Part shown: positions 1 through 64,000 of the stretch, piece after piece
Layout: every line of letters starts with the position of its first letter
Position numbering within the stretch: the first letter of the stretch is position 1
Assembly: GCF_947631635.1 (NCBI RefSeq)
Contig: NZ_CANRMB010000001.1
Span: 186,001-250,000 of the forward strand
DNA: 64,000 bases
Direction of reading: 5' to 3'
Origin: an uncultured Dysosmobacter sp.
Lineage (GTDB): Bacteria > Bacillota > Clostridia > Oscillospirales > Oscillospiraceae
Made by a program: the position numbers and the translations under genes
The notes under the pieces: generated by a model
The model's database searches: none
Told to the model about the DNA's origin: nothing
Seen by the model: the letters and a program-made list of their open reading frames with translations, nothing else

Positions 1-445
1 GGGCGCCCATTTTCACATGCAGCTTATCCTCCAGGCCCAGTCCCAGGGAGCGGAGCTGCTCCCGGTAAAAGTCCACGCGCTTCCGGTTCACGCCCCGGCC
101 CAGGCCAAAGGTTTTGCCCTTGTTGTCCGCCAGAGACAGGTTCTCCAGCATGGTCAGGTTGGGGCAGGTGCCGGCCGCCGGGTTTTGATACACCCGGCCC
201 ATGGTGGCGTAGCGCTGGAAGTCCTTCAGTTTGGAGATGCTCTTGCCGCCCACCAGCACGTCGCCGCCCTCAATGGGGATGGAGCCGCAGATGATATTCA
301 GCAGGGAGGTCTTGCCGCTGCCGTTGCTGCCCACGATGGCCACGAATTGGCCCTCCTCCACGGTCAGGGAAAAGCGGTCGAACAGGCGCTGCTCCGTGAT
401 GGTGCCGGGGTTGTAGATCTTTGTGATGTCCCGTACTTCAAGCAT
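1..445 (-). CDS. ABC transporter ATP-binding protein (partial, 3' end outside window)
   Basis: This is the N-terminal 148 residues of an ABC ATPase that runs off the left edge. The translation begins MLEVRDITKIYNPG and has a clear Walker A, GSNGSGKT, at residues 39-46. The ABC signature and Walker B lie outside the window. The start overlaps the permease stop by 8 bp, which indicates translational coupling. It powers the permease and lipoprotein encoded just upstream in the same minus-strand operon. The family is the ATPase paired with PF04392-type binding proteins (called TrpXYZ-like in Firmicutes when T-box regulated). Its closest relative in view is the ATPase at 4195-4989, which shares the N-terminal layout. 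Confidence 0.9.
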   Translation of the reverse strand, partial: MLEVRDITKIYNPGTITEQRLFDRFSLTVEEGQFVAIVGSNGSGKTSLLNIICGSIPIEGGDVLVGGKSISKLKDFQRYATMGRVYQNPAAGTCPNLTMLENLSLADNKGKTFGLGRGVNRKRVDFYREQLRSLGLGLEDKLHVKMGA

Positions 446-1376
446 GGATGATCTCCTCTCCCTTCCGTCCAGAAAGGACCAGCACCAGCAAAAACAGCAT
501 GGCGGTGATCAGCTTCATCATATTGGCGGGCAGGCCCATGCTCAGGGCGATCTGGATGCACAGCTTATAGAGCACGCTGCCCACGACGACCGCCGTGGTC
601 CCGGCGGGGGCGCCCAGCCAGCGCAGGGCCTTCCGGCTCCGGCAGAACTGGGCCAGGCGGGAACCCTCGTAAAAGCGGAAGGTGGAGACGCCGATGATGA
701 CCGCCGCCAGACCGTATACCAGCTGTCCGGTGCCCATGGTGGCGGAGTAGCTCCGCAGGTCATGGCAGACCACGCAGCCCGCCAGGGCCACCAGGGCGTT
801 GGAGATGGCCAGGCCCAGGATCTTCACATTGCCCCGGTCCTTCGCCAGGGTGGTGACCAGACCGGCGTTGTCGCCCACGGCCCGCAGCAGTAGGCCGGAC
901 TTGGTCTGGAAATACAGGTCCAGAAGCACCTTGATGACCACCACCAGGAGCAGGGAGACCACCAGCTTCCGGCCCATCAGCGTCATATTGCCGAACAGGG
1001 CCATGACAGCGGGGGAGGTGAAGATAGTGTCCGTGCCCCGGTCCACCGCCAGGTTGGAGCCCGCAATCTGCAGATTGACGGAGAACAGGGCGGTCATGGT
1101 GATGATGCCCGCCAGCAGGTTCCGGATCTTCAGCCGCACATGGATGAAGCCGGTGAACAGGCCCGTCAGGGTGCCCGCCAGCATGGAGAGGGGCAGGGTC
1201 AGCCAGGGACTGACGCCCTTTGTCAGCAGCACGGCGGTGATGGCGGCGCCCAGGGGGAAGGTGCCGTCCACGCCCAGGTCGGGGAAGTCCAGGATGGAAT
1301 AGGTGATGTAGACGCCGAAGGAGATCAGCGCGTAGATCAGTCCCTGGATCAGGGTGCTGATAAGCAGGTCCTGCAT
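438..1376 (-). CDS. ABC transporter permease (TrpXYZ-like importer)
   Basis: Predicted 312-residue inner-membrane permease with about eight or more hydrophobic segments. It opens MQDLLISTLIQGLIYALISF and carries a DLGVDGTFPLGAAI stretch shared with the permease at 4982-5905 (DLTVDGTMCTGGAV), so the two are paralogues. The start is the ATG at 1376, preceded by AGGAGGG; the reading frame stays open further upstream but lacks a ribosome site. It lies 22 bp after the FAH-family gene and overlaps the ATPase by 8 bp. The family works with PF04392 periplasmic-type lipoproteins. The substrate is inferred from the leader RNA, not from the protein. Confidence 0.9.
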   Translation of the reverse strand: MQDLLISTLIQGLIYALISFGVYITYSILDFPDLGVDGTFPLGAAITAVLLTKGVSPWLTLPLSMLAGTLTGLFTGFIHVRLKIRNLLAGIITMTALFSVNLQIAGSNLAVDRGTDTIFTSPAVMALFGNMTLMGRKLVVSLLLVVVIKVLLDLYFQTKSGLLLRAVGDNAGLVTTLAKDRGNVKILGLAISNALVALAGCVVCHDLRSYSATMGTGQLVYGLAAVIIGVSTFRFYEGSRLAQFCRSRKALRWLGAPAGTTAVVVGSVLYKLCIQIALSMGLPANMMKLITAMLFLLVLVLSGRKGEEIIHA

Positions 1377-1398
1377 AGAGAAACCCTCCTTTTGGAAG

Positions 1399-2259
1399 TC
1401 AGCGGACGGTATTCCGCAGTGTGCCGATCCCCTCGATGGTGCATTCCACCACATCGCCGGGACTTAAAAATTTCGGGGGATCAAAGCCCATGCCCACACC
1501 GGCGGGGGTGCCGGTGGCGATGATGGTGCCGGGCAGCAGGGTCATACCGGAGGACAGCTCCTCGACGATGTCCGCAATGCCGGTGATCAGCAGGTCCGTG
1601 GTGGAATTTTGCCGCAGCTCGCCGTTGACGCGGGAGGAGATAGCCAGCGCCGGAGGAAAGGCGACCTCATCCGCCGTGACGATGCAGGGGCCCATGGGGG
1701 TGAAGCCGTCTAGGCCCTTGCCGAAGTACCACTGCTTATGGGTGGTTTGCAGCAGCCGGGCGGAGATGTCGTTGAGAACCGTGTAGCCGAAGAGATGGTC
1801 CTGAACGTCGGCGGCCTTCACATTTCGGGCGGTCCTGCCGATGATGACCGCCAGCTCCGCCTCATAGTCCAGCCGCTGGACCAGGCCGGGATGGCTCTCA
1901 ATAAAGCCCTCGGGGGCCACGGCCTCGCTGACGCGCTTGGAGAAGTAGATGGGGACGGGCCGCTCACCGCCAAAGGCGGAGGCGTCATACCGGGTGGACT
2001 CGTCGGCGTGGGCCTTGTAGTTGATGCCCAGGCAGATGACGTCCTGCCGGGGCCGGGGGATGGGGGCGCACAGCGACACCTGGGACAACGGCACAGAAGC
2101 GCCCTCCGCCGCGTGGGCGGCGGAGAGCAGTTCTGCGAAAGGCGCGGTCTCGATCAGGGTGTTCATGTCGGCATAGGGAAGGGGGCGGACGGCGGTCTCA
2201 TCCGCTGTCAGGACGCCAGTCCGTTCCTTGCCGTCGTGGCGGTAAGTGACGAGTTTCAT
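1399..2259 (-). CDS. Fumarylacetoacetate hydrolase (FAH) family protein
   Basis: 286-residue FAH-fold enzyme. Family hallmarks are visible in order: ICLGINYKAHADE (residues 75-87), the metal-site segment YEAELA (132-137), LNDISAR (162-168), KGLDGFTPMGP (181-191) and a C-terminal TIIATGTPAGVGMG. These match the acylpyruvase / 2-hydroxyhepta-2,4-diene-1,7-dioate isomerase / oxaloacetate decarboxylase group, which act on 2-keto acids with a divalent metal. The exact substrate cannot be read from sequence. The gene sits inside an importer operon, between the binding lipoprotein (23 bp upstream) and the permease (22 bp downstream), so it should be co-expressed with the transporter. That placement is unusual. 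The start ATG follows GGAGCTGTCCC. Confidence 0.88.
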   Translation of the reverse strand: MKLVTYRHDGKERTGVLTADETAVRPLPYADMNTLIETAPFAELLSAAHAAEGASVPLSQVSLCAPIPRPRQDVICLGINYKAHADESTRYDASAFGGERPVPIYFSKRVSEAVAPEGFIESHPGLVQRLDYEAELAVIIGRTARNVKAADVQDHLFGYTVLNDISARLLQTTHKQWYFGKGLDGFTPMGPCIVTADEVAFPPALAISSRVNGELRQNSTTDLLITGIADIVEELSSGMTLLPGTIIATGTPAGVGMGFDPPKFLSPGDVVECTIEGIGTLRNTVR

Positions 2260-2282
2260 GGGACAGCTCCTTTACGGGAAAT

Positions 2283-3302
2283 TCAGGCTTCCGTGGATTC
2301 CACGGCCTTTTCCGCCACAGCGTCCGGCAGGACGACACCCAGGGAATTCAGCGCGTCGGAGTTCACATAGATGCCGTACTCGGAAATGGTCTCATAGGGG
2401 AGCTCCTGGCAGGTGGTCTCGCCACGGAGGACCTTGGCGGCCATCATGCCGGTCTGGATGCCCAGCTGGATATAGTCGATGCCGGCGGCGGCCACGCAGC
2501 CGATCTTGACCTGCTCTACCTCGGAGCCGTATACGGGGATCCCGGCCGCGTCGGTCTTTTCCAGGATGGCGGAGAGAACGCCCACCACGTTGTTGTCGGT
2601 CAGATTGGAGAAGGCGTCCACGCCATGGGAGATCAGGGTATCGGCGGCCTGAGTGACCTCGGACTGGGCGGTAACGCCGATGTCATCGATGGTGAAGCCG
2701 TAGTCACCGGCCTTTTCCTTGTATTCAGCGATGGTGGAGACGGAATTGGGCTCACTGGTGGTGTAGATGATGCCGATGGTTTTAGCGTTGGGCTGCAGCT
2801 GGCGGATCAGGTCCAGCTGGGCCTCCACGGGGAGCTTGTCGGAGGTGCCGGTCACGTTGCCGGCGTCCAGCTTTGCCTGGACAGGGTCCGTGATGGCGGT
2901 GAAGATAACGGGGATATCCTTGTCCTCGGCGGCGTTGAAGCAGGCCACGGCGGAGGGGGTGGCGATACCCACCATCAGGTCCACATCCTCGGCGGAGAAG
3001 CTCTGGCCGATTTGGGTGGCGATGGCGTCGTCAAAACCGGCGTTCTGATAGTCCACCTCAAAGTCCGTGCCTTCCACCAGACCGGCCTGGGCCAGGCCCT
3101 GGAGGAAGCCCTCGCGGCAGTTGTCCAGGGAGCCGTGCTCGCCGTACTGGGAGATGCCGATCTTGTAGACCTTGGCTGGTTCTTCGGTGTTGGCGGGTTC
3201 GTCGGGGGTGTCAGGGGTGTCGGTCTTGCCGCTGCAGGCGGTCAGGGAGAGGGCAAGGGTCAGCGCCAGAACGGCGGAAGTGATCTTCTTCAAAGTTTTC
3301 AT
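2283..3302 (-). CDS. ABC transporter substrate-binding lipoprotein (PF04392 family)
   Basis: 339-residue secreted lipoprotein. A basic N-terminus and hydrophobic core end in the lipobox LTAC, with Cys23 as the predicted lipidated residue, followed by an acidic/Pro/Thr linker (TPDTPDEPANTEEPAK). The mature part starts VYKIGISQYGEHGSLDNCREGF and has the ABC_sub_bind (TrpX-like) layout of two Rossmann-like lobes. It is paralogous to the protein at 6010-7029. It is the first full gene behind the Trp-specifier T-box at 3425-3702, so tryptophan or a related indole compound is the best-supported ligand. That is inference from regulation; the binding-site residues were not assessed. Confidence 0.9.
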   Translation of the reverse strand: MKTLKKITSAVLALTLALSLTACSGKTDTPDTPDEPANTEEPAKVYKIGISQYGEHGSLDNCREGFLQGLAQAGLVEGTDFEVDYQNAGFDDAIATQIGQSFSAEDVDLMVGIATPSAVACFNAAEDKDIPVIFTAITDPVQAKLDAGNVTGTSDKLPVEAQLDLIRQLQPNAKTIGIIYTTSEPNSVSTIAEYKEKAGDYGFTIDDIGVTAQSEVTQAADTLISHGVDAFSNLTDNNVVGVLSAILEKTDAAGIPVYGSEVEQVKIGCVAAAGIDYIQLGIQTGMMAAKVLRGETTCQELPYETISEYGIYVNSDALNSLGVVLPDAVAEKAVESTEA

Positions 3303-3365
3303 GGTAATTTCTCCAATCTTTATGATGATTATGATGTTGATAGATCGCGCGGAAGGGAAAGCTGT

Positions 3366-3410
3366 TTACTGCCGGCCGCGCCATCGTTTTGTGTAAAGCT
3401 TCATGTCCAT
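3366..3410 (-). CDS. Possible 14-residue leader peptide with one Trp
   Basis: Between the T-box terminator and the lipoprotein gene there is a 15-codon ORF reading MDMKLYTKRWRGRQ. It is preceded by a near-perfect ribosome site (CAGGAGGTC). It contains a single Trp codon flanked by basic residues. No second terminator was seen between it and the lipoprotein start at 3302, so classical attenuation is not demonstrated. It may be a coupling peptide, a relic, or chance. Its good ribosome site is the main reason for listing it. Confidence 0.4.
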   Translation of the reverse strand: MDMKLYTKRWRGRQ

Positions 3411-3424
3411 TGACCTCCTGGAAA

Positions 3425-3702
3425 AAAATAAAAAGCCCTATCCCAAAATTGGGACAAGACTTCGGTCCTGCGGTACCACCCAAGTTGACGCATAGCGCCC
3501 GCTCATCTCACGGACTTCCATCCGTGCCGCCCTGATAACGGGTGCGGTCCCCGTCATATACTACTAAAGCCGAAAGCCCGTTCGCTCTGCCCTCACAAGT
3601 CCATTCGCCGGAAAGTTCTCTGCCGTGATCCCACCACCCACGGCTCTCTGAAAGGTAGCCTTGCCGGTTACTCCTCTTGCTCATCGGTTTTTGTTTGATT
3701 GC
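3425..3702 (-). promoter_or_regulatory. T-box leader, probable tRNA-Trp specificity
   Basis: On the minus strand the leader ends with the T-box core GGGTGGTACCGCAGGACCG (about 3462-3480). A 12-bp stem (AAGTCTTGTCCC / GGGATAGGGCTT) with loop AATTTT and a T-run then forms an intrinsic terminator. Upstream, Stem I features are visible: GAGTAAC (specifier-loop S-turn), a distal loop with GAGAGCCG...GGTGGGA, and the 3' strand CCGGCGAATGGACTTG. The triplet in the specifier position is TGG (3601-3603), the Trp codon. Uncharged tRNA-Trp would therefore permit read-through into the importer operon. The specifier call is by alignment by eye with the Asn T-box in this window. Confidence 0.88.
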
Positions 3703-3707
3703 TTTGC

Positions 3708-3736
3708 ATTATACGCAACCAGCGGACGATTGTCAA
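3708..3736 (-). promoter_or_regulatory. Consensus sigma-A promoter for T-box/importer operon
   Basis: Minus strand TTGACA (3731-3736), 17-bp spacer, TATAAT (3708-3713). Both hexamers are perfect matches to the vegetative consensus, so control should come mainly from the downstream T-box terminator and not from weak initiation. Confidence 0.92.
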
Positions 3737-3773
3737 CCGTGAAAATGCACAAATTTGCCTTTGCAATTTAATG

Positions 3774-3810
3774 GGAAAAAGTAAAACGGACGGATATCCC
3801 ATCCGCCCGT
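3774..3810 (-). terminator. Intrinsic terminator after second importer operon
   Basis: Minus strand ACGGGCGGAT-GGGAT-ATCCGTCCGT followed by TTTACTTTTT. It lies beyond the tandem repeat array. It is probably the native terminator of the ATPase gene at 4195-4989 before the repeats separated them. Confidence 0.85.
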
Positions 3811-3825
3811 TTACATGGGTTATCA

Positions 3826-4238
3826 GGAGAGCAGCAATTTGTCGTCTGCCTCGTCACTGCCGCTGTTTCCCAGACGGCTGGGCCGTCTGGGAGCCCTTTG
3901 ACAGGACTGGAACGGCCGGGCAGAGCCCGCCCATTCCAAGGTTTGCCTGAGGCAAACGCTTGTACGCGCCGACGGCGCGCCCCGCTGTGCGGGGCCCTGG
4001 TCAGCGGCTTAGGAGAGCAACAGTTTGTCGTCTGCCTCGTCGCTGCCGCTGTTTCCCAGACGGCTGGGCCGTCTGGGAGCCCTTTGACAGGACTGGAATG
4101 GCCGGGCAGAGCCCGCCCATTCCAAGGTTTTCCTGGGGCAAACGCTTGTACGCGCCGATGGCGCGCCCCGCTGTGCGGGGCCCCAGTCAGCGGCTTAGGA
4201 GAGCAGCAGTTTGTCGTCAGCCTCGTCGCTGCCGCTGA
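3826..4238. repeat. 186-bp tandem array duplicating the 3' end of the ATPase gene
   Basis: There are two full units (3826-4011 and 4012-4197) and a partial third (4198-4238) that is the real end of the ATPase gene. The period is exactly 186 bp and the units are roughly 95% identical. Each unit is about 40 bp of gene end (coding SGSDEADDKLLLS and a stop on the minus strand) plus a module of about 146 bp built of hairpins, for example CCCAGACGG/CCGTCTGGG, GTTTGCC/GGCAAAC, and CCCCGC/GCGGGG. The three copies of the 13-codon tail differ only at synonymous positions and in the stop codon (TAA, TAA, TGA). The array lies between the gene and its terminator at 3774-3810. Confidence 0.93.
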
Positions 4239-4989
4239 CTTTGCTGAACAGCTCCAGCAGCTGGGGGACCGTCAGCTTTTTCTTCTCCTCGCCGGAGACG
4301 TCGATGACGATGCGCCCCTCATACATCATGATGAGCCGGTTGCCGTGGGCGATGGCGTCCTTCATGTTGTGGGTGATCATCAGAGTAGTGAGATTGTCCT
4401 TTGAGACCAGCCGGTCTGTGGCGTCCAGCACCTTAGCGGCGGTCTTGGGGTCCAGGGCGGCGGTGTGCTCGTCCAGCAGCAGCAGCTTCGGCTTGATGAG
4501 GGTGGCCATCAGCAGCGTCAGCGCCTGCCGCTGTCCGCCGGACAGAAGGCCCACCTTGCTGGTGAGCCGGTCCTCCAGGCCCAGATCCAGGATCTTCAGA
4601 CGCTCGATATATTCCGCCCGCTCGGCCTTGGTGATGCCGGGGCGGAGGGTGCGGCGCTTGCCCCGGCGGGCGGCCAGAGCCAGGTTTTCTTCGATCTGCA
4701 TGGTGGCGGCGGTGCCCTGCATGGGGTCCTGGAACACGCGGCCGATATACTGGGCCCGCTTGTGCTCCGGCATGTGGGTCAGGTCCATGCCGTCGATAGA
4801 GATGCTGCCGCTGTCCACGGGCCAGACGCCGGCCACGGCGTTCAGCAGGGTGGATTTTCCGGCGCCGTTGCCGCCGATGACCGTGGCGAAATCGCCGTCG
4901 TTCAGCGTCAGGCTCACGCCGCGGAGGGCGTGCTTTTCGTTGACCGTGCCCGCGTTGAACGTCTTGTGGATGTTTTTGACCTCAAACAT
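4195..4989 (-). CDS. ABC transporter ATP-binding protein
   Basis: 264-residue complete ABC ATPase. Walker A GGNGAGKS is at 39-46, the signature LSGGQ at 149-153, Walker B LLLLDE at about 169-174, and the H-loop lies in MITHNMKDA. It energises the permease encoded immediately upstream (8-bp overlap) and works with the lipoprotein at 6010-7029. It is homologous over its N-terminus to the partial ATPase at 1-445. The last 13 codons are repeated twice downstream in the 186-bp array. Recombination among the copies would leave the protein unchanged because all copies encode the same tail. Confidence 0.95.
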   Translation of the reverse strand: MFEVKNIHKTFNAGTVNEKHALRGVSLTLNDGDFATVIGGNGAGKSTLLNAVAGVWPVDSGSISIDGMDLTHMPEHKRAQYIGRVFQDPMQGTAATMQIEENLALAARRGKRRTLRPGITKAERAEYIERLKILDLGLEDRLTSKVGLLSGGQRQALTLLMATLIKPKLLLLDEHTAALDPKTAAKVLDATDRLVSKDNLTTLMITHNMKDAIAHGNRLIMMYEGRIVIDVSGEEKKKLTVPQLLELFSKVSGSDEADDKLLLS

Positions 4990-5905
4990 TTGCGGCGCCT
5001 CCTCTCTTGGCGGGATTGCTGAAATACTTGCCCTTCCAATAGGGAATGGACAGGAACAGGGCTACGATCAGAGCGGTGATGAGCTTCATGTCGTCGCCGC
5101 TCATGCCCAGCCAGATGACCAGGGAGTACACGGCGTAGTAGATGATGGAACCGATGACCACGCTGAGGAGCCGCAGGGCGAAGTTGGTGAAGATCTTGCC
5201 GAACACCACATCGCCGATGATGACCGCCGCCAGGCCGATGACGATAGCGCCGCGGCCCATGCTGACGTCCGCAAAGCCCTGATACTGGCTCAGCAGGGCG
5301 GAGGACAGGGCCACCAGTCCGTTGGAGAGCATCAGGCCCAGCACGGTGGTGAAGTTGGTGTTGATGCCCTGGGCCCGGCTCATGGCGGAGTTGGAACCGG
5401 TGGAGCGGAGGGAGCAGCCCAGCTCTGTGCCGAAGAACCAGTACAGAACGGCGATCAGCACCACGCAGAGGATCCCCACCACCAGAATGGGGTTCTCCGC
5501 GGACAGGACCTTCACGTTCCGGGAGGACACCAGCAGGCGGTAGTTGTTGGCGTTGATGGGCTGGTTGGCCTTTCCCATGATCCGAAGGTTCACGGAATAC
5601 AGGGCCAGCTGCGTCAAAATGCCGGACAGGATGGCGGGGATGCCGCAGGCGGTGTGCAGCAGGCCGGTGGCGAGACCCGCCAGCATGCCGGCGATAAAGG
5701 AGGCCAGCAGAGCGGCGGGAATGGACCAGCCAGCCATGGTCAGCATGATGAACACAGCGCCGCCGGTGCACATGGTGCCGTCCACCGTCAGGTCGGCCAC
5801 GTCCAGAATCTTATAGGTGAGATAGACGCCGATGGCCATGATGCCCCAGATCAGTCCCTGCGAGACCGCACCGGGGAGCGAGTTGAGAAGCGCGATTGGA
5901 TTCAT
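4982..5905 (-). CDS. ABC transporter permease
   Basis: 307-residue polytopic membrane protein (MNPIALLNSLPGAVSQGLIWGIMAIGVYLTYKILDV...), paralogous to the permease at 438-1376. It belongs to the permease class that partners PF04392 lipoproteins. Hydrophobic segments span nearly the whole length, with a basic C-terminal tail (NPAKRGGAANV) facing the cytoplasm. It overlaps the ATPase by 8 bp. Between it and the upstream lipoprotein gene lies a strong hairpin terminator (5951-5989), so it is probably made at lower levels than the lipoprotein. Confidence 0.93.
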   Translation of the reverse strand: MNPIALLNSLPGAVSQGLIWGIMAIGVYLTYKILDVADLTVDGTMCTGGAVFIMLTMAGWSIPAALLASFIAGMLAGLATGLLHTACGIPAILSGILTQLALYSVNLRIMGKANQPINANNYRLLVSSRNVKVLSAENPILVVGILCVVLIAVLYWFFGTELGCSLRSTGSNSAMSRAQGINTNFTTVLGLMLSNGLVALSSALLSQYQGFADVSMGRGAIVIGLAAVIIGDVVFGKIFTNFALRLLSVVIGSIIYYAVYSLVIWLGMSGDDMKLITALIVALFLSIPYWKGKYFSNPAKRGGAANV

Positions 5906-5950
5906 AACAATCTTCCCCCAAAAGTGTTGATAGATACCAACATTTTATCA

Positions 5951-5989
5951 AAAAAAAGCGGGAAAGGAAAGGCCTTTCCCGCTTTTTTT
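5951..5989 (-). terminator. Internal terminator between lipoprotein and permease genes
   Basis: Perfect stem AAGCGGGAAAGG / CCTTTCCCGCTT with A- and T-runs on both sides, inside the operon between 5905 and 6010. It likely sets the excess of binding protein over membrane components. Confidence 0.85.
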
Positions 5990-6009
5990 AAAAATTTTGC
6001 CGAAAAATC

Positions 6010-7029
6010 TCAGCCGACTTCCACGGCGACATAGTCGCTGGGCACGGTCAGGTTCAGAGATTCGCAGATCTCAGCATTGTACTTCTTGGTGAACTGGGGC
6101 GCATACTCGATGGGCATGCTGGCGATATCGGCCTCGCCGGTCAGGATCTGAGCGGCCATCTCACCGGTCTTGTAGCCGATGTCATAGTAGCTGATGGACA
6201 GGGTCGCCACGCCGCAGCCCTTGACGATGCCCTCTTCACCGGCGACCACGGGGATGCCGGCGGGACGGCAGATGTTGTCGATGATGCCGGTGTTGGCGGC
6301 CACGGTGTTGTCGGTGGGAACATAGATCACCTCGGAGGCGGCAGCGGCGCTCTCGGTGACGGCGGCCAGATCGTTGGAGTCAGAGAAGGAGTACAGGGTG
6401 GCGGTGTAGCCCAGCTTCTCCAGCTCGGCCTTGACCACGTCCACCTGGTACTGGCTGTTGGCCTCGGCGGAGCAGTAGATCAGGCCCACGGTCTTGGCGT
6501 CGGGGAACAGCTCCTGGATCATAGCGGCCTGCTGGTCCAGAGGAGCCAGGTCAGAGGTGCCGGAGACGTTGCCGCCCACGGTGCCGGTGAAGCCGCTGAT
6601 GCCCAGAGCCACGCCGTACTCCGTGACGGAGGTGCCCAGGATGGGGATGGTGGTGGTGGCGGCCACGGCAGCCTGCAGGGCGGGGGTGGCGTTGCACATG
6701 ATCAGATCCACATCATTGGAAATGAACTGGTTGACGATGGTGGAGCACATAGGGATGTCGTTGGAGGCGTTCTGGTTGTCGATCTCCACCTGGCCGGGCA
6801 GCTTCTCGTTCAGCGCGTCGATAAAGCCCTGGGTGGCGGCGTCCAGCGCGTCATGCTGGACCAGCTGGCAGATGCCGACCTTATAGGTCTCGGCCTCGGC
6901 AGGCTCCTGGGTCTCAGTCTCAGGGGGCGTGGTGTTCTCGGCGGGAGCGGGTTCCTTCTCGCCGCCGCAGGCGGCCAGGCTCAGGGTCATGGCGCCTGCC
7001 AGAATGAGTGCAAGCAGCTTCTTTTTCAT
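6010..7029 (-). CDS. ABC transporter substrate-binding lipoprotein (PF04392 family)
   Basis: 339-residue lipoprotein. The signal peptide ends LSLAAC with Cys21 as the lipidated residue. An acidic linker (GGEKEPAPAENTTPPETETQ) precedes the two-lobed binding domain beginning TYKVGICQLVQHDALDAATQGF. The fold and order match the lipoprotein at 2283-3302, so this is a second importer of the same family with different control. Upstream are a leader ORF rich in aromatic codons and an attenuator-like hairpin. An aromatic amino acid or analogue is a plausible ligand, but this is inferred only from the leader. The start ATG follows AAGGAGATCTGAACG. Confidence 0.92.
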   Translation of the reverse strand: MKKKLLALILAGAMTLSLAACGGEKEPAPAENTTPPETETQEPAEAETYKVGICQLVQHDALDAATQGFIDALNEKLPGQVEIDNQNASNDIPMCSTIVNQFISNDVDLIMCNATPALQAAVAATTTIPILGTSVTEYGVALGISGFTGTVGGNVSGTSDLAPLDQQAAMIQELFPDAKTVGLIYCSAEANSQYQVDVVKAELEKLGYTATLYSFSDSNDLAAVTESAAAASEVIYVPTDNTVAANTGIIDNICRPAGIPVVAGEEGIVKGCGVATLSISYYDIGYKTGEMAAQILTGEADIASMPIEYAPQFTKKYNAEICESLNLTVPSDYVAVEVG

Positions 7030-7065
7030 CGTTCAGATCTCCTTATGTAATATTTGCAAGGACAT

Positions 7066-7100
7066 TATAAAAAACAGCCCTGTCCGTGTGAACAGGGCCG
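7066..7100 (-). terminator. Attenuator-type terminator upstream of second importer
   Basis: Minus strand GCCCTGT-8 nt-ACAGGGC (7077-7098) followed by TGTTTTTTATA. The loop side contains ACGGAC (7082-7087), which is complementary to GTCCGT at 7127-7132 near the end of the leader ORF. An alternative antiterminator pairing is therefore possible, although only 6 bp is evident. Confidence 0.75.
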
Positions 7101-7122
7101 CTCTTCATACAACGGTCATGGT

Positions 7123-7233
7123 TCAGACGGACTGCCCTTTGGCGTGCTGAAAACGGCCCGCATAGCGGACCTTCATAAAGTAATAGGAGCCCAGCGCGGG
7201 CCGCGGGGACAGAGCAGCGATACAGCGCATCAT
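7123..7233 (-). CDS. Leader peptide with Tyr-Tyr-Phe run (36 aa)
   Basis: Short ORF starting MMRCIAALSPRPALGS and continuing YYFMKVRYAGRF, ending QHAKGQSV. It is preceded by GAAAGGAG at good spacing and starts about 45 nt after a sigma-A promoter. It is followed by an intrinsic terminator and then the lipoprotein gene. Consecutive Tyr-Tyr-Phe codons at 7177-7185, plus a later Tyr and Phe, resemble regulatory leader peptides in which ribosome stalling at scarce aminoacyl-tRNA controls a terminator. The codon bias is modest (5 aromatic of 36), so ribosome-mediated attenuation is a hypothesis. It is too short to be caught by usual gene callers. Confidence 0.6.
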   Translation of the reverse strand: MMRCIAALSPRPALGSYYFMKVRYAGRFQHAKGQSV

Positions 7234-7279
7234 GGGAACTCCTTTCTCTCGTTTGAGATGTCTGTCAGATTACTTTTAC

Positions 7280-7308
7280 AACATACAGCTTTAAAGGGAT
7301 AAAGTCAA
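7280..7308 (-). promoter_or_regulatory. Sigma-A promoter of second importer operon
   Basis: Minus strand TTGACT (7303-7308), 17-bp spacer, TATGTT (7280-7285). Transcription would begin near 7273, just upstream of the leader peptide. Confidence 0.75.
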
Positions 7309-7453
7309 CCGTCATTTTTTACAAAATAAATCCGAAATTATTTGGCACTGCTTACAATTCGGCCCGAAAAGAGGGGAAAAGCGCTGCCCCACGGCGGTTC
7401 CGGCGCTTGTGCGAAATGCGGAGATTTCCTTTGTCGAAGGAAAAAGAGGACCG

Positions 7454-7482
7454 TTGACAAGGAAAAAAGAGGGTGATATATT
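7454..7482 (+). promoter_or_regulatory. Sigma-A promoter for pyrG
   Basis: TTGACA (7454-7459), 17-bp spacer, TATATT (7477-7482). It predicts a 5' leader of about 230 nt before the pyrG ATG. The initial transcribed bases are not the GGGC run used for reiterative CTP sensing in Bacillus pyrG. Confidence 0.85.
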
Positions 7483-7577
7483 GAAACAGTATTTTGGAAA
7501 CGCTTTGGCGGCGGTTTGCGGCGGGAGCCGCAGAGCGATAATCGAACAGGCGAGCGACACCGCGGATCGCAGCGAAG

Positions 7578-7636
7578 AGTCCCGAAAGAGGCTGGGACTT
7601 TTCACCGCAAAATGGTCCGGCGGTGCTTTTTTGTTT
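7578..7636 (+). promoter_or_regulatory. Hairpins in pyrG leader, possible attenuator
   Basis: Two successive stems: AGTCCC/GGGACT (7578-7599) followed by TTTTC, and CACCGC/GCGGTG (7603-7625) followed by CTTTTTTGTTTTTC. The second looks like a weak intrinsic terminator ahead of pyrG. No aptamer was recognised. Confidence 0.4.
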
Positions 7637-7716
7637 TTCAAAAAGCGCGGTTTTGTCCATTTCATGGGTACAAAGCCCTTTCCAGGTGAAAACTGTTGTG
7701 TGTAAAGGAAAGGTGA

Positions 7717-9668
<1,952 letters not shown>

Positions 9669-9672
9669 ACAT

Positions 9673-9690
9673 GGGCCGGGAGGCCCTTTT
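9673..9690 (+). terminator. Terminator after pyrG array
   Basis: Short stem GGGCC-GGGA-GGCCC followed by TTTT, just past the last pyrG-end copy. Confidence 0.6.
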
Positions 9691-9725
9691 GCATCGAATT
9701 TCCCATGATAGAAAGGAGTTCCTCA

Positions 9726-10799
9726 GTGAATCATTTTCAAAAGATCGCAGCCCAGCTGGAGGCCAATAATCTGGACGCCATGCTGCTGACCGGGGAGGCC
9801 AACCGCTTTTACGCCTCCGGCTTCCACTCCGCCGGAACAGACGGCGTGGCGCTGGTGACCCGCAAAAAAGCCTACTATTTCACCGATTCCCGGTACACCG
9901 AGGCCGCGGCCCGGTGGGTCCAGGGGGCGGAGCTGCGGGAGATCGGCCGGGGCCGCGGCTATGCGGCCCTGATCCGGGAGGCCGTCGCCGCCCACCAGAT
10001 CCGCCGCATGGGCTTTGAGGATGCCTATATGACCGTCCAGGACTGGGAGCGCTACCGGGAGGCGCTGCCCTGTGACCTGGTCCCGGCCACGGACCTCTTA
10101 TGGCAGCTGCGGATGGTCAAGGATGACGAGGAGCTGGAGGCCATGGTCGGCGCCCAGCGCATCGCGGAGCGGGCGCTGACGGACATCCTGGAGGAGATCC
10201 GCCCCGGCGTGACGGAGAAGGAGATCGCCGCCCGGCTCCAATATCTGATGCTCCACTACGGCGCGTCGGACATGTCCTTTGATCCCATTGTGGTCTCCGG
10301 GCCCAACGGCAGCCTGCCCCACGGCGTCCCCTCTGAAAAGACTATCCAGCAGGGGGAGTTTGTGACCATGGACTTCGGCTGTATCTACCATGGCTACTGC
10401 TCCGACATGACCCGGACCGTGGCCGTGGGCTTTGCCACGGAGGAGATGCATAGGGTGTATCAGACTGTGCTCTCCGCGCAGCTGGCGGGGATCGCCGCGG
10501 CCAGGGCCGGACGCACGGGCCGGGAGGTGGACGGCGCGGCCAGGGCCGTCATTGAGGCTGCCGGGTACGGCGAGCGCTTCGGCCACAGCTTTGGCCACGG
10601 CGTGGGCGTGGAGATCCATGAGGCCCCCAACGCCTCCCCCATGAACGACAAGCCGCTGCCCGCCGGAGCGGTGATCTCGGCGGAGCCGGGCATCTACCTG
10701 CCGGGAAAGATGGGTGTCCGCATTGAGGATGTCATCCTGCTGACGGAAACCGGGTGCCGGAATATCACAAAGGCCCCCAAGGACCTGCTCGTCCTGTGA
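9726..10799 (+). CDS. M24 family metallopeptidase (Xaa-Pro aminopeptidase type)
   Basis: 357-residue cytosolic peptidase. The N-terminal creatinase-like domain covers about residues 1-130 and the pita-bread catalytic domain follows. All five metal ligands are visible: Asp216 (TMDFG), Asp227 (CSDMT), His291 (GHGVG), Glu320 (SAEPG) and Glu334 (VRIED). It removes N-terminal residues preceding proline. The start is taken as the GTG at 9726, which has AAAGGAG seven bases upstream; an ATG at 9705 in frame lies upstream of that ribosome site. It is 19 bp from the next, disrupted gene, so the two were probably co-transcribed. Confidence 0.95.
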   Translation: MNHFQKIAAQLEANNLDAMLLTGEANRFYASGFHSAGTDGVALVTRKKAYYFTDSRYTEAAARWVQGAELREIGRGRGYAALIREAVAAHQIRRMGFEDAYMTVQDWERYREALPCDLVPATDLLWQLRMVKDDEELEAMVGAQRIAERALTDILEEIRPGVTEKEIAARLQYLMLHYGASDMSFDPIVVSGPNGSLPHGVPSEKTIQQGEFVTMDFGCIYHGYCSDMTRTVAVGFATEEMHRVYQTVLSAQLAGIAAARAGRTGREVDGAARAVIEAAGYGERFGHSFGHGVGVEIHEAPNASPMNDKPLPAGAVISAEPGIYLPGKMGVRIEDVILLTETGCRNITKAPKDLLVL

Positions 10800-10818
10800 G
10801 GGTGTATTAGGAGGAAAC

Positions 10819-11289
10819 ATGGCGAGTTATATTGGAGCGAGTTTGGAGCAGGAGGAAGCCGACGCCATTCTGGTGGATTTCGCGGCGGAGGCAAAACGCG
10901 GGGATCCGTCCAGCGAGGCCGCTCAGGCGCTGGTGATCCGCTGGCGGGACCATCTGGCGAAGTATAATCAAATAACTTGAAAAGTGATAAATTCACTTTT
11001 CAAGTGTCACAGCGCATATGCGCTGTGACAGGCCGCTGAAGCGGCCTTGATTTGCATTTCATAGTCAATCGCTGTGCGTAAAGCGCACAGCGGGCATCGC
11101 CCGCTTAAAAAATCGCATGCGATTTTTTAAGTTAATTGACTATACCACAACGGCTGTGACGGGGAAAAGCTGCGCCGCCTGGCCGGTTTGTATGGGGCCG
11201 ACGACCGCTTTGCCGAGCATCTGGACAGCTTTGGAGACGGCACGGCCCACTTTATGGGCGAGGCCATCGAGGCGTATCTGGAAAAATGA
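10819..11289 (+). pseudogene. TipAS-like domain protein split by a palindromic element
   Basis: The 5' part (10819-10962, AGGAGG ribosome site) encodes MASYIGASLEQEEADAILVD and on to WRDHLAKY. The 3' part (11145-11289) encodes HNGCDGEKLRRLAGLYGADD and continues to AIEAYLEK. Removing 10965-11142 together with one TA copy gives AAG TAC CAC AAC and joins the two parts in frame. The joined protein, about 97 residues, resembles the TipAS antibiotic-binding domain (W...H, then a Y..D.rF...G.G...F..eAI..Y pattern), here without the MerR DNA-binding part. As it stands, translation stops at 10980 after 53 residues. The ancestral protein probably bound a small molecule; whether it was functional is unknown. 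Confidence 0.85.
10965..11142. mobile_element. 178-bp MITE with TA target duplication and six palindromes
   Basis: Flanking TA dinucleotides at 10963-10964 and 11143-11144 bound an element whose ends are inverted copies of the pattern TATARTCAAWTAACTT. Inside are consecutive perfect or near-perfect palindromes at about 10976-11004, 11005-11030, 11031-11046, 11070-11091, 11092-11106 and 11104-11132. An internal CATAGTCAAT repeats the end motif, which suggests a nested or composite structure. No transposase is encoded. A TA duplication is typical of MITEs mobilised by Tc1/mariner/IS630 transposases. It interrupts the TipAS-like gene. Confidence 0.88.
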
Positions 11290-11294
11290 CAAAG

Positions 11295-11329
11295 AGCACG
11301 CGGAAGCAATCGTTTCCGCGTGCTTTTTT
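11295..11329 (+). terminator. Intrinsic terminator
   Basis: Stem GCACGCGGAA / TTTCCGCGTGC followed by TTTTTT, after the disrupted TipAS-like gene. Confidence 0.9.
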
Positions 11330-11342
11330 CACAGATGGACCG

Positions 11343-11371
11343 TTGACAAAGCCCTTGAAAACCAGCATAAT
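11343..11371 (+). promoter_or_regulatory. Sigma-A promoter for pyrophosphatase gene
   Basis: TTGACA (11343-11348), 17-bp spacer, CATAAT (11366-11371); transcription would start about 30 nt before the ATG at 11407. Confidence 0.85.
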
Positions 11372-11406
11372 CAAACTATCAGAGTATGTCCAAAGGAGAA
11401 TCATCT

Positions 11407-13023
11407 ATGGATACCATTTATATCACCGGACACCGCAATCCGGACACGGATTCCATCGTGTCCGCCATGGCGTATGCCGCCCTGAAAAACGCGCTGGGCC
11501 AGCGGGAATACCAGGCGGCCCGCCTGGGCCAGGTCAGCGACGAGACGCAGATTGTGCTGGACCGCTTCGGCTTTCAGCCGCCCCAGCTCATCACCAACGT
11601 CCGGACCCAGGTGCGGGACCTCAACTACGATACGCCGCCCACGCTGTCCGCCGCCGCCACCATCAGCCGGGGCTGGCAGACCATGCAGCAGCACCGCATC
11701 TCCGTCATCCCCGTGGCCAACGAGGATGGGACCCTGTATGGCATGCTCTCCGCGGGAGACGTGGCCAGCTACGATATGAGCTCCGTCCGGAATCCCCGGG
11801 TGGGAGAGGTGCCGGTCTACAACCTGCTGTCCGTGCTGGAGGGCAAGGTCCTGAACGAGGGCGGCGAGATGAAGGACGTCGTCTCCGGCGAGGTGACGGT
11901 GGCCCTGCCCACTGGGCGGGAAAACCTGATGTTCTCCGACCCCAACAGCATCGTCATCTGCGGCGACCAGCCGGAGATGATCCGCCGGGCCTTACAGCTG
12001 CGGGTGAACTGCGTGGTGGTCTGCCAGGCGGAGGTGAATCAGGAGCTGCTGGATATGGACACGGACACCTGCATCATCTCCACGCCCTATGACGCTTATC
12101 AGACGGTGCGCCTGATCTGCCACGCGCTGCCCATCGGCCACATCTGCAAGAGCAAGGACCTGGTCTGCTTCCACCTGGACGACTATATCGACGATGTGCA
12201 GAACACGGTGCTGGAGAGCCGCTTCCGCGCCTATCCCATCCTGGACGACGAGGAGCGGGTGGTGGGCACCCTGTCCCGCTTCCATCTGCTGCGCCCCCGC
12301 CGGAAGCGGGTGGTGCTGATGGACCACAACGAAAGGGCGCAGTCCGTTGTGGGGCTGGAGCAGGCGGAGATCCTGGAGATCGTGGACCACCACCGCCTGG
12401 CGGATATTGAGACCAAGAATCCCATCTATGTCCGGAATGAGCCGGTGGGCAGCAGCACCACCATCGTGGCGGGCATGTACCAGGAAAAGGGCCTGATGCC
12501 AACGGCGAAGATGGCGGGTCTGATGGCCGCCGCCATCGTGTCCGACACGGTCATGTTCAAGTCCCCCACCTGCACCCAGCGGGACATCGACGTGGCCAAC
12601 CGCATGGCCCGCATTGCCAACGTGTCCCTGGATGAGCTGGGCAAGGCCATCTTCTCCGCCACCTGCGGCGACGACAAGAGCGTGGAGGCCATGCTGTTAA
12701 CGGACTACAAGGAATTCCACATCGCGGGGCATGACCTGGCGGTCAGCCAGATTACCTGCATGGACTCCGACCGGCTGATGGCCCGAAAAGAGGAATTCCT
12801 GGAGAAAATGCGGAGCATCCGCAAGGACAAGCATCTGGACACGGTGGTGCTGATGATCACCGACGTGCTGCTGGAGGGCACCCAGCTGCTGTATGTGGGC
12901 GACGAGGACACCATCCGTCAGGCGTTCAACATCCGCAATGACGGCGAAAACGCCGCGTTCCTGCCCAAGATCATGTCCCGGAAGAAGCAGGTCATTCCGA
13001 TGCTGTCCGCCCTGTGGGGCTAA
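11407..13023 (+). CDS. Manganese-dependent inorganic pyrophosphatase with CBS/DRTGG regulatory insert
   Basis: 538-residue family II pyrophosphatase, hydrolysing pyrophosphate to phosphate in the cytosol. The DHH-type catalytic start TGHRNPDTDS gives metal ligands His9, Asp13 and Asp15, and the DHH motif is Asp327-His-His329. Between them lie paired CBS domains (about 65-125 and 235-295) around a DRTGG-like segment, the layout of nucleotide-regulated CBS-PPases. The C-terminal DHHA2 domain contains SRKKQVIP. Adenine nucleotides are the known effectors of this subclass. The start is the ATG at 11407 behind AAAGGAG. Confidence 0.93.
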   Translation: MDTIYITGHRNPDTDSIVSAMAYAALKNALGQREYQAARLGQVSDETQIVLDRFGFQPPQLITNVRTQVRDLNYDTPPTLSAAATISRGWQTMQQHRISVIPVANEDGTLYGMLSAGDVASYDMSSVRNPRVGEVPVYNLLSVLEGKVLNEGGEMKDVVSGEVTVALPTGRENLMFSDPNSIVICGDQPEMIRRALQLRVNCVVVCQAEVNQELLDMDTDTCIISTPYDAYQTVRLICHALPIGHICKSKDLVCFHLDDYIDDVQNTVLESRFRAYPILDDEERVVGTLSRFHLLRPRRKRVVLMDHNERAQSVVGLEQAEILEIVDHHRLADIETKNPIYVRNEPVGSSTTIVAGMYQEKGLMPTAKMAGLMAAAIVSDTVMFKSPTCTQRDIDVANRMARIANVSLDELGKAIFSATCGDDKSVEAMLLTDYKEFHIAGHDLAVSQITCMDSDRLMARKEEFLEKMRSIRKDKHLDTVVLMITDVLLEGTQLLYVGDEDTIRQAFNIRNDGENAAFLPKIMSRKKQVIPMLSALWG

Positions 13024-13029
13024 ACGCTG

Positions 13030-13110
13030 TTCTAAGGGGGACTTTGTCCCCCCTGGATACGAAAAATCACAGTGCCGGCAAGACGGCACTGCGATTTCGA
13101 CACCCCCCTC
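13030..13110. repeat. Two hairpins downstream of pyrophosphatase gene
   Basis: GGGGGAC-TTT-GTCCCCC is followed by a longer stem (AATCACAGTGCCG / CGGCACTGCGATT). Neither has a T-run, so they look like RNA-stabilising or palindromic repeat sequences and not terminators. No gene is seen in 13024-13193. Confidence 0.55.
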
Positions 13111-13193
13111 GCGTCCCCACGGCGGACGTGCCGCCGCGGCGGGCAGAGGCGTTTTGCCGAGAGTAAATTCCGGCAAAACAGATCCCAATATAA

Positions 13194-13230
13194 AAGCTCC
13201 CGGATGCGCTGGCATCCGGGAGCTTCTTTT
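13194..13230. terminator. Bidirectional terminator
   Basis: Perfect stem AAGCTCCCGGATGC-GCTG-GCATCCGGGAGCTT followed by CTTTTG on the plus strand and TTTTAT on the minus strand. It serves the convergent pyrophosphatase and zinc-ribbon genes. Confidence 0.9.
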
Positions 13231-13232
13231 GT

Positions 13233-13454
13233 TCAGCCGAAGGTCCGCCCGATTTCCTCCAGCTCCCGTTGGGCCTCCACCCAGTTTTCCACATAGCCGC
13301 AGTCACAGCAGACATAGCGGATGACCGGGATCTTTCCAAACAGGGTCAGCGTAGTGGTGTAGATGTTGTTGCCGCTGGCGTGGCGGTTTGGATTGTCCGG
13401 TATCCGGACAATGTTCCGGGAACCGCATTTGGGGCAGGCAGGGGTGTTTTTCAT
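13233..13454 (-). CDS. Small zinc-ribbon protein (73 aa)
   Basis: A 73-residue protein with two CxxC knuckles, CPKCGS near residues 7-12 and CCDCGY in the second half, the arrangement of a treble-clef or rubredoxin-like zinc ribbon. The sequence between them has no recognised domain. It starts at the ATG at 13454, 15 bp after the ABC-2 permease stop, so it is the last gene of the GntR/ABC cassette. The role is unknown. Small zinc ribbons of this type are frequent in Firmicutes and may bind metal or partner proteins. Confidence 0.75.
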   Translation of the reverse strand: MKNTPACPKCGSRNIVRIPDNPNRHASGNNIYTTTLTLFGKIPVIRYVCCDCGYVENWVEAQRELEEIGRTFG

Positions 13455-13468
13455 GACGCCTGCCTCCC

Positions 13469-14080
13469 TCAATAGGTCCGCTTCCGGTACATCTTCATGG
13501 AAAGAGGAAGGGAGACGGCGGTCGATGCCAGGGCGGCGATGAACAGACCGGCCAGCACCAGGGCAGGAACGTGCAGCAGGCCGTCCCCGATCTCCACGGC
13601 GATGGAGCTGACGGCCCCGGCGCTGCCGCAGACCAGGAAGATCATCAGGAACATCACCAGCCGGCCCCGCTCCACGCCGAAGCGGAACATGATGGGCAGG
13701 GTGATGGCCAGGACGCAGGCGCTGGCGCAGAGGCCCAGCAGGTTCCCCACCGGGTCCAGAGATGCCATGGGAGCGTGCACAGCCGTCAGGATCCCCTGGA
13801 TCGCCAGGGAGGCCAGCGCCGCCGCGCCCATGCACAGCCAGCCCAGGACATACTTGCTTAGCACGATGTCCCGGACGGAATAGGGCATCATGGCCGCCAG
13901 CTGGTCCCACTTGCTCCGCTCGTCGTAGGCCATGGCGGTGAAGGGCATCATGGACGCCCAGACGACGATGAACACATTGCCGAAGGCCCCGTTGAACACG
14001 GCGATGAACAGGATGACCACCAAAAAGATCCGCATCTGCTTCCACAGGACACAGCAGTCCTTTCTTACAAGCGCACTCAT
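13469..14080 (-). CDS. ABC-2 type permease (membrane subunit)
   Basis: 203-residue integral membrane protein with about six hydrophobic segments. It starts MSALVRKDCCVLWKQMRIFL, in the style of ABC-2 membrane components, and contains a YDERSKWDQL cytoplasmic loop. Its ATG overlaps the stop of the ATPase (ATGA), which indicates translational coupling. With the ATPase and a YtrA-type GntR repressor it forms the common small exporter cassette of Firmicutes, usually induced by cell-envelope or peptide stress. The exported substrate is unknown. Confidence 0.88.
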   Translation of the reverse strand: MSALVRKDCCVLWKQMRIFLVVILFIAVFNGAFGNVFIVVWASMMPFTAMAYDERSKWDQLAAMMPYSVRDIVLSKYVLGWLCMGAAALASLAIQGILTAVHAPMASLDPVGNLLGLCASACVLAITLPIMFRFGVERGRLVMFLMIFLVCGSAGAVSSIAVEIGDGLLHVPALVLAGLFIAALASTAVSLPLSMKMYRKRTY

Positions 14081-14931
14081 GCTTCTTTCGCTCCTTTCAC
14101 CAAAAACAGGATGATATCCTCCACTGAGGGGCGTTCCAGCTGGAAGCCGCTGGGGGCCAGGTTCCGGCGGACCAGCGCCCGGACGCCGCCGTAGCCGTTG
14201 GCCTCCCGGGCCACGATGGCCTCGGGCATCAGGCAGTCCAGCTGCTCGGAGCTGTCGGTGAAGATGCCGTAGGTCTCCAGAAGCTGGTCCTTCTCGTCGC
14301 AGAACAGCAGCTTCCCCTGGTGGAGGAAGGCGATGTAATCGCACAGCTTCTCCAGGTCTGACAGGATGTGGGAGGAGATCAGGATGGAGTGGTCCTCCTC
14401 CCGGGTGAACTCGTTGAAGATGTCCAGCACCTCGTCCCGGACGATGGGGTCCAGTCCGGCGGTGGCCTCGTCCAGCACCAGCAGCTTGGGCTGGTGGCTG
14501 AGCGCCACGGCGATGGCCAGCTTCATCTGCATGCCCCGGGAGTAGTCCTTGAAGGACTTCTTTTCCGGCAGGCCGAACCGGCGCAGGTAGTCCTGGTACA
14601 GCGCCGCATCCCAGCGGCGGTAGGTGCCCGCCATGATCCGGCCCACCTGGGCGGCGTTCAGGACTTCGGGGAAATAGGCCTCGTCCAGCACCACGCCCAC
14701 ATCCTCCTTCACCGCCTGAAATTCAGGGGAGGTAACATCCACCCCCAGCACCTGGGCGGTGCCGCTGTCGGGCCGCAGGGCGTTCATCAAAAGGCGGATG
14801 GTGGTGGATTTTCCGGCGCCGTTTTCGCCCACCAGGCCGCAGATGGTGCCGCTGGGCACCGTCAGGCACAGGTCCTGGATGGCAAAGCCGCCGAAGGATT
14901 TGTTGATATGGGATAGCTCGATGGCGTTCAT
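14077..14931 (-). CDS. ABC transporter ATP-binding protein (ABC-2 exporter)
   Basis: 284-residue ATPase. Walker A GENGAGKST lies about residues 37-45. The signature region is YSRGMQMKLAIAVAL, Walker B is KLLVLDEATAGLDP, and the H-loop is ILISSHIL. The YSRGM signature is typical of Bacillus YtrB / BcrA-like exporters. Two in-frame ATGs (14934 and 14931) overlap the regulator stop as ATGATGA. The second has the better distance from GAGGAGG and is used here. The C-terminal extension of about 80 residues is of the regulatory type seen in these exporters. Confidence 0.92.
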   Translation of the reverse strand: MNAIELSHINKSFGGFAIQDLCLTVPSGTICGLVGENGAGKSTTIRLLMNALRPDSGTAQVLGVDVTSPEFQAVKEDVGVVLDEAYFPEVLNAAQVGRIMAGTYRRWDAALYQDYLRRFGLPEKKSFKDYSRGMQMKLAIAVALSHQPKLLVLDEATAGLDPIVRDEVLDIFNEFTREEDHSILISSHILSDLEKLCDYIAFLHQGKLLFCDEKDQLLETYGIFTDSSEQLDCLMPEAIVAREANGYGGVRALVRRNLAPSGFQLERPSVEDIILFLVKGAKEA

Positions 14932-15308
14932 CATGATTCCTCCTCCAACAGGATACGCAGCATTTCGTGCAGCTCGGGCTGGGAGACGCCGCAGGTTTTG
15001 GCAAGGTCCACGGCGGAGGCCAGGTGGCCCTCCAGCTCCTTGAGCTGCTGCTCCCGGATGATATCCAGATTTTTTTCCGCCACAAAGCACCCCTTGCCAG
15101 CCACGGTGAAGAGAAAGCCCTCGGCCTCCAGTTCGTCATAGGCCCGCTTGGTGGTGATGACGGAGATCTTCAGGTCCTTTGCCAGCGCCCGGATGGAGGG
15201 CAGGGCCTCCCCAGGCGCCAGCTGTCCAGCGATGATCTGGGCCTTGATCTGGGCGCAGATCTGATCGTAGATCGGCTGGTTCACGGTGTTGCGGATGATG
15301 AGTTCCAT
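14931..15308 (-). CDS. GntR family regulator, YtrA subfamily
   Basis: 125-residue repressor. The N-terminal winged helix-turn-helix (PIYDQICAQIKAQIIAGQLAP...LPSIRALAKDLKIS) is followed by only a short two-helix tail, which defines the YtrA subfamily that dimerises without a ligand domain. It is first in an operon with an ABC exporter, the standard YtrA arrangement. The start is the ATG at 15308 after CGGAGG. A perfect 18-bp palindrome covers its promoter start site, so it most likely represses its own operon. Confidence 0.93.
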   Translation of the reverse strand: MELIIRNTVNQPIYDQICAQIKAQIIAGQLAPGEALPSIRALAKDLKISVITTKRAYDELEAEGFLFTVAGKGCFVAEKNLDIIREQQLKELEGHLASAVDLAKTCGVSQPELHEMLRILLEEES

Positions 15309-15325
15309 GGAAGTTCCTCCGTTCG

Positions 15326-15367
15326 TACTGTACATGTACAGTATATACAGTATAAACAGAATGTCAA
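15326..15367 (-). promoter_or_regulatory. Promoter with YtrA-type operator palindrome
   Basis: Minus strand TTGACA (15362-15367), 16-bp spacer, TATACT (15340-15345). The perfect palindrome TACTGTACATGTACAGTA (15326-15343) covers the -10 edge and start site. A second partial copy, TACTGTATATACTGTA, sits in the spacer. This suits autorepression by the GntR protein. Confidence 0.88.
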
Positions 15368-15457
15368 GAGGTTTTTGAAAATTTCTTTTCCGGCCTAGGA
15401 AACCGCGGGGATTTGTGATACACTACATATCCAGATAACAGAAAGGGAGCGGGGCTT

Positions 15458-16435
15458 TTGGAGCGCATCGGCGGCGTCAACAACTGGAGACTGACCATCC
15501 GCCGGGAGGAAGCGGGCGTGACCCTTCTGCGGGCCGCCACCTGTGACCGCCGCGCCGCCCTGCCGGAGGCGCTGTTCGGCCTGCCGGTGACTGCTTTGGG
15601 GGACCACGCCCTGGCGCCGGGCCGCCGCCCGCCGGAGGGGGAGGAGGTGCTGGTCACCTGCGGACCCGCCGGAGACGGGGAGGACTGGGACAACAGCGGC
15701 CTGGAGGATCTCCGCCTGCCGGACAGCCTGCTCCGGGCAGGGGATTACGCCTTTTTCAACTGCGCCGCCCTCAAGACGCTCCGCCTGCGGGACACGGTGC
15801 GCTATTGGGGCGGCGGCGCCCTGATGAACTGCCGGGGACTGGCCGCCTTTCACCTCACCTGCACGGGACAGGAGGGGGAGCTGCTGGCCTATTTGGCGGA
15901 CGAGCTTCCCAGGGAGCTGGACGTGACGCTGCACTGGACGGACGGGACGCTGGCCCGGCTGATCTTCCCGGAATATGTGGAGGTCTATGAGGAGAACTGT
16001 CCGGCCCACCATTTTGACTATAATATCTGCGGCGCGGGCTATTCCTATCACCACTGCTTTTATCGGAAACAGCTGAGCCTGAAAGCCTATGACGAGCTGT
16101 GGCGGCCCATGCTGGGCATGGAGCATGATGCGGACTGCGCGATGCGGCTGGCCTGGTGGCGGCTGCGGTATCCGGCGGAGCTGTCGGCGCGGGCGGAGGC
16201 GGATTACCTGGCCTATCTGCGGGAAAACGCCCTGTCCGCCGCCCGCTGGCTGCTGGCGGAGCGGGACGCGGCTGGGCTGCGGTTCCTGCTCTCCCGCGCA
16301 CCGCTGAGCCGGGAGGCCCTCACGGAGCTGTGCGGGCTGGCCCGCCGGTCGGAAGCGCCGGAGGCCCTGGCCCTGCTGCTGGAGGAGCAGCACAGGCGAT
16401 TTTCAGGCGGGATCGGAAAAAGCTTTGACCTTTGA
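15458..16435 (+). CDS. Leucine-rich-repeat (BspA-like) protein of unknown function
   Basis: 325-residue protein starting at TTG behind GAAAGGGAG. The first half has repeats of the BspA/LRR_5 type (LEDLRLPDSLLRAGDYAFFNC and ALKTLRLRDTVRYWGGGALMNC). The second half is a helical region rich in Ala, Leu and Arg with ankyrin-like spacing. No signal peptide, so it is probably cytosolic. It precedes the VWA-like and MoxR genes on the same strand (125 bp gap) and may be a substrate or adaptor of that system. This is inference from position only. Confidence 0.7.
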   Translation: MERIGGVNNWRLTIRREEAGVTLLRAATCDRRAALPEALFGLPVTALGDHALAPGRRPPEGEEVLVTCGPAGDGEDWDNSGLEDLRLPDSLLRAGDYAFFNCAALKTLRLRDTVRYWGGGALMNCRGLAAFHLTCTGQEGELLAYLADELPRELDVTLHWTDGTLARLIFPEYVEVYEENCPAHHFDYNICGAGYSYHHCFYRKQLSLKAYDELWRPMLGMEHDADCAMRLAWWRLRYPAELSARAEADYLAYLRENALSAARWLLAERDAAGLRFLLSRAPLSREALTELCGLARRSEAPEALALLLEEQHRRFSGGIGKSFDL

Positions 16436-16560
16436 GCAGATGAGAAATGAGAAAGGACTGTATGCCGCCGGGGAAATGATTTTGCCCCGCCGGAGCCGGA
16501 CGCCTGAATTTCCCATTCCAAACGCCTGGTTCTGATTTCCAGCGGAAGGAGGCGCAAAAC

Positions 16561-17925
16561 ATGGCGGATACGCCGCAAAAGGACCTCACGGCCATCGGGC
16601 AGGAGATCCTGTATACGGCCCGGAATGAACTGTATATGAACCTGCCCTATCTGGACGCCGCCCTGTGCGCCCTGTGCTTCCAGCCGGGGGGCGGCGTCAC
16701 GCTGTCCCTGGCCACAGACGGCGAGGCCCTCTATTACGACGGGAACTGGCTGGCGGACCGCTATCTCCGCAGCCGGGTGTTCACCAACCGGGCCTATCTC
16801 CATGTCATCCTCCACTGTATGCTCCGGCACCTGGCAAAAAAGAGAGGCAAGGCCCCGGAGCTGTGGGACCTTGCCTGCGATGCGGCGGTGGAGAGCATTT
16901 TGGACGGGCTGGACTACCCCTGCCTGGACGGCGGAGACCCTCCGGCAAAGCGGAAATTCTACGGCGAGTGCCGCGGGGCGATGCCGGTGCTCACCGCCGA
17001 GGGCATCTACCGCCGGCTGCTGCGGCTGGACCTGTCTGAATACGAGCTGGCCCAGCTCCAACGGGCCTTTCTGGTGGATGACCATGGGCTGTGGGACCCC
17101 GAAAAGCAGGATGGCCAGGAGCAGTCCCAGCGGCAGGACCAACGGTGGCAGGACCTCTCGGAAAAGACCCGGACCGGCATGGAGACCGTGCTGGCGGGAC
17201 AGGGGAGCGGTGGCCAGGCGGTGCTGGAACAGATCCGGGTGGCCGTCCGGGACGATGTGGACTACCGGGCCTTCCTGCGGCGGTTCGCCGTGCCCCGGGA
17301 GGTCATGGCGGTGGACGGCGACGCCTTTGACTATGGGTTCTACACCTACGGCCTCCAGCTCTACGGCAACATGCCCCTGGTGGAGCCGCCGGAGACCAGG
17401 GAGGACAAGCGCATCGAGGATTTCGTCATCGCCGTGGACACCTCCATGTCCACCTCCGGCCGGCTGGTGCGGCAGTTTTTGGCCTGCACCTATGCCATCC
17501 TGCGCAGCACCGAGACATTTACCCGCAAGGTCAACATCCGCATCCTCCAGTGCGACGACCAGCTCCGGTCCGACACCGCCATCCATGACCTGGAGGAGCT
17601 GCGGGACTATATGGACCGTTTTGAGCTGGCGGGGGGAAGCGCCACGGACTTCCGCCCGGTGTTCCGGCACGTGGAACAGCTTCAGAGGGCGGGAGTTTTC
17701 ACCAGCCTCCGGGGCCTCATCTATTTCACCGACGGCATGGGCGTCTATCCCCAAAAGCGTCCGCCCTATGACACGGCCTTCGTGCTGCTGGAGGAGCCGC
17801 CCATGTCCGTCAAAATGCCGCCCTGGGCCATCCGGCTGGTGCTGGACCTGCCGGGACTGGAGAGGGCGGTCCGGGAGGCGGCGGAAGAGGATCTCATCGA
17901 TCTGGATGAACTTCCCCAATTGTAA
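16561..17925 (+). CDS. VWA-like domain putative metallopeptidase (DUF2201 type)
   Basis: 454-residue protein. The N-terminal part has the predicted metallopeptidase region (RAYLHVILHCMLRHLAKK, an H-x3-H-type helix, near residues 78-95). The C-terminal part is a VWA-like fold with a MIDAS-style DTSMSTSGR (about 297-305) and the downstream GGSATDF and YFTDGMG. Such proteins pair with MoxR AAA ATPases as chaperone-like complexes. The MoxR partner is the next gene, now separated by a 166-bp inverted-repeat element whose left end covers this stop codon. The start follows GGAAGGAGG. Confidence 0.85.
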   Translation: MADTPQKDLTAIGQEILYTARNELYMNLPYLDAALCALCFQPGGGVTLSLATDGEALYYDGNWLADRYLRSRVFTNRAYLHVILHCMLRHLAKKRGKAPELWDLACDAAVESILDGLDYPCLDGGDPPAKRKFYGECRGAMPVLTAEGIYRRLLRLDLSEYELAQLQRAFLVDDHGLWDPEKQDGQEQSQRQDQRWQDLSEKTRTGMETVLAGQGSGGQAVLEQIRVAVRDDVDYRAFLRRFAVPREVMAVDGDAFDYGFYTYGLQLYGNMPLVEPPETREDKRIEDFVIAVDTSMSTSGRLVRQFLACTYAILRSTETFTRKVNIRILQCDDQLRSDTAIHDLEELRDYMDRFELAGGSATDFRPVFRHVEQLQRAGVFTSLRGLIYFTDGMGVYPQKRPPYDTAFVLLEEPPMSVKMPPWAIRLVLDLPGLERAVREAAEEDLIDLDELPQL

Positions 17926-18088
17926 GAACCTGCATTCACAAGCGGGAAATGCCGGATGGGCGCGGGATTTTCCCGGCAGACAAGGCGCTTTGACGCAGGA
18001 AGTTTGTGTATTGCAAGGAAAAGCAACGCAGTATGGCGGGGAAAGACCCGCCCAGACGGTGTTAAACGCTTATGAATACAGGTTCTAA
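17923..18088. mobile_element. 166-bp MITE-like element with 22-bp inverted ends
   Basis: The left end TAAGAACCTGCATTCACAAGCG would be 22 bases and is given by position: 17923-17944. The right end, 18067-18088, is its inverted copy with three mismatches (core AGAACCTG...AAGCG). The interior has further stems (GGCGGG/CCCGCC near 18038-18054). It has no coding capacity. The left end supplies the stop codon of the VWA gene and the right end lies 14 bp before the MoxR ATG, next to its ribosome site AAGAGGAG. Confidence 0.75.
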
Positions 18089-18102
18089 GAGGAGATACCG
18101 AT

Positions 18103-19635
18103 ATGAACATCAAACAGGCAAAACAGGAGATTGCCAACACCTTGAAGGCATATCTGGCGAAAGACGCCCTGGGGAATTACCTGATCCCTCCGGTCCGGCA
18201 GCGGCCCGTACTGCTGATGGGGCCTCCGGGCATCGGAAAGACCCAGATCATGGAGCAGATTGCGGCGGAGAACGGCGTGGGCCTGGTGGCCTACACCATC
18301 ACCCACCACACCCGCCAAAGCGCCATCGGCCTGCCCTTCATCGAGAAGCGGACCTACGGCGGAGAGGCGTTCTCCGTTACTGAGTACACCATGAGCGAGA
18401 TCCTGGCGTCGGTGTACCGCCTGATGGAGCGGACGGGCCTGCGGGAGGGCATCCTCTTTCTGGATGAGATCAACTGCGTCTCCGAGACGCTGGCCCCCAT
18501 GATGCTGCAATTTTTGCAGTGCAAGACCTTCGGCAACCAGCGCCTGCCGGAGGGCTGGCTCATCGTGGCGGCGGGGAACCCGCCGGAGTACAACAAGTCC
18601 GTCCGGGACTTCGACGTGGTGACGCTGGACCGGGTGAAGCGCATCGACGTTGCGGAGGACTTCGCGGTGTGGAAGGAGTACGCCTGCCGGAAGGGCATCC
18701 ATGGCGCGGTGATCTCCTATCTGGATATCAAAAAGGAGAACTTCTACCGCATCGAGACCACGGTGGACGGGCTGCAATTCGCCACCGCCCGGGGCTGGGA
18801 GGATCTCAGCGAGCTGCTGTGCGCCTATGAGACGCTGGGCCTCCGGGCGGACCGGGAGGTGGTGGAGCAGTACATCCAGCTTCCCCGCATCGCCAAGGAC
18901 TTCGCCAACTATCTGGAGCTGTACTACAAATACCAAAAGACCTACCATGTGGACGATATCCTGCGGGGACAGTGGCAGAACATCACCATGCTGGAGCTGC
19001 GGGAGGCGCCCTTTGACGAGAAGCTGTCCGTCATGGGACTGGTCCTCTCCCGCCTGGCGGAGGCCGCCCGGGAGACCAGGCGGCAGGACGCGCTGACCAC
19101 CGCCCTCCACGCCGCCCTGACGGATTTCAAGGCAAAGCTCCCGGAGGCGGAGCCCCAGGCCGTGCTGGCCCAGTTGGTCTGGCAGCGGCAGGAGAAGCTG
19201 AAGCAGGCCCGGGAGGCGGGCCGGCTGGACAAGGAGTCCCGGGATCTGGCCCAGCGGGAGATCAACGCGCTGGAGGATTACCGCCAGCGCCTCCAGCAGG
19301 AGGACATCTCCGCCCCGGCGGAGGCCATGGACGCGGTGCGGAGCTGGTTCGGCGGAGAGGTGGAAAAGCGCGGAGCGCTGGGGAGCGGGACCGGCGTCCA
19401 ATTCGACAGCGCCTTCCGCTTTTTGGAGGAGACCTTTGGACAGAGCCAGGAGCTGGTGATCTTCGTGACAGAGGTCACGGCGGGCTATGACACCAGCTGG
19501 TTCGTGGAGAACTTCGGCTGTGACGCCTACTTCCGCCACAACAAGGAACTGTTGTTTGACGACACCCGGCACCGGATCCGGGAGGAGATCGCCGCGGCCA
19601 GAGCGGCAGAGAGGGAGGAAAAAAATCATGAGTGA
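18103..19635 (+). CDS. MoxR-type AAA+ ATPase
   Basis: 510-residue AAA+ protein with Walker A GPPGIGKT at 40-47, Walker B ILFLDE at 117-122, and a sensor-1 region (LIVAAGNPPEYNKS). The long C-terminal half is helical and charged (ALTDFKAKLPEAEPQ...). MoxR ATPases act with VWA-domain partners to mature or remodel metalloenzymes and respiratory complexes. Here the VWA partner is directly upstream and a NifU-type Fe-S protein overlaps the 3' end by 8 bp. That gene order suggests a role in iron-sulfur or metal-centre assembly, by analogy with RavA-ViaA. Confidence 0.9.
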   Translation: MNIKQAKQEIANTLKAYLAKDALGNYLIPPVRQRPVLLMGPPGIGKTQIMEQIAAENGVGLVAYTITHHTRQSAIGLPFIEKRTYGGEAFSVTEYTMSEILASVYRLMERTGLREGILFLDEINCVSETLAPMMLQFLQCKTFGNQRLPEGWLIVAAGNPPEYNKSVRDFDVVTLDRVKRIDVAEDFAVWKEYACRKGIHGAVISYLDIKKENFYRIETTVDGLQFATARGWEDLSELLCAYETLGLRADREVVEQYIQLPRIAKDFANYLELYYKYQKTYHVDDILRGQWQNITMLELREAPFDEKLSVMGLVLSRLAEAARETRRQDALTTALHAALTDFKAKLPEAEPQAVLAQLVWQRQEKLKQAREAGRLDKESRDLAQREINALEDYRQRLQQEDISAPAEAMDAVRSWFGGEVEKRGALGSGTGVQFDSAFRFLEETFGQSQELVIFVTEVTAGYDTSWFVENFGCDAYFRHNKELLFDDTRHRIREEIAAARAAEREEKNHE

Positions 19636-19921
19636 GGAATTGAAGCGGATCGAGGCGGTTTTGGACGAGAGGGTCCGGCCCGCTATGCGGGCCCACGGCG
19701 GAGACATCCAGGTGGACCACCTGGAAAACCAGGTCCTGTATGTCAAGCTGCTGGGCCATTGCGCCGGGTGCCCCTCGGCGGACCTGACCAATGAGACGCT
19801 GGTGGAGGCGGAGCTGGTGAAGGCCCTGCCGGAGCTGGTACGGAAGGTGACGGTGGTCCAGACCGTCAGCGACGAGCTGTGGGAGCAGGCGAAACGGCTT
19901 TTGCGGGACCATCACCTGTGA
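19628..19921 (+). CDS. NifU C-terminal domain protein (Fe-S scaffold type)
   Basis: 97-residue single-domain protein matching the NifU C-terminal/Nfu family: RVRPAMRAHGGDIQV, then the cluster-binding Cys45 and Cys48 in GHCAGCPSADLT. Nfu proteins carry and deliver [4Fe-4S] clusters. The ATG overlaps the MoxR stop by 8 bp, so the two are translationally coupled. There is no N-terminal IscU-like domain. Its linkage to MoxR and VWA is the most informative clue to the operon's purpose. Confidence 0.9.
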   Translation: MSEELKRIEAVLDERVRPAMRAHGGDIQVDHLENQVLYVKLLGHCAGCPSADLTNETLVEAELVKALPELVRKVTVVQTVSDELWEQAKRLLRDHHL

Positions 19922-19956
19922 GATGGGCCTGAATCCAAAAGGGGGGAAGATGGAAG

Positions 19957-20496
19957 GTGATCCGTAAAGCGGTACAGGCTGACATCCGCGGGATCGTGCA
20001 GATCTATGACGCGGTGCTGAGAGAAGAGGAGTCCGGCAGAGCGCAGATCGGCTGGATCAGAGGCGTGTATCCCACAGAGGCAACGGCGGCGGAGGCCCTC
20101 GCGCGGCAGACGCTTTTCGTGTGCGAGGAGGAGGGGACGATCGTGGCGGCGGCCAAGATCGACCGGACGCAGGTCCCCGCATACGCCGGCTGCGGCTGGT
20201 TGTATCAGGCGCCGGAGGAGCAGGTGATGGTCCTCCATACGCTGGCGGTCCATCCCAGCTGTTCGCGCCGGGGATACGGGGAGCAGTTTGTCGGGTTTTA
20301 TGAGCAGTATGCGCTTGAAAAGGGCTGCCGGTATCTGCGGATGGATACGAATGAGATTAACACCGCCGCCCGGGCGCTGTATCAGAAACTGGGCTACCGG
20401 GAGGCGGGCGTTGTTCCCTGTGTGTTCAACGGCATCCCGGATGTACATCTGGTGTGCCTGGAAAAGCGGCTGGAAGATCCGGAGAACGGAACGTAA
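19957..20496 (+). CDS. GNAT family N-acetyltransferase
   Basis: 179-residue acetyltransferase, starting at GTG behind GGGGGGAAG. The acetyl-CoA site is visible as LAVHPSCSRRGYGEQFV (R/Q-x-x-G-x-G/A variant), followed by a C-terminal NTAARALYQKLGYREAG typical of GNAT strand 5 to helix 4. Substrate unknown. It is last in the LRR-VWA-MoxR-Nfu run (35 bp after Nfu) and followed by a strong terminator. Confidence 0.85.
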   Translation: MIRKAVQADIRGIVQIYDAVLREEESGRAQIGWIRGVYPTEATAAEALARQTLFVCEEEGTIVAAAKIDRTQVPAYAGCGWLYQAPEEQVMVLHTLAVHPSCSRRGYGEQFVGFYEQYALEKGCRYLRMDTNEINTAARALYQKLGYREAGVVPCVFNGIPDVHLVCLEKRLEDPENGT

Positions 20497-20497
20497 A

Positions 20498-20541
20498 ACG
20501 AGCCGGTATGCGTTTAGCATACCGGCTCGTTTGATGTTTTT
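20498..20541. terminator. Terminator between acetyltransferase and htpG
   Basis: Perfect 14-bp stem ACGAGCCGGTATGC / GCATACCGGCTCGT with T-rich tract; convergent genes on both sides. Confidence 0.92.
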
Positions 20542-20547
20542 AACGGA

Positions 20548-22431
20548 TCATTTCATCAGCTCGCACACCAGGTCCGTGTACCCGGAGGGGTCCTCCAGGG
20601 GCAGGCCCGCGATCAGCAGGGCCTGGTTATACAGCAGAGAGGCGTACTTTTTCGCCTTCTCGGGGTCAGCGGAGACAGCGGCCTCCAGCGCCTGGAAGGC
20701 GGGGTGCTCCACGTTCAGCTCCAGGATGCGGTCGGCCTTGATGGCGGAATCCGGCTGGACGGCCTGGAAGTATTTCTCCATCTCAAAGCTCAGGCCCTCT
20801 CCGGCGGTGAGGCAGACGGGGTGGGATTTTAGGCGGGTGGAGGCCTTGACCTCCTTCACCGCGTCGCCCAGGGTCTCCTTCACAAAGTCGAAAGCGGCCT
20901 TGTGGGCGTCGGCGGCCTCCTCGGCCTTCTTCTCAGCGCCCTCTTCGATCTCCTGGTCCAGCACGGAGCGGAACTCCTTGTCCTGATAGGTGTGGAGGAT
21001 CTGGGCGCAGAACTCGTCCACCTCCTCGGTGAAGTAGAGGATCTCCGTACCGCTGTCCTTCAATCCCTCGGTTTGGGGCAGCTTGTCGATCTTGTCCAGG
21101 CTCTCGCCGGCGGCGAAGTAGAGATACTTCTGGTCCTCCTTCATCCGGGACACATATTCGCCCAAAGTGACGGGCTTTTTCTCCGTGGAGGAGTAGAACA
21201 GCAGCAGGTCCTGGAGCAGGTCCTTGTGGGCGCCGTACTCGCCCACCACGCCGTATTTCAGCTGGCGGCCGAAGTTCTTCCAGAAGGTCTCGTAGGCGTC
21301 CCGTTCATCCTTCAGCATCTTGGCAAGCTCGTTCTTGATCTTCTTCTCCAGATTGGCGGCGATGACCTTCAGCTGCCGGTCGTGCTGCAAAAGCTCCCGG
21401 GAGATGTTCAGGCTGAGGTCGGGGGAGTCCACCACGCCCCGGACGAACCGGAAGTGCTCCGGCAGCAGGTCGGCGCACTTGTCCATGATGAGCACGCCGT
21501 TGGAGTAGAGCTGGAGGCCCTTTTCATACTCCTTGGTGTAGTAGTCGAAGGGGGTGGCGCCGGGGATGAACAGCAGGGCCTTGTAGGTCACGGCGCCCTC
21601 GGCGGACACGGCGATGACCCGCTGGGGGTCGGCGTAGTCGTGGAACTTGTCCCGGTAGAACTTGTTGTACTCCTCCGGCTTCACGCTGGACTTCCGGCGC
21701 TGCCAGATGGGCACCATGGAGTTGAGGGTCTCCACCTCCGTGTAGGTCTCATATTCCGGTTTGTCGTCGGGGCAGCCCTCCTTCTTCCGGGTTTTGCTGA
21801 CCTCCATGCGGATGGGGAAGCGGATGTAGTCGGAGTACTTCCGCACCAGCTCCTGGAGCCGCCAGGACTCCAGAAATTCGCTGTACTTCTCATCGTCGGT
21901 GTTGGGCTTGATGTGCATGATGATGTCGGTGCCCACAGTGTCCTTTTCGCACTCCGCGATGGTGTAGCCGTCGGCGCCGGAGGACTGCCACATATAGGCG
22001 GTATCGCCGCCGTATTTTTTGGTGACGACGGTGATGTGGTCCGCCACCATAAAGGCGGAGTAAAAGCCTACGCCGAACTGGCCGATGACGTCGGTGTTTT
22101 TGGCGTCGTCCCCCACTTCCTGCTTGAACTTATAGGAGCCGGAGGAGGCGATGACGCCCAGGTTGTTCTCCAGGTCCGCCCTGTCCATGCCGATGCCGTT
22201 GTCGGACACGGTGAGGAGCCGTCCCTCCTTGTCCGCTTTCAGCTCGATCTTGAAATCCTTGCGGTTCATCTTCACCTGGTCGTCGGTGAGGGCCAGGTAG
22301 CACAGCTTGTCGCAGGCGTCGCTGGCGTTGGAGATGATCTCCCGCAGGAAGATCTCCTTGTGGGTGTAGATGGAGTTGATCATCAGGTCCAGCAGGCGCT
22401 TGGATTCCGCCTTGAATTGCTTTTTTGCCAT
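20548..22431 (-). CDS. htpG: Molecular chaperone HtpG (Hsp90 family)
   Basis: 627-residue bacterial Hsp90. The GHKL ATPase domain is intact: the EIISNASDACDKL helix, DNGIGMD, and the lid and GQFGVGFYSAF motifs. Middle and C-terminal dimerisation domains follow at normal length. It is a cytosolic ATP-dependent foldase. The start ATG follows AAGGAG. It appears monocistronic, with the divergent membrane/zinc-ribbon gene about 180 bp away. Confidence 0.97.
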   Translation of the reverse strand: MAKKQFKAESKRLLDLMINSIYTHKEIFLREIISNASDACDKLCYLALTDDQVKMNRKDFKIELKADKEGRLLTVSDNGIGMDRADLENNLGVIASSGSYKFKQEVGDDAKNTDVIGQFGVGFYSAFMVADHITVVTKKYGGDTAYMWQSSGADGYTIAECEKDTVGTDIIMHIKPNTDDEKYSEFLESWRLQELVRKYSDYIRFPIRMEVSKTRKKEGCPDDKPEYETYTEVETLNSMVPIWQRRKSSVKPEEYNKFYRDKFHDYADPQRVIAVSAEGAVTYKALLFIPGATPFDYYTKEYEKGLQLYSNGVLIMDKCADLLPEHFRFVRGVVDSPDLSLNISRELLQHDRQLKVIAANLEKKIKNELAKMLKDERDAYETFWKNFGRQLKYGVVGEYGAHKDLLQDLLLFYSSTEKKPVTLGEYVSRMKEDQKYLYFAAGESLDKIDKLPQTEGLKDSGTEILYFTEEVDEFCAQILHTYQDKEFRSVLDQEIEEGAEKKAEEAADAHKAAFDFVKETLGDAVKEVKASTRLKSHPVCLTAGEGLSFEMEKYFQAVQPDSAIKADRILELNVEHPAFQALEAAVSADPEKAKKYASLLYNQALLIAGLPLEDPSGYTDLVCELMK

Positions 22432-22530
22432 GGGAAATGCACTCCTTTATATATTTTTTCACAACGGTAAAATATAGCACAGGAAATTGAAAAAATAAAT
22501 GACCATTTTGTAAATTCTGCCAACAAGTGG

Positions 22531-22559
22531 TTGCCTGTCAAGGGGTTTGCGAGTAAAAT
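22531..22559 (+). promoter_or_regulatory. Promoter for membrane/zinc-ribbon gene
   Basis: TTGCCT (22531-22536), 17-bp spacer, TAAAAT (22554-22559); the start site would lie about 45 nt before the ATG at 22613. Confidence 0.65.
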
Positions 22560-22612
22560 ATAGAAAAACAAGCCGGTTCCCTGGGGGATGCCGGCAAAGG
22601 AGCCTGGAATCT

Positions 22613-23044
22613 ATGAATTTCTTCCGGAAAGTCGGAAACGCCATTGTGCGGTTCATGTACGGGCGCAACGGGATGGACCAGATGAACGTGATGCTGCTGC
22701 GGGGATACCTGGCCCTGTTCGTGGCGCAGCTCGTCTGTTCCTTTGCGAAGCTGTATGTACCGACGCTGGTCTGCGAGATCCTGATGTGGCCGCTGATGTT
22801 CCTGATCCTGTTCCGGATGTTCTCCAAAAACCTGTATAAGCGGCGGGAGGAGAACTCCAAATTCATGCAGAGGATCTGGCGGATGAAAAACCGCCGGACG
22901 GGAGCGAGAGAGCGCCACGCGGATAAGGAGCACAAGTATTTCACCTGCAAAAACTGCAAGACCATCTGTCGCGTTCCGGTGGGAAAGGGCAAAATCATCA
23001 TCACCTGTCCCAAATGCGGGGCGCAGATCCACGCAAAAACATGA
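22613..23044 (+). CDS. Membrane protein with C-terminal zinc ribbon (143 aa)
   Basis: 143-residue protein. Two adjacent hydrophobic helices (LRGYLALFVAQLVCSFAKLY and LVCEILMWPLMFLILF) are followed by a basic linker and a C-terminal zinc ribbon with CKNC and CPKC pairs, the pattern of zinc_ribbon proteins that end in KIIITCPKCG. The topology suggests a membrane anchor with a cytosolic metal-binding domain. Function unknown, but this two-helix plus ribbon format is recurrent in Clostridia. The start ATG follows AAAGGAG. Confidence 0.75.
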   Translation: MNFFRKVGNAIVRFMYGRNGMDQMNVMLLRGYLALFVAQLVCSFAKLYVPTLVCEILMWPLMFLILFRMFSKNLYKRREENSKFMQRIWRMKNRRTGARERHADKEHKYFTCKNCKTICRVPVGKGKIIITCPKCGAQIHAKT

Positions 23045-23047
23045 GCG

Positions 23048-23082
23048 GCAGGGACGTACAAGGCGGTACGTCCCTGCTTTTG
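23048..23082 (+). terminator. Intrinsic terminator
   Basis: Perfect stem GCAGGGACGTAC / GTACGTCCCTGC followed by TTTTG, between the zinc-ribbon gene and the next acetyltransferase. Confidence 0.9.
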
Positions 23083-23100
23083 TCCCTGAGGAGGAGAGAG

Positions 23101-23667
23101 ATGCACATTCGATTTGCGAAGGAGACAGACGCCCAGGCGCTGTTGTCCATATACGGCCAGTATATCGACACATCCATCACCTTTGAATACCGGCTCCCCA
23201 CGGAGGCGGAATTCGCGGCGCGGATCCGGGACATCGGCGCCGCGTACCCCTATCTGGTCTGCGAGGAGGACGGCAGGATCGTGGGGTACGCCTACGCGCA
23301 CCGGCAAATGGAGCGGGCGGCCTATCAGTGGAACGCGGAGCTGTCCATCTATCTGGACAGGGAGCATACGGCCCGGGGACTGGGCAGGCGGCTGTACGGC
23401 CTGCTGATGGAGATCCTGCGGCTCCAGGGGGTCCGGACGGTCTGCGGCATCGTCACCGTACCCAATGAGAGGAGCGAACAGCTCCACCTGTCCATGGGCT
23501 TTCACCGCGCCGGGACCTGGCACAGCGCGGGATACAAGAGCGGCGCGTGGCACGACGTGGCCTGGTTTGAAAAGCACATCGCGCCCTTTGGAAAAGAGCC
23601 GGCTCCCCTCCTGTCCATCCGCCAACTGCCGGAGGCGGAGCTGGAGGCGCTTTTGGCGAACGCATAG
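23101..23667 (+). CDS. GNAT acetyltransferase, phosphinothricin N-acetyltransferase-like
   Basis: 188-residue acetyltransferase starting at ATG 23101 behind GAGGAGGAGAG. It has the PAT-subfamily layout: IRFAKETDAQALLSIYGQYI at the N-terminus, the EY/WNAELSIYLDREHTARGLGRRLY acetyl-CoA site, and YKSGAWHDVAWFEK near the C-terminus. Relatives acetylate phosphinothricin, methionine sulfoximine/sulfone or similar amino-acid analogues. The substrate here is not established. A short, weak terminator-like gap separates it from the previous gene, so it may have its own promoter. Confidence 0.9.
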   Translation: MHIRFAKETDAQALLSIYGQYIDTSITFEYRLPTEAEFAARIRDIGAAYPYLVCEEDGRIVGYAYAHRQMERAAYQWNAELSIYLDREHTARGLGRRLYGLLMEILRLQGVRTVCGIVTVPNERSEQLHLSMGFHRAGTWHSAGYKSGAWHDVAWFEKHIAPFGKEPAPLLSIRQLPEAELEALLANA

Positions 23668-23703
23668 ACCCCAAAAAACGGACCCGTACCGGGGAGAGGA
23701 AAA

Positions 23704-23730
23704 GGGGGCCGCGCTCAAAGCGCGGCCCCC
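23704..23730 (-). terminator. Terminator of ilvE
   Basis: Perfect stem GGGGGCCGCGCT / AGCGCGGCCCCC. The minus strand continues TTTTCC, so it ends ilvE transcription; it also sits after the convergent acetyltransferase. Confidence 0.85.
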
Positions 23731-23751
23731 CCTTCCATGTGATGGATAGGA

Positions 23752-24825
23752 TCAGCCCTTGCAGATGGGATCGATCCAGCCCTTGGTATCGGCGATCCTG
23801 CCCCACTGCATACCGGTCATGGTGTCATACAGCCTCTGGGTGACAGGACCGATCTTGCCCTCGCTGATAAAGATCTTGTCGCCCTTCCAGTCCAGCTCCT
23901 TGACGGGGGAGACGACGGCGGCGGTGCCGGTGCCGAAGACCTCTTCCAGCTTGCCGTCGTGGCCGGCCTGCATGATGTCGGCAATAGCCAGATGCTCCTC
24001 GACCACATCATAGCCCCAGTCCTTCAGCAGTTCGATGCAACTGCGGCGGGTGACGCCGGGCAGAACGGTGCCGGTGCAGGGCGCGGTGTAGATCTTGCCG
24101 TCGATCTTGAACAGGATGTTCATGCTGCCGACTTCCTCGACATACTTCCGCTCCACGCCGTCCAGCCACAGGACCTGGGCAAAGCCCTGCTCCGCAGCCA
24201 GATCGCCGGCCTTGATGGAGGCGGCGTAGTTGCCGCCGCACTTGGTGAAGCCGGTCAAACCGGGGGCGGCGCGGATGTACTCGTCCTCCACGTAGATGCG
24301 GACGGGGTTGATGCCCTCGGCATAGTAGGCGCCGGAGGGAGAGCAGATGATGCAGAAGATGTAGTGCTTGCTGGCGTGCACGCCCAGGCCCACGTCGTTG
24401 GCAAACACGAAGGGGCGGATGTACAGGGTGGCACCCTCCACATGGGGCACCCAGTCCTTGTCGACCTCCACCAGGGTCTTTACAGCCTGGATGAAGTCCT
24501 CCACGGGGATCCGGGGGATGCACAGGCGGTCGCAGGAATCCTGCATCCGCTTGGCATTGCAGTCGGGGCGGAACAGCTGAATGGTGTTGTCGGTGGAACG
24601 GTAGGCCTTCAGGCCCTCAAAGACCTCCTGGGCATAGTGGAACACCACGGTGGCGGGGTCCAGGAGGAAGGAGGCGTAGGGCACGACGCGGGCGTCGTGC
24701 CAGCCCTGGCCCTCGGTGTAATCCATGACGAACATATGATCCGTAAAGACCTTGCCGAAGCCCAGCTTGCTCTCGTCCGGTTTTTCCTTGGGGGCAGTGG
24801 TTTTGGTGATCTTGATATCCAACAT
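23752..24825 (-). CDS. ilvE: Branched-chain amino acid aminotransferase
   Basis: 357-residue PLP enzyme of fold type IV, class II BCAT type. The hallmarks are FHYAQEVFEGLKAYR, the PLP-lysine region GFTKCGGNYAAS, EEVGSMNILF and GTGTAAVVSPV. It interconverts Leu/Ile/Val and their 2-oxo acids. It lies next to the Vor-type 2-oxoacid oxidoreductase operon on the same strand but has its own promoter and a terminator between. The start ATG at 24825 follows AGGGAG; upstream in-frame Met codons lie in the untranslated leader. Confidence 0.96.
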   Translation of the reverse strand: MLDIKITKTTAPKEKPDESKLGFGKVFTDHMFVMDYTEGQGWHDARVVPYASFLLDPATVVFHYAQEVFEGLKAYRSTDNTIQLFRPDCNAKRMQDSCDRLCIPRIPVEDFIQAVKTLVEVDKDWVPHVEGATLYIRPFVFANDVGLGVHASKHYIFCIICSPSGAYYAEGINPVRIYVEDEYIRAAPGLTGFTKCGGNYAASIKAGDLAAEQGFAQVLWLDGVERKYVEEVGSMNILFKIDGKIYTAPCTGTVLPGVTRRSCIELLKDWGYDVVEEHLAIADIMQAGHDGKLEEVFGTGTAAVVSPVKELDWKGDKIFISEGKIGPVTQRLYDTMTGMQWGRIADTKGWIDPICKG

Positions 24826-25089
24826 TGCGATACTCTCCCTTCCAATTCGATATTGACGCTTTTGGATAAAATACGCTATCAGGCAGGCCGCGCGGTACAC
24901 GGCCACACACAGGCCGCGTCATGCTGTCCCTCCGCACAGGCTCCTGGGGGATCTCCATGATCAGAGGCCGCGGCGGAAAACAGCAAAAAGACTCTCCCAC
25001 GTCTCCGCCCGCCGCGGAAAGGGCGAAAGTCAAAGATCCGTGCGCTCCGTCTATTTGGCGGTTGACTTTTTCGCTATTTCTTGTTCTCT

Positions 25090-25118
25090 TTTATACGCTG
25101 ATAGCGGGGCAAAGTCAA
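25090..25118 (-). promoter_or_regulatory. Sigma-A promoter of ilvE with about 250-nt leader
   Basis: Minus strand TTGACT (25113-25118), 17-bp spacer, TATAAA (25090-25095). The leader from about 25083 to 24826 is long but no T-box, riboswitch or Ile/Leu/Val-rich leader peptide was found; only GC-rich stems around CGCGGCC were seen. Confidence 0.8.
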
Positions 25119-25161
25119 TCGTTAAAATGCACAGAAAGGCGGCTGTCAGCGGAAAAAGCCC

Positions 25162-25192
25162 GGCGGACTGACCGAAAAAGTGTCAGTCCGCC
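25162..25192 (-). terminator. Terminator of the oxoacid oxidoreductase operon
   Basis: Stem GGCGGACTGAC / GTCAGTCCGCC; the minus strand continues GGGCTTTTTCC. It isolates the operon from ilvE. Confidence 0.88.
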
Positions 25193-25215
25193 GCATAGTT
25201 TCACAAAGGGAGGGA

Positions 25216-25752
25216 TTACTGGACGCAGGCCATGCCGCGCCGGAAGGCCTCAATGTTCAGGGGGATGAATTTGGCTTTGGCTCCCGCGAACATCTCCTGG
25301 ATCATTTTCTCAATGGTCTCGGGCTTCAGGACCTTGGTGGCCGCCACATAGGCGCCCAGCATGACCATGTTGCTCACCTTGGGATTGCCCACCTCCTCGG
25401 CGATCTTGGAGCAGGGGATGTAGAAGGCCGTCAGGTCGGCGCGCTGCACCCTGTCGGTGACCACGTCGCAGTTGACGAACACCGTGCCGCCGGACTGGAC
25501 GCCTGCCTCAAATTTCTCCAGAGAGGGCTCGTTCAGCGCGATCAACTCCGTGGGATGGGCGAACACCGGGGAGCCCACCGGTTTGTCGGAGAGAACGACG
25601 GAGCAGTTGGCGGTGCCGCCCCGCATCTCGGGGCCATAGGAGGGGGCCCAGGTGACGTTCAGGCCCTCGGCCATGCCGGCCTCCGCCAGGTTTTTGCCGA
25701 TGGCCAGGCCGCCCTGGCCGCCGAAACCGGAAATGATGATCTCTTTCTTCAT
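25216..25752 (-). CDS. 2-oxoacid:ferredoxin oxidoreductase, gamma subunit
   Basis: 178-residue POR/KOR gamma-type subunit: KEIIISGFGGQGGLAIGKNLAEAGM at the N-terminus and the conserved SYGPEMRGGTANCSVVLSD that defines the family. It is part of a CoA-dependent oxidative decarboxylase that passes electrons to ferredoxin. It is last in the ATPase-ferredoxin-alpha-beta-gamma operon and starts 1 bp after the beta stop. Confidence 0.93.
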   Translation of the reverse strand: MKKEIIISGFGGQGGLAIGKNLAEAGMAEGLNVTWAPSYGPEMRGGTANCSVVLSDKPVGSPVFAHPTELIALNEPSLEKFEAGVQSGGTVFVNCDVVTDRVQRADLTAFYIPCSKIAEEVGNPKVSNMVMLGAYVAATKVLKPETIEKMIQEMFAGAKAKFIPLNIEAFRRGMACVQ

Positions 25753-25753
25753 C

Positions 25754-26503
25754 TTACTTCACCTCCGCGCTGGAATCCTTGATGACACCCAGGGGATAGT
25801 AGGCCGCCATGTTCTCCTTCAGCCACGCGTTGGCCTTCAGCGGCGTCATGCCCCAGTTGGTGGGGCAGGTGGACAGGACCTCGATAAAGGTGAAGCCCTC
25901 CCGGTTCATCTGCTTTTCAAAGGCCTTCTTGATGGCCCGCTTGGCCTTGTTGATGTTGGCGATATCGGTGACGCAGACCCGCTCGGCGTAGACGCAGCCG
26001 TCCAGCGTGGACAGCAGCTCCGCCATGCGGATGGGCATACCGGCCTGTTCCACGGTGCGGCCGGACTGGCAGGTGGTGGCCCGCTGGCCGATCAGGGTGG
26101 TGGGGGCCATCTGGCCGCCGGTCATGCCGTAAATGGCGTTGTTGACAAAGATGGTGGTGAACTTCTCGCCCCGCATGGCGGCGTGGACGATCTCGGCGGC
26201 GCCGATGGAGGCCAGGTCGCCGTCGCCCTGATAGGTGAACACGGCCTGGGTGGGATGGGTGCGCTTGATGCCGGTGGCCACGGCGGGAGCGCGGCCATGG
26301 GCGGCCTCCTGCATGTCGCAGGAGAAGTAATTAAAGGCAAACACGGAGCAGCCCACGGGGCAGACGCCGATGGCTTCGTCCAGCAGACCCAGCTCCACCA
26401 GGGACTCGGCCACCAGCTTGTGGATGATGCCGTGGTGACAGCCGGGACAGTAATGCAGTTCCGCATCCGTCAGGCCTTTGGATTTCTCATATACGATCGC
26501 CAT
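25754..26503 (-). CDS. 2-oxoacid:ferredoxin oxidoreductase, beta (TPP-binding) subunit
   Basis: 249-residue thiamine pyrophosphate subunit. The HYCPGCHHGI motif supplies a cluster or TPP-site cysteine, and GDGDLASIGAAEIVHAAMRG...NNAIYGMTGGQMAPT is the TPP/Mg site. The wording of these motifs is closest to VorA-like (3-methyl-2-oxobutanoate) enzymes. It forms the active site with the alpha subunit encoded 1 bp upstream. Confidence 0.93.
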   Translation of the reverse strand: MAIVYEKSKGLTDAELHYCPGCHHGIIHKLVAESLVELGLLDEAIGVCPVGCSVFAFNYFSCDMQEAAHGRAPAVATGIKRTHPTQAVFTYQGDGDLASIGAAEIVHAAMRGEKFTTIFVNNAIYGMTGGQMAPTTLIGQRATTCQSGRTVEQAGMPIRMAELLSTLDGCVYAERVCVTDIANINKAKRAIKKAFEKQMNREGFTFIEVLSTCPTNWGMTPLKANAWLKENMAAYYPLGVIKDSSAEVK

Positions 26504-26504
26504 A

Positions 26505-27575
26505 TCACTGCACCTCCTTCAGGGCCTTCTTGACCGATTCGATGATCTCTTCCACAGTGGGCATCACGCCGCCGGCGTGGCCCAGGAAACGGATGGGCTT
26601 CTGCCCCTCCACAGCCAGACGCACGTCGTCGATCATCTGGCCCATGGAGCTCATCTCCACGTCCAGGAAGGCCTTAACATGGGTCTTTCCCGCCAGCTCA
26701 TGCAGCGCCTTCTCCGGGAAGGGCCACAGGGTGATGGGACGGAACAGGCCGGCCTTGATGCCCTCGGCCCGCAGGGCCTCGATGGCGGTCAGGGCAATGC
26801 GGGCGGGGGTGCCGTAGGCGGTGATGACGACCTCCGCGTCCCCGCACTCCTTCTCCTCCCAGCGGAGCTCGTTCTGCTCCATCAGGGCGTATTTCTTCGC
26901 CAGGTTGGCGTTGTGCTGGTCGCACACCTCGGGGTCCATGTACAGAGAGTTGATGATATTGTGGTGGTCGCGGCCCTTGCGGCCGGTAGTGGCCCAGTCC
27001 TTGGGCGGCAGGTCCCGCTTGGGGACGGGGTGCCACTCGATGGGCTCCATCATCTGGCCGATCAGACCGTCGCAGACGACCATGACGGGATTGCGGTACT
27101 GGTCGGCGATGTCAAAGGCCTCCTGCACGAAGTCCACAGCCTCCTGCACGTTGGAGGGGGAGAGGACCACGGTGCGGTAATCTCCGTTGCCGCCGCCCCG
27201 GGTGGCCTGGTAGTAGTCGCCCTGACCGGGCTGGATGGTGCCGAGGCCCGGCCCGCCCCGCATGCAGTTGACGATGACGGCGGGCAGCTCGGAGCCGACC
27301 AGATATGAAATGCCCTCCTGCTTCAAACTGATGCCGGGAGAGGACGAGGAGGTCATGGCCCGCATCCCGGAGGCCGCGGCGCCGTAGACCATGTTGATGG
27401 CGGCGACCTCGGACTCGGACTGGACAAACACGCCGCCGTGTTCGGGCAGATGGACGGACATGTATTCAGGGACCTCGCTCTGGGGGGTGATGGGATAACC
27501 GAAGAAGCAGTCGCAGCCCGCGCGGATCGCGGCCTCGGCGATGGCTTCATTGCCTTTCCAAAGTTCCTTTTGCAC
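26505..27575 (-). CDS. vorB: 2-oxoacid:ferredoxin oxidoreductase, alpha subunit (VorB type)
   Basis: 356-residue alpha subunit containing fused TPP-pyrimidine and transketolase-C-like domains. Features include GCDCFFGYPITPQSEVPEY at the N-terminus and TSSSSPGISLKQEGISYLVG. It is the branched-chain (Vor) type by length and motif style. With beta, gamma and ferredoxin subunits it should convert branched 2-oxo acids from amino-acid deamination to acyl-CoA, giving reduced ferredoxin. Adjacent ilvE fits that use. A KOR-type specificity for 2-oxoglutarate cannot be excluded from sequence. Confidence 0.9.
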   Translation of the reverse strand: MQKELWKGNEAIAEAAIRAGCDCFFGYPITPQSEVPEYMSVHLPEHGGVFVQSESEVAAINMVYGAAASGMRAMTSSSSPGISLKQEGISYLVGSELPAVIVNCMRGGPGLGTIQPGQGDYYQATRGGGNGDYRTVVLSPSNVQEAVDFVQEAFDIADQYRNPVMVVCDGLIGQMMEPIEWHPVPKRDLPPKDWATTGRKGRDHHNIINSLYMDPEVCDQHNANLAKKYALMEQNELRWEEKECGDAEVVITAYGTPARIALTAIEALRAEGIKAGLFRPITLWPFPEKALHELAGKTHVKAFLDVEMSSMGQMIDDVRLAVEGQKPIRFLGHAGGVMPTVEEIIESVKKALKEVQ

Positions 27576-27592
27576 GATAATGACCTCCTTTT

Positions 27593-27805
27593 TCAGAATT
27601 TTTCCACGGTGATGATGGAATCAGGGCAGATCTTGGCGCAGCTGGCACATGCGATGCACTGGGAGATGTCCGTCACAGTGGCGGGATGGTATCCCTTGCG
27701 GTTGATGACGGTCGTATCAATGGCGACGATGTGCTTGGGACATACGGTGGTGCATAGCTCGCACCCTTTGCAGCGGTCGGAATTGAATGTGACTTTCGCA
27801 GACAT
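27593..27805 (-). CDS. 4Fe-4S ferredoxin subunit
   Basis: 70-residue delta-type subunit with two cluster motifs: CKGCELCTTVCP and CIACASCAKICP, each followed by the distal Cys. It carries electrons from the TPP site of the oxidoreductase. It is encoded 17 bp before the alpha subunit in the same operon. Confidence 0.95.
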   Translation of the reverse strand: MSAKVTFNSDRCKGCELCTTVCPKHIVAIDTTVINRKGYHPATVTDISQCIACASCAKICPDSIITVEKF

Positions 27806-27838
27806 GGTGATGTGGTCCTCCTTCCCCTGGTGCCGCGG

Positions 27839-28516
27839 TCATTCCCACGGCTTTTTCATTTTAATGCTGATCGGAAACACGGTTTCCGGCAGGTCGGTGA
27901 GATCGGCGGCAAAGCGCGCCTCCGCCACGTGGCAGAGGACCGGGATGCCGGTCTCCTTCGAGACAGCGGCGGCAAGGGCCGCGCCCCTGCGGATCTCGGC
28001 TGCGGTGGTCTCGCCGCACAGGTGGGTGTTGTTGACGATGCCGGTGCAGATAAGGCCGGTGGTGGCCTCGATGCCCCGGAGATAGGCGGCAGCGCTGTCC
28101 GGGGTCCGGACCTCGGGGCGGTTGGCGTTGAGCACGTAGATGAGCTGGTAGTCCTCCTGGATGATCTTCGGCCGGAAGCGGGCCAGAACTCTGGCGCCCA
28201 CAGGGTCGCCGCCGATATCCAGAACGCCCCGGATGTCCCGGTTTTCCAGGATCGTCAGCAGCTCCGCCGGGAGGGCGGGCACGTCCGCGTCGGAACAGGC
28301 CTGGGAGGAGGAGATCAGGCGGATGCCCGCCTCTTCCAGCATGGCCTTTCGCTCCCGGGAGCGGAAGTACGGGTTGACGATATCCAGATCTGCCAGCATC
28401 ACCTGTTCGCCGTCCGCCGCCAGTGAAAGCGCCAGATTTACCGCAAATTCCGTCTTGCCGGTGCCGTAATGCCCGGTGATGATGGAGACGCGGTGGGAAC
28501 AAAATTCAGCAGTCAA
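27839..28516 (-). CDS. P-loop (CobQ/MinD/ParA-like) NTPase at head of oxidoreductase operon
   Basis: 225-residue cytosolic protein with Walker A GHYGTGKT at 15-22, a SIMIBI-class switch segment VMLADLDIVNPYFRSRE, and a later VLDIGGDPVGARVL. No partition or septum motifs are seen. It starts at TTG with a strong AAGGAGG site. It is the first gene of the ketoacid oxidoreductase operon (33 bp before the ferredoxin) and faces a FadR-type regulator. A role in maturing or inserting the Fe-S or TPP centres of the enzyme is plausible, as for other SIMIBI metallocentre NTPases, but is inference. Confidence 0.8.
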   Translation of the reverse strand: MTAEFCSHRVSIITGHYGTGKTEFAVNLALSLAADGEQVMLADLDIVNPYFRSRERKAMLEEAGIRLISSSQACSDADVPALPAELLTILENRDIRGVLDIGGDPVGARVLARFRPKIIQEDYQLIYVLNANRPEVRTPDSAAAYLRGIEATTGLICTGIVNNTHLCGETTAAEIRRGAALAAAVSKETGIPVLCHVAEARFAADLTDLPETVFPISIKMKKPWE

Positions 28517-28569
28517 GAGAGGTCCTCCTTATATGGATTGAAAAAATAGTTGTATTATCTTCTGGCTTA

Positions 28570-28610
28570 TTGTATGATGTCATTGTACAACTGTAAAAGT
28601 ATGATGTCAA
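28570..28610 (-). promoter_or_regulatory. Promoter and likely FadR-type operator for the oxidoreductase operon
   Basis: Minus strand TTGACA (28605-28610), 17-bp spacer, TACAAT (28582-28587). The region 28570-28590 is an interrupted palindrome with TTGTA / TACAA arms over the -10 and start site. The motif TGACATCATAC occurs twice on the minus strand, once at -35 and once near the start site. Such arms are typical of FCD-domain GntR operators. Confidence 0.8.
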
Positions 28611-28618
28611 GAAGATTC

Positions 28619-28647
28619 TTGTATTTCCCGAAAAAAAGGAATATATT
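28619..28647 (+). promoter_or_regulatory. Promoter of the divergent regulator
   Basis: TTGTAT (28619-28624), 17-bp spacer, TATATT (28642-28647). It is close enough to the palindrome at 28570-28590 for one regulator to control both directions. Confidence 0.7.
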
Positions 28648-28700
28648 GTGAAAGGAAGATCTTGCGGCAGGTCCCACGACCCGCTGAATGGGGGAACGAT

Positions 28701-29384
28701 ATGGCAGAGGTCAAAAAAATAAAGCTGTCGGAACAGATATCCGACCGTCTGTATGAGATGATCGTGGATGAGCGCCGGTATGCGCCCGGCAGCAAGCTCC
28801 CAAACGAGAATGAATTGAGCGCGGCGCTGGAGGTCAGCCGCACCACCCTGCGGGAGGCCATCTCCTTTCTGGTGGCGCAGGGGGTGCTGGAGATCCGCCG
28901 CGGCAAGGGGACCTTTGTGGCGGAGGACCTGCCCGCCGAGGGACTGGACCTGACCAGTCTTGCGGGGATACGCTCCCGCGTGCGGGCCAAGGACCTGTTT
29001 GAGATGCGGCTCATCTTTGAGCCCGCCACTGTGGCGCTGGCCTGCGAGCGGGCCACGGACGAGGAACTGGCCCAGATCCTGAAAAAGGCGGAGCGGATGG
29101 AGCGCATTGCAGCGGAGGACGGCGACTGGCCTCTGGCGGACCAGGAGTTCCACTGGGCCATCATCAAGGCGTCCCACAATGAGTATATGCGGCGGCTCTA
29201 TCCGATCATCAACAGCGCCGTCAATGAGATCATGCAGATTTCACAGAACCGGCAGCATATGCAGGAGATCGCCCTGGCGGACAACCGGGTCATTCTGGAA
29301 TTCCTGCTCCAGCGGGACGAGGCGGGAGCCAGCCACGCCATGAGCATCCATATCCGGCACCTGATCAATACACTGGGTTCTTAA
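28701..29384 (+). CDS. FadR/GntR family regulator with FCD domain
   Basis: 227-residue regulator. The N-terminal winged helix-turn-helix (LYEMIVDERRYAPGSKLPNENELSAALEVSRTTLREA) is joined to a C-terminal FCD ligand domain with the metal-binding arrangement D...H (DQEFHWAI) and later His residues (ASHAMSIHIRHL). It is divergent from the oxidoreductase operon with a shared operator region, so it is the likely local repressor. Its ligand is probably an organic acid such as a 2-oxo or branched acid. The start ATG at 28701 has GGGGGA upstream. Confidence 0.9.
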   Translation: MAEVKKIKLSEQISDRLYEMIVDERRYAPGSKLPNENELSAALEVSRTTLREAISFLVAQGVLEIRRGKGTFVAEDLPAEGLDLTSLAGIRSRVRAKDLFEMRLIFEPATVALACERATDEELAQILKKAERMERIAAEDGDWPLADQEFHWAIIKASHNEYMRRLYPIINSAVNEIMQISQNRQHMQEIALADNRVILEFLLQRDEAGASHAMSIHIRHLINTLGS

Positions 29385-29393
29385 CGGAAAAAC

Positions 29394-29427
29394 ATCCCGT
29401 CCGGAGTTGTCCGGGCGGGATATTTTT
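29394..29427 (+). terminator. Terminator of the GntR gene
   Basis: Stem ATCCCGTCCGGA / TCCGGGCGGGAT followed by ATTTTT. Confidence 0.9.
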
Positions 29428-29626
29428 CTGCCGTGAGGCGTGGGAAGGCAATATCAGAAGCAGCAAATTTGTGCGATCTATCAATTGCAGCAAAAAACTG
29501 GAGGAGATGGAAGTTACGCATCAGAAAAGTTATTCACAAAATTTCAAAATGCCCCTTAACAAAGTCCGACCCAAGACGTATCATGAGCCCGCTAATCCGC
29601 GGCAGTCCTTTTTTCTGTGAGGAGCG

Positions 29627-29660
29627 CAAAAACCGCCCCGCCAGCAGGCGGGGCGGCTTT
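29627..29660 (-). terminator. Terminator of the aro operon
   Basis: Perfect stem CCGCCCCGCC-AGCA-GGCGGGGCGG (29633-29656); the minus strand continues GGTTTTTGCG. It closes the eight-gene aromatic operon. The bases 29428-29626 show no gene. Confidence 0.9.
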
Positions 29661-29675
29661 GCGCATATACGGATA

Positions 29676-30122
29676 TCAGTGCTCCGCAGTCCGGCTGCCG
29701 CCGCAGAGCAGGTGCAGCGCCTCCAGATAGCCCGGCAGGCCGTGGCCCCGGATGGTCCCCACACAGGCGGCGCGGATGTAGGACACATGCCGGAACTCCT
29801 CCCGGCTGTCCGGGTCGGAGACATGGACCTCCACGGTGGGGATGCCCACGGCCTTCACCGCGTCCAGCAGGGCCACGCTGGTGTGGGTATAGGCGGCGGG
29901 GTTGATGATGATGCCGTCCACCTTGTCAAAATAGGCCTGCTGGATGGCGTCCACCAGAGCGCCCTCATGGTTGGACTGGAAGAAGGAGACCTGGACGCCC
30001 AGGGAGTCGGCCTCCTGTTGGATCATGGCCTTCAAGTCCTCATAGGTGGCCTTGCCGTAGATCTCCGGCTGGCGGATGCCCAGCATGTTCATGTTAGGGC
30101 CGTTAAGTACCAGAATTTTCAC
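29676..30122 (-). CDS. aroQ: Type II 3-dehydroquinate dehydratase
   Basis: 148-residue type II dehydroquinase, which dehydrates 3-dehydroquinate to 3-dehydroshikimate (shikimate pathway step 3). The hallmarks are LNGPNMNMLGIRQPEIYG, FFQSNHEGALVDAIQQA, NPAAYTHTSVALLDA with the catalytic His, and PTVEVHVSD. Length is typical for the dodecameric enzyme. It is last in the operon and overlaps the aroE-aroK fusion by 20 bp. Confidence 0.96.
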   Translation of the reverse strand: MKILVLNGPNMNMLGIRQPEIYGKATYEDLKAMIQQEADSLGVQVSFFQSNHEGALVDAIQQAYFDKVDGIIINPAAYTHTSVALLDAVKAVGIPTVEVHVSDPDSREEFRHVSYIRAACVGTIRGHGLPGYLEALHLLCGGSRTAEH

Positions 30123-31347
30123 AAAAATCCCTCCAAATCATGGCGGCGGTCTCCGCGACGGTGCCGCGGTTCTCCACAGCGGTATCCCGGAAGCGGGCAT
30201 AGAGCGGCGCCCTCTCCGCCCACATGGCGGAGAGGTCCGCCCCCTGGGAGAGGGGCCGTCCCTCGGTAGGCAGGGCGTTCAGGTCCCGGATCAGATGGTA
30301 GATGCGGCCGTTTTGATGCAGCGGCCCGTAGTTCCGGGCGTCCTTCACCACGCCGCCGCCGGTGAGGATAATTTTGCCGGACAGCTTTCCGGCCTCCGCC
30401 GTCTCCTCCCGCTCCAGGGCCCGGAAGGAGGTCTCGCCGCCCTGGGCAAAGATCTGGGGGATGGAGCACCCGGCCCGGGATACGATGCGCGCGTCGATGT
30501 CGATAGCCTCCCGGCCGGTGAGGGCCGCCAGAGCCTGGCCCACCGTGGTCTTGCCGCAGCCGGGCATACCGATCAGGACGATGTTGGCGGAGTCCCGCCG
30601 GAGCATGGACAGGATGCGCGCATTCTCGCTGTCTGGAATGGACCGGTCAAAGAAGTGCTCCTCCGCCGCCTTGGCCTGGGCCACCAGCATGGGCAGTCCG
30701 TCGGAGCAGGGGATGCCCAGCGACTCTGCCTGCAGCAGCAGGGCGGTGCGCCGGGGATTGTAGATGACATCCAGAACGCCCTGACAGCGGGGGAATGCCG
30801 CCAGGTCCACCGGGGCGGCTCCGTTGTTGGGATACATCCCCACCGGGGTGGTGTTCACCACGATCTCCGCGTCGGCGTGGCGCTCCAGATTGCCGTAGTT
30901 GTTCTCGCCGGAGCGGGAGATTACCACGACCTCCCTCGCCCCCAGGCGGCGGGCCATGGCCTGGGCTGTCAGGGACGCGCCGCCGCTGCCCAGAATGACC
31001 ACCTTGCGGCCAGAGAGTTCGACACCCGCCCGCCGGGCCATCCAGCAGAAACCGGCGGCGTCCGTGTTCCAGGCATAGAGCTTTCCGTCGGCCCGGCGGG
31101 CCAGGGTGTTGACGCTGCCGATGGCCTGGGCGGCCTCATCGATCACATCACAATAGGGCATCACATCCCGCTTGTAGGGGATGGTGACATTCAATCCGCC
31201 GATATCCTGCCGGGCCAGAAAGGGCCCCAGCTGCTCCGGCTCCAGTTCGATCAGCCGGTAGCCGCCGCAGCCCAGCGCGGCGTGGATGGGAACAGACCAG
31301 CTGTGGCCCAGCTTTCGGCCCAGCAGGCCGTACACCTTCTCCGCCAT
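30103..31347 (-). CDS. aroEK: Fused shikimate dehydrogenase - shikimate kinase
   Basis: 414-residue bifunctional protein. Residues 1 to about 245 are shikimate dehydrogenase: KLGHSWSVPIHAAL, LNVTIPYKRDV with catalytic Lys59, NTDAAGF with Asp96, and a Rossmann GSGGAS at 120-125. Residues from about 250 to 414 are shikimate kinase with the P-loop GMPGCGKT at 260-267, DIDARI and the GGGVV motif. No stop or ribosome site separates the halves, so this is one protein catalysing steps 4 and 5 of the pathway. It lies between pheA and aroQ. Separate aroE and aroK genes are commoner in bacteria. Confidence 0.95.
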   Translation of the reverse strand: MAEKVYGLLGRKLGHSWSVPIHAALGCGGYRLIELEPEQLGPFLARQDIGGLNVTIPYKRDVMPYCDVIDEAAQAIGSVNTLARRADGKLYAWNTDAAGFCWMARRAGVELSGRKVVILGSGGASLTAQAMARRLGAREVVVISRSGENNYGNLERHADAEIVVNTTPVGMYPNNGAAPVDLAAFPRCQGVLDVIYNPRRTALLLQAESLGIPCSDGLPMLVAQAKAAEEHFFDRSIPDSENARILSMLRRDSANIVLIGMPGCGKTTVGQALAALTGREAIDIDARIVSRAGCSIPQIFAQGGETSFRALEREETAEAGKLSGKIILTGGGVVKDARNYGPLHQNGRIYHLIRDLNALPTEGRPLSQGADLSAMWAERAPLYARFRDTAVENRGTVAETAAMIWRDFCENSGT

Positions 31348-31350
31348 GGG

Positions 31351-32487
31351 TCAGATCTCGGCGTAGTTGCCCAGGAACTGGAACTGGGCGCAGCTGCGCT
31401 CCATCTCCTCCAGCATGGCCAGCACGCTGGGGTCCTGCACGGAGGCGTCCAGCTCCAGAAAGAAAATGAACTCAAAGTCGCTGCCGGCCACGGGGCAGGA
31501 TTCCAGCTTCGTCAGGTTGATATCCAGCGCCGCCAGCTTGGAGAGCAGCTCATACAGGGCGCCGGGGCGGTTCTCAAAGGCGATGATGAGGCTGATGCGG
31601 TTGGCGCCGGCGTAGATGGCCGGGTCCTTGGTGACACAGATGAAGCGGGTGTAGTTGTTGTCGCTGTTCTGGATGTGGTCGTCGATGCACTCCAGGCCGT
31701 ACAGCGCCGCACAGGGATGGGAGGAAATGGCGGCGGCGTGGCGGTTGCCGCTCTCCGCCACCATCTTGGCGGCCACGGCGGTGTTGTCGCAGGGGATGAC
31801 CCGGATGCCGGTCAGGCCGTTGAGGAACTTGCTGCACTGGCCGATGGCCTGCTCGTGGGAGTAGATCTCTGTGATGTCGGACATCTTTACACCGGGCAGC
31901 GCCAGCAGCTCGTGGCGAATGCACAGGCGGGTGGAGCGGACGATGGAGAGGTTGTGCTCCTGCAGCAGCTCATACACCGCGCGGACGGAGCCGTTGGAGC
32001 TGTTCTCAATGGGCAGCACGCCGAATTTGCAGAAGCCGGACTCCACGGCGGAGACCACGGCCTCGAAGGTCTTGACATAGACCACGTTGCCCCGGGGCAG
32101 CAGCCGGTCGCAGGCCACCTGGGAGTTGGCGCCCTCCACGCCCTGGCAGGCCACCAGGCCGGTCTGGGGGAAGATCTCGCTGCCGGCGGCAAGGGAGGCC
32201 TTCACCTTGGCCGCGACCTTGGTGGGGGAGGCGATCAGCTCCGCCTGGCGGGAGCGGGCCAGCTCGAACAGGGTGGAGAAGAGGTGATAGGCATAGCGCT
32301 CCTTTTCACCGGACCGCTCCGTGACCTTTGCCAGGACGGCGCGCTCCCGCTCCTTGTTCAGGATAGGCAGGTGGTGTTCATTTTTGTAGGCGGCCACGTC
32401 CTCCGCCAGGCTCATGCGCTCCAGGAACAGCTGTAAAAGCTGGTCGTCCACAGCGTCGATTTTTGTGCGGATCTCAGAAAGTTCCAT
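31351..32487 (-). CDS. pheA: Chorismate mutase / prephenate dehydratase (P-protein)
   Basis: 378-residue bifunctional enzyme of phenylalanine synthesis. It has an AroQ-type chorismate mutase (residues 1 to about 85, IRTKIDAVDDQLLQLFLERM), a prephenate dehydratase domain (about 105-285) with the TRF catalytic motif, and a C-terminal ACT domain (LIIAFENRPGALYELLSKL). Phe would feed back on the ACT domain. It overlaps aroC by 14 bp and precedes aroEK by 3 bp. Confidence 0.96.
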   Translation of the reverse strand: MELSEIRTKIDAVDDQLLQLFLERMSLAEDVAAYKNEHHLPILNKERERAVLAKVTERSGEKERYAYHLFSTLFELARSRQAELIASPTKVAAKVKASLAAGSEIFPQTGLVACQGVEGANSQVACDRLLPRGNVVYVKTFEAVVSAVESGFCKFGVLPIENSSNGSVRAVYELLQEHNLSIVRSTRLCIRHELLALPGVKMSDITEIYSHEQAIGQCSKFLNGLTGIRVIPCDNTAVAAKMVAESGNRHAAAISSHPCAALYGLECIDDHIQNSDNNYTRFICVTKDPAIYAGANRISLIIAFENRPGALYELLSKLAALDINLTKLESCPVAGSDFEFIFFLELDASVQDPSVLAMLEEMERSCAQFQFLGNYAEI

Positions 32488-33565
32488 GATTTCCCTCCAA
32501 TAATAGATCTAGTAAAACAACGGCGGTCACCGCCTCTATGACGGGGACTGCCCGATGGGCGATGCAGGGGTCGTGCCGGCCGTGGATGACCAGTTCAGCT
32601 GGCTCCATGGCCGACAGGCTGACCGTCCGCTGGGGACGGCTGATGGACGGCGTGGGCTTGATGGCCGCCCGCAGGGTGAGGGGCATCCCGGTGGTGATGC
32701 CGCCCAGAATGCCGCCGGAGCGGTTGGATGCGGTGACAATGGCCCCGTTTTCCACCGTGAACGGGTCGTTATTCTCCGAGCCGTGGAGCCGGGAGGAGCC
32801 GAAGCCCAGCCCGAATTCCACGCCCTTGACGGCGGGAACGCCGAAGAGCGCCGCCGCCAGCCGGTTTTCGATGCCGTCAAACATGGGATCGCCCAGCCCG
32901 GCGGGAAGGCCGGTGGCCGCGCACTCGATGATGCCGCCCACGGAGTCCTGGGCCTCCCGGGCCGCCAGGATCAGCGCCTGCATCCGCGCTCCCGCCTGGT
33001 CGTTCAGCACGGGAAAGGTCTTGGCGGCGACGGCATCAAACAGCTCTTTTGTGGGGCGCAGGGGAAAGGCATCGTCGTCCTCCGTGCCGACAGCCGCCAG
33101 ATGGGCTCCCACATAGACGCCCCGGCGGGCCAAGATCTGCTTGGCAATGCCGCCGGCGATGCACAGAGGGGCCGTCAGCCGCCCGGAGAAGTGCCCGCCG
33201 CCCCGCATATCCGCGTGGCCGCCCCACTTCACCTGGGCGGTGTAGTCCGCGTGGGAGGGGCGGGGGTGGTCCGCCAGATTTTGATAATCAGAGGAGTGCT
33301 GGTCGCCGTTCTCAATGATGGCGCACAGGGGAGAGCCGCAGGTGACGCCGTTTTCCAGGCCGGAGAGAAAGATGGGCATGTCCGCCTCCCGCCGGGCGGT
33401 GGAGAGGGGGCTTTTGCCGGGCTTCCGCCGGTCCAGAAAGGCGTTCAGCTCCTCCAGGTCGATGGGCTCCCCGGCGGGCAGGCCGTCCATATTCACGCCG
33501 ATGGCCCTGCCGTGGGACTGGCCGAACACGGACACCTTCAAAAGCTTTCCGAATTCAGAGGACAT
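32474..33565 (-). CDS. aroC: Chorismate synthase
   Basis: 363-residue FMN-dependent chorismate synthase, which converts EPSP to chorismate. The motifs are SVFGQSHGRAIGVNMDGLPAGE at the N-terminus, RGGGHFSGRLTAPLC and SGGILGGITTGMPL. The start is the ATG at 33565 with GGGAGG upstream; it overlaps aroA by 11 bp. Length is normal. Confidence 0.96.
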   Translation of the reverse strand: MSSEFGKLLKVSVFGQSHGRAIGVNMDGLPAGEPIDLEELNAFLDRRKPGKSPLSTARREADMPIFLSGLENGVTCGSPLCAIIENGDQHSSDYQNLADHPRPSHADYTAQVKWGGHADMRGGGHFSGRLTAPLCIAGGIAKQILARRGVYVGAHLAAVGTEDDDAFPLRPTKELFDAVAAKTFPVLNDQAGARMQALILAAREAQDSVGGIIECAATGLPAGLGDPMFDGIENRLAAALFGVPAVKGVEFGLGFGSSRLHGSENNDPFTVENGAIVTASNRSGGILGGITTGMPLTLRAAIKPTPSISRPQRTVSLSAMEPAELVIHGRHDPCIAHRAVPVIEAVTAVVLLDLLLEGNHGTF

Positions 33566-34889
33566 GGACCACACCTCCCAACTGTTTATAGTCCTCCCAG
33601 AAGCCGGGGTAGGATTTGTTCACCGCCTGGGCACCCAGGATGGCGGTGGGGCCTTTGCAGTAGGCGGCGGCAATGGCCGCCGCCATGACGATGCGGTGGT
33701 CGTTGGCCCCGTCCACCGTGCCGCCGGTCAGGGGACGGCCCCCGTGGACGATCAGTCCCGCGGGCTGCTCCACGGCTTTGCCGCCCAGCGCTTTCAGCAT
33801 GGCGGCGGTGGTCTTGAGCCGGTCGCTCTCCTTCAGCCGCAGTCGGGCGGCATTGGTGAAATGGCTTTTCCCCTTGGCAAAGGCCGCCGCCACCGCCAAA
33901 ATGGGCAGCAGGTCGGGAACCTCGGATACGTCGATCTCCGCCGGATAGAGCTGGGAGGGAGCGGAGAGAAAGAAGCTGCCGCTCCCGCGGACGTCGGCGC
34001 GGAATTTCCGCAGGAGGGGGACAATGGCCTTGTCCCCCTGGGGAGAGGCATCGTCGGCATACAGAAGCGCGACGTGGTGGCCGCGGACCTTGCCCAGAGC
34101 GCCCGCTGTCAGGAAAAAGGCGGCGTTGGACCAGTCCCCATCCGCCCGGCACCGCTCTCCGGCGTGGAAGGCCTGCTTTCCGGGGATGGCCCATCCGGTG
34201 CCGGTGGGCCTGACAGAGATGCCGAACCGGCGCAGGGCGGCCAGCGTGATATCCACATAGGCGGCGGATTCCAGCTTGGTGGTGAGGGTCAGCGTGCTGT
34301 CCTCCGCGGCATTGGGCAGGGCCAGCAGCAGGCCGGTGATATACTGGGAGCTGATATTGCCCGGCAGAGCATAGTCCCCGCCGGTGAGCTTCCCATGGGT
34401 CTCAAAGGGCAGCTTTTCCGCGGAGAAGGAGACCCCATGGGCCGTCATCGCGGACATCAGGTCCCCGATGGGGCGCTCCGGCAGGCGGCCGCTGCCGGTA
34501 AACCGGACATGGCCGCAGAGCGCCGCGGCCACCGGGAGCAGGAAGCGGAAGGTGGAGCCGGATTCCCCGCAGTCCAGCAGGGGATCCTTCGGGACCTCCT
34601 GGATGGGGGTGACAAAAATGGAGGCGCCCGGATGATGGACCTGGGGGTCCTCTACGTCAGAGGGACCCGCGGAGGGACCCAGCCGAAAGGAGGCCCCCAG
34701 CGCCGTCAGGCAGGCCATAGTGGCCTCGATATCCGCGGAGACCCGGACATGGGGGATCTCTGACAGGATCAGCTCTGTGGGGCGGTCCGCCAGCGCCGCG
34801 CAGATCAGCTTGCGGTGCACATCGGATTTGGAGGGAATGGCGGCAGCAGAGCCGTCCAGGTATTTCACAGGTTCGATCAGAACGTCCAT
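33555..34889 (-). CDS. aroA: 5-enolpyruvylshikimate-3-phosphate synthase
   Basis: 444-residue EPSP synthase. Visible are IPSKSDVHRKLICAALAD near the N-terminus (catalytic Lys), CGESGSTFRFLLPVAA in the PEP/glyphosate-site position, SSQYITGLLLALP, and RLRLKESDRLKTTAAML near the C-terminus. It catalyses step 6 of the pathway. It starts 1 bp after the aroB stop. Confidence 0.96.
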   Translation of the reverse strand: MDVLIEPVKYLDGSAAAIPSKSDVHRKLICAALADRPTELILSEIPHVRVSADIEATMACLTALGASFRLGPSAGPSDVEDPQVHHPGASIFVTPIQEVPKDPLLDCGESGSTFRFLLPVAAALCGHVRFTGSGRLPERPIGDLMSAMTAHGVSFSAEKLPFETHGKLTGGDYALPGNISSQYITGLLLALPNAAEDSTLTLTTKLESAAYVDITLAALRRFGISVRPTGTGWAIPGKQAFHAGERCRADGDWSNAAFFLTAGALGKVRGHHVALLYADDASPQGDKAIVPLLRKFRADVRGSGSFFLSAPSQLYPAEIDVSEVPDLLPILAVAAAFAKGKSHFTNAARLRLKESDRLKTTAAMLKALGGKAVEQPAGLIVHGGRPLTGGTVDGANDHRIVMAAAIAAAYCKGPTAILGAQAVNKSYPGFWEDYKQLGGVVHVL

Positions 34890-34890
34890 C

Positions 34891-35961
34891 TCAGCCCTCC
34901 AGTCCCGCCGCGATCACGGGCAGCAGCTCCGAGACCGGCATCTTTTTCAGCGTACACGCGCCCATGCGCCTGGGTATGACCAAAGTGATATCCCCGCCGG
35001 TCCGCTTTTTGTCAGCGGAGGCGGCGTGGGCCAGGACCTCTGCGGGGTATTCCGTTCCGGTGGGAAGGCCGTTTTTGGCAAGGCAGGCGGCAATGCGGTC
35101 CGCAATGGGGGACTCCGTCCACCCCAGCTTTTCCGCGGACCGGGCAATGACGGCAAGGCCCGCCGCCACGGCGTGGCCGTGGGGGATGGCATAGCCGCTG
35201 CATTTCTCAATGGCGTGGCCCACGGTGTGGCCCAGGTTCAAAAGGCGGCGCTCATTCTGCTCCTTTTCATCCCGCTCCACGACACCTGCTTTGTAGGCCA
35301 CGCACCGGGCGATGACCTCCCCAGGGGCGGCGGTCAGGGTGCCGTCCTCGAACAGGGAAAACAGCCCCTCGTCGCTTAAAACGCCGGTCTTGATGGCCTC
35401 GGCAGCGCCATCGGCAAAGACGTCGGGGGGCAGGGAGCGGAGACAGTCTGTGTCGCACAGAACGGCGGCGGGCTGCAAAAAGGCTCCGGCCAGGTTTTTG
35501 CCCGCTTTCAGATCAATGGCGGTCTTGCCGCCCACGGAGGAGTCCACGGCGGACAGCAGTGTGGTGGGCAGCTGGACACAGCGGATGCCCCGGAGATACA
35601 CGGCGGCGGCAAAGCCCGCCATGTCGCCGGTGACGCCGCCGCCCAGAGCGACCACGCAGTCTGTGCGGGTCAGGCGCTCCTCCGCCAGAAATTCCAGGAT
35701 GCCGGAGAGGGTGTCAAAGTTTTTACGGGCCTCTCCCGTGGGAAAGACATAGGAGCTGACGGCAAATCCGGCCGTTTGCAGACTGCCGGTCACCACGCCC
35801 AGATACAGGGGGGCCACGGTGCTGTCGGTGATGACCGCCACATGGCAGGTCCCCAGAACGTCCCGCAGGCGCTGCCCGCAGATGCGCAGCAGGCCGGGAC
35901 CGATGGAGACCGTATAGGCGGGAGAGGTGCAGACCTGGATGGTTTGAATGGAGTCCGACAT
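34891..35961 (-). CDS. aroB: 3-dehydroquinate synthase
   Basis: 356-residue NAD- and metal-dependent dehydroquinate synthase. The motifs are VALGGGVTGDMAGFAAAVYLRG, QLPTTLLSAVDSSVGGKTAID and NLGHTVGHAIE with the metal-binding His. It catalyses step 2 of the pathway. It is third in the operon and separated from tyrA by 46 bp. Confidence 0.96.
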   Translation of the reverse strand: MSDSIQTIQVCTSPAYTVSIGPGLLRICGQRLRDVLGTCHVAVITDSTVAPLYLGVVTGSLQTAGFAVSSYVFPTGEARKNFDTLSGILEFLAEERLTRTDCVVALGGGVTGDMAGFAAAVYLRGIRCVQLPTTLLSAVDSSVGGKTAIDLKAGKNLAGAFLQPAAVLCDTDCLRSLPPDVFADGAAEAIKTGVLSDEGLFSLFEDGTLTAAPGEVIARCVAYKAGVVERDEKEQNERRLLNLGHTVGHAIEKCSGYAIPHGHAVAAGLAVIARSAEKLGWTESPIADRIAACLAKNGLPTGTEYPAEVLAHAASADKKRTGGDITLVIPRRMGACTLKKMPVSELLPVIAAGLEG

Positions 35962-36007
35962 AGAGATGCTCCTTCTTACAGATTAAAATACAGGCGGGAG
36001 GCGGATC

Positions 36008-36844
36008 TCAATGGCCGCCGGCGGAGGCCTTCTTCTCCCGGCCGTCCCTGAGCAGGGCCCGCAGCTTTTCCGCGTCCTTGGCTTTCAGGGCCTCCTGGTA
36101 TTCCGACAGGTGGCGGATGATCTCCTCCAGCTCGCAGGTCAGATAGTCCGCGTCGTCCAGAAACAGCTCCGTCCACATGTCCTCGTCCAGGCGGGCCACA
36201 CGGGTCATGTCCTGGAAGCTGCCCGCGGAGAAGCCACGGCGGCGCTGGGCCTCCGGGGATTTGATGTAGGAGCTGGAGACGATGTGGGCCAGCTGGGAGG
36301 TGAAGGCGATGATGCGGTCGTGCTCCTCCGGGTCGGAGAAGGTCAGCCCCGCAAAGCCGATGTCCAGGAAGAAATCCTTCAGGGTCTCCAGCAGCTGCAT
36401 ATCCGTCCGCTTGTCCGGCGTCAGGATCATGGAGGCCCCCACATACAGGCTGTCGGAGGCGGCGGTGAAGCCGCCCCGCTCCTTGCCCGCCATGGGGTGG
36501 CCGCCGATATAGGCGAAGCCGTACTGCTCGGCGATGGGGGCGATGGCCGCCACCACCGTCCGCTTCACGCCGCACAGGTCCACCAGAATGGCGGACTTGG
36601 CGATGCGCTCCGCGTGGCAGCGGACCCATTCGACGGCGGCGCCGGGACGGATCGCCACCAGGATCAGATCACATTGGGGCAGGTTGTCATCCGTCAGAGG
36701 CGCGTCGATGGCGCCGCACATCCGGGCCATGGTCATGGTCTCCGTGTCCAGGTCCGCGCCCCAGACCGTGTGGGCGGTGCGGGCTTTGATGCTCTTGGCC
36801 ATGGAGCCGCCGATGAGGCCCAGGCCGACGATACCGACATTCAT
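36008..36844 (-). CDS. tyrA: Prephenate dehydrogenase
   Basis: 278-residue NAD(P)-dependent dehydrogenase of tyrosine synthesis. An N-terminal Rossmann motif GLGLIGGSMAKSIK is followed by YIGGHPMAGKERGGF, which holds the catalytic His region, and a helical dimerisation domain. No ACT domain is fused at the C-terminus, so feedback would be weaker or act elsewhere. It lies 4 bp after aroF. Confidence 0.94.
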   Translation of the reverse strand: MNVGIVGLGLIGGSMAKSIKARTAHTVWGADLDTETMTMARMCGAIDAPLTDDNLPQCDLILVAIRPGAAVEWVRCHAERIAKSAILVDLCGVKRTVVAAIAPIAEQYGFAYIGGHPMAGKERGGFTAASDSLYVGASMILTPDKRTDMQLLETLKDFFLDIGFAGLTFSDPEEHDRIIAFTSQLAHIVSSSYIKSPEAQRRRGFSAGSFQDMTRVARLDEDMWTELFLDDADYLTCELEEIIRHLSEYQEALKAKDAEKLRALLRDGREKKASAGGH

Positions 36845-36848
36845 ACGA

Positions 36849-37862
36849 TCAATCCTCCAGAGTCTTCATCATCTCGTGGAGCTTCAGCAGCTTTTTGGCC
36901 AGGGGGTCGAACACCTCGGGCCGCAGGGACTGGGGACCGTCGCACAGGGCGCGGGCCGGGTCGTTGTGGACCTCGATCTGCAGACCGTCGGCGCCGGTGG
37001 CCACAGCGCCCATGGCCAGCGGCTCCACCAGCCAGCTCTTGCCGGTGGCGTGGCTGGGATCAATGATGATGGGCAGGTGGGTCAGCTTCCGCAGAACGGG
37101 GATGGCCGCCAGGTCCAGAGTGTTGCGGGTGTAGGACTCAAAGGTGCGGATGCCGCGCTCGCAGAGGATGACGTTCTCATTGCCGCCGGCCATGACATAT
37201 TCGGCGCTCATGAGCCACTCCTCATAGGTGGCGGACATGCCCCGCTTGATCATAACGGGCTTGTCCTGATGGCCCACGGCCTTCAAAAGGTCGAAGTTCT
37301 GCATGTTCCGGGCGCCGATCTGGATCACATCCACATCCTTGAACAGGGGCAGCTGGCTCAGGTCCATCAGCTCGGTGACGATGGGGAGGCCGGTCTCCTG
37401 CCGGGCGATCTTCAGGTACTCCAGGCCGGTGGCGCCCAGGCCCTGGAAGGAGTAGGGAGAGGTGCGGGGCTTGAAGGCGCCGCCCCGGAGCATGGTGGCG
37501 CCGCTGGCCTTGACGGCCTTGGCAATAGCCACCACCTGCTCCTCGGATTCCACAGAGCAGGGACCTGCCATGATGGTCAGATTGCCGCCGCCGATCTGGG
37601 TGCTGCCCACCTGGACGACGGTGTCCTCAGGATGGAATTTGCGGTTGGCGTTTTTATAGGGCTCCTGCACGCGCTTCACATCGTCAACGATATCCAGGGC
37701 GGCGATCAGGTCGATATCCAGCTTGGAGGTATCGCCCACCAGGCCCAGAATGGTATGGGCCTCGCCGATGCTGGTGTGGATGGTGATGCCCTTCTCCTGC
37801 AGCCAGGAGATCAGGTTTTCCAGCTGGTCACGGTTGGGATTGTGCTTCAAAATGACGATCAT
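36849..37862 (-). CDS. aroF: DAHP synthase with N-terminal regulatory domain (AroF / type I-beta)
   Basis: 337-residue 3-deoxy-D-arabino-heptulosonate-7-phosphate synthase, the committing step of aromatic synthesis. Residues 1 to about 65 form the ferredoxin-like regulatory domain (MIVILKHNPNRDQLENLISWL) seen in Thermotoga-type enzymes, which binds Phe or Tyr. The TIM-barrel follows with IMAGPCSVES, KPRTSPYSFQGLG and ERGIRTFESYTRNTLD. It is the first structural gene after the Phe/Tyr leader peptide and its terminator, which gives two levels of end-product control. The ribosome site is AAGGAGG. Confidence 0.96.
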   Translation of the reverse strand: MIVILKHNPNRDQLENLISWLQEKGITIHTSIGEAHTILGLVGDTSKLDIDLIAALDIVDDVKRVQEPYKNANRKFHPEDTVVQVGSTQIGGGNLTIMAGPCSVESEEQVVAIAKAVKASGATMLRGGAFKPRTSPYSFQGLGATGLEYLKIARQETGLPIVTELMDLSQLPLFKDVDVIQIGARNMQNFDLLKAVGHQDKPVMIKRGMSATYEEWLMSAEYVMAGGNENVILCERGIRTFESYTRNTLDLAAIPVLRKLTHLPIIIDPSHATGKSWLVEPLAMGAVATGADGLQIEVHNDPARALCDGPQSLRPEVFDPLAKKLLKLHEMMKTLED

Positions 37863-37889
37863 GATAAATTCCTCCTTAAAAAGTTCGGA

Positions 37890-37960
37890 TCGTACAAAAA
37901 AACCCGCAGCCGGTTCGGCTGCGGGTCATGATGCACGGACAGTTTTTGACAAAACCGGCC
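37890..37960 (-). promoter_or_regulatory. Attenuator (terminator plus antiterminator) of the aro operon
   Basis: Minus strand terminator CCCGCAGCCG-AAC-CGGCTGCGGG (37903-37925) is followed by seven or more T. The upstream segment GCCGGTT (37953-37959), directly after the leader stop codon, is a perfect 7-bp complement of AACCGGC inside the terminator. It could form the competing antiterminator. A ribosome stalled on the Tyr/Phe codons would favour read-through. Confidence 0.9.
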
Positions 37961-38059
37961 TTACACCCGAGTGCTTTCAGCCAAACCGAAATAAGCCTTA
38001 CCATAAAAGTAGGTAAAGCTAAAGTAGCGGTATTCAGCTGCACGGGCGATGTTGGTCAT
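37961..38059 (-). CDS. Phe/Tyr-rich leader peptide of the aro operon (32 aa)
   Basis: 32-codon ORF beginning MTNIARAA and containing the segment EYRYFSFTYFYGKAYF. It has five Tyr and four Phe within 15 codons, all between residues 10 and 24. It has a ribosome site GAAAGGGA and starts about 22 nt downstream of the predicted transcription start. The stop codon abuts the antiterminator. This is a classic ribosome-mediated attenuation leader sensing charged tRNA-Tyr and tRNA-Phe, the two end products of this operon. It contains no Trp codon. Confidence 0.9.
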   Translation of the reverse strand: MTNIARAAEYRYFSFTYFYGKAYFGLAESTRV

Positions 38060-38083
38060 TGTCGTGGTCCCTTTCAGTCTCTT

Positions 38084-38112
38084 TAGATATTTAAAGCATA
38101 GCACCTTGACAA
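38084..38112 (-). promoter_or_regulatory. Promoter of the aro operon
   Basis: Minus strand TTGTCA (38107-38112), 17-bp spacer, TATCTA (38084-38089). Confidence 0.7.
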
Positions 38113-38183
38113 TCAAAAGAAAACTGTGAGTTCATACAAAGAGAAGCGGGGAATTTTGAAAATAATAGGAAGATTCCGCCAAA

Positions 38184-38732
38184 TCAAACGGCCGCCGGAA
38201 GGCATCCGGCCATGAGCAGCTCTGTCGCCTGCAAAATATAGCGAACGTCCCGCTGGAGCCCGGCGGAGGCGGCCATGTACTGGCGGTGCAGCTCTCCGAT
38301 CGCGGCGGTCAGATCGCGGCAGACCTGTTCGCGCCGCAGGGCGCGGCCGGCCAGATAGGCGGCGAGATACATCCGCAGTTCGCGCTCATAGCGGTGGTGG
38401 TCCATCAGGCTGTCGGGGAAGGTCTCGTTGTGGGGGTACGTAAAAGCGTCGGCCAGGTAGTGGGTCAGCTTGCCCAGGGTATAGTACTGCCAGACCGTCC
38501 ACTTGGACCGGCTCTGGAGCCTTTCGATGTGGGCATTGATGTAGTGCTGAGAGTTGGTATAGTTATGTCCCCGGAATTTATAGGCCCGCAGGGAGCCTTT
38601 CAGATAGCTCAGGGGATTGCAGTCCGGCTGGAAAGAGCCGAATAGAAAGGCCAGCTCAAAGCGTCTGGCGCGAAATCCGTGCTGGCCGCGGAGAAGGGCG
38701 GATGCCAAAAGCGTGTGGCTGCGTTTTTGCAT
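38184..38732 (-). CDS. Zinc-dependent phospholipase C-like protein
   Basis: 182-residue protein with the His/Asp pattern of the PF00882 family: LLASALL near the N-terminus, LFGSFQPD, then LGKLTHYLADAFTYPHNE with the paired H...D..H metal ligands. There is no clear signal peptide, unlike secreted clostridial alpha-toxins, so it is probably a cytosolic relative of unknown substrate. The start ATG at 38732 follows GGAGG. It is monocistronic with its own promoter. Confidence 0.82.
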   Translation of the reverse strand: MQKRSHTLLASALLRGQHGFRARRFELAFLFGSFQPDCNPLSYLKGSLRAYKFRGHNYTNSQHYINAHIERLQSRSKWTVWQYYTLGKLTHYLADAFTYPHNETFPDSLMDHHRYERELRMYLAAYLAGRALRREQVCRDLTAAIGELHRQYMAASAGLQRDVRYILQATELLMAGCLPAAV

Positions 38733-38771
38733 GGGGCTACCTCCAAGCGTATGATCCATCGGAACGGACCC

Positions 38772-38800
38772 AGTATACCACGGCCTTAAACGGTGCGCAA
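38772..38800 (-). promoter_or_regulatory. Promoter of the phospholipase C-like gene
   Basis: Minus strand TTGCGC (38795-38800), 17-bp spacer, TATACT (38772-38777). Confidence 0.65.
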
Positions 38801-39006
38801 GCAGGAAAAAATGAAAAAAACAGGAAAATTCGGTCATATTTTGAAAAAAATGGAATTTTTGGGCGGGATATGAGGACGCCCGGAGGGGAACGGCCGCGGT
38901 GGAGACCTGGTCTGAGATCTGGCCAGGACGCCGCTGTTTGGGAGCCGGGGCCTTGCTGCGTTTTGCCGAAAGCCGGTCAAAATCCGGAAAATGCCGATGG
39001 TTTGGT

Positions 39007-39035
39007 TTGACTTCCGGCCGCTGGGTCCTTACAAT
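39007..39035 (+). promoter_or_regulatory. Promoter of the lrgA-lrgB pair
   Basis: TTGACT (39007-39012), 17-bp spacer, TACAAT (39030-39035). The start site falls near 39042, so the in-frame ATG at 39034 lies inside the -10 element and cannot be the start codon. The region 38801-39006 holds no gene. Confidence 0.85.
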
Positions 39036-39069
39036 GGATCTCAACGATATGAAAAAGGACGTGATCCGT

Positions 39070-39432
39070 TTGAAAATTTTGACGCAGGTGGGGATCGTTT
39101 TCGGCATCTGCTGGGTAAGCGTGTGGATCGAAAAGCTGCTTCCCTTCACCGTGCCTGCCAGCATCATCGGGATGCTGCTGCTATTGCTGCTGCTGTTATC
39201 CGGCGTGGTGAAGCCGGAACATATCCAGGAGAAGTCCGATTACCTGCTGGCAAACCTGCCCTTCTTTTTCATCCCCGCCGCGGTGAGCATCATCAACTAT
39301 CTGGACGTGCTGAAGAGCAGTCTGGCGGCCCTGGCGGTGGTGTGCGTGGTCCCCACGTTTCTGGTGTTCGGCGTCACAGCCGGTGTGGTGCAGCTCACAT
39401 ACCGCCTGATGGAGAGGAGGAAGCGGAGATGA
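39070..39432 (+). CDS. CidA/LrgA family membrane protein
   Basis: 120-residue protein with about four transmembrane helices: MKILTQVGIVFGICWVSVWI, LPFTVPASIIGMLLLLLLLL, LLANLPFFFIPAAVSII and a C-terminal helix. It is the holin-like LrgA/CidA family, which modulates murein hydrolase export or carboxylate transport with an LrgB partner. The TTG at 39070 is chosen because AAAAAGGA sits just upstream and the length then matches the family; an ATG at 39049 is the alternative. It overlaps lrgB by 4 bp. Confidence 0.88.
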   Translation: MKILTQVGIVFGICWVSVWIEKLLPFTVPASIIGMLLLLLLLLSGVVKPEHIQEKSDYLLANLPFFFIPAAVSIINYLDVLKSSLAALAVVCVVPTFLVFGVTAGVVQLTYRLMERRKRR

Positions 39433-40121
39433 TGCAGGAAGCGGTGCAATCCCCCTTCTTCGGCGTGACCCTGACCGTGGCTGCCTACTGGATGGGCAGC
39501 AGGATCCAGAAAAAGACGGGCCTGGTGGTCTGCAACAGCATGATCCTTGCGGTGCTGATGATCATCGCGGTGCTGTCGGTGTTCCATATTCCCTATGAGT
39601 CCTACAATGCGGGCGGAAGCATCATCAACCTCTTTCTGGGACCCACGACGGTCTGCCTGGCGATGACCATTTACAGCAAGATCGATCTCCTGAAGAAAAA
39701 CTGGCTGCCCATCCTGACGGGCTGCGCGGCGGGGACCGTGACCTCGGTCCTCAGCGTCTGGGGGATCTGCCGCCTGTTCCAGCTGGACAGCGCCCTGACG
39801 GCGGCTCTGCTGCCAAAGTCCGTGACGACGCCCATTGCCTCCGCGATCTCGGAGGGCCACGGCGGCATCGTGTCCATCACCGTGGCAGTGGTGATCATCA
39901 CAGGAATGGTGGGCAACCTGTGCGCTCCGGCCATGGTGAAGCTGTTTCGGGTAAAGGACCCGGTGGCGGCCGGATTGGGCATCGGCGCGTGCAGCCATGC
40001 CATCGGGACTGCCAAAGCGCTGGAACTGGGAGAGACCGAGGGAGCTATGAGCAGTTTGGCCATCGGCCTGTGCGGCGTATTGACGACCATCGCGGCACTG
40101 TTTTTTGATTTTCTGCTTTGA
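39429..40121 (+). CDS. LrgB family membrane protein
   Basis: 230-residue polytopic protein of the LrgB/CidB family. It has AAYWMGSRIQKKTGLVVCNS at the N-terminus, LGPTTVCLAMTIY, LLPKSVTTPIASAISEGHGG (the strongest family signature) and GIGACSHAIGTAKALELGETEGAMSSLA. It partners the LrgA-like protein encoded upstream (ATGA-type overlap) and starts at ATG 39429 with GAGGAGG. The known roles are control of autolysis and, in some bacteria, pyruvate uptake. Confidence 0.93.
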   Translation: MMQEAVQSPFFGVTLTVAAYWMGSRIQKKTGLVVCNSMILAVLMIIAVLSVFHIPYESYNAGGSIINLFLGPTTVCLAMTIYSKIDLLKKNWLPILTGCAAGTVTSVLSVWGICRLFQLDSALTAALLPKSVTTPIASAISEGHGGIVSITVAVVIITGMVGNLCAPAMVKLFRVKDPVAAGLGIGACSHAIGTAKALELGETEGAMSSLAIGLCGVLTTIAALFFDFLL

Positions 40122-40140
40122 GACAGAGAACCTCGTACAT

Positions 40141-40187
40141 AAAGCAAGTGCTCCTTGGGACTGTTCCCATGGAGCACTCGCTTTTAT
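40141..40187. terminator. Bidirectional terminator
   Basis: Long stem from AAAGCAAGTGCTCCTTGGGA to TCCCATGGAGCACTCGCTTTTA; separates the convergent lrgB and glnN genes. Confidence 0.9.
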
Positions 40188-40207
40188 GAAAGAGTTTGCT
40201 GGACAGT

Positions 40208-42295
40208 TTACACGGAGAACAGCAGGTCGGCGTATACGGGGAAGGGCCAGTATTCAGAGGCGGTGATGGCCTCCAGCTTGTCGGCGGCCTCCCGGGCCTT
40301 GGCCATGTCGGCCACGATGACATCGTGGGCGTAGACCATGGCCTTTTTGGCGTCGGCGGGCATCTTTGCCAGATCCCTTTCCAGCTTGTCGCAGGCGGAC
40401 ATCAGCGCGTCTGTCAGCTTGGCGGTTTCCCTGGCGGTGGCGGTCTCGTACTTGCAGGAGACGCCCAGGGCCTCTTTGCTGGCGGCGCGCTCGCAGAGGT
40501 CGGCGGCGTAGCCGGAGACGGCGGGCAGGATGTCGTGCCGGATCATGTCGATCATGGTATTGGCCTCGATGCCGATGACGGTGGAGTAGTTCTCCACATG
40601 GATCTCGGCGCGTGCGTTGATCTCCTCCTTGGTGTAAATGCCGTGCTTGACAAACAGGTCCACGTTCTTCTTGGCGGTGTACATGGGCAGGGCGTCGGCG
40701 GTGGAGGTCAGGTTGCACAGGCCCCGCTTCTCGGCTTCGCGGATCCAGGCGTCGTCATAACCATTGCCGTTGAAGATGATGCGCTGGTGCTCGGTAAAGA
40801 CCTTTTTGATGAGCTTCTGCAGATCGGCCTGGAAGTCCCTGGACTTCTCCAGCTCATCGGCGAACTGCTTCAGCTCCTCCGCCATCATGGTGTTCAGGGC
40901 GATGTTGGGGCCCGAGATGGACTGGGAGGAGCCCAGCATGCGGAACTCGAACTTGTTGCCGGTGAAGGCCATGGGGGAGGTGCGGTTGCGGTCGGTGTTG
41001 TCCTGGGGGATGGCGGGCAGAACGTCCACGCCGATCTCCAGGGTGCGCTTGCCGGAGTCCTTGTGCTGGGTGCCCTTGATGATGGACTCCACCACGCCGT
41101 TCAGCTCGTCGCCCAGGAAGATGGAGATAACGGCGGGAGGCGCCTCCTGCGCGCCCAAGCGGTGGTCATTGCCTGCAAAGGCCACAGTGGCCCGCAGGAA
41201 GTCCTGATAGTCGTCCACGCCCTTGATGAAAGCGGCCAGGAACAGCAGGAACTGGGCGTTCTGGCTGGGGGTGGAGCCGGGCTTGAACAGGTTTTTGCCG
41301 GTGTCGGTGCCCAGGGACCAGTTGTCGTGCTTGCCGGAGCCGTTGACGCCGGCGAAGGGCTTTTCATGGAGCAGGCACACCAGACCGTGGCGGTCGGCCA
41401 CCTTCTTCATCATCTCCATGGCCAGCTGGTTGTGGTCACAGGCGGTGTTGGCGTCGGAGAAGATGGGGGCCATTTCATGCTGGGAGGGGGCCACCTCGTT
41501 GTGCTTGGTCTTGCTGAGAACACCAAGGGCCCACAGCGTCTCGTCCAGGTCCTTCATGTAAGCGGCCACCCGGGGTTTGATGGCGCCGAAGTAGTGGTCC
41601 TCCAGCTCCTGGCCCCGGGGGGGCTTGGCGCCGAACAGGGTCCGGCCGGTCATCCGCAGGTCTTTGCGCAGGTTATACAGCTCCTTGTCGATCAGGAAGT
41701 ACTCCTGCTCGGGACCCACCTGGGCGGTGACGCGCTTGGTCTCCGTATCGCCGAAGAGCCGCAGGATGCGGATGGCCTGGCGGGAGACCTCGTCCATGGA
41801 GCGCAGCAGGGGGGTCTTTTTGTCCAGCGCGTGGCCGGAGTAGGAGCAGAAGATGGTGGGGATGCACAGGGAACCCTCCTTGATAAAGGCGAAGGAGGTG
41901 GGGTCCCAGGCGGTGTAGCCACGGGCCTCAAAGGTGGCGCGGAGGCCGCCGGAGGGGAAGGAGGAGGCGTCTGGCTCACCGCGGACCAGCTCCTTGCCGG
42001 AGAACTCCATGATGATCTTGCCGCCGCCCGCAGGGGAGATGAAGCTGTCGTGCTTCTCGGCGGTGACGCCGGTCATGGGCTGGAACCAATGGGTGTAATG
42101 GGTGGCTCCCTTTTCCACGGCCCACTGCTTCATGGCCTCGGCGATCTCATTGGCGGTGGAGATGTCCAGGGAAGTGCCCTCGGTAACGCACTTTTTCCAG
42201 GCGCCGTAGGACGCGGCGGAGAGGCGCTCCTTCATGGTCTCCTCATTAAAGACCATGCTGCCGAACAGCTCTGGGAGTTTCGCAGGTGTACTCAT
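40208..42295 (-). CDS. glnN: Glutamine synthetase, type III
   Basis: 695-residue GSIII, synthesising glutamine from glutamate, ammonia and ATP; dodecameric, common in Clostridia and Bacteroides. The motifs are LPELFGSMVFN at the N-terminus, VGPEQEYFLID, HEMAPIFSDANTACDHNQL, VNGSGKHDNWSLGTD, and NDHRLGAQEAPPAVISIFLG. The start is the ATG at 42295, nine bases after GGAGG; the ATG at 42304 overlaps the ribosome site. It lies next to asnB, which uses its product as amide donor. Confidence 0.96.
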   Translation of the reverse strand: MSTPAKLPELFGSMVFNEETMKERLSAASYGAWKKCVTEGTSLDISTANEIAEAMKQWAVEKGATHYTHWFQPMTGVTAEKHDSFISPAGGGKIIMEFSGKELVRGEPDASSFPSGGLRATFEARGYTAWDPTSFAFIKEGSLCIPTIFCSYSGHALDKKTPLLRSMDEVSRQAIRILRLFGDTETKRVTAQVGPEQEYFLIDKELYNLRKDLRMTGRTLFGAKPPRGQELEDHYFGAIKPRVAAYMKDLDETLWALGVLSKTKHNEVAPSQHEMAPIFSDANTACDHNQLAMEMMKKVADRHGLVCLLHEKPFAGVNGSGKHDNWSLGTDTGKNLFKPGSTPSQNAQFLLFLAAFIKGVDDYQDFLRATVAFAGNDHRLGAQEAPPAVISIFLGDELNGVVESIIKGTQHKDSGKRTLEIGVDVLPAIPQDNTDRNRTSPMAFTGNKFEFRMLGSSQSISGPNIALNTMMAEELKQFADELEKSRDFQADLQKLIKKVFTEHQRIIFNGNGYDDAWIREAEKRGLCNLTSTADALPMYTAKKNVDLFVKHGIYTKEEINARAEIHVENYSTVIGIEANTMIDMIRHDILPAVSGYAADLCERAASKEALGVSCKYETATARETAKLTDALMSACDKLERDLAKMPADAKKAMVYAHDVIVADMAKAREAADKLEAITASEYWPFPVYADLLFSV

Positions 42296-42324
42296 ACGTT
42301 TCATCCTCCTATATTTCTAACAGA

Positions 42325-42352
42325 ATAGTACCATAAATCCGCGGAAACACAA
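42325..42352 (-). promoter_or_regulatory. Promoter of glnN
   Basis: Minus strand TTGTGT (42347-42352), 16-bp spacer, TACTAT (42325-42330). Confidence 0.65.
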
Positions 42353-42380
42353 TAGGTAATACTTCTATATTTTCCAGTGA

Positions 42381-43961
42381 TTATTGGCCGCTGGCACCGT
42401 AGTTTGCCAAAACCCGGGCGGAGGGATCGTCCACATCGCAGCCCTCCCACGCTTTGTTGGGCATCCAGAAATCCTTGATCATCCTGGCCTGGCCGGGGTA
42501 GTACTTCTCAAAGATCTCCCGGTACAGCAGGCTCTCCTTGGTGAAGGGCGTGCCGTAGTCGTATTTTTGGCGCAGAGTCTCAAACTCCTCGTCCGTGTAC
42601 TTCTCCTCGGCGTAGGCTTTCAGATCGTCCACCATGGAGTGGCCCACGGCGTCGGAGAAGGCGGCCTTCTGGCGCCACAGGATGTCCTCCGGCAGCAGGT
42701 GGTCCTTCTCGAAGGCGTGGCGCAGCAGGTATTTACCCATACCGTAGGTGTTCATCTTCAGCCTGGGGTCGATGCTCATGACGTATTTCACAAAATCCAG
42801 GTCGCCGAAGGGGACCCGGGCCTCCAGGGAGTTGACGGAGATGCAGCGGTCCGCCCGCAGCACGTCGTACATATACAGCTCATCGACGCGCTTCTTGGAC
42901 TCCTCCTGGAAGGCCTGGGCGCTGGGGGCAAAGTCGGTGTACTTGTAGCCAAACAACTCGTCACTGATCTCGCCGGTCAGCAGCACCCGGATGTCGGTCT
43001 GCTCGTGGATGGCCTTGCAGCACAGGTACATGCCCATGCTGGCCCGGATGGTGGTGATGTCCCAGGTGCCCAGCATGGCGATGACCTCCTCCAGGGAGTC
43101 CAGCACCTGCTGGCGGGTCATATAGACCTCCGTGTGGTCGGCGCCGATGTAGTCGGCCACCTCCCGGGCGTATTTCAGGTCAATGGCGTCCTGATCCATG
43201 CCGATGGCGAAGGTGCGGATCTTCTTGCCCAGCACGACGGCGGAGATGGCGCACACCAGAGAGGAATCCAGGCCGCCGGAGAGCAGGAAGCCCAAGGGGG
43301 CGTCGGCGTCCAGCCGCTTGTCCACGCCGGCGATCAGCTTATCGCGGATGTGCTTACAGGCGGTCTCCAAATCGTCCTGGGAGTACTCCTTGACAGTGGT
43401 CAGGTCGGCGTAGCGGACGAACTTGCCGAAGGCGTAATAGTGGCCGGGAGGGAAGGGGCACACCTCGTCGCACAGGCCCACCAGGTTTTTGGCCTCGCTG
43501 GCGAACATGATGGCGCCGTCTTTGTCGTAGCCGTAGAACAGGGGACGGATGCCGATGGGATCCCGGGCCGCGATGAGGGAGTCGGTGATGGAGTCGTAGA
43601 TAATAAGGGCGAATTCGGCGTCCAGTCGGGAGAACATGGACAGGCCGTATTCCTGAAACAGGGGGAGCAGGATCTCGCAGTCGCTGCCGCTATGGAACTC
43701 AAACTTTTCAGACAACTGCCGTTTCAGGGGGCGGAAGCCGTAGATCTCGCCGTTGCACACCACATAGTCGCCGCCCAGGTGGAAGGGCTGCATACCGGCC
43801 TCCGTCAGGCCCATGATGGCCAGACGGTGGAAGCAGAGGTAGCCGGACGGGGTCTCCACGATGCGGGACATATCGGGGCCGCGGGAAATGGTGCGGTCAA
43901 AGTAGGGCTTCAGTTCTTCCTTGGTATAGGTTTTTTTGGAAAATCCCATGATCGAGCACAT
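42381..43961 (-). CDS. asnB: Asparagine synthetase (glutamine-hydrolysing)
   Basis: 526-residue AsnB. The Met is followed directly by Cys2, the glutaminase nucleophile (MCSIMGF), so the start is the ATG at 43961 with GGAGGTG upstream, not the earlier in-frame Met. The class II amidotransferase domain includes HRLAIMGLTEAG and VVCNGEIYG. The synthetase domain has the pyrophosphatase loop LLSGGLDSSLV. It is controlled by an Asn-specific T-box. It converts Asp, Gln and ATP to Asn. Confidence 0.97.
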   Translation of the reverse strand: MCSIMGFSKKTYTKEELKPYFDRTISRGPDMSRIVETPSGYLCFHRLAIMGLTEAGMQPFHLGGDYVVCNGEIYGFRPLKRQLSEKFEFHSGSDCEILLPLFQEYGLSMFSRLDAEFALIIYDSITDSLIAARDPIGIRPLFYGYDKDGAIMFASEAKNLVGLCDEVCPFPPGHYYAFGKFVRYADLTTVKEYSQDDLETACKHIRDKLIAGVDKRLDADAPLGFLLSGGLDSSLVCAISAVVLGKKIRTFAIGMDQDAIDLKYAREVADYIGADHTEVYMTRQQVLDSLEEVIAMLGTWDITTIRASMGMYLCCKAIHEQTDIRVLLTGEISDELFGYKYTDFAPSAQAFQEESKKRVDELYMYDVLRADRCISVNSLEARVPFGDLDFVKYVMSIDPRLKMNTYGMGKYLLRHAFEKDHLLPEDILWRQKAAFSDAVGHSMVDDLKAYAEEKYTDEEFETLRQKYDYGTPFTKESLLYREIFEKYYPGQARMIKDFWMPNKAWEGCDVDDPSARVLANYGASGQ

Positions 43962-43998
43962 AAAAAGCACCTCCGGAAATTCATGCCCCGGCCCTTTG

Positions 43999-44300
43999 GC
44001 CGGACGGCAATAAAAAACGCAGCTACATCCTAAATTTTAGGACGAATAGCTGCTATCCGCGGTGCCACCTAATTTACCTCCCCTTTGACGGGGACGGTCA
44101 CCTTCAAGGCTCCAACAAGCCCGTGTGATGTAACGATCACAACTCGTCGCACTTACTGGCGGTCGCCCGCGTTCAGATTGCAGCTACGGAGTGTTCTTCC
44201 CACAGACTCTTTGTTACGAGGTTTCCACTGTCCCCCGCTCACTGAAACGGAACTTCTGCGGTACTTTTCTCCATCAACGCCGTTGTCGATGTTTCAATTG
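43999..44300 (-). promoter_or_regulatory. T-box leader of asnB, tRNA-Asn specificity
   Basis: Minus strand T-box core AGGTGGCACCGCGGATAGC (about 44053-44072). The terminator stem GCAGCTATTCGTCCTA / TAGGATGTAGCTGC is followed by GTTTTTTATT. Stem I shows AGTACC, a distal GTGGAAAC loop and, in the specifier position, AAC (44193-44195) followed by AC. AAC is an Asn codon, which agrees with the gene controlled. It gives an internal check on how the Trp specifier at 3601-3603 was read. Confidence 0.92.
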
Positions 44301-44308
44301 ATGCTTGG

Positions 44309-44338
44309 AGTGTACCACCGTGGACGGGCAATTGTCAA
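44309..44338 (-). promoter_or_regulatory. Promoter of asnB T-box transcript
   Basis: Minus strand TTGACA (44333-44338), 18-bp spacer, TACACT (44309-44314). Confidence 0.8.
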
Positions 44339-44416
44339 CGTCAAAACGTACAAAATCTGGGTTTCTTTTTCAAAAACCTTTTCCGGCAGAGTCAGAAGCC
44401 CGGCAAAAAGGAAACC

Positions 44417-44451
44417 GGGACAGCTGTTTTTGAAATGAAAACAGCTGTCCC
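44417..44451 (-). terminator. Terminator downstream of the BlaR1-like gene
   Basis: Perfect stem GGGACAGCTGTTTT / AAAACAGCTGTCCC with a T-rich tract a few bases later on the minus strand. Confidence 0.75.
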
Positions 44452-44468
44452 TGAACCGGCGGATGGCT

Positions 44469-46355
44469 CTATGCTTTTTGGTTTTCCATCTCGCCGATGA
44501 ACTCCGAGTAACGGGCCAGAAGGGTGTTGTCCTCGTAATACTCGATATCCGTGATATCCACCAGCCTGTCGATGACGGTGAAGTACCTGCTGTTGTTGGA
44601 GACGCCGATGGAGACCTCCCCGCCGCCGTACAGCACCCTGGCCCGGGTATAGCGGGGTTCGGTCACCTCGTCGGTGCGGAAGTTCCAAAGGCGGTCCCAT
44701 GTCAGGCCGAACACCACCGTCAGGCCGCTGCCCCGCACCGCGGCGGCGGAGAACCCCACGGCTTTGACCGCCTCGTGGCAGTGGGTGGCCGTGACGGCGT
44801 ATCCCGCGTCCGACGGGTCCAGGATGGTGGTGGTGAGAAAGCCGCCGGAGGACAGGGGCATGCCGACGATCCTGGTGCTGGACAGCAGGACCACGGTGTC
44901 CCCGGCGACCTGAGCACCCCAGACCTCCTCTTGAGGCAGCTGGGCCTCCAGCGTCTCCATGGCCTGCCGGACCTTGTTTGCGTCTTCATAGGACTGTCCG
45001 CTGTCCCCCAGCCGGAACAGCCAGCGGACATGGCTGCCCTCCTCCCCCTGATAGCCATAGGCCAGCAGGAGGTCGTTGGACTGGGTCTGCATCAGCAGGT
45101 AAAAACGGTCGTCATCCTCCCACTGGGCCTCGGCCCGCCAGACCGCTTTCACGCTGTCCAGCGCTTCGCGGGCACCGCTGTAAAGGGAGCTATACAGGGA
45201 CATAAACAAGCCATGCAGTTCTTCCCGGCTGTATACCACCGGGGTCAGCGTGCCCACATCCGCCCAGGGGGAGAAGGAGAGCACGGAGGGGCCCTCCGAC
45301 AGAATGTTTTCACCGCTGACGAGATACTGGGGCGCGGTCTCCGGGGTAAAGGTGAAGGAGTACACCGGGGCGTGATACAGGATCTCATCCACCTGATACA
45401 CCTTCCCGGACAGGCTGTCCAGGCCTGCCGGCGCCTCCGGCGGGTCGGCGGCGAGGATCACCGCCAGCGCCGCCACCGCGGCCAGGGATACCGCCGCCGC
45501 TCCCAGCAGGGGCCTTTTGTACCGCATCACATTGCGGATGCGGCCCCTGGGGTCTCCCTCGCCGAAGGCCAGGGGAATGCCCGCCGCAAAGCGCCGGCCG
45601 GTGGACAGCCGCAGCAGGGAGGCGGCGTATGCCGCCCGGATATCCTGTCCGCTCCGCCGCATCACCGCCTCGTCGCAGGCCATCTCCATGTCCCGCTCCG
45701 ACAGGAAAAAGGCCAGCCACACCAGGGGATTGAACCAGTGGACCGCCAGGGCGGCAAAGGCCAGGAGGCGGAAGAGGTGGTCGCCCCGGCGGATATGGGT
45801 CCGCTCATGCAGAAGGATGTACCCCCGCTCCGCCTCCGGCAGGGAGGAGGGCAGGTAGATTCGGGGGCGGAACACCCCCAGCACAAAGGGAGAGGGAATA
45901 TGGTCCGCCAGATAGACCCGGCCCTCCAGGGGCACGGCCTCCGCCAGCCTGCGCCGCAGCCGCAGCAGGGAGACGGCGCCGTATACCAGCAGGGCGGCGG
46001 CACCCGCCAGCCAGAGGACGGCCAAGGGGTCGGCCGCAGTCTCCGGCACAGCTGCCGCCGGTGTGCCGGGGAGGGGAGAGGCGGGCAGGGCCTGGGCCGG
46101 TGCGCCAGCCATCTGCTGGAATTGCCCGTAGACCGCGCCGGAGACCTCCGGCACCTCCACCGCGCGGAACAGGGAGAGGGCGGAGGAGAAGGAGACGGGA
46201 CACAGCAGGCGGAACAGCACCACCGCCCACAGCAGATAGGAGAAGAGCTTCGGCGCCCGTTTCAGCGGGAGCCTGACCGCCAGCACGAACAGGATGACCA
46301 CACCGGCGGTGAGACTCATGGAGAGCACCTGGGGAAAAAGACCCAAGAGCTTCAT
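44469..46355 (-). CDS. BlaR1/MecR1-type M56 membrane metallopeptidase sensor
   Basis: 628-residue membrane protein. Four N-terminal hydrophobic helices surround an M56 peptidase domain with the zinc motif HERTH at 183-187 and a downstream ERDMEMACDEAV carrying the third ligand. A fifth hydrophobic segment near 280-300 leads to an extracellular domain of about 320 residues. That domain lacks the S-x-x-K/Y-x-N/K-x-G pattern of penicillin-binding sensors, so the signal is probably not a beta-lactam. It pairs with the BlaI-like repressor encoded 4 bp upstream, which it would cleave on activation. Confidence 0.88.
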   Translation of the reverse strand: MKLLGLFPQVLSMSLTAGVVILFVLAVRLPLKRAPKLFSYLLWAVVLFRLLCPVSFSSALSLFRAVEVPEVSGAVYGQFQQMAGAPAQALPASPLPGTPAAAVPETAADPLAVLWLAGAAALLVYGAVSLLRLRRRLAEAVPLEGRVYLADHIPSPFVLGVFRPRIYLPSSLPEAERGYILLHERTHIRRGDHLFRLLAFAALAVHWFNPLVWLAFFLSERDMEMACDEAVMRRSGQDIRAAYAASLLRLSTGRRFAAGIPLAFGEGDPRGRIRNVMRYKRPLLGAAAVSLAAVAALAVILAADPPEAPAGLDSLSGKVYQVDEILYHAPVYSFTFTPETAPQYLVSGENILSEGPSVLSFSPWADVGTLTPVVYSREELHGLFMSLYSSLYSGAREALDSVKAVWRAEAQWEDDDRFYLLMQTQSNDLLLAYGYQGEEGSHVRWLFRLGDSGQSYEDANKVRQAMETLEAQLPQEEVWGAQVAGDTVVLLSSTRIVGMPLSSGGFLTTTILDPSDAGYAVTATHCHEAVKAVGFSAAAVRGSGLTVVFGLTWDRLWNFRTDEVTEPRYTRARVLYGGGEVSIGVSNNSRYFTVIDRLVDITDIEYYEDNTLLARYSEFIGEMENQKA

Positions 46356-46359
46356 GCCC

Positions 46360-46719
46360 TCACCTCCCGTTTTTCCGGATGAGCTGCTCCAGCTCCTCGA
46401 TCTCCCGCTCCGTCAGTTTCTTCTGCCGGGTGAAAGCCGCCAGGAATTTGGGCAGGGAGCCGTCAAAGGCCTCCTCCACGAACTGCTGGCTCTGGCGGGC
46501 GTCAAATTCCTGCTCCGTCAGCAGGGAGGTCACCACGCTGTCCCGGTTCTGGAAAATGCCCCGCTGGCAGAGGCGGCGCAGGACGGTATAGGTGGTGGAT
46601 TTTTTCCAGTTCAGCTCCTGCTGGCACAGCTTCACCAGCTGGCCGGAGGACAGGGGCTCGTGCCGCCAGATCAGCTCCGCGAATTTCCGCTCAATGGCGC
46701 CCAGCTTGTACTCTCCCAT
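46360..46719 (-). CDS. BlaI/MecI family transcriptional repressor
   Basis: 119-residue winged-helix repressor: LGAIERKFAELIWRHEPLSSGQL, then YTVLRRLCQRGIFQN, and a C-terminal dimerisation region ending EELEQLIRKNGR. This is the cytosolic partner of the M56 sensor. The ribosome site GGAGGTG is just upstream. Dyad operators lie directly in its promoter. Confidence 0.92.
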   Translation of the reverse strand: MGEYKLGAIERKFAELIWRHEPLSSGQLVKLCQQELNWKKSTTYTVLRRLCQRGIFQNRDSVVTSLLTEQEFDARQSQQFVEEAFDGSLPKFLAAFTRQKKLTEREIEELEQLIRKNGR

Positions 46720-46744
46720 GGGAATGCACCTCCAATCGTTGGTT

Positions 46745-46794
46745 TACAATTTGTAGCCTATTGATAGTTTACAATAAGTAAACCAATCTGTCAA
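46745..46794 (-). promoter_or_regulatory. Promoter and BlaI-type operators
   Basis: Minus strand TTGACA (46789-46794), 17-bp spacer, TAAACT (46766-46771). The palindrome GTTTACAATAAGTAAAC (46767-46783) covers spacer and -10, and TACAATTTGTA (46745-46755) lies downstream. Both have the TACA/TGTA-type arms of BlaI/MecI boxes, so autorepression is likely. Confidence 0.85.
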
Positions 46795-46812
46795 GCCAAA
46801 GCGGCAAAAAAA

Positions 46813-46842
46813 CCGGGAACGCATCGTTCGATGCGTTCCCGG
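46813..46842 (-). terminator. Terminator of the purA-purB operon
   Basis: Perfect stem CCGGGAACGCATCG / CGATGCGTTCCCGG; the minus strand continues TTTTTTTGCC. Confidence 0.93.
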
Positions 46843-46857
46843 CAGATTTTAAGGGGG

Positions 46858-48273
46858 TCACAGATTGATCTCCGGCTTTTCGGCGGAGGCGTCCGCCAGC
46901 AGCGGCTCCACCTGGCGAAGGAAAGCGTCCACCTGCTGGTCACACCGGCCGATGTACAGCTTCGGGTCCAGCACGGCCTCCATCTCGGCCTCGGTCATGC
47001 CGAAGGCGGGCTCCGCCGCCAGGCGGTGCAGCAGGTCGCAGGGCTCGCCCTCTTTCATTTTGGCGGTGGCAGCCATGGAGCAGGTGCGGATGATCTCGTG
47101 AAGCTCCTGGCGGTTGCCGCCCCGCTTCACGCCCTCCATCATCAGGTTCTCCGTGGCGATGAAGGGCAGATATTCCCGGCAGGTGCGGTCCACCACTTTT
47201 TCGTTCACATGCAGGCCGTCGGTGACGTTCTGGGCCAGGCGCAGGATGGTGTCGGCGCAGAGAAAGCCCTCGGGCATGGAGATGCGGCGGTTAGCGGAGT
47301 CGTCCAGGGTCCGCTCCAGCCACTGGACGGAGGCGGTCATGGGGGCGTTCATGGCGTCCGCCATCAAGTAGCGGCTGAGGGAGCAGATGCGCTCGGACCG
47401 CATGGGATTGCGCTTGTAGGCCATGGCGGAGGAGCCGATCTGGTTCTTCTCAAAGGGCTCTTCCACCTGGCGGTCGTGCTGGAGCAGGCGGATGTCGTTG
47501 GCCATCCGGTAGCAGCTCTGGGCGATGGAGCTGAGGACGTTCAAAATGCGGCTGTCCACCTTCCGGGGATAGGTCTGGCCGCAGACGGGGAAGCACTTGT
47601 CGAAGCCGAACTCGGCGCTGATCTGACGGTTCATCTCATCGATCTTGGTGCCGTCGCCCTCAAAGAGGTCCATGAAGCTGGCCTCGGTGCCGGTGGTGCC
47701 CCGGCAGCCCAGGAACTTCAGGTTGGCAAGGACAAAGTCCAGCTCCTCCAGGTCGGCCAGCAGGTCCTGCATCCACAGGGTGGCCCGCTTGCCCACCGTC
47801 ACCAGCTGGGCGGGCTGGTAGTGGGTGTAGCCCAGGGTGGGGGTGGCCTTGTACTGGGCGGCGAATTTGGAGAGATTGGCCAGCACGGCGATCAGCTGGC
47901 CCCGGAGATACCGGAGGCCCTCCCGGTAGATGATGAGGTCGGCGTTGTCGGTGACATAGCAGCTGGTGGCGCCCAGGTGGATGATGCCGGCGGCGGAAGG
48001 AGCGGCCTTGCCGTAGGTATAGACGTGGGCCATCACGTCGTGGCGGACCTCCTTCTCCCGGGCGGCGGCCATCTCATAGTCGATGTCGGTGAGATGGGCC
48101 TCCAGCTCCGCCACCTGTTCAGCGGTGACAGGCAGGCCCAGGTTGTGCTCCGCCCGGGCCAGAGCCACCCACAGGCGGCGCCAGGTCTGGATGCGCATAT
48201 CGGCGGAGAACAGGTGCAGCATGAAGGGAGAGGCGTACCGGGACGCCAGGGGGGATTCATAGCGGTCTTTCAT
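46858..48273 (-). CDS. purB: Adenylosuccinate lyase
   Basis: 471-residue fumarase-superfamily lyase acting at two steps of purine synthesis (SAICAR and adenylosuccinate cleavage). It has HLGATSCYVTDNADLI, and the signature loop GSSAMAYKRNPMRSERICSL is plain. The start is the ATG at 48273 behind CGGAGG; the long upstream in-frame extension is in the preceding gene. It is the last gene of a three-gene unit with purA and a small unknown protein. Confidence 0.97.
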   Translation of the reverse strand: MKDRYESPLASRYASPFMLHLFSADMRIQTWRRLWVALARAEHNLGLPVTAEQVAELEAHLTDIDYEMAAAREKEVRHDVMAHVYTYGKAAPSAAGIIHLGATSCYVTDNADLIIYREGLRYLRGQLIAVLANLSKFAAQYKATPTLGYTHYQPAQLVTVGKRATLWMQDLLADLEELDFVLANLKFLGCRGTTGTEASFMDLFEGDGTKIDEMNRQISAEFGFDKCFPVCGQTYPRKVDSRILNVLSSIAQSCYRMANDIRLLQHDRQVEEPFEKNQIGSSAMAYKRNPMRSERICSLSRYLMADAMNAPMTASVQWLERTLDDSANRRISMPEGFLCADTILRLAQNVTDGLHVNEKVVDRTCREYLPFIATENLMMEGVKRGGNRQELHEIIRTCSMAATAKMKEGEPCDLLHRLAAEPAFGMTEAEMEAVLDPKLYIGRCDQQVDAFLRQVEPLLADASAEKPEINL

Positions 48274-48293
48274 AGGCGTACCTCCGAGTTGCT

Positions 48294-48725
48294 TTAAACT
48301 AATTGCCGGGGAAGGCCCTCGAACAGCCCGTCCAGCTCCTTGTGGGTCATGGCCCGAATCAAAATCAGATCCTTCGACATCGCCAGGGAGAAGGGGCGGA
48401 GGCGCTTCATGGCCTCCTGATATTCCATCTGCCCAAGGATGCGCTGTTCTGTGATACTGACCAGACTGAGGATCCATTCGTGAATGGGTTTGCCGTTGGC
48501 CGTACACGTGCTCTCCGGGTGAAGGGGGAGCAGGGTGTCCACGCCTTCGGACAGAGCGCAGCTCCCCAGCAGGGCGTCGCTGTCCTTCTTCTGGTATATC
48601 TGCGGATTTGCCCGGTAAGCGTTGTTCCAAAGCTGAACGACTTCCTCTTGACTGGGAATCTTTTTTTCAGGTTGTTTTTCGGGCTGCTTTTTTTCGGGTT
48701 GTTTTTTAAAGTGAAATAGTCCCAT
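48294..48725 (-). CDS. Unknown 143-residue protein between purA and purB
   Basis: The N-terminus MGLFHFKKQPEKKQPEKQPEKK is a short Lys-Gln-Pro-Glu repeat tract (four KQPEK-like units), followed by a helical domain (EEVVQLWNNAYRANPQIYQKKDSD...). It ends MTHKELDGLFEGLPRQLV. No signal peptide or membrane segment. No family recognised. It lies 14 bp after purA and 20 bp before purB, so it is co-expressed with both. A role around purine metabolism is suggested only by position. Confidence 0.75.
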   Translation of the reverse strand: MGLFHFKKQPEKKQPEKQPEKKIPSQEEVVQLWNNAYRANPQIYQKKDSDALLGSCALSEGVDTLLPLHPESTCTANGKPIHEWILSLVSITEQRILGQMEYQEAMKRLRPFSLAMSKDLILIRAMTHKELDGLFEGLPRQLV

Positions 48726-48739
48726 ACGGAATCTCCATT

Positions 48740-50014
48740 TCAGCGCAGGATGATGCTGTCCCGCTCAGGCCCCACGGACACATAGCCGATGTGGCAGCCG
48801 ATTTCTTGCTCCACATACTCCACGTATTTCCGGGCGGCCTCGGGCAGGCCCTCCCAGGTGCGGACGCCGGAGATGTCGCACTGCCAGCCGTCCATGTATT
48901 CCACCACGGGCTTGGCATCGGGCAGCACGGCGGGGAAGGGGAAGTAGTCGATTTGTTCCCCGTTCAGGGTGTAGTGGGCGCAGACGGGGATCTTGTCCAT
49001 GTAGCTCAGCACGTCCAGCTTGGTCAGGGCGATGTTGGTGGCGCCCTGGCACTGCACGCCGTAGCGGGTGGCCACGATGTCGATGGGGCCCACCCGGCGG
49101 GGACGGCCGGTCTTGGCGCCGTACTCGGCACCGGCCTCCCGGAGCTTGTCCGCCTCCTCGCCGAACCACTCGCAGGTGAAGGGCCCCTCGCCTACGCAGG
49201 AGGAGTAGGCCTTCACCACGCCCACGATCTCGTCAATCCTGACGGAGGGCAGGCCGGAGCCCACGGGGGCATAGGCGGCGATGGCGTTGGAAGAGGTGGT
49301 GTAGGGATAGATGCCGTAGTCCAGGTCCCGCAGAGAACCCAGCTGGGCCTCGAACAGGATGCTCCTGCCCTCCGCCTGGGCCTGGCGCAGGAAGGCGCCG
49401 GTGTCGCAGACAAAGGGCTTGATCTTCTCACCGAAGTCCGCCACCCAGGCCCGCAGGTCGTCCATGGTGTAGGGCTTGGCGCCGTAGACCTTCTCCAGGG
49501 TCAGGTTCTTCCACTCCAGGATGCCCTCCAGGTGCTGCCACAGCTTTTCGGGATACAGCAGCTCACCGGCCATGACGGTCTTTTTCTGGTATTTGTCGGA
49601 GTAGAAGGGGGCGATGCCCTGCTTGGTGGAGCCGTATTTCCTGTCGGCCAGACGGGCCTCCTCCAGGGAGTCCAGGTCCCGGTGCCAGGGCAGCAGCAGG
49701 GAGGCGCGGTCGCTGATCTTCAGGTTTTCCGGCGTGATGGAGACGCCCTTGCCCGTGACATCCTGGATCTCGGTCCACAGGCTCTCGCAGTCCATGGCAA
49801 CGCCGTTGCCCAGAATGTTGACCACGCCGTCACGGAAAATACCGGAGGGCAGCAGGTGCAGGGCAAACTTGCCCTTTTCATTGACGACGGTGTGGCCGGC
49901 GTTGCCGCCGCCCTGATAGCGGATGACCACATCATAATCACGGGTCAGCAGGTCCACCATACGGCCCTTGCCCTCGTCGCCCCAGTTGATGCCTACGATG
50001 GCGCAATTTGACAT
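48740..50014 (-). CDS. purA: Adenylosuccinate synthetase
   Basis: 424-residue GTP-dependent enzyme, IMP plus Asp to adenylosuccinate. The motifs are the N-terminal GINWGDEGKGRMVDLL, GGGNAGHTVV, the catalytic His, and RRVGPIDIVATRYG. INWGDEGKG replaces the more common GAQWGDEGKG. The start is the ATG at 50014 with GGGAGG upstream. It heads the purA-X-purB unit. Confidence 0.97.
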   Translation of the reverse strand: MSNCAIVGINWGDEGKGRMVDLLTRDYDVVIRYQGGGNAGHTVVNEKGKFALHLLPSGIFRDGVVNILGNGVAMDCESLWTEIQDVTGKGVSITPENLKISDRASLLLPWHRDLDSLEEARLADRKYGSTKQGIAPFYSDKYQKKTVMAGELLYPEKLWQHLEGILEWKNLTLEKVYGAKPYTMDDLRAWVADFGEKIKPFVCDTGAFLRQAQAEGRSILFEAQLGSLRDLDYGIYPYTTSSNAIAAYAPVGSGLPSVRIDEIVGVVKAYSSCVGEGPFTCEWFGEEADKLREAGAEYGAKTGRPRRVGPIDIVATRYGVQCQGATNIALTKLDVLSYMDKIPVCAHYTLNGEQIDYFPFPAVLPDAKPVVEYMDGWQCDISGVRTWEGLPEAARKYVEYVEQEIGCHIGYVSVGPERDSIILR

Positions 50015-50078
50015 ACTCAAAAACCTCCCGGTATGATTTCGCGGAAACAGGCCGGGCCGCGGAAGCCCAACCTAAAAT

Positions 50079-50107
50079 ATTATATCTGCGCATTTCCCAT
50101 AAGTAAA
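50079..50107 (-). promoter_or_regulatory. Promoter of the purA operon
   Basis: Minus strand TTTACT (50102-50107), 17-bp spacer, TATAAT (50079-50084). No purine riboswitch was recognised in the roughly 60-nt leader. Confidence 0.75.
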
Positions 50108-50249
50108 GCACAAAGTGATAATATCGGACATTATTTTTTCTTATAGGTCGACCTTTTGGGAGCCGCGCAGGGGGCGGAAGGTTATGGCGCTGGAGGACGG
50201 CAGGCCGGACGCATTGACGCGGGGAAAGGGGGAAAAGATGGATTTCCAC

Positions 50250-50278
50250 TTTGCAAATTTGGCCGCGTGTGATATACT
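50250..50278 (+). promoter_or_regulatory. Promoter of the DUF1846 gene
   Basis: TTTGCA (50250-50255), 17-bp spacer, TATACT (50273-50278), about 35 nt before the ATG. Confidence 0.65.
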
Positions 50279-50319
50279 GGGCCAGGATTTGAGAGAATGG
50301 AGAAAAGGGGAATGCACAT

Positions 50320-51804
50320 ATGAGAGCCATCGGATTTGACAACCAAAAGTACCTTACCACCCAGTCGGAGCAGATCAAAAAGCGCATCGCCCAGTTCGGC
50401 GGCAAGCTGTATCTGGAATTCGGCGGCAAGCTGTTCGACGACTTCCACGCCTCCCGGGTCCTGCCCGGCTTTGAGCCGGACAGCAAGATCCGGATGCTCC
50501 AGCAGCTGAAGGAGGATGTGGAGATCGTCATCGCCATCAACGCCGCGGACATCGAGAAGAACAAGGTCCGGGGGGACCTGGGCATCACCTATGACGACGA
50601 CGTGCTGCGGCTCATCGACATCTTCCGGGGCATGGACCTGTACGTGGGCAGCGTGGTGCTGACCCGGTACAACGGCCAGGCGGCGGCGGACGCGTTTTTG
50701 AAGCGGCTGACGTCCCTGGGCATCCGGTGCTGCCGCCACTACCCCATCGCGGGCTATCCCTCCGACGTGCCCCACATCGTCAGCGACGAGGGCCTGGGGA
50801 AGAACGACTACATCGAGACCACCCATTCCCTGGTGGTGGTGACGGCTCCCGGTCCCGGCAGCGGCAAGATGGCCACCTGCCTGAGCCAGCTGTACCACGA
50901 CGACAAGCGGGGCATCTCCGCCGGATACGCCAAGTTCGAGACCTTCCCCATCTGGAACCTGCCGCTGAAGCACCCGGTGAATCTGGCCTACGAGGCCGCC
51001 ACGGCGGACCTGAACGACGTGAACATGATCGACCCCTTCCACCTGGAGGCCTACGGCAAAACCGCTGTGAACTACAACCGGGATGTGGAGATCTTCCCGG
51101 TGCTCAACGCCATCTTTGAAAAGATCCAGGGGAAGTCCCCCTACCGCTCTCCCACGGACATGGGCGTCAACATGGTCGGCAGCTGCATCATGGACGACGC
51201 GGTCTGCTGCGCCGCGTCCCGGCAGGAGATCCTGCGCCGGTACTATACCGCCTGCGTGGAGAGGCTCCAGGGCAAGTGCGGCGACGAGCCGGTGCGGAAG
51301 CTGGAGCTGGTGATGCAGCAGGCGGGCGTCACGCCGGATATCTGCCCGGCGGTGTCCGCCGCGCGGCTGAAGGCTGAGACCACCAACGGCCCCGCCGGCG
51401 CCATGGTCCTGCCGGACGGCCGGGTGGTCACCGGAAAGACCTCCGATACCCTGGGGGCCGCGTCCGCCCTGCTGCTGAACGCCCTGAAGGCCGTGGGCGG
51501 CATTGACGACCAGTTTGAGCTGATCTCCGCCCAGGTCCTGGAGCCGGTGTGCCGCCTTAAGACCCAGTATCTGGGCCACCGGAACCCCCGCCTGCACACC
51601 GACGAGGTGCTGATGGCCCTGACCATCTCCGCCCTGACCAATCCCCTGGCGGAGATGGCCCAGCAGCAGCTGCCCAAGCTCCGGGGCTGCGACGCCCATT
51701 TCTCCGTGGTGCTGAGCGACGTGGACGAAAAGCTGCTCAAGCGCCTGGGCATTAACGTCAGCTGTGAGCCGCGGTACGAGACGAAGAAGCTGTATCACAA
51801 ATAA
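50320..51804 (+). CDS. DUF1846 family protein
   Basis: 494-residue conserved protein of the DUF1846 family (PF08903). It opens AIGFDNQKYLTTQSEQIKKR. A P-loop-like stretch APGPGSGKMATCLSQLYHD lies near residue 190, and the C-terminal half has TNGPAGAMVLPDGRVVTGKT. Structures are known for the family but the reaction is not settled; a role in nucleotide or amino-acid metabolism has been suggested. Its neighbours are the divergent purA and the following unknown gene. Length is normal. Confidence 0.9.
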   Translation: MRAIGFDNQKYLTTQSEQIKKRIAQFGGKLYLEFGGKLFDDFHASRVLPGFEPDSKIRMLQQLKEDVEIVIAINAADIEKNKVRGDLGITYDDDVLRLIDIFRGMDLYVGSVVLTRYNGQAAADAFLKRLTSLGIRCCRHYPIAGYPSDVPHIVSDEGLGKNDYIETTHSLVVVTAPGPGSGKMATCLSQLYHDDKRGISAGYAKFETFPIWNLPLKHPVNLAYEAATADLNDVNMIDPFHLEAYGKTAVNYNRDVEIFPVLNAIFEKIQGKSPYRSPTDMGVNMVGSCIMDDAVCCAASRQEILRRYYTACVERLQGKCGDEPVRKLELVMQQAGVTPDICPAVSAARLKAETTNGPAGAMVLPDGRVVTGKTSDTLGAASALLLNALKAVGGIDDQFELISAQVLEPVCRLKTQYLGHRNPRLHTDEVLMALTISALTNPLAEMAQQQLPKLRGCDAHFSVVLSDVDEKLLKRLGINVSCEPRYETKKLYHK

Positions 51805-51811
51805 AGAGAAA

Positions 51812-51840
51812 GGGGCAAGGGCCATGCCCTTGCCCCTTTT
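51812..51840 (+). terminator. Terminator after DUF1846 gene
   Basis: Perfect stem GGGGCAAGGGC-CAT-GCCCTTGCCCC followed by TTTT. Confidence 0.92.
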
Positions 51841-51855
51841 CAAAGGAGGTGCCCC

Positions 51856-53189
51856 ATGGGGCTTTTCCGGCGGAAGCGGGAGGATGTGGAGATCCTTCCG
51901 ATACAATTGGACGTGGAGAAGCTGGCCTGGTGCCGGGACGCCAGGGTGCTGCATGTGGACGGCGTTGGCGCGCTCCGCTGGGAAAGCCGGGGCTGGGAGG
52001 AGGACGCTGACTGGGGACGCTGGTATCTCACCAGCCTGATGCTCCGGGGGACGCCTCTGCTGTCCTGGAAAGACCCGGGCTGTCCCACCTGTGCCGGCCT
52101 GCTGGCCGCCGGATGGGGCTTGGCGGAGGCCGATGCCCCGGAACTGGAGGCGGTTCGAGAGACCTTGAACAGCGGCTTTACCCGGCTGGAAGACGCCGTT
52201 CCAGCTCTGGCTCCCTTGCTGGGCCTGCTGGAACCAGGACTGTATGTGGTGGCGGACGGGGAGGCCTATCCCGCCGACGGCGGCGGGCGGTTCTTCTGGG
52301 ATGCGCCGGATGAATGGATGGCCGCACCTGCCACAGAGCAGACGGGCCTGACGGACGACGACTACGAATATGAGTATCCCGGCAGCGCGCCGGTGTTTCT
52401 GTATCCCTCCCAGCGCCGCTCCCGCTTCGATCCGGACCGGGAGGCGTACTATGAGGAGCGTTTTCAGCGGGATGGCCCGCTGCCCCGGGGGATCGCTCTC
52501 TATGTGCAGGAGGGACTCTCCATCCTGCTGGACGGCCATCACAAGGCTGCGGCCGCTGCCCGGCTGAGGCGGGCGTTGCCGTGTCTGACGGTCATTCCAC
52601 TGCAGTGTTATCAATGGCGGGACGGCCGTGTGGTGGGAAAGCCGGAAAGAGATCGTGCTGTTTTCGGTCCGTTTTTCATTCCCACAGCGGCAATTCCGGC
52701 CAAATGGCTGCCGGAAAAACCATGGGTCCGCTGCAAGGGGACCCAAAGGGATCTAGAGACAGGCCGTCTGGCGGACCGGGAGTGGCCCGCCATATACCGT
52801 GATGCCGGAGCAAACTATCCGACTGCACGGGAATATGCACTGGTAACGGCGGCGGAGATCGGGTATCCCACGGATGGGGAATTGGCCCGGTGGCTGGCGG
52901 AGCCGCATCAATACCGCCCCCAGCTTCGGGCGGCGCTGGTGCTTCTGCGAAGCGGAGGAGACTGCCGTCTGAAAGATCTGGCACTCCGCTGTGCCGCTGT
53001 CCAGGACCGATGGTGCAGTCTGAAGGAGGAGGCATTCCGCGTTTTGGCAGAGATGCACGGAGACCCGGACGTGGAGGACTTTTTTGTAAAATATTTCATC
53101 GATTTGGAAACACTTCCCCAGGACCGGCCCCGCGGCACGGATATCCTGACGGAGATCGCTCACAGCTTTTGGAATAGAAAGGATACGCT

Positions 53190-53211
<22 letters not shown>
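51856..53211 (+). CDS. Unknown 451-residue protein with a ParB-like DGHHK motif
   Basis: Starts MGLFRRKREDVEILPIQLD behind AAAGGAGG. No signal peptide or membrane helix. It has Trp-rich N-terminal strands, a CPTC motif near residue 75, an acidic Tyr-rich stretch (TDDDYEYEYPG) and, near residue 226, LLDGHHKAAAAARLRR. That last motif resembles the ParB/sulfiredoxin-like box with a nucleotide-contacting DGHHR. The C-terminal part is helical and repeat-like. It overlaps tex by 22 bp, so the two are coupled. Function unknown. Confidence 0.72.
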
Positions 53212-55352
<2,141 letters not shown>

Positions 55353-55382
55353 AACCGGCCTGCCAGACAGGCCGCAAAGGAA

Positions 55383-55416
55383 AGCCCCGGGCGGAAAGCG
55401 GTTTCCGCCCGGGGCT
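55383..55416 (+). terminator. Hairpin terminator after tex
   Basis: Perfect stem AGCCCCGGGCGGAAA / TTTCCGCCCGGGGCT, weak T-tract; preceded by a smaller stem GGCCTG/CAGGCC at about 55358-55373. Confidence 0.7.
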
Positions 55417-55523
55417 GCTGTTTATAGCCGACACAGTTGAAAAGAACCCTTTAGATTCTCTTCCATGCAATGCTGCTGTACGGTGTTGCAGGCTGCGTAT
55501 GCGGCCCTCTGTGCCTGACTATA

Positions 55524-56156
55524 TCAGGGGAGCGTGGACTGCCGCTGAAAATGGGCGCGGCCCTCCGCCTGGTATCCGCTGACCCACAGCTCATAGCTCC
55601 CGTTGTCAGGGATCTCGATGGAATAGACGCCTGTGGCCAGATTTTCGCTCTCGAAGATGGTCTCCCGTTCCTCGTCCTCAATGATCTCCACGTCGATGCT
55701 GCCCCGCCTGCTGACGATATCGGCCTGAAGGATGTCGCCTTCCTCCAGCTCCAGAAGCTGGAACTCCGTGCCGTTGAAGGCGGAGTAGTCCAGCAGGAGG
55801 CTGCTCTCATCTCCAGTCCGGCTGCCGCTGAAATAGCGGCCGTATTCCGGCCAATAGGCCATATACCACGCCGCGGCGCACATGCACAGGGCCGCGCCGG
55901 TCAGAACAAAGCAGAGGAGCATCCCAGCCCAGTCGTACTTCACCTTGCCGCCGCCCCTGGCGGCGGTCAGCGTCTCCACGCCCAGGAGGATGAGGATGAT
56001 GGGCGAGCCTTTCAAGACCCAGTTCAGGTCCGCCTTGGGGAAGAACATGGAGACCAGCATCAGGCCGCCGGCGGCCAGCAGGGTCACGCCCAGGGTGAAG
56101 GTGCCCACCCGGCGCTGGCGGGGCGCTTCCACAGCGGCCTTTTCAGTCATCTCCAT
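55524..56156 (-). CDS. Membrane protein of ECF-sigma operon (210 aa)
   Basis: Three hydrophobic helices lie in the first 110 residues (LGVTLLAAGGLMLVSMFF, GSPIILILLGVETL, and WAGMLLCFVLTGAALCMCAAA). A C-terminal soluble domain follows with alternating acidic strands (ELEEGDILQADIVSRRGSIDVEII...NGSYELWVSGYQAEGRAHF) resembling a beta-sandwich sensor. The first part resembles LiaF/DUF5668-type envelope-stress proteins. It overlaps the previous gene by 14 bp. It is the last gene of the sigma operon. Function unknown. Confidence 0.72.
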   Translation of the reverse strand: MEMTEKAAVEAPRQRRVGTFTLGVTLLAAGGLMLVSMFFPKADLNWVLKGSPIILILLGVETLTAARGGGKVKYDWAGMLLCFVLTGAALCMCAAAWYMAYWPEYGRYFSGSRTGDESSLLLDYSAFNGTEFQLLELEEGDILQADIVSRRGSIDVEIIEDEERETIFESENLATGVYSIEIPDNGSYELWVSGYQAEGRAHFQRQSTLP

Positions 56157-56751
56157 GGGGCGCCTCCTCTTCCCGCGCCTCGGCGGTTTTCGGTTCCGGC
56201 TCCACAGGCGGCACAAAGGCGGGAATGTCCTCCGAAGCCTTATGCCTGGGACTGCGGATGAACCAGATGCCAAGAGCGATGATGCCGAGGCTCACCGCCA
56301 GCCGGGGGATGTCGTAGCGGAGGAGATGGTAAATCGGAAAATATTTGTCATAGAGGGAGAATACGTCGTACAGCCAGTTGCCCACCCGCTGCCACAGCAC
56401 ATAGACGCCCAGAGCGATCAGGCCCCAGCCGATGACGCTGTGCCGCCTGCGGAGCAGGACCGCCATCTTTTGGGAATCCATGTCGGAGAGGCCGAACAGG
56501 TAGGCGTCCGGGTTGGCGGCGGCCTCCTCGTCGGTCTGGGAACGGAGGTTGTAGCTGTCAAAAAAGGAGTACAGCCACAGCGGCAGCATCAGCACCGCCA
56601 ATGCGCCGATCTCCAAAAACACCGCCAGGACGAAGAGACCGCAGAAAGCCGTCAGCAGGGAGGCGCCCCGCTTCATATAACCCTGGTGCATCTGTCCGCA
56701 TCCGGGGATGCAGGACGCGATAAAGAGCGAAAGTCCGTGTTTGCGTTTCAT
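56143..56751 (-). CDS. TM2-like membrane protein of ECF-sigma operon (202 aa)
   Basis: It starts MKRKHGLSLFIASCIPGCGQMHQGYMKRG, the TM2-domain style of helix followed by PG.GQ, then several hydrophobic helices and an acidic C-terminal tail (EPEPKTAEAREEEAPHGDD). Overlaps of 4 bp with the anti-sigma gene and 14 bp with the following gene make it part of a coupled operon. It is probably an envelope protein under sigma control. Confidence 0.72.
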   Translation of the reverse strand: MKRKHGLSLFIASCIPGCGQMHQGYMKRGASLLTAFCGLFVLAVFLEIGALAVLMLPLWLYSFFDSYNLRSQTDEEAAANPDAYLFGLSDMDSQKMAVLLRRRHSVIGWGLIALGVYVLWQRVGNWLYDVFSLYDKYFPIYHLLRYDIPRLAVSLGIIALGIWFIRSPRHKASEDIPAFVPPVEPEPKTAEAREEEAPHGDD

Positions 56752-57224
56752 GTGTTGGTTCCTCCTTGTGGGGCCTGGACACGCCCAAGCCCGTCAAAAA
56801 AATCGTTCAGCCCGGACATGGCGCTGTCCAGGGAATCATTCCATTTCGCGGACCATGTCCGCAGTCCCTCGGAGACGGAGGGGCGGTCCTCCGGCAGGGA
56901 CGGCCTTCGGACGAAGTCGATCCGTCCGCTGCCCCAGACCACAGTCAGGGCCAGGGCCACGGCGGCGGCCGCTGTGGCATACCGGCTGGTGACCAGCCGG
57001 AGGGTCCGTGCTCTGACACGGACCCAGAGACGCTCCTGACAGGAATGCTCCGGCGCCAGCAGGGAGGCGCCGTCCAGCAGGTCCGTGTACCGCTGAAGGC
57101 AGAGATCGCAGAACGCCAGGTGTTCAGCGGCCTCCAGCCGGCCCAGCTCGTCCAGCTCCCGGCCCTGTGCCAGGGCCGTCAGGATCTCGTCTGTCAGATG
57201 TCCGTCAGCGCGAAATCGGTCCAT
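56748..57224 (-). CDS. Zinc-finger anti-sigma factor
   Basis: 158-residue membrane anti-sigma factor. The ZAS motif HLAFCDLC (H-x3-C-x2-C, residues about 38-45) precedes a single transmembrane helix near residue 85-103 and a short extracytoplasmic tail. Such proteins hold an ECF sigma factor inactive. It overlaps the sigma gene by 20 bp. The start is the ATG at 57224 behind GGAGTGGAG. Confidence 0.85.
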   Translation of the reverse strand: MDRFRADGHLTDEILTALAQGRELDELGRLEAAEHLAFCDLCLQRYTDLLDGASLLAPEHSCQERLWVRVRARTLRLVTSRYATAAAAVALALTVVWGSGRIDFVRRPSLPEDRPSVSEGLRTWSAKWNDSLDSAMSGLNDFFDGLGRVQAPQGGTNT

Positions 57225-57723
57225 GCGCTCCACTCCTTTCCAATTGCTCCCGCAGCAGGCGCTTGCCCCGCGCCAGCTGGGTGTGTATCGTTTTGACCGG
57301 CCTGCCCAGGACCAAAGCCGCCTCCTCCGGGGATCGCTCCTCCAGCAGGCACAGGCGGCAGACAGGGCGGTAGGGCTCCTTTAATTGTTCGATCGCCTGC
57401 CGGATCTCCTCCGCCCCGGAGCGGCGAAGCGCCACCTCCTCGGCGGGCGGGGCCAGGCCGGGGGGCATCTCCTCGTCTCCCGGCAGCACGGTGCGGCGGC
57501 TCCAGGCGCTTTGCAGGTGGTCCTTTGCCTTGTTGGCGGCAATGCGGCCCAGCCACTGGCGCTCATATCCGGGCGGGATCGCGTCCCGGTGGAGGTAGGC
57601 GGAGAGAAAGGTCTCCTGGGTCAGGTCCTCCGCGGCAGCGGGGTCCCGCACCAGCTGGAAACAGATGGTGTAGACCAGCCGCTCATACCGGACCACCAGA
57701 TCCGAAAAATGTTCCTTTGTCAT
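57205..57723 (-). CDS. ECF-type RNA polymerase sigma factor
   Basis: 172-residue sigma-70 family member with region 2 (FSDLVVRYERLVYTICFQLVRDPAAAEDLTQETFL) and region 4 (LKEPYRPVCRLCLLEERSPEEAALVLGRPVKTIHTQLARGKRLL). It is the head of an operon with its zinc-finger anti-sigma factor and two membrane proteins. The start is set at ATG 57723; a promoter-like TAGTAT sits near 57770, so earlier in-frame starts are unlikely. The inducing signal is unknown. Confidence 0.92.
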   Translation of the reverse strand: MTKEHFSDLVVRYERLVYTICFQLVRDPAAAEDLTQETFLSAYLHRDAIPPGYERQWLGRIAANKAKDHLQSAWSRRTVLPGDEEMPPGLAPPAEEVALRRSGAEEIRQAIEQLKEPYRPVCRLCLLEERSPEEAALVLGRPVKTIHTQLARGKRLLREQLERSGAHGPISR

Positions 57724-57831
57724 GCCTGTCACGTTCCGCCGCCACCCCCTTTCGCCGTCCGACATCTATACTACGGCGCAGGCCGCCGGATTTCTTCAAC
57801 ATGGCGTGAATTTTTCTGAAAAAGGACCCTC

Positions 57832-57860
57832 TTCCAAAAGCCGCAGAGCTATGGTACAAT
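57832..57860 (+). promoter_or_regulatory. Promoter of the NSS transporter gene
   Basis: TTCCAA (57832-57837), 17-bp spacer, TACAAT (57855-57860). Confidence 0.6.
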
Positions 57861-57908
57861 AGGCCATATGGCGCGGACGCCAGAACTTGGAGAATCGGAG
57901 AAAAGCAT

Positions 57909-59249
57909 ATGTCTGACCAAAACCGCACCCCGGACAGGGACGGATTCCGTTCCAGATGGGGCTTTAAGCTGGCCTGTGTCGGCTCCGCCGTGGGAATGGG
58001 CAATATCTGGCTGTTCCCCACCCGGATGTCCCGCTACGGCGCGGCGTTTCTGATCCCCTACATCCTGTTTGTGATCCTCATCGCCTCCACCGGCGTCATC
58101 GGCGAAATGGCCTTTGGCCGCGCCGCCGGAGGCGGCCCCATCACCGCCTTTGGCACGGCAGCGGAGCAGCGCACGGGCCGCCGCGCCTGGGGCGAGGCGC
58201 TGGGACTGATCCCGGTGGCCGGCTCTCTGGCCATGGCCATCGGCTATTCCGTGGTGGTGGGCTGGCTGCTGAAATACGCCGTGGGCGCTTTCACCGGCGC
58301 CGTCATGGCAAACCGGGGCGTGGAGGGCTTTGACGCCTTCTTCGGCGCCACGGCCTCCGCCTGGGGCAATACGCTGTGGCAGACGCTGGCTATGCTGATC
58401 ACACTGGCGATCATGATCTTCGGCATCGGCGGCGGCATCGAAAAGGCAAACAAGGTGATGATGCCCCTGTTCTTTCTGCTGTTTCTGGGGCTGGCGGTGT
58501 ACATCTCGACCCTGTCCGGCGCGGCGGACGGCTACCGGTACCTGTTCGTCCTGGATCCCCGGGAACTGCTGGATCTTGAGATCTGGGTCTATGCCCTGGG
58601 GCAGGCCTTTTTCTCCCTGTCCATCGCGGGCAACGGCACGTTGATCTACGGCTCCTACCTTGCCAAGACGGAGGATATCCCCGCCAGCGCCAGGACCGTG
58701 GCCTTCTTTGACTCCGCGGCGGCGCTGCTGGCGGCCCTGGTCATCATCCCGGCCATGGCGACGGCGGGGCAGCAGCTGGACAAGAGCGGGCCGGGGCTGA
58801 TGTTCATCTTCCTGCCCAATCTTTTTCAGAACATGCCCGGCGGCAGGATTATCATGGCGGTGTTCTTTGCGGCGGCATTGTTTGCGGGACTGACCTCCCT
58901 CATCAACCTCTTTGAGGCACCCACCGCCACGATCCAGGAGAAATTCCACCTGGGCAGGACGCCCGCAGTCTGTATCATCGGCGCTGTGGGCCTGGGTGTG
59001 GGGCTCTCCATCCAGGGGATCGTGTCCGGATGGATGGACGTCTGCTCCATCTACGCCTGCCCGGTGGGCGCGCTGCTGGCGGCTGTCATGTTTTTCTGGG
59101 TGTGCAGGCGGGAATACTGCCTGGAGCAGGTGAGTCTGGCCCGTGCCAGGCCCTTGGGCGGCTGGTTCTATCCGCTGGCAAAGTATGGCTTTTGCGGGAT
59201 TACCGTTTTTGTGTTGATTGTAGGCGCTGTTTTAGGAGGGATCGGTTGA
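57909..59249 (+). CDS. Sodium-dependent transporter (neurotransmitter:sodium symporter family)
   Basis: 446-residue polytopic transporter. The first helix has the NSS sodium/substrate signature GSAVGMGNIWLFPTRMSRYGAAFLIPY. About eleven helices follow, including YALGQAFFSLSIAGNGTLIYGSYL. Relatives such as LeuT and MhsT import hydrophobic or aromatic amino acids with Na+. It ends 1 bp before the XdhC-like gene, so the two are coupled. The substrate is unknown. Confidence 0.94.
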   Translation: MSDQNRTPDRDGFRSRWGFKLACVGSAVGMGNIWLFPTRMSRYGAAFLIPYILFVILIASTGVIGEMAFGRAAGGGPITAFGTAAEQRTGRRAWGEALGLIPVAGSLAMAIGYSVVVGWLLKYAVGAFTGAVMANRGVEGFDAFFGATASAWGNTLWQTLAMLITLAIMIFGIGGGIEKANKVMMPLFFLLFLGLAVYISTLSGAADGYRYLFVLDPRELLDLEIWVYALGQAFFSLSIAGNGTLIYGSYLAKTEDIPASARTVAFFDSAAALLAALVIIPAMATAGQQLDKSGPGLMFIFLPNLFQNMPGGRIIMAVFFAAALFAGLTSLINLFEAPTATIQEKFHLGRTPAVCIIGAVGLGVGLSIQGIVSGWMDVCSIYACPVGALLAAVMFFWVCRREYCLEQVSLARARPLGGWFYPLAKYGFCGITVFVLIVGAVLGGIG

Positions 59250-59250
59250 T

Positions 59251-60252
59251 ATGAGAGAATTGATTCGGGAGATTGTTCACGCATTGGAGGCTGGGCAGCC
59301 TGTGGAGCTGGTCAGCCTGGTGGCCTCCGGCGGCTCCACGCCCCGGGGGGCCGGAGCGCTGATGGCGGTGTTTCCGGATGGGAGGACGGTCGGGACCATC
59401 GGCGGCGGCAATGCGGAGTATGAGGCGCAGCAGCTGGCAGGGACCCTTTTGAAGAGCGGCGGGGACGCCCTGCGGCATTTCCGGTTCGTTCAGGGGGATG
59501 CGGCAAGCCTGGGCATGGTCTGCGGCGGCGATGTGACGGTGCAGTTCCAGCACCTGCCCGCCGGAGACGCAAAGGCCGTCGCCGTCCTGCGGGATCTGAT
59601 GGAGGCCACGGGCAGGAACGCCGACACCTGGCTGGTGCGGCAGATCCGGGAGGAGCGCATCACGGCCATGGGCCTGGCGGACCGGAATGGCTTCCGCCAT
59701 CTGGACATGCCTCCGGCGGAACTGCCGGAGCTGCTGCAAAACAAGGCGGTTTATCAGGAGGGCTGGTTCGCTGTCCCGGTTGTGAAGGCCGGACGGGTCT
59801 ACATCTTCGGCGGCGGCCATGTGTCCCAGGCGCTGGTGCCTGCCATCGCGGCGGTGGGCTTCCGCCCGGTGGTGTATGACGACCGCCCGGAGTTCGCGGA
59901 CATGACCCTGTTCCCCCAGGCGGAGGCGGCGCTCTGCGGCTCCTTTGAGGAGCTGTCCCGCCAGGTGGCGGTGACGGCCGACGACTATGTGGTCATCATG
60001 ACACGGGGCCACCAGGCGGACTATGAGGTCCTGGCCCAGCTCCTGCGCAGCGGGGCAAGGTATCTGGGCTGCATCGGCTCCAAGCGGAAGCTGGCCCTGT
60101 GCCGGGACCGTCTGCTGGAGGCGGGCTTTACGGCGGGGGAATACGCCCGGGTCCATGCGCCCATCGGCCTTGCCATCGGCGCGGAGACGCCGGAGGAGAT
60201 CGCGGTCTCCGTGACGGCAGAGCTGATCGCCGTCCGGGCCGGTGTGATATAG
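59251..60252 (+). CDS. XdhC/CoxI family protein
   Basis: 333-residue protein. The N-terminal XdhC_CoxI domain (LVSLVASGGSTPRGAGALMAV...TIGGGNAEYEA) is followed by a C-terminal Rossmann-type domain (RVYIFGGGHVSQALVPAIAAVGFRPVVYDDRPEFA). XdhC proteins load sulfurated molybdenum cofactor into xanthine dehydrogenase-type enzymes; the selenium-dependent variant is YqeB/XdhC. No molybdenum hydroxylase is encoded in this window. Its partner is therefore elsewhere, or the protein serves another metalloenzyme. It is coupled to the NSS transporter. Confidence 0.9.
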   Translation: MRELIREIVHALEAGQPVELVSLVASGGSTPRGAGALMAVFPDGRTVGTIGGGNAEYEAQQLAGTLLKSGGDALRHFRFVQGDAASLGMVCGGDVTVQFQHLPAGDAKAVAVLRDLMEATGRNADTWLVRQIREERITAMGLADRNGFRHLDMPPAELPELLQNKAVYQEGWFAVPVVKAGRVYIFGGGHVSQALVPAIAAVGFRPVVYDDRPEFADMTLFPQAEAALCGSFEELSRQVAVTADDYVVIMTRGHQADYEVLAQLLRSGARYLGCIGSKRKLALCRDRLLEAGFTAGEYARVHAPIGLAIGAETPEEIAVSVTAELIAVRAGVI

Positions 60253-60383
60253 TCAATGCGGCTGAAAAGGAGCACAAGGTGCGTGAGCGTTTCCTATGAA
60301 GTCGGGTACAGAGGACCGCATGTGCGGTCTGCGGCGCTGCATGGAAAAGAGCCTTTTGAATTTTTTTAACTGTGCCGACTATA
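60248..60383. mobile_element. Possible second MITE of the TATAGTC family
   Basis: 136 bp bounded by TATAGTCAAT (60248-60257) and GACTATA (60377-60383). The left end matches 10 of 10 bases with the right end of the MITE at 10965-11142 read inward. The stop codon TAG of the XdhC gene lies inside the left end. The interior has only a short palindrome (ACCGCATGTGCGGT). Inverted-end identity beyond 7 bp is poor, so this is a degenerate or distant member at best. Confidence 0.45.
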
Positions 60384-60392
60384 AAATCATGG

Positions 60393-60420
60393 AAAAGCGG
60401 GCGCATTGCGCCCGCTTTTC
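60393..60420. terminator. Bidirectional terminator after the XdhC gene
   Basis: Perfect stem AAAAGCGGGCGC-ATT-GCGCCCGCTTTT. Confidence 0.88.
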
Positions 60421-60450
60421 TTGCAAAGTACAGGGGTTCCGTGATACAAT
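60421..60450 (+). promoter_or_regulatory. Promoter of the dCMP deaminase gene
   Basis: TTGCAA (60421-60426), 18-bp spacer, TACAAT (60445-60450), 30 nt before the ATG. Confidence 0.7.
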
Positions 60451-60480
60451 CAGACATCATAGAGAATCGGAGGGCTGCCT

Positions 60481-60981
60481 ATGGACCGCATCAGCAAAGA
60501 AAATTACTATCTGGACATCGCCGAGACCGTTTTGGAGCGGGCCACCTGCCTGCGCCGCGTCTACGGCGCCATCATTGTCAAGAACGACGAGATCATCTCC
60601 ACGGGGTACAACGGCGCCCCCCGGGGCCGGGCCAACTGCGTGGACATGGGCTTTTGCTCCCGGGAGGCCATGAAGGTGCCCCGGGGCGAGCGGTATGAGC
60701 TGTGCCGCAGCGTCCACGCCGAGGCCAACGCCATCATCTCCGCCTCCCGGCGGGACATGGTGGGCGGCACCATCTATCTGGTGGGCAGGGACGCCCGCAC
60801 CGGCGAACTGCTGGCCGACGCCACATCCTGCCTGATGTGCCGCCGGATGGTCATCAATGCCGGCCTGGAAAAGGTGGTCATCCGCCGCACGGAGACGGAG
60901 TTCGACGTGGTGCCCGTGTCCGACTGGATCGCGGAGGACGACCTGCTGACCCCGGAAAACGTCATTATGGACCTGAAGTAA
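60481..60981 (+). CDS. dCMP deaminase family protein
   Basis: 166-residue zinc-dependent deaminase, converting dCMP to dUMP for thymidylate synthesis. The motifs are HAEANAIISA (metal His and catalytic Glu) and CLMCRRMVINAG (metal cysteines), with the longer N-terminal CLRRVYGAIIVKNDEIISTGYNG typical of ComEB-type enzymes. The start ATG follows CGGAGG. It lies 18 bp before the pyruvyltransferase fusion and may be co-transcribed with it. Confidence 0.95.
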   Translation: MDRISKENYYLDIAETVLERATCLRRVYGAIIVKNDEIISTGYNGAPRGRANCVDMGFCSREAMKVPRGERYELCRSVHAEANAIISASRRDMVGGTIYLVGRDARTGELLADATSCLMCRRMVINAGLEKVVIRRTETEFDVVPVSDWIAEDDLLTPENVIMDLK

Positions 60982-60999
60982 CGGAAAGGGAGCCTTTTT

Positions 61000-63303
61000 T
61001 TGAAGACAGGACTTGTCACTTTTTACCACATCCACCATTATGGGGCCCTGCTGCAGGCGGCGGCCACGGAGCGGGCGGTGGAATCCCTGGGCGGCCAGTG
61101 TGAGATCATTGATTATTATGTCAACCAAAACAACGACCTGTTCCGAAAGCCCACGGGCATCGGCAGCGCTGCCGCCGACGCGCACACCGCCCTGCACTAC
61201 AGGCCTCTGAAGGCCCGCTACCAGCGGTTCGAGCAGTTTGCGAAGGACCATCTGCGCATCTCCGCCCACCGCTTTGAGAGCCTGGAGGAGCTGCGGAGCG
61301 CCCAGCTGCCCTATGATCTGATCCTCTCCGGCAGCGACCAGATCTGGAATCCCAAGATCTTTCCGGACGGGCATTTTGATCCGGTGTTCTTCGGCGCGTT
61401 TTCCCAGCGGCGCAAGATCGCCTACGCGCCCTCCTTCGGCGTCCCCCACATCCCGGAGGGGATGGAGGAGGAGCTGCGGGGCTATTTGAAGCAGTTCTCC
61501 CATATCTCCGTTCGGGAGAGGCAGGGCCAGACCATCGTCAGGGACATCACCGGACAGGAGGTCCCGGTGGTGCTGGACCCCACGCTGCTGCTGACGCGGG
61601 AGCAGTGGAGCGCCATGGCGGCGCCGCCGGACCTGTCCGGGGGATATATCCTCTGCTACTGTATCAGCAGGCCCGGCGCCCTGGCTCCCTATATCCACCA
61701 GCTGGCGGAGCGGACGGGGCTGCCGGTGGTGCAGCTGTGCGGCATCCGGCAGCGGGTCCACCCTAAGGCCAGATGCGTGCTGGACGCCGGACCGGCGGAG
61801 TTTCTGGGCCTGTTCCAGCACGCCAGCTATGTCTGCACCAACTCCTTCCACGGGACCGTGTTCTCCGTCCAGTTCCAAAAGCCCTTCTTCACCGCTGTGG
61901 CGCCCGGCGAGCTGGCGGAGCCGGAGAGCTCCCGGACCTTCAGCATCCTCAGCCGCCTGGGTCTGGCAGACCGCATCATCGGCAAGGGCGACACCGCGGA
62001 ACTGGATGGGACCGTGGACTGGGCGGCGGTGGACCGGCGGCTTTGCGGGGCGCGGCAGTCCTCGCTGGACTATCTCCGCGCCGCCCTGACAGGGGAGCCC
62101 TGTGAAGCGGCCCCGCCTGCCGGGGAGCCTGCGGCGGACGGCGCGCCTGTTCTGGCGAACCACACCCACTGCACCGGCTGCGGCGCCTGCGCCAGCGGCT
62201 GTCCCAAAGACGCCATCTCCATGGAGCGGGACAAGGAGGGCTTTGCCTATCCCGTGGCCGATTTGGAGAAGTGCATTCACTGCGGCCATTGTACCGCCAT
62301 CTGCCCCATCCTGCGGGAGCGGGAGCCGCATCCCCTGCCGGCGGCCTATGCCGCCTGGAACCGGGACGAGGGTGTGCGCAAGGACTCCACCTCCGGCGGC
62401 GCGTTTACCGCGTTGGCGGACTATGTGCTGGAGGGGGGCGGCATCGTGTTTGGCGCGGCCTTCGACGGCAGGCAGCTCCTGCGCCATGCGGCCTGCTTCC
62501 GGAAGGAGGACCTGTGGCGGCTTCGGGGGGCCAAATATGTCCAGAGCGACCTGGGGGAGACCTTCCGGGAGGTCCGGACCGCCCTGGAGAGCCGGACCGT
62601 GCTGTTTTCCGGCACGCCCTGCCAGGTGGACGGCCTGTACCGCTATCTGGGCTGCCGCCCTGAAAATCTGATCACCTGCGACCTGGTGTGCCACGGCGTG
62701 CCCTCCCCCGGCGTGTGGGAGGATATGGCCCGCTCCATCGAGCGGCGCAAGCGCCAGGGACTGCAGGCGGTGCGGTTCCGCAACAAGGTCACCGGCTGGA
62801 AGGACAGCCACTTCACCGTCGTGTATGACGACGGCAGCGTGGATTCCGCCCCCCTGTTCCGCACGGAATACGGCCGGGCCTTCGGCAGGGCGCTGTTCCT
62901 GCGGCCCAGTTGCCACCACTGCGCCTACACCAATCTGAACCGCCCCGGCGATTTCACTTTGGGGGACTTCTGGGGCCTGCGGCCGGACGAGCTGCCGGAA
63001 CAGCAGGAGAAGGGTATCAATCTGCTGCTGGTGAACACGGCCCACGGCAGCCACATCTTTGACCAGCTGCCCCTGAGCCGGCAGGCATTTCCCATTGAAC
63101 GGGCCATCGCCGGAAACCCCCGGCTGGCGTCGCCCATCGAGCAGCCCCCTGACCGGACGGCATTCTTCGCGGCCTATGCGCTGGAGCCTTTTGAGCAGGT
63201 GCGGAAGAAGTTCTGCGCCCTGCCGCCCCTGCCTGTACGGGCAGCGGGAAAGCTTCTGTCCCCGGAGGTCAAGGCAAAGCTCCGAAAAAAGCTCAAAAAA
63301 TGA
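61000..63303 (+). CDS. Polysaccharide pyruvyl transferase fused to an FrhB-type Fe-S oxidoreductase
   Basis: 767-residue bifunctional protein starting at TTG after GGAAAGGGAG. Residues 1 to about 370 match polysaccharide pyruvyl transferases (LVTFYHIHHYGALLQAAAT, SGSDQIWNP, NSFHGTVFSVQF). Residues from about 385 have two [4Fe-4S] motifs (CTGCGACASGCP and CIHCGHCTAICP). The coenzyme F420 hydrogenase beta-subunit domains follow (DSTSGGAFTALADYVLE, LFSGTPCQVDGLYRYLG, CDLVCHGVPSPGVWEDM). Both parts occur in surface-glycan clusters, usually as separate genes. No other glycan gene is present here. Reaction unknown. Confidence 0.92.
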   Translation: MKTGLVTFYHIHHYGALLQAAATERAVESLGGQCEIIDYYVNQNNDLFRKPTGIGSAAADAHTALHYRPLKARYQRFEQFAKDHLRISAHRFESLEELRSAQLPYDLILSGSDQIWNPKIFPDGHFDPVFFGAFSQRRKIAYAPSFGVPHIPEGMEEELRGYLKQFSHISVRERQGQTIVRDITGQEVPVVLDPTLLLTREQWSAMAAPPDLSGGYILCYCISRPGALAPYIHQLAERTGLPVVQLCGIRQRVHPKARCVLDAGPAEFLGLFQHASYVCTNSFHGTVFSVQFQKPFFTAVAPGELAEPESSRTFSILSRLGLADRIIGKGDTAELDGTVDWAAVDRRLCGARQSSLDYLRAALTGEPCEAAPPAGEPAADGAPVLANHTHCTGCGACASGCPKDAISMERDKEGFAYPVADLEKCIHCGHCTAICPILREREPHPLPAAYAAWNRDEGVRKDSTSGGAFTALADYVLEGGGIVFGAAFDGRQLLRHAACFRKEDLWRLRGAKYVQSDLGETFREVRTALESRTVLFSGTPCQVDGLYRYLGCRPENLITCDLVCHGVPSPGVWEDMARSIERRKRQGLQAVRFRNKVTGWKDSHFTVVYDDGSVDSAPLFRTEYGRAFGRALFLRPSCHHCAYTNLNRPGDFTLGDFWGLRPDELPEQQEKGINLLLVNTAHGSHIFDQLPLSRQAFPIERAIAGNPRLASPIEQPPDRTAFFAAYALEPFEQVRKKFCALPPLPVRAAGKLLSPEVKAKLRKKLKK

Positions 63304-63304
63304 G

Positions 63305-63346
63305 AAACGCTCCCGCGTCCGCACCGGCGGACACGGGAGCGTTTTT
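63305..63346. terminator. Terminator between convergent genes
   Basis: Stem AAACGCTCCCG-C-GTCCG / CGGAC-AC-GGGAGCGTTT followed by TTG; serves the fusion gene and queT. Confidence 0.9.
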
Positions 63347-63353
63347 GATAGGC

Positions 63354-63872
63354 TCAGACCCGGGCGGAAAGGTGGCCGCGAAGAGCGGGGACCCGGGGCA
63401 GAAGCGCCAGCAGGAGCAGGCCCAGCACATAGCAGGCGATGGCTTCGCCCAGGCCCACAGTAAAGGCGTTGTAGGCGAACAGCCCCAGGAAGGCGCCGGA
63501 AAAGCCCGCCTCGTACCAGGCGATCATGGCGCCGATGATGACGGCGTTGCAGAGCACCGGAGGCAGGGGGGCCAGCCACTTGTTGGGCATCCGGCGGGTC
63601 CACAGGGCCGCCAGCAGAGTGGCCAGAGAGCCGAAGATGATATCCAGCGGCCCGACGGTGCTCATGAGATTGGTGACAAGACAGCCGACGAACAGACCGG
63701 GGATGGCCTCCGGCAGAAAGAAGGGGAGGACCGTCAGAGCCTCGGAGAAGCGGCACTGGATAGGACCGTAGGCGATGCCGAACACAGAGGCAAACAGGGA
63801 GAGGACTGTGTAAAGGGCGGCGATGATGCCGGCGGTGGCCAGCTGGCGGGTGGTGAATTTGGATCCGGACAT
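63354..63872 (-). CDS. queT: QueT family queuosine-precursor transporter
   Basis: 172-residue membrane protein of the QueT family (formerly DUF988), an S-component of energy-coupling-factor importers for queuosine precursors. The hallmarks are TTRQLATAGIIAALYTVLSL, AYGPIQCRFSEALTVLPFFLPEAIPGLFVGCLVTN and a string of hydrophobic helices. The start ATG at 63872 has GGAGGTC upstream. The 5' leader carries an attenuator-like hairpin. Confidence 0.92.
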   Translation of the reverse strand: MSGSKFTTRQLATAGIIAALYTVLSLFASVFGIAYGPIQCRFSEALTVLPFFLPEAIPGLFVGCLVTNLMSTVGPLDIIFGSLATLLAALWTRRMPNKWLAPLPPVLCNAVIIGAMIAWYEAGFSGAFLGLFAYNAFTVGLGEAIACYVLGLLLLALLPRVPALRGHLSARV

Positions 63873-63922
63873 GAAAAAAGACCTCCTTCTGATGTGTTGG
63901 AGGTCATTTTTGCGAAAAGGGC

Positions 63923-64000
63923 AAAAAGCGCAGGGTAAGGCCCGCGCAGCCTCCATTTTTTTGTTTAGAGAACGGCAAACCCATCTGGTTTTGCCGAACG
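63923..64000 (-). promoter_or_regulatory. Structured leader of queT with terminator hairpin
   Basis: On the minus strand the leader has a stem CGGCAAA / TTTGCCG near the window edge. An intrinsic terminator GCGCGGG-CCTTAC-CCTGCGC (63928-63947) with TTTTTG follows, about 50 nt before the ATG. queT genes are often preQ1-riboswitch controlled, but no preQ1 consensus was recognised. The aptamer, if any, may extend beyond the edge. Confidence 0.5.

Follow-up and report, generated by a model that had tools for sequence, protein, structure and literature searches.

Comparative evidence for a predicted Phe/Tyr leader-peptide attenuator upstream of aroF in Oscillospiraceae and other Clostridia

How is the shikimate-Phe-Tyr operon of an uncultured Dysosmobacter sp. 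controlled, and what part does the short Phe/Tyr-rich ORF in front of it play? We addressed this question in a 64,000-nucleotide stretch of DNA (NZ_CANRMB010000001.1, positions 186,001 to 250,000), called the window below, in whose numbering all coordinates are given. NCBIfam and Pfam profiles identified eight genes on the minus strand in the order aroF-tyrA-aroB-aroA-aroC-pheA-aroEK-aroQ. These are aroF, encoding DAHP synthase (36849..37862; NF006421, TIGR01361, PF18152); tyrA, prephenate dehydrogenase (36008..36844; PF02153, PF20463); aroB (34891..35961; TIGR01357), aroA (33555..34889; TIGR01356), and aroC (32474..33574; TIGR00033), all three over cut-off; pheA, chorismate mutase-prephenate dehydratase (31351..32487; PF01817, PF00800); an aroE-aroK fusion (30103..31347; PF08501, PF01202); and aroQ, type II dehydroquinase (29676..30122; PF01220). 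The profile matches thus place both pheA and tyrA in the operon, as an initial annotation of this DNA had claimed. Judging from the gene spacing, the eight genes probably form a single transcript. On the other side of the leader, 5' of it, a minus-strand ORF at 38184-39167 matches a zinc-dependent phospholipase C (PF00882).

The leader itself is a predicted ORF of 32 codons plus stop (MTNIARAAEYRYFSFTYFYGKAYFGLAESTRV; 37961..38059, minus strand), with its ATG at 38059 and its stop at 37961, 98 nt before aroF; a short ORF is conserved here in relatives. Nine of its codons 10-24 (37988..38032, minus strand) specify Phe or Tyr. Re-reading the ORF upheld the original count of nine Tyr/Phe codons in 15, and among all 572 ATG-initiated ORFs of 6-60 codons, taken from either strand of the window, this is the densest such cluster, the runner-up having six. 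We assigned a putative extended -10 promoter element (TGCTATGCT; 38095..38103, minus strand) by consensus match, and the pattern TRnTAnnnT sits 30-55 nt 5' of the leader ATG in 22 of the 23 close loci. A scan for sigma-70 promoter pairs found none. The ribosome site described in the initial annotation holds for the relatives, since the remaining 22 of the 23 close loci match AGGAGG at at least 4 of 6 positions, but the window's own site, a Shine-Dalgarno-like AAAGGGA at 38068..38074 (minus strand) identified by sequence reading, is weak (3 of 6 at best). On folding, the RNA of 37890-38100 was more stable than all 200 shuffled versions (z -4.97).

We then asked how widely such an ORF precedes aroF. 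Our sample combined the best 80 loci from named contigs, 29 others among the matches listed in a search of 300 genomes of the family, 57 further places from the same list, mostly one per genus, and the window's own locus, making 167; two loci (L098 and L159) were dropped for having less than 350 nt upstream, leaving 165 regions. A leader was scored as a short ORF starting with ATG within 350 nt of aroF and holding at least six Phe/Tyr in 12 codons. Such an ORF was present in 132 of the 165 regions and absent from 33; the opposite strand of these 165 gave 1, and shuffles gave 23 of 3,300, so that the conserved Tyr/Phe short ORF that the initial annotation proposed to look for in relatives was indeed found. 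Two loci occur in both collections (L022/L100 and L034/L116), and without duplicates the count is 131 of 163 distinct regions. When all amino acid pairs were compared across the 165 regions, Phe plus Tyr ranked first with 132, followed by Ala plus Phe with 65. Outside the family, in a sample of 28 loci and 40 chosen places across the same class, less one dropped for a short upstream region, the leader was found in 34 of 67 regions, representing 25 of 41 families; the reverse strand gave 2 and shuffles would be expected to give about 1.3. Both samples together yield leader ORFs in 166 of 233 regions, with no such ORF in the other 67.

The peptide changes with distance. Close relatives have the motif SFTYF..GKAYFGLAE in common, distant leaders retain the Phe/Tyr cluster alone, and the leaders of L091, L093, and L095 stop at GKV or GKA. 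Among named genomes, that of Oscillibacter valericigenes Sjm18-20 (L010) has the leader. Some leader-bearing named loci are labelled Lentisphaerae, Treponema, Thermoguttaceae, or Kiritimatiellae, these labels being those of metagenome bins. Five further aroF leaders (L150, L157, L161, L162, and L167) carry an (F/Y)GWARF motif and fall below the Phe/Tyr threshold. Their genomes have no trpE match, and the Trp in these leaders may therefore serve RNA pairing.

A terminator follows the leader 3' in 126 of 166 cases, compared with 8 of 830 shuffles, although the finder misses some plain terminators, such as that of L082. In 83 of those 126 leaders, a strand complementary to the 5' arm of the terminator ranks among the top 2 of 61. 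In the window, the intrinsic terminator with its U tract lies at 37896..37927 (minus strand), and the earlier call was correct: the stem (37927-37901) has 12 bp, 9 of them GC, and is followed by 7 T. Its 5' arm includes segment 3 (37911..37921, minus strand), which covariation and folds show to be common to the terminator (helix 3:4) and to an antiterminator (helix 2:3). The partner strand of the latter, segment 2 (CGGTTTGGCTG; 37978..37988, minus strand), lies inside the ORF as codons 24-28 and was recognized by covariation; it forms 11 bp, 37988-37978 with 37921-37911. Since both helices use the segment 3 arm, they are mutually exclusive.

We compared these helices in an alignment of 40 leaders, composed of the 23 closest and 17 chosen for a recognisable GKA-like region; leaders with such a region that were left out include L091, L093, L095, L105, and L107. 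For helix 2:3, 90.7% of cells were paired and six pairs had changed on both sides. Cells changed on both sides numbered 39, against 11.8 in shuffled alignments (none of 500 shuffles reached 39) and at most 7 in a slid control. Coarser measures, counting covarying pairs or pair types, did not stand out clearly from shuffles, 60 and 61 of the 500 reaching them, respectively. For terminator 3:4, 96.5% of cells were paired, eight pairs had changed on both sides, and the cells so changed numbered 61, against 15.9 in shuffles. Both stems therefore covary across the 40 leaders, as the initial annotation had suggested checking. Duplexes of segments 2 and 3 from the same locus averaged -17.2 kcal/mol, compared with -12.4 kcal/mol when partners were swapped between loci, though several close loci pair equally well or better with a foreign segment 3 (for example, L084, in 24 of 39 swaps).

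The antiterminator had originally been placed directly after the leader stop. The 7-bp complement on which that placement was based (GCCGGTT/AACCGGC) does exist in the window and pairs with the terminator at -16.3 kcal/mol, but the conserved partner is the helix inside the ORF. As an antiterminator, the post-stop strand was better than helix 2:3 in none of the 40 loci (mean, -9.0 versus -17.2 kcal/mol), and we rejected it. Folds place the complement within a hairpin between segments 2 and 3, with approximate limits 37931..37966 (minus strand).

A further hairpin forms within the ORF from a 5' arm (AGCUUUACC; 38012..38020, minus strand), comprising codons S-F-T, and a 3' arm (GGUAAGGCU; 37994..38002, minus strand), comprising codons G-K-A, both defined by pairing in the alignment. 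Pairing holds in 96.1% of cells, and the sequence hardly varies across the 40 leaders, so that covariation carries little information. Codon choice can be examined instead, and we did so in the 28 of 40 leaders that have exactly SFT...GKA. AGC, TTT, ACC, and GGT were used in 28 of 28, and AAG and GCT in 27 of 28. Outside the hairpin, the same leaders encode Phe by TTT 83 times and TTC 39 times, and codons for Thr, Gly, Lys, and Ala also vary. Codons that are frozen in the hairpin and variable for the same residues elsewhere indicate that the RNA, and not the peptide, is selected there. This internal hairpin would correspond to the pause and 1:2 hairpin. In the window's minimum-energy fold, segment 2 is paired with segment 1 (38028..38041, minus strand). 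Across the 40 loci, its duplex with segment 2 averaged -10.3 kcal/mol for own partners and -8.6 kcal/mol for swapped ones; an RNAalifold consensus contains only its CCG/CGG core, and pairing is poor in L104, L106, L109, L110, and L112 (-2.7 to -5.9 kcal/mol). Segment 1 pairing, which these comparisons suggest weakly, is the weak point of the attenuator scheme.

Taken together, the recurring ORF and the covarying, exclusive helices support the initial reading of this leader as a site of ribosome-mediated attenuation: by comparison of sequences, it is very probably a classical transcription attenuator that senses charged tRNA-Phe and tRNA-Tyr. In this mechanism, RNA polymerase would be followed by a ribosome translating the leader. 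A shortage of charged tRNA-Phe or tRNA-Tyr would stall this ribosome within codons 10-19, where it would mask segment 1, melt the internal hairpin, and free segment 2, which could then pair with the emerging segment 3, so that no terminator forms and the aroF-aroQ operon is transcribed. With Phe and Tyr plentiful, the ribosome would pass segment 2, helix 3:4 would form, and transcription would stop. Without translation, the 1:2 hairpin would hold segment 2, with the same outcome. Stalling, coupling of ribosome and polymerase, Phe/Tyr-dependent read-through, and the order of folding are all presumed in this scheme.

Folds of the window with a ribosome in place, assuming a footprint of +12 nt from the A site, are consistent with such a switch. 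With the A site at codon 9, 11, 12, 14, 16, 17, or 18, RNA extending to segment 3 folds into helix 2:3; four of the pairs of this helix persist with the A site at codon 22, and none at codon 23. Codons 23-24 are Tyr-Phe, and a stall there is predicted to mask segment 2. Full-length folds of the window all contain the terminator at minimum energy, whether or not a ribosome is stalled, and the antiterminator must therefore win by forming first.

Could the leader peptide itself, rather than the speed of its translation, be the signal? In TnaC, the nascent peptide arrests the ribosome with free Trp bound to it, and the shared SFTYF..GKAYFGLAE motif might likewise reflect a peptide that stops the ribosome, possibly a ribosome to which free Phe or Tyr has bound. 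The motif is, however, kept at the codon level where the hairpin forms, three leaders end at GKV or GKA, and distant leaders preserve only the Phe/Tyr cluster, so we regard nascent-peptide arrest as highly improbable. The ORF might also matter less than the RNA around it. A terminator acting constitutively could trim expression or release a small RNA, with leader translation aiding initiation downstream; leader genes may raise translation through reinitiation, according to the portion of one study available to us (PMC4833913). Yet such a terminator does not account for a covarying 2:3 helix that excludes it, and the 98-nt gap separates the leader stop from aroF, leaving this explanation with very slight odds, slighter than those of peptide arrest.

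We gave equally little credence to a choice between helices 2:3 and 3:4 made by a TRAP-like protein or other trans-acting factor, or by a T-box or riboswitch aptamer, with the ORF incidental. Binding of tRNA can evidently control this locus: T-boxes, which bind tRNA directly and involve no leader peptide, occur at the same place, upstream of aroF and on the coding strand, in 8 (L232, L236, L241, L242, L243, L245, L246, and L249) of 60 scanned loci, most of the 60 being leaderless. Against such a factor, the window's leader scores below gathering for every Rfam family, and a factor of this kind would need no conserved start, ribosome site, or Phe/Tyr codons. At this leader, RF00230 (T-box) had no match, and a scan to E 10 returned 12 rows, all below gathering and none an amino acid leader-peptide family; the trpB motif RF04312 was rejected at 20.2 bits (gathering, 59). 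The short ORF beside the T-box in L242, one of the 34 outside-family leaders, is probably there by chance. The window contains two other T-boxes on the minus strand, at 3447-3693 and 44035-44286, the latter just upstream of an ORF (42381-43970) whose product may be an asparagine synthetase.

For the leader as a sensor of charged tRNA-Phe and tRNA-Tyr, Trp provides a check on the products. A search for trpE (TIGR00564) found no match in the window's genome (94% complete) or in 7 relatives, and matches in 11 of another 77 genomes of the family and in 13 of 33 genomes of the class. The window's leader has zero Trp codons. Since the genome lacks a trpE match and the leader lacks Trp, sensing of Phe and Tyr fits what is made. 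In a set of 103 leaders (two genomes counted twice), 11 have Trp in the cluster, and 7 of these come from genomes with a trpE match, compared with 16 of the other 92 (P = 0.002, ignoring kinship). We did not accept that Trp codons mark genomes that make Trp, as the association is confounded by kinship and gave P = 0.11 within the class sample only.

The logic of alternative 1:2, 2:3, and 3:4 helices is that of the enterobacterial pheA, pheST, and trp attenuators; here, Phe and Tyr would be sensed together for an entire pathway. T-box leaders (RF00230) also sense tRNA charging and precede the same gene in other families. The initial annotation held that Firmicutes usually control amino acid operons by T-boxes, TRAP, or riboswitches instead of leader peptides, a view that is dated, as far as the consulted parts of four papers show (PMC2965389, PMC9413887, PMC5794164, PMC6123439): in Firmicutes, such attenuation is already described for his genes and ilv (PMC2965389, PMC9413887, PMC5794164). 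In the parts consulted, the S. aureus ilv and his attenuators resemble the aroF leader in combining product codons, a terminator, and an alternative structure (PMC5794164, PMC2965389, PMC9413887), and mutants and a reporter are reported for ilv (PMC5794164). A leu/phe leader of Lactococcus is tabulated as an attenuator (PMC2864571). These Gram-positive attenuators differ from the aroF leader in having Leu/Ile, His, or Leu/Phe codons and in preceding other operons (PMC5794164, PMC2965389, PMC9413887, PMC2864571).

Phe/Tyr uORFs near shikimate genes were published in 2019 and 2021 (PMC6429828, PMC8632094). The closest, as described in the excerpt available, is the uORFC-13-1 motif upstream of aroF in Acholeplasma, with 24 representatives from Acholeplasma and environmental DNA and a proposal that it senses Phe by incorporation speed; like the window's leader, it is a short uORF followed by an intrinsic terminator (PMC8632094). 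Compared by description only, and within that excerpt, it differs in having at least one Phe codon, in that Tyr is not named as sensed, and in that no 2:3/3:4 scheme is given (PMC8632094). Two shikimate-linked uORF candidates from a set of five genomes, in Fig. 6b of the earlier paper, have Phe and Tyr codons, as here, a likeness again drawn from the description in that part of the source (PMC6429828). We found no report of a Clostridia-wide aroF leader or of its pairing scheme in the open-access literature searched. The mechanism appears ordinary, and comparison backs it strongly, in a place for which earlier work gave no more than hints; what is new is the extent of the leader, its anatomy, the exchange for T-boxes in some families, and, as leads, the Ile and Trp leaders below. 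With leader ORFs in 166 of 233 regions and T-boxes in 8 of 60 scanned, the usual picture of aromatic control in Clostridia shifts. The bacteria concerned make Phe and Tyr, yet are mostly without trpE in the sample examined.

To see whether similar leaders precede other operons, we built a covariance model of the core from 31 sequences. The window's genome contains one match to it, and 33 of 150 family genomes contain matches at E 0.01 with strict filters. Twelve matches seemingly away from aroF were examined; two (L267 and L269) are at contig ends, and ten could be assessed. Leaders precede tyrA-aroA-aroC in L258 and aroB in L262 and L265. An acyl-CoA ligase gene is preceded by a Tyr/Phe leader and a similar terminator in L259, L260, and L261, with iorA next in L259 and L261. 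In L263, a TrpB-like gene and a PaaK-like (phenylacetate-CoA ligase-like) gene follow a leader with Trp, Phe, and Tyr codons. The leader of L268 is an Ile leader and precedes a gene for an HTH-cupin acyl-CoA ligase, for which MbcS is the best NCBIfam model but scores below cut-off. L264 and L266 are weaker model matches without a convincing leader.

The ligase-associated leaders are not general. Among 31 distinct loci with acyl-CoA ligase homologues (32 rows, of which L261 and L290 denote a single place), only three (in G101, G018, and G104) have a leader. Likewise, an Ile leader, in which Ile takes up 10-11 of 12 codons, is found at just 3 of 30 loci, all in genus g25 (L300, which is the same place as L268; L301; and L302), and at 0 of the 27 others. 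A search for His leaders upstream of hisG at six loci was negative, with 4 His in 12 codons as the threshold for a short ORF. We regard the Ile-, Trp-, and ligase-associated leaders as leads. They might belong to a modular Clostridia attenuator, in which one hairpin logic is kept and the codons are swapped to suit each operon's product: Phe/Tyr for aroF, tyrA, aroB, and ligase-iorA, Trp/Phe/Tyr for the TrpB-like gene, and Ile for the MbcS-like gene. This proposal is tentative, and we hold it somewhat less probable than even. If it is true, leader codons would show which way poorly known pathways run and may label the amino acid made by an uncharacterised operon; the acyl-CoA ligase operons, for example, would not degrade aryl- or methylbutyrate acids but use them to make Phe/Tyr or Ile. 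Separately, two same-genus relatives each have, about 140 nt before an ilvB-type gene, an Ile/Leu/Val-rich short ORF followed by a terminator (L181, reverse complement 1216-1359; L182, 1214-1360).
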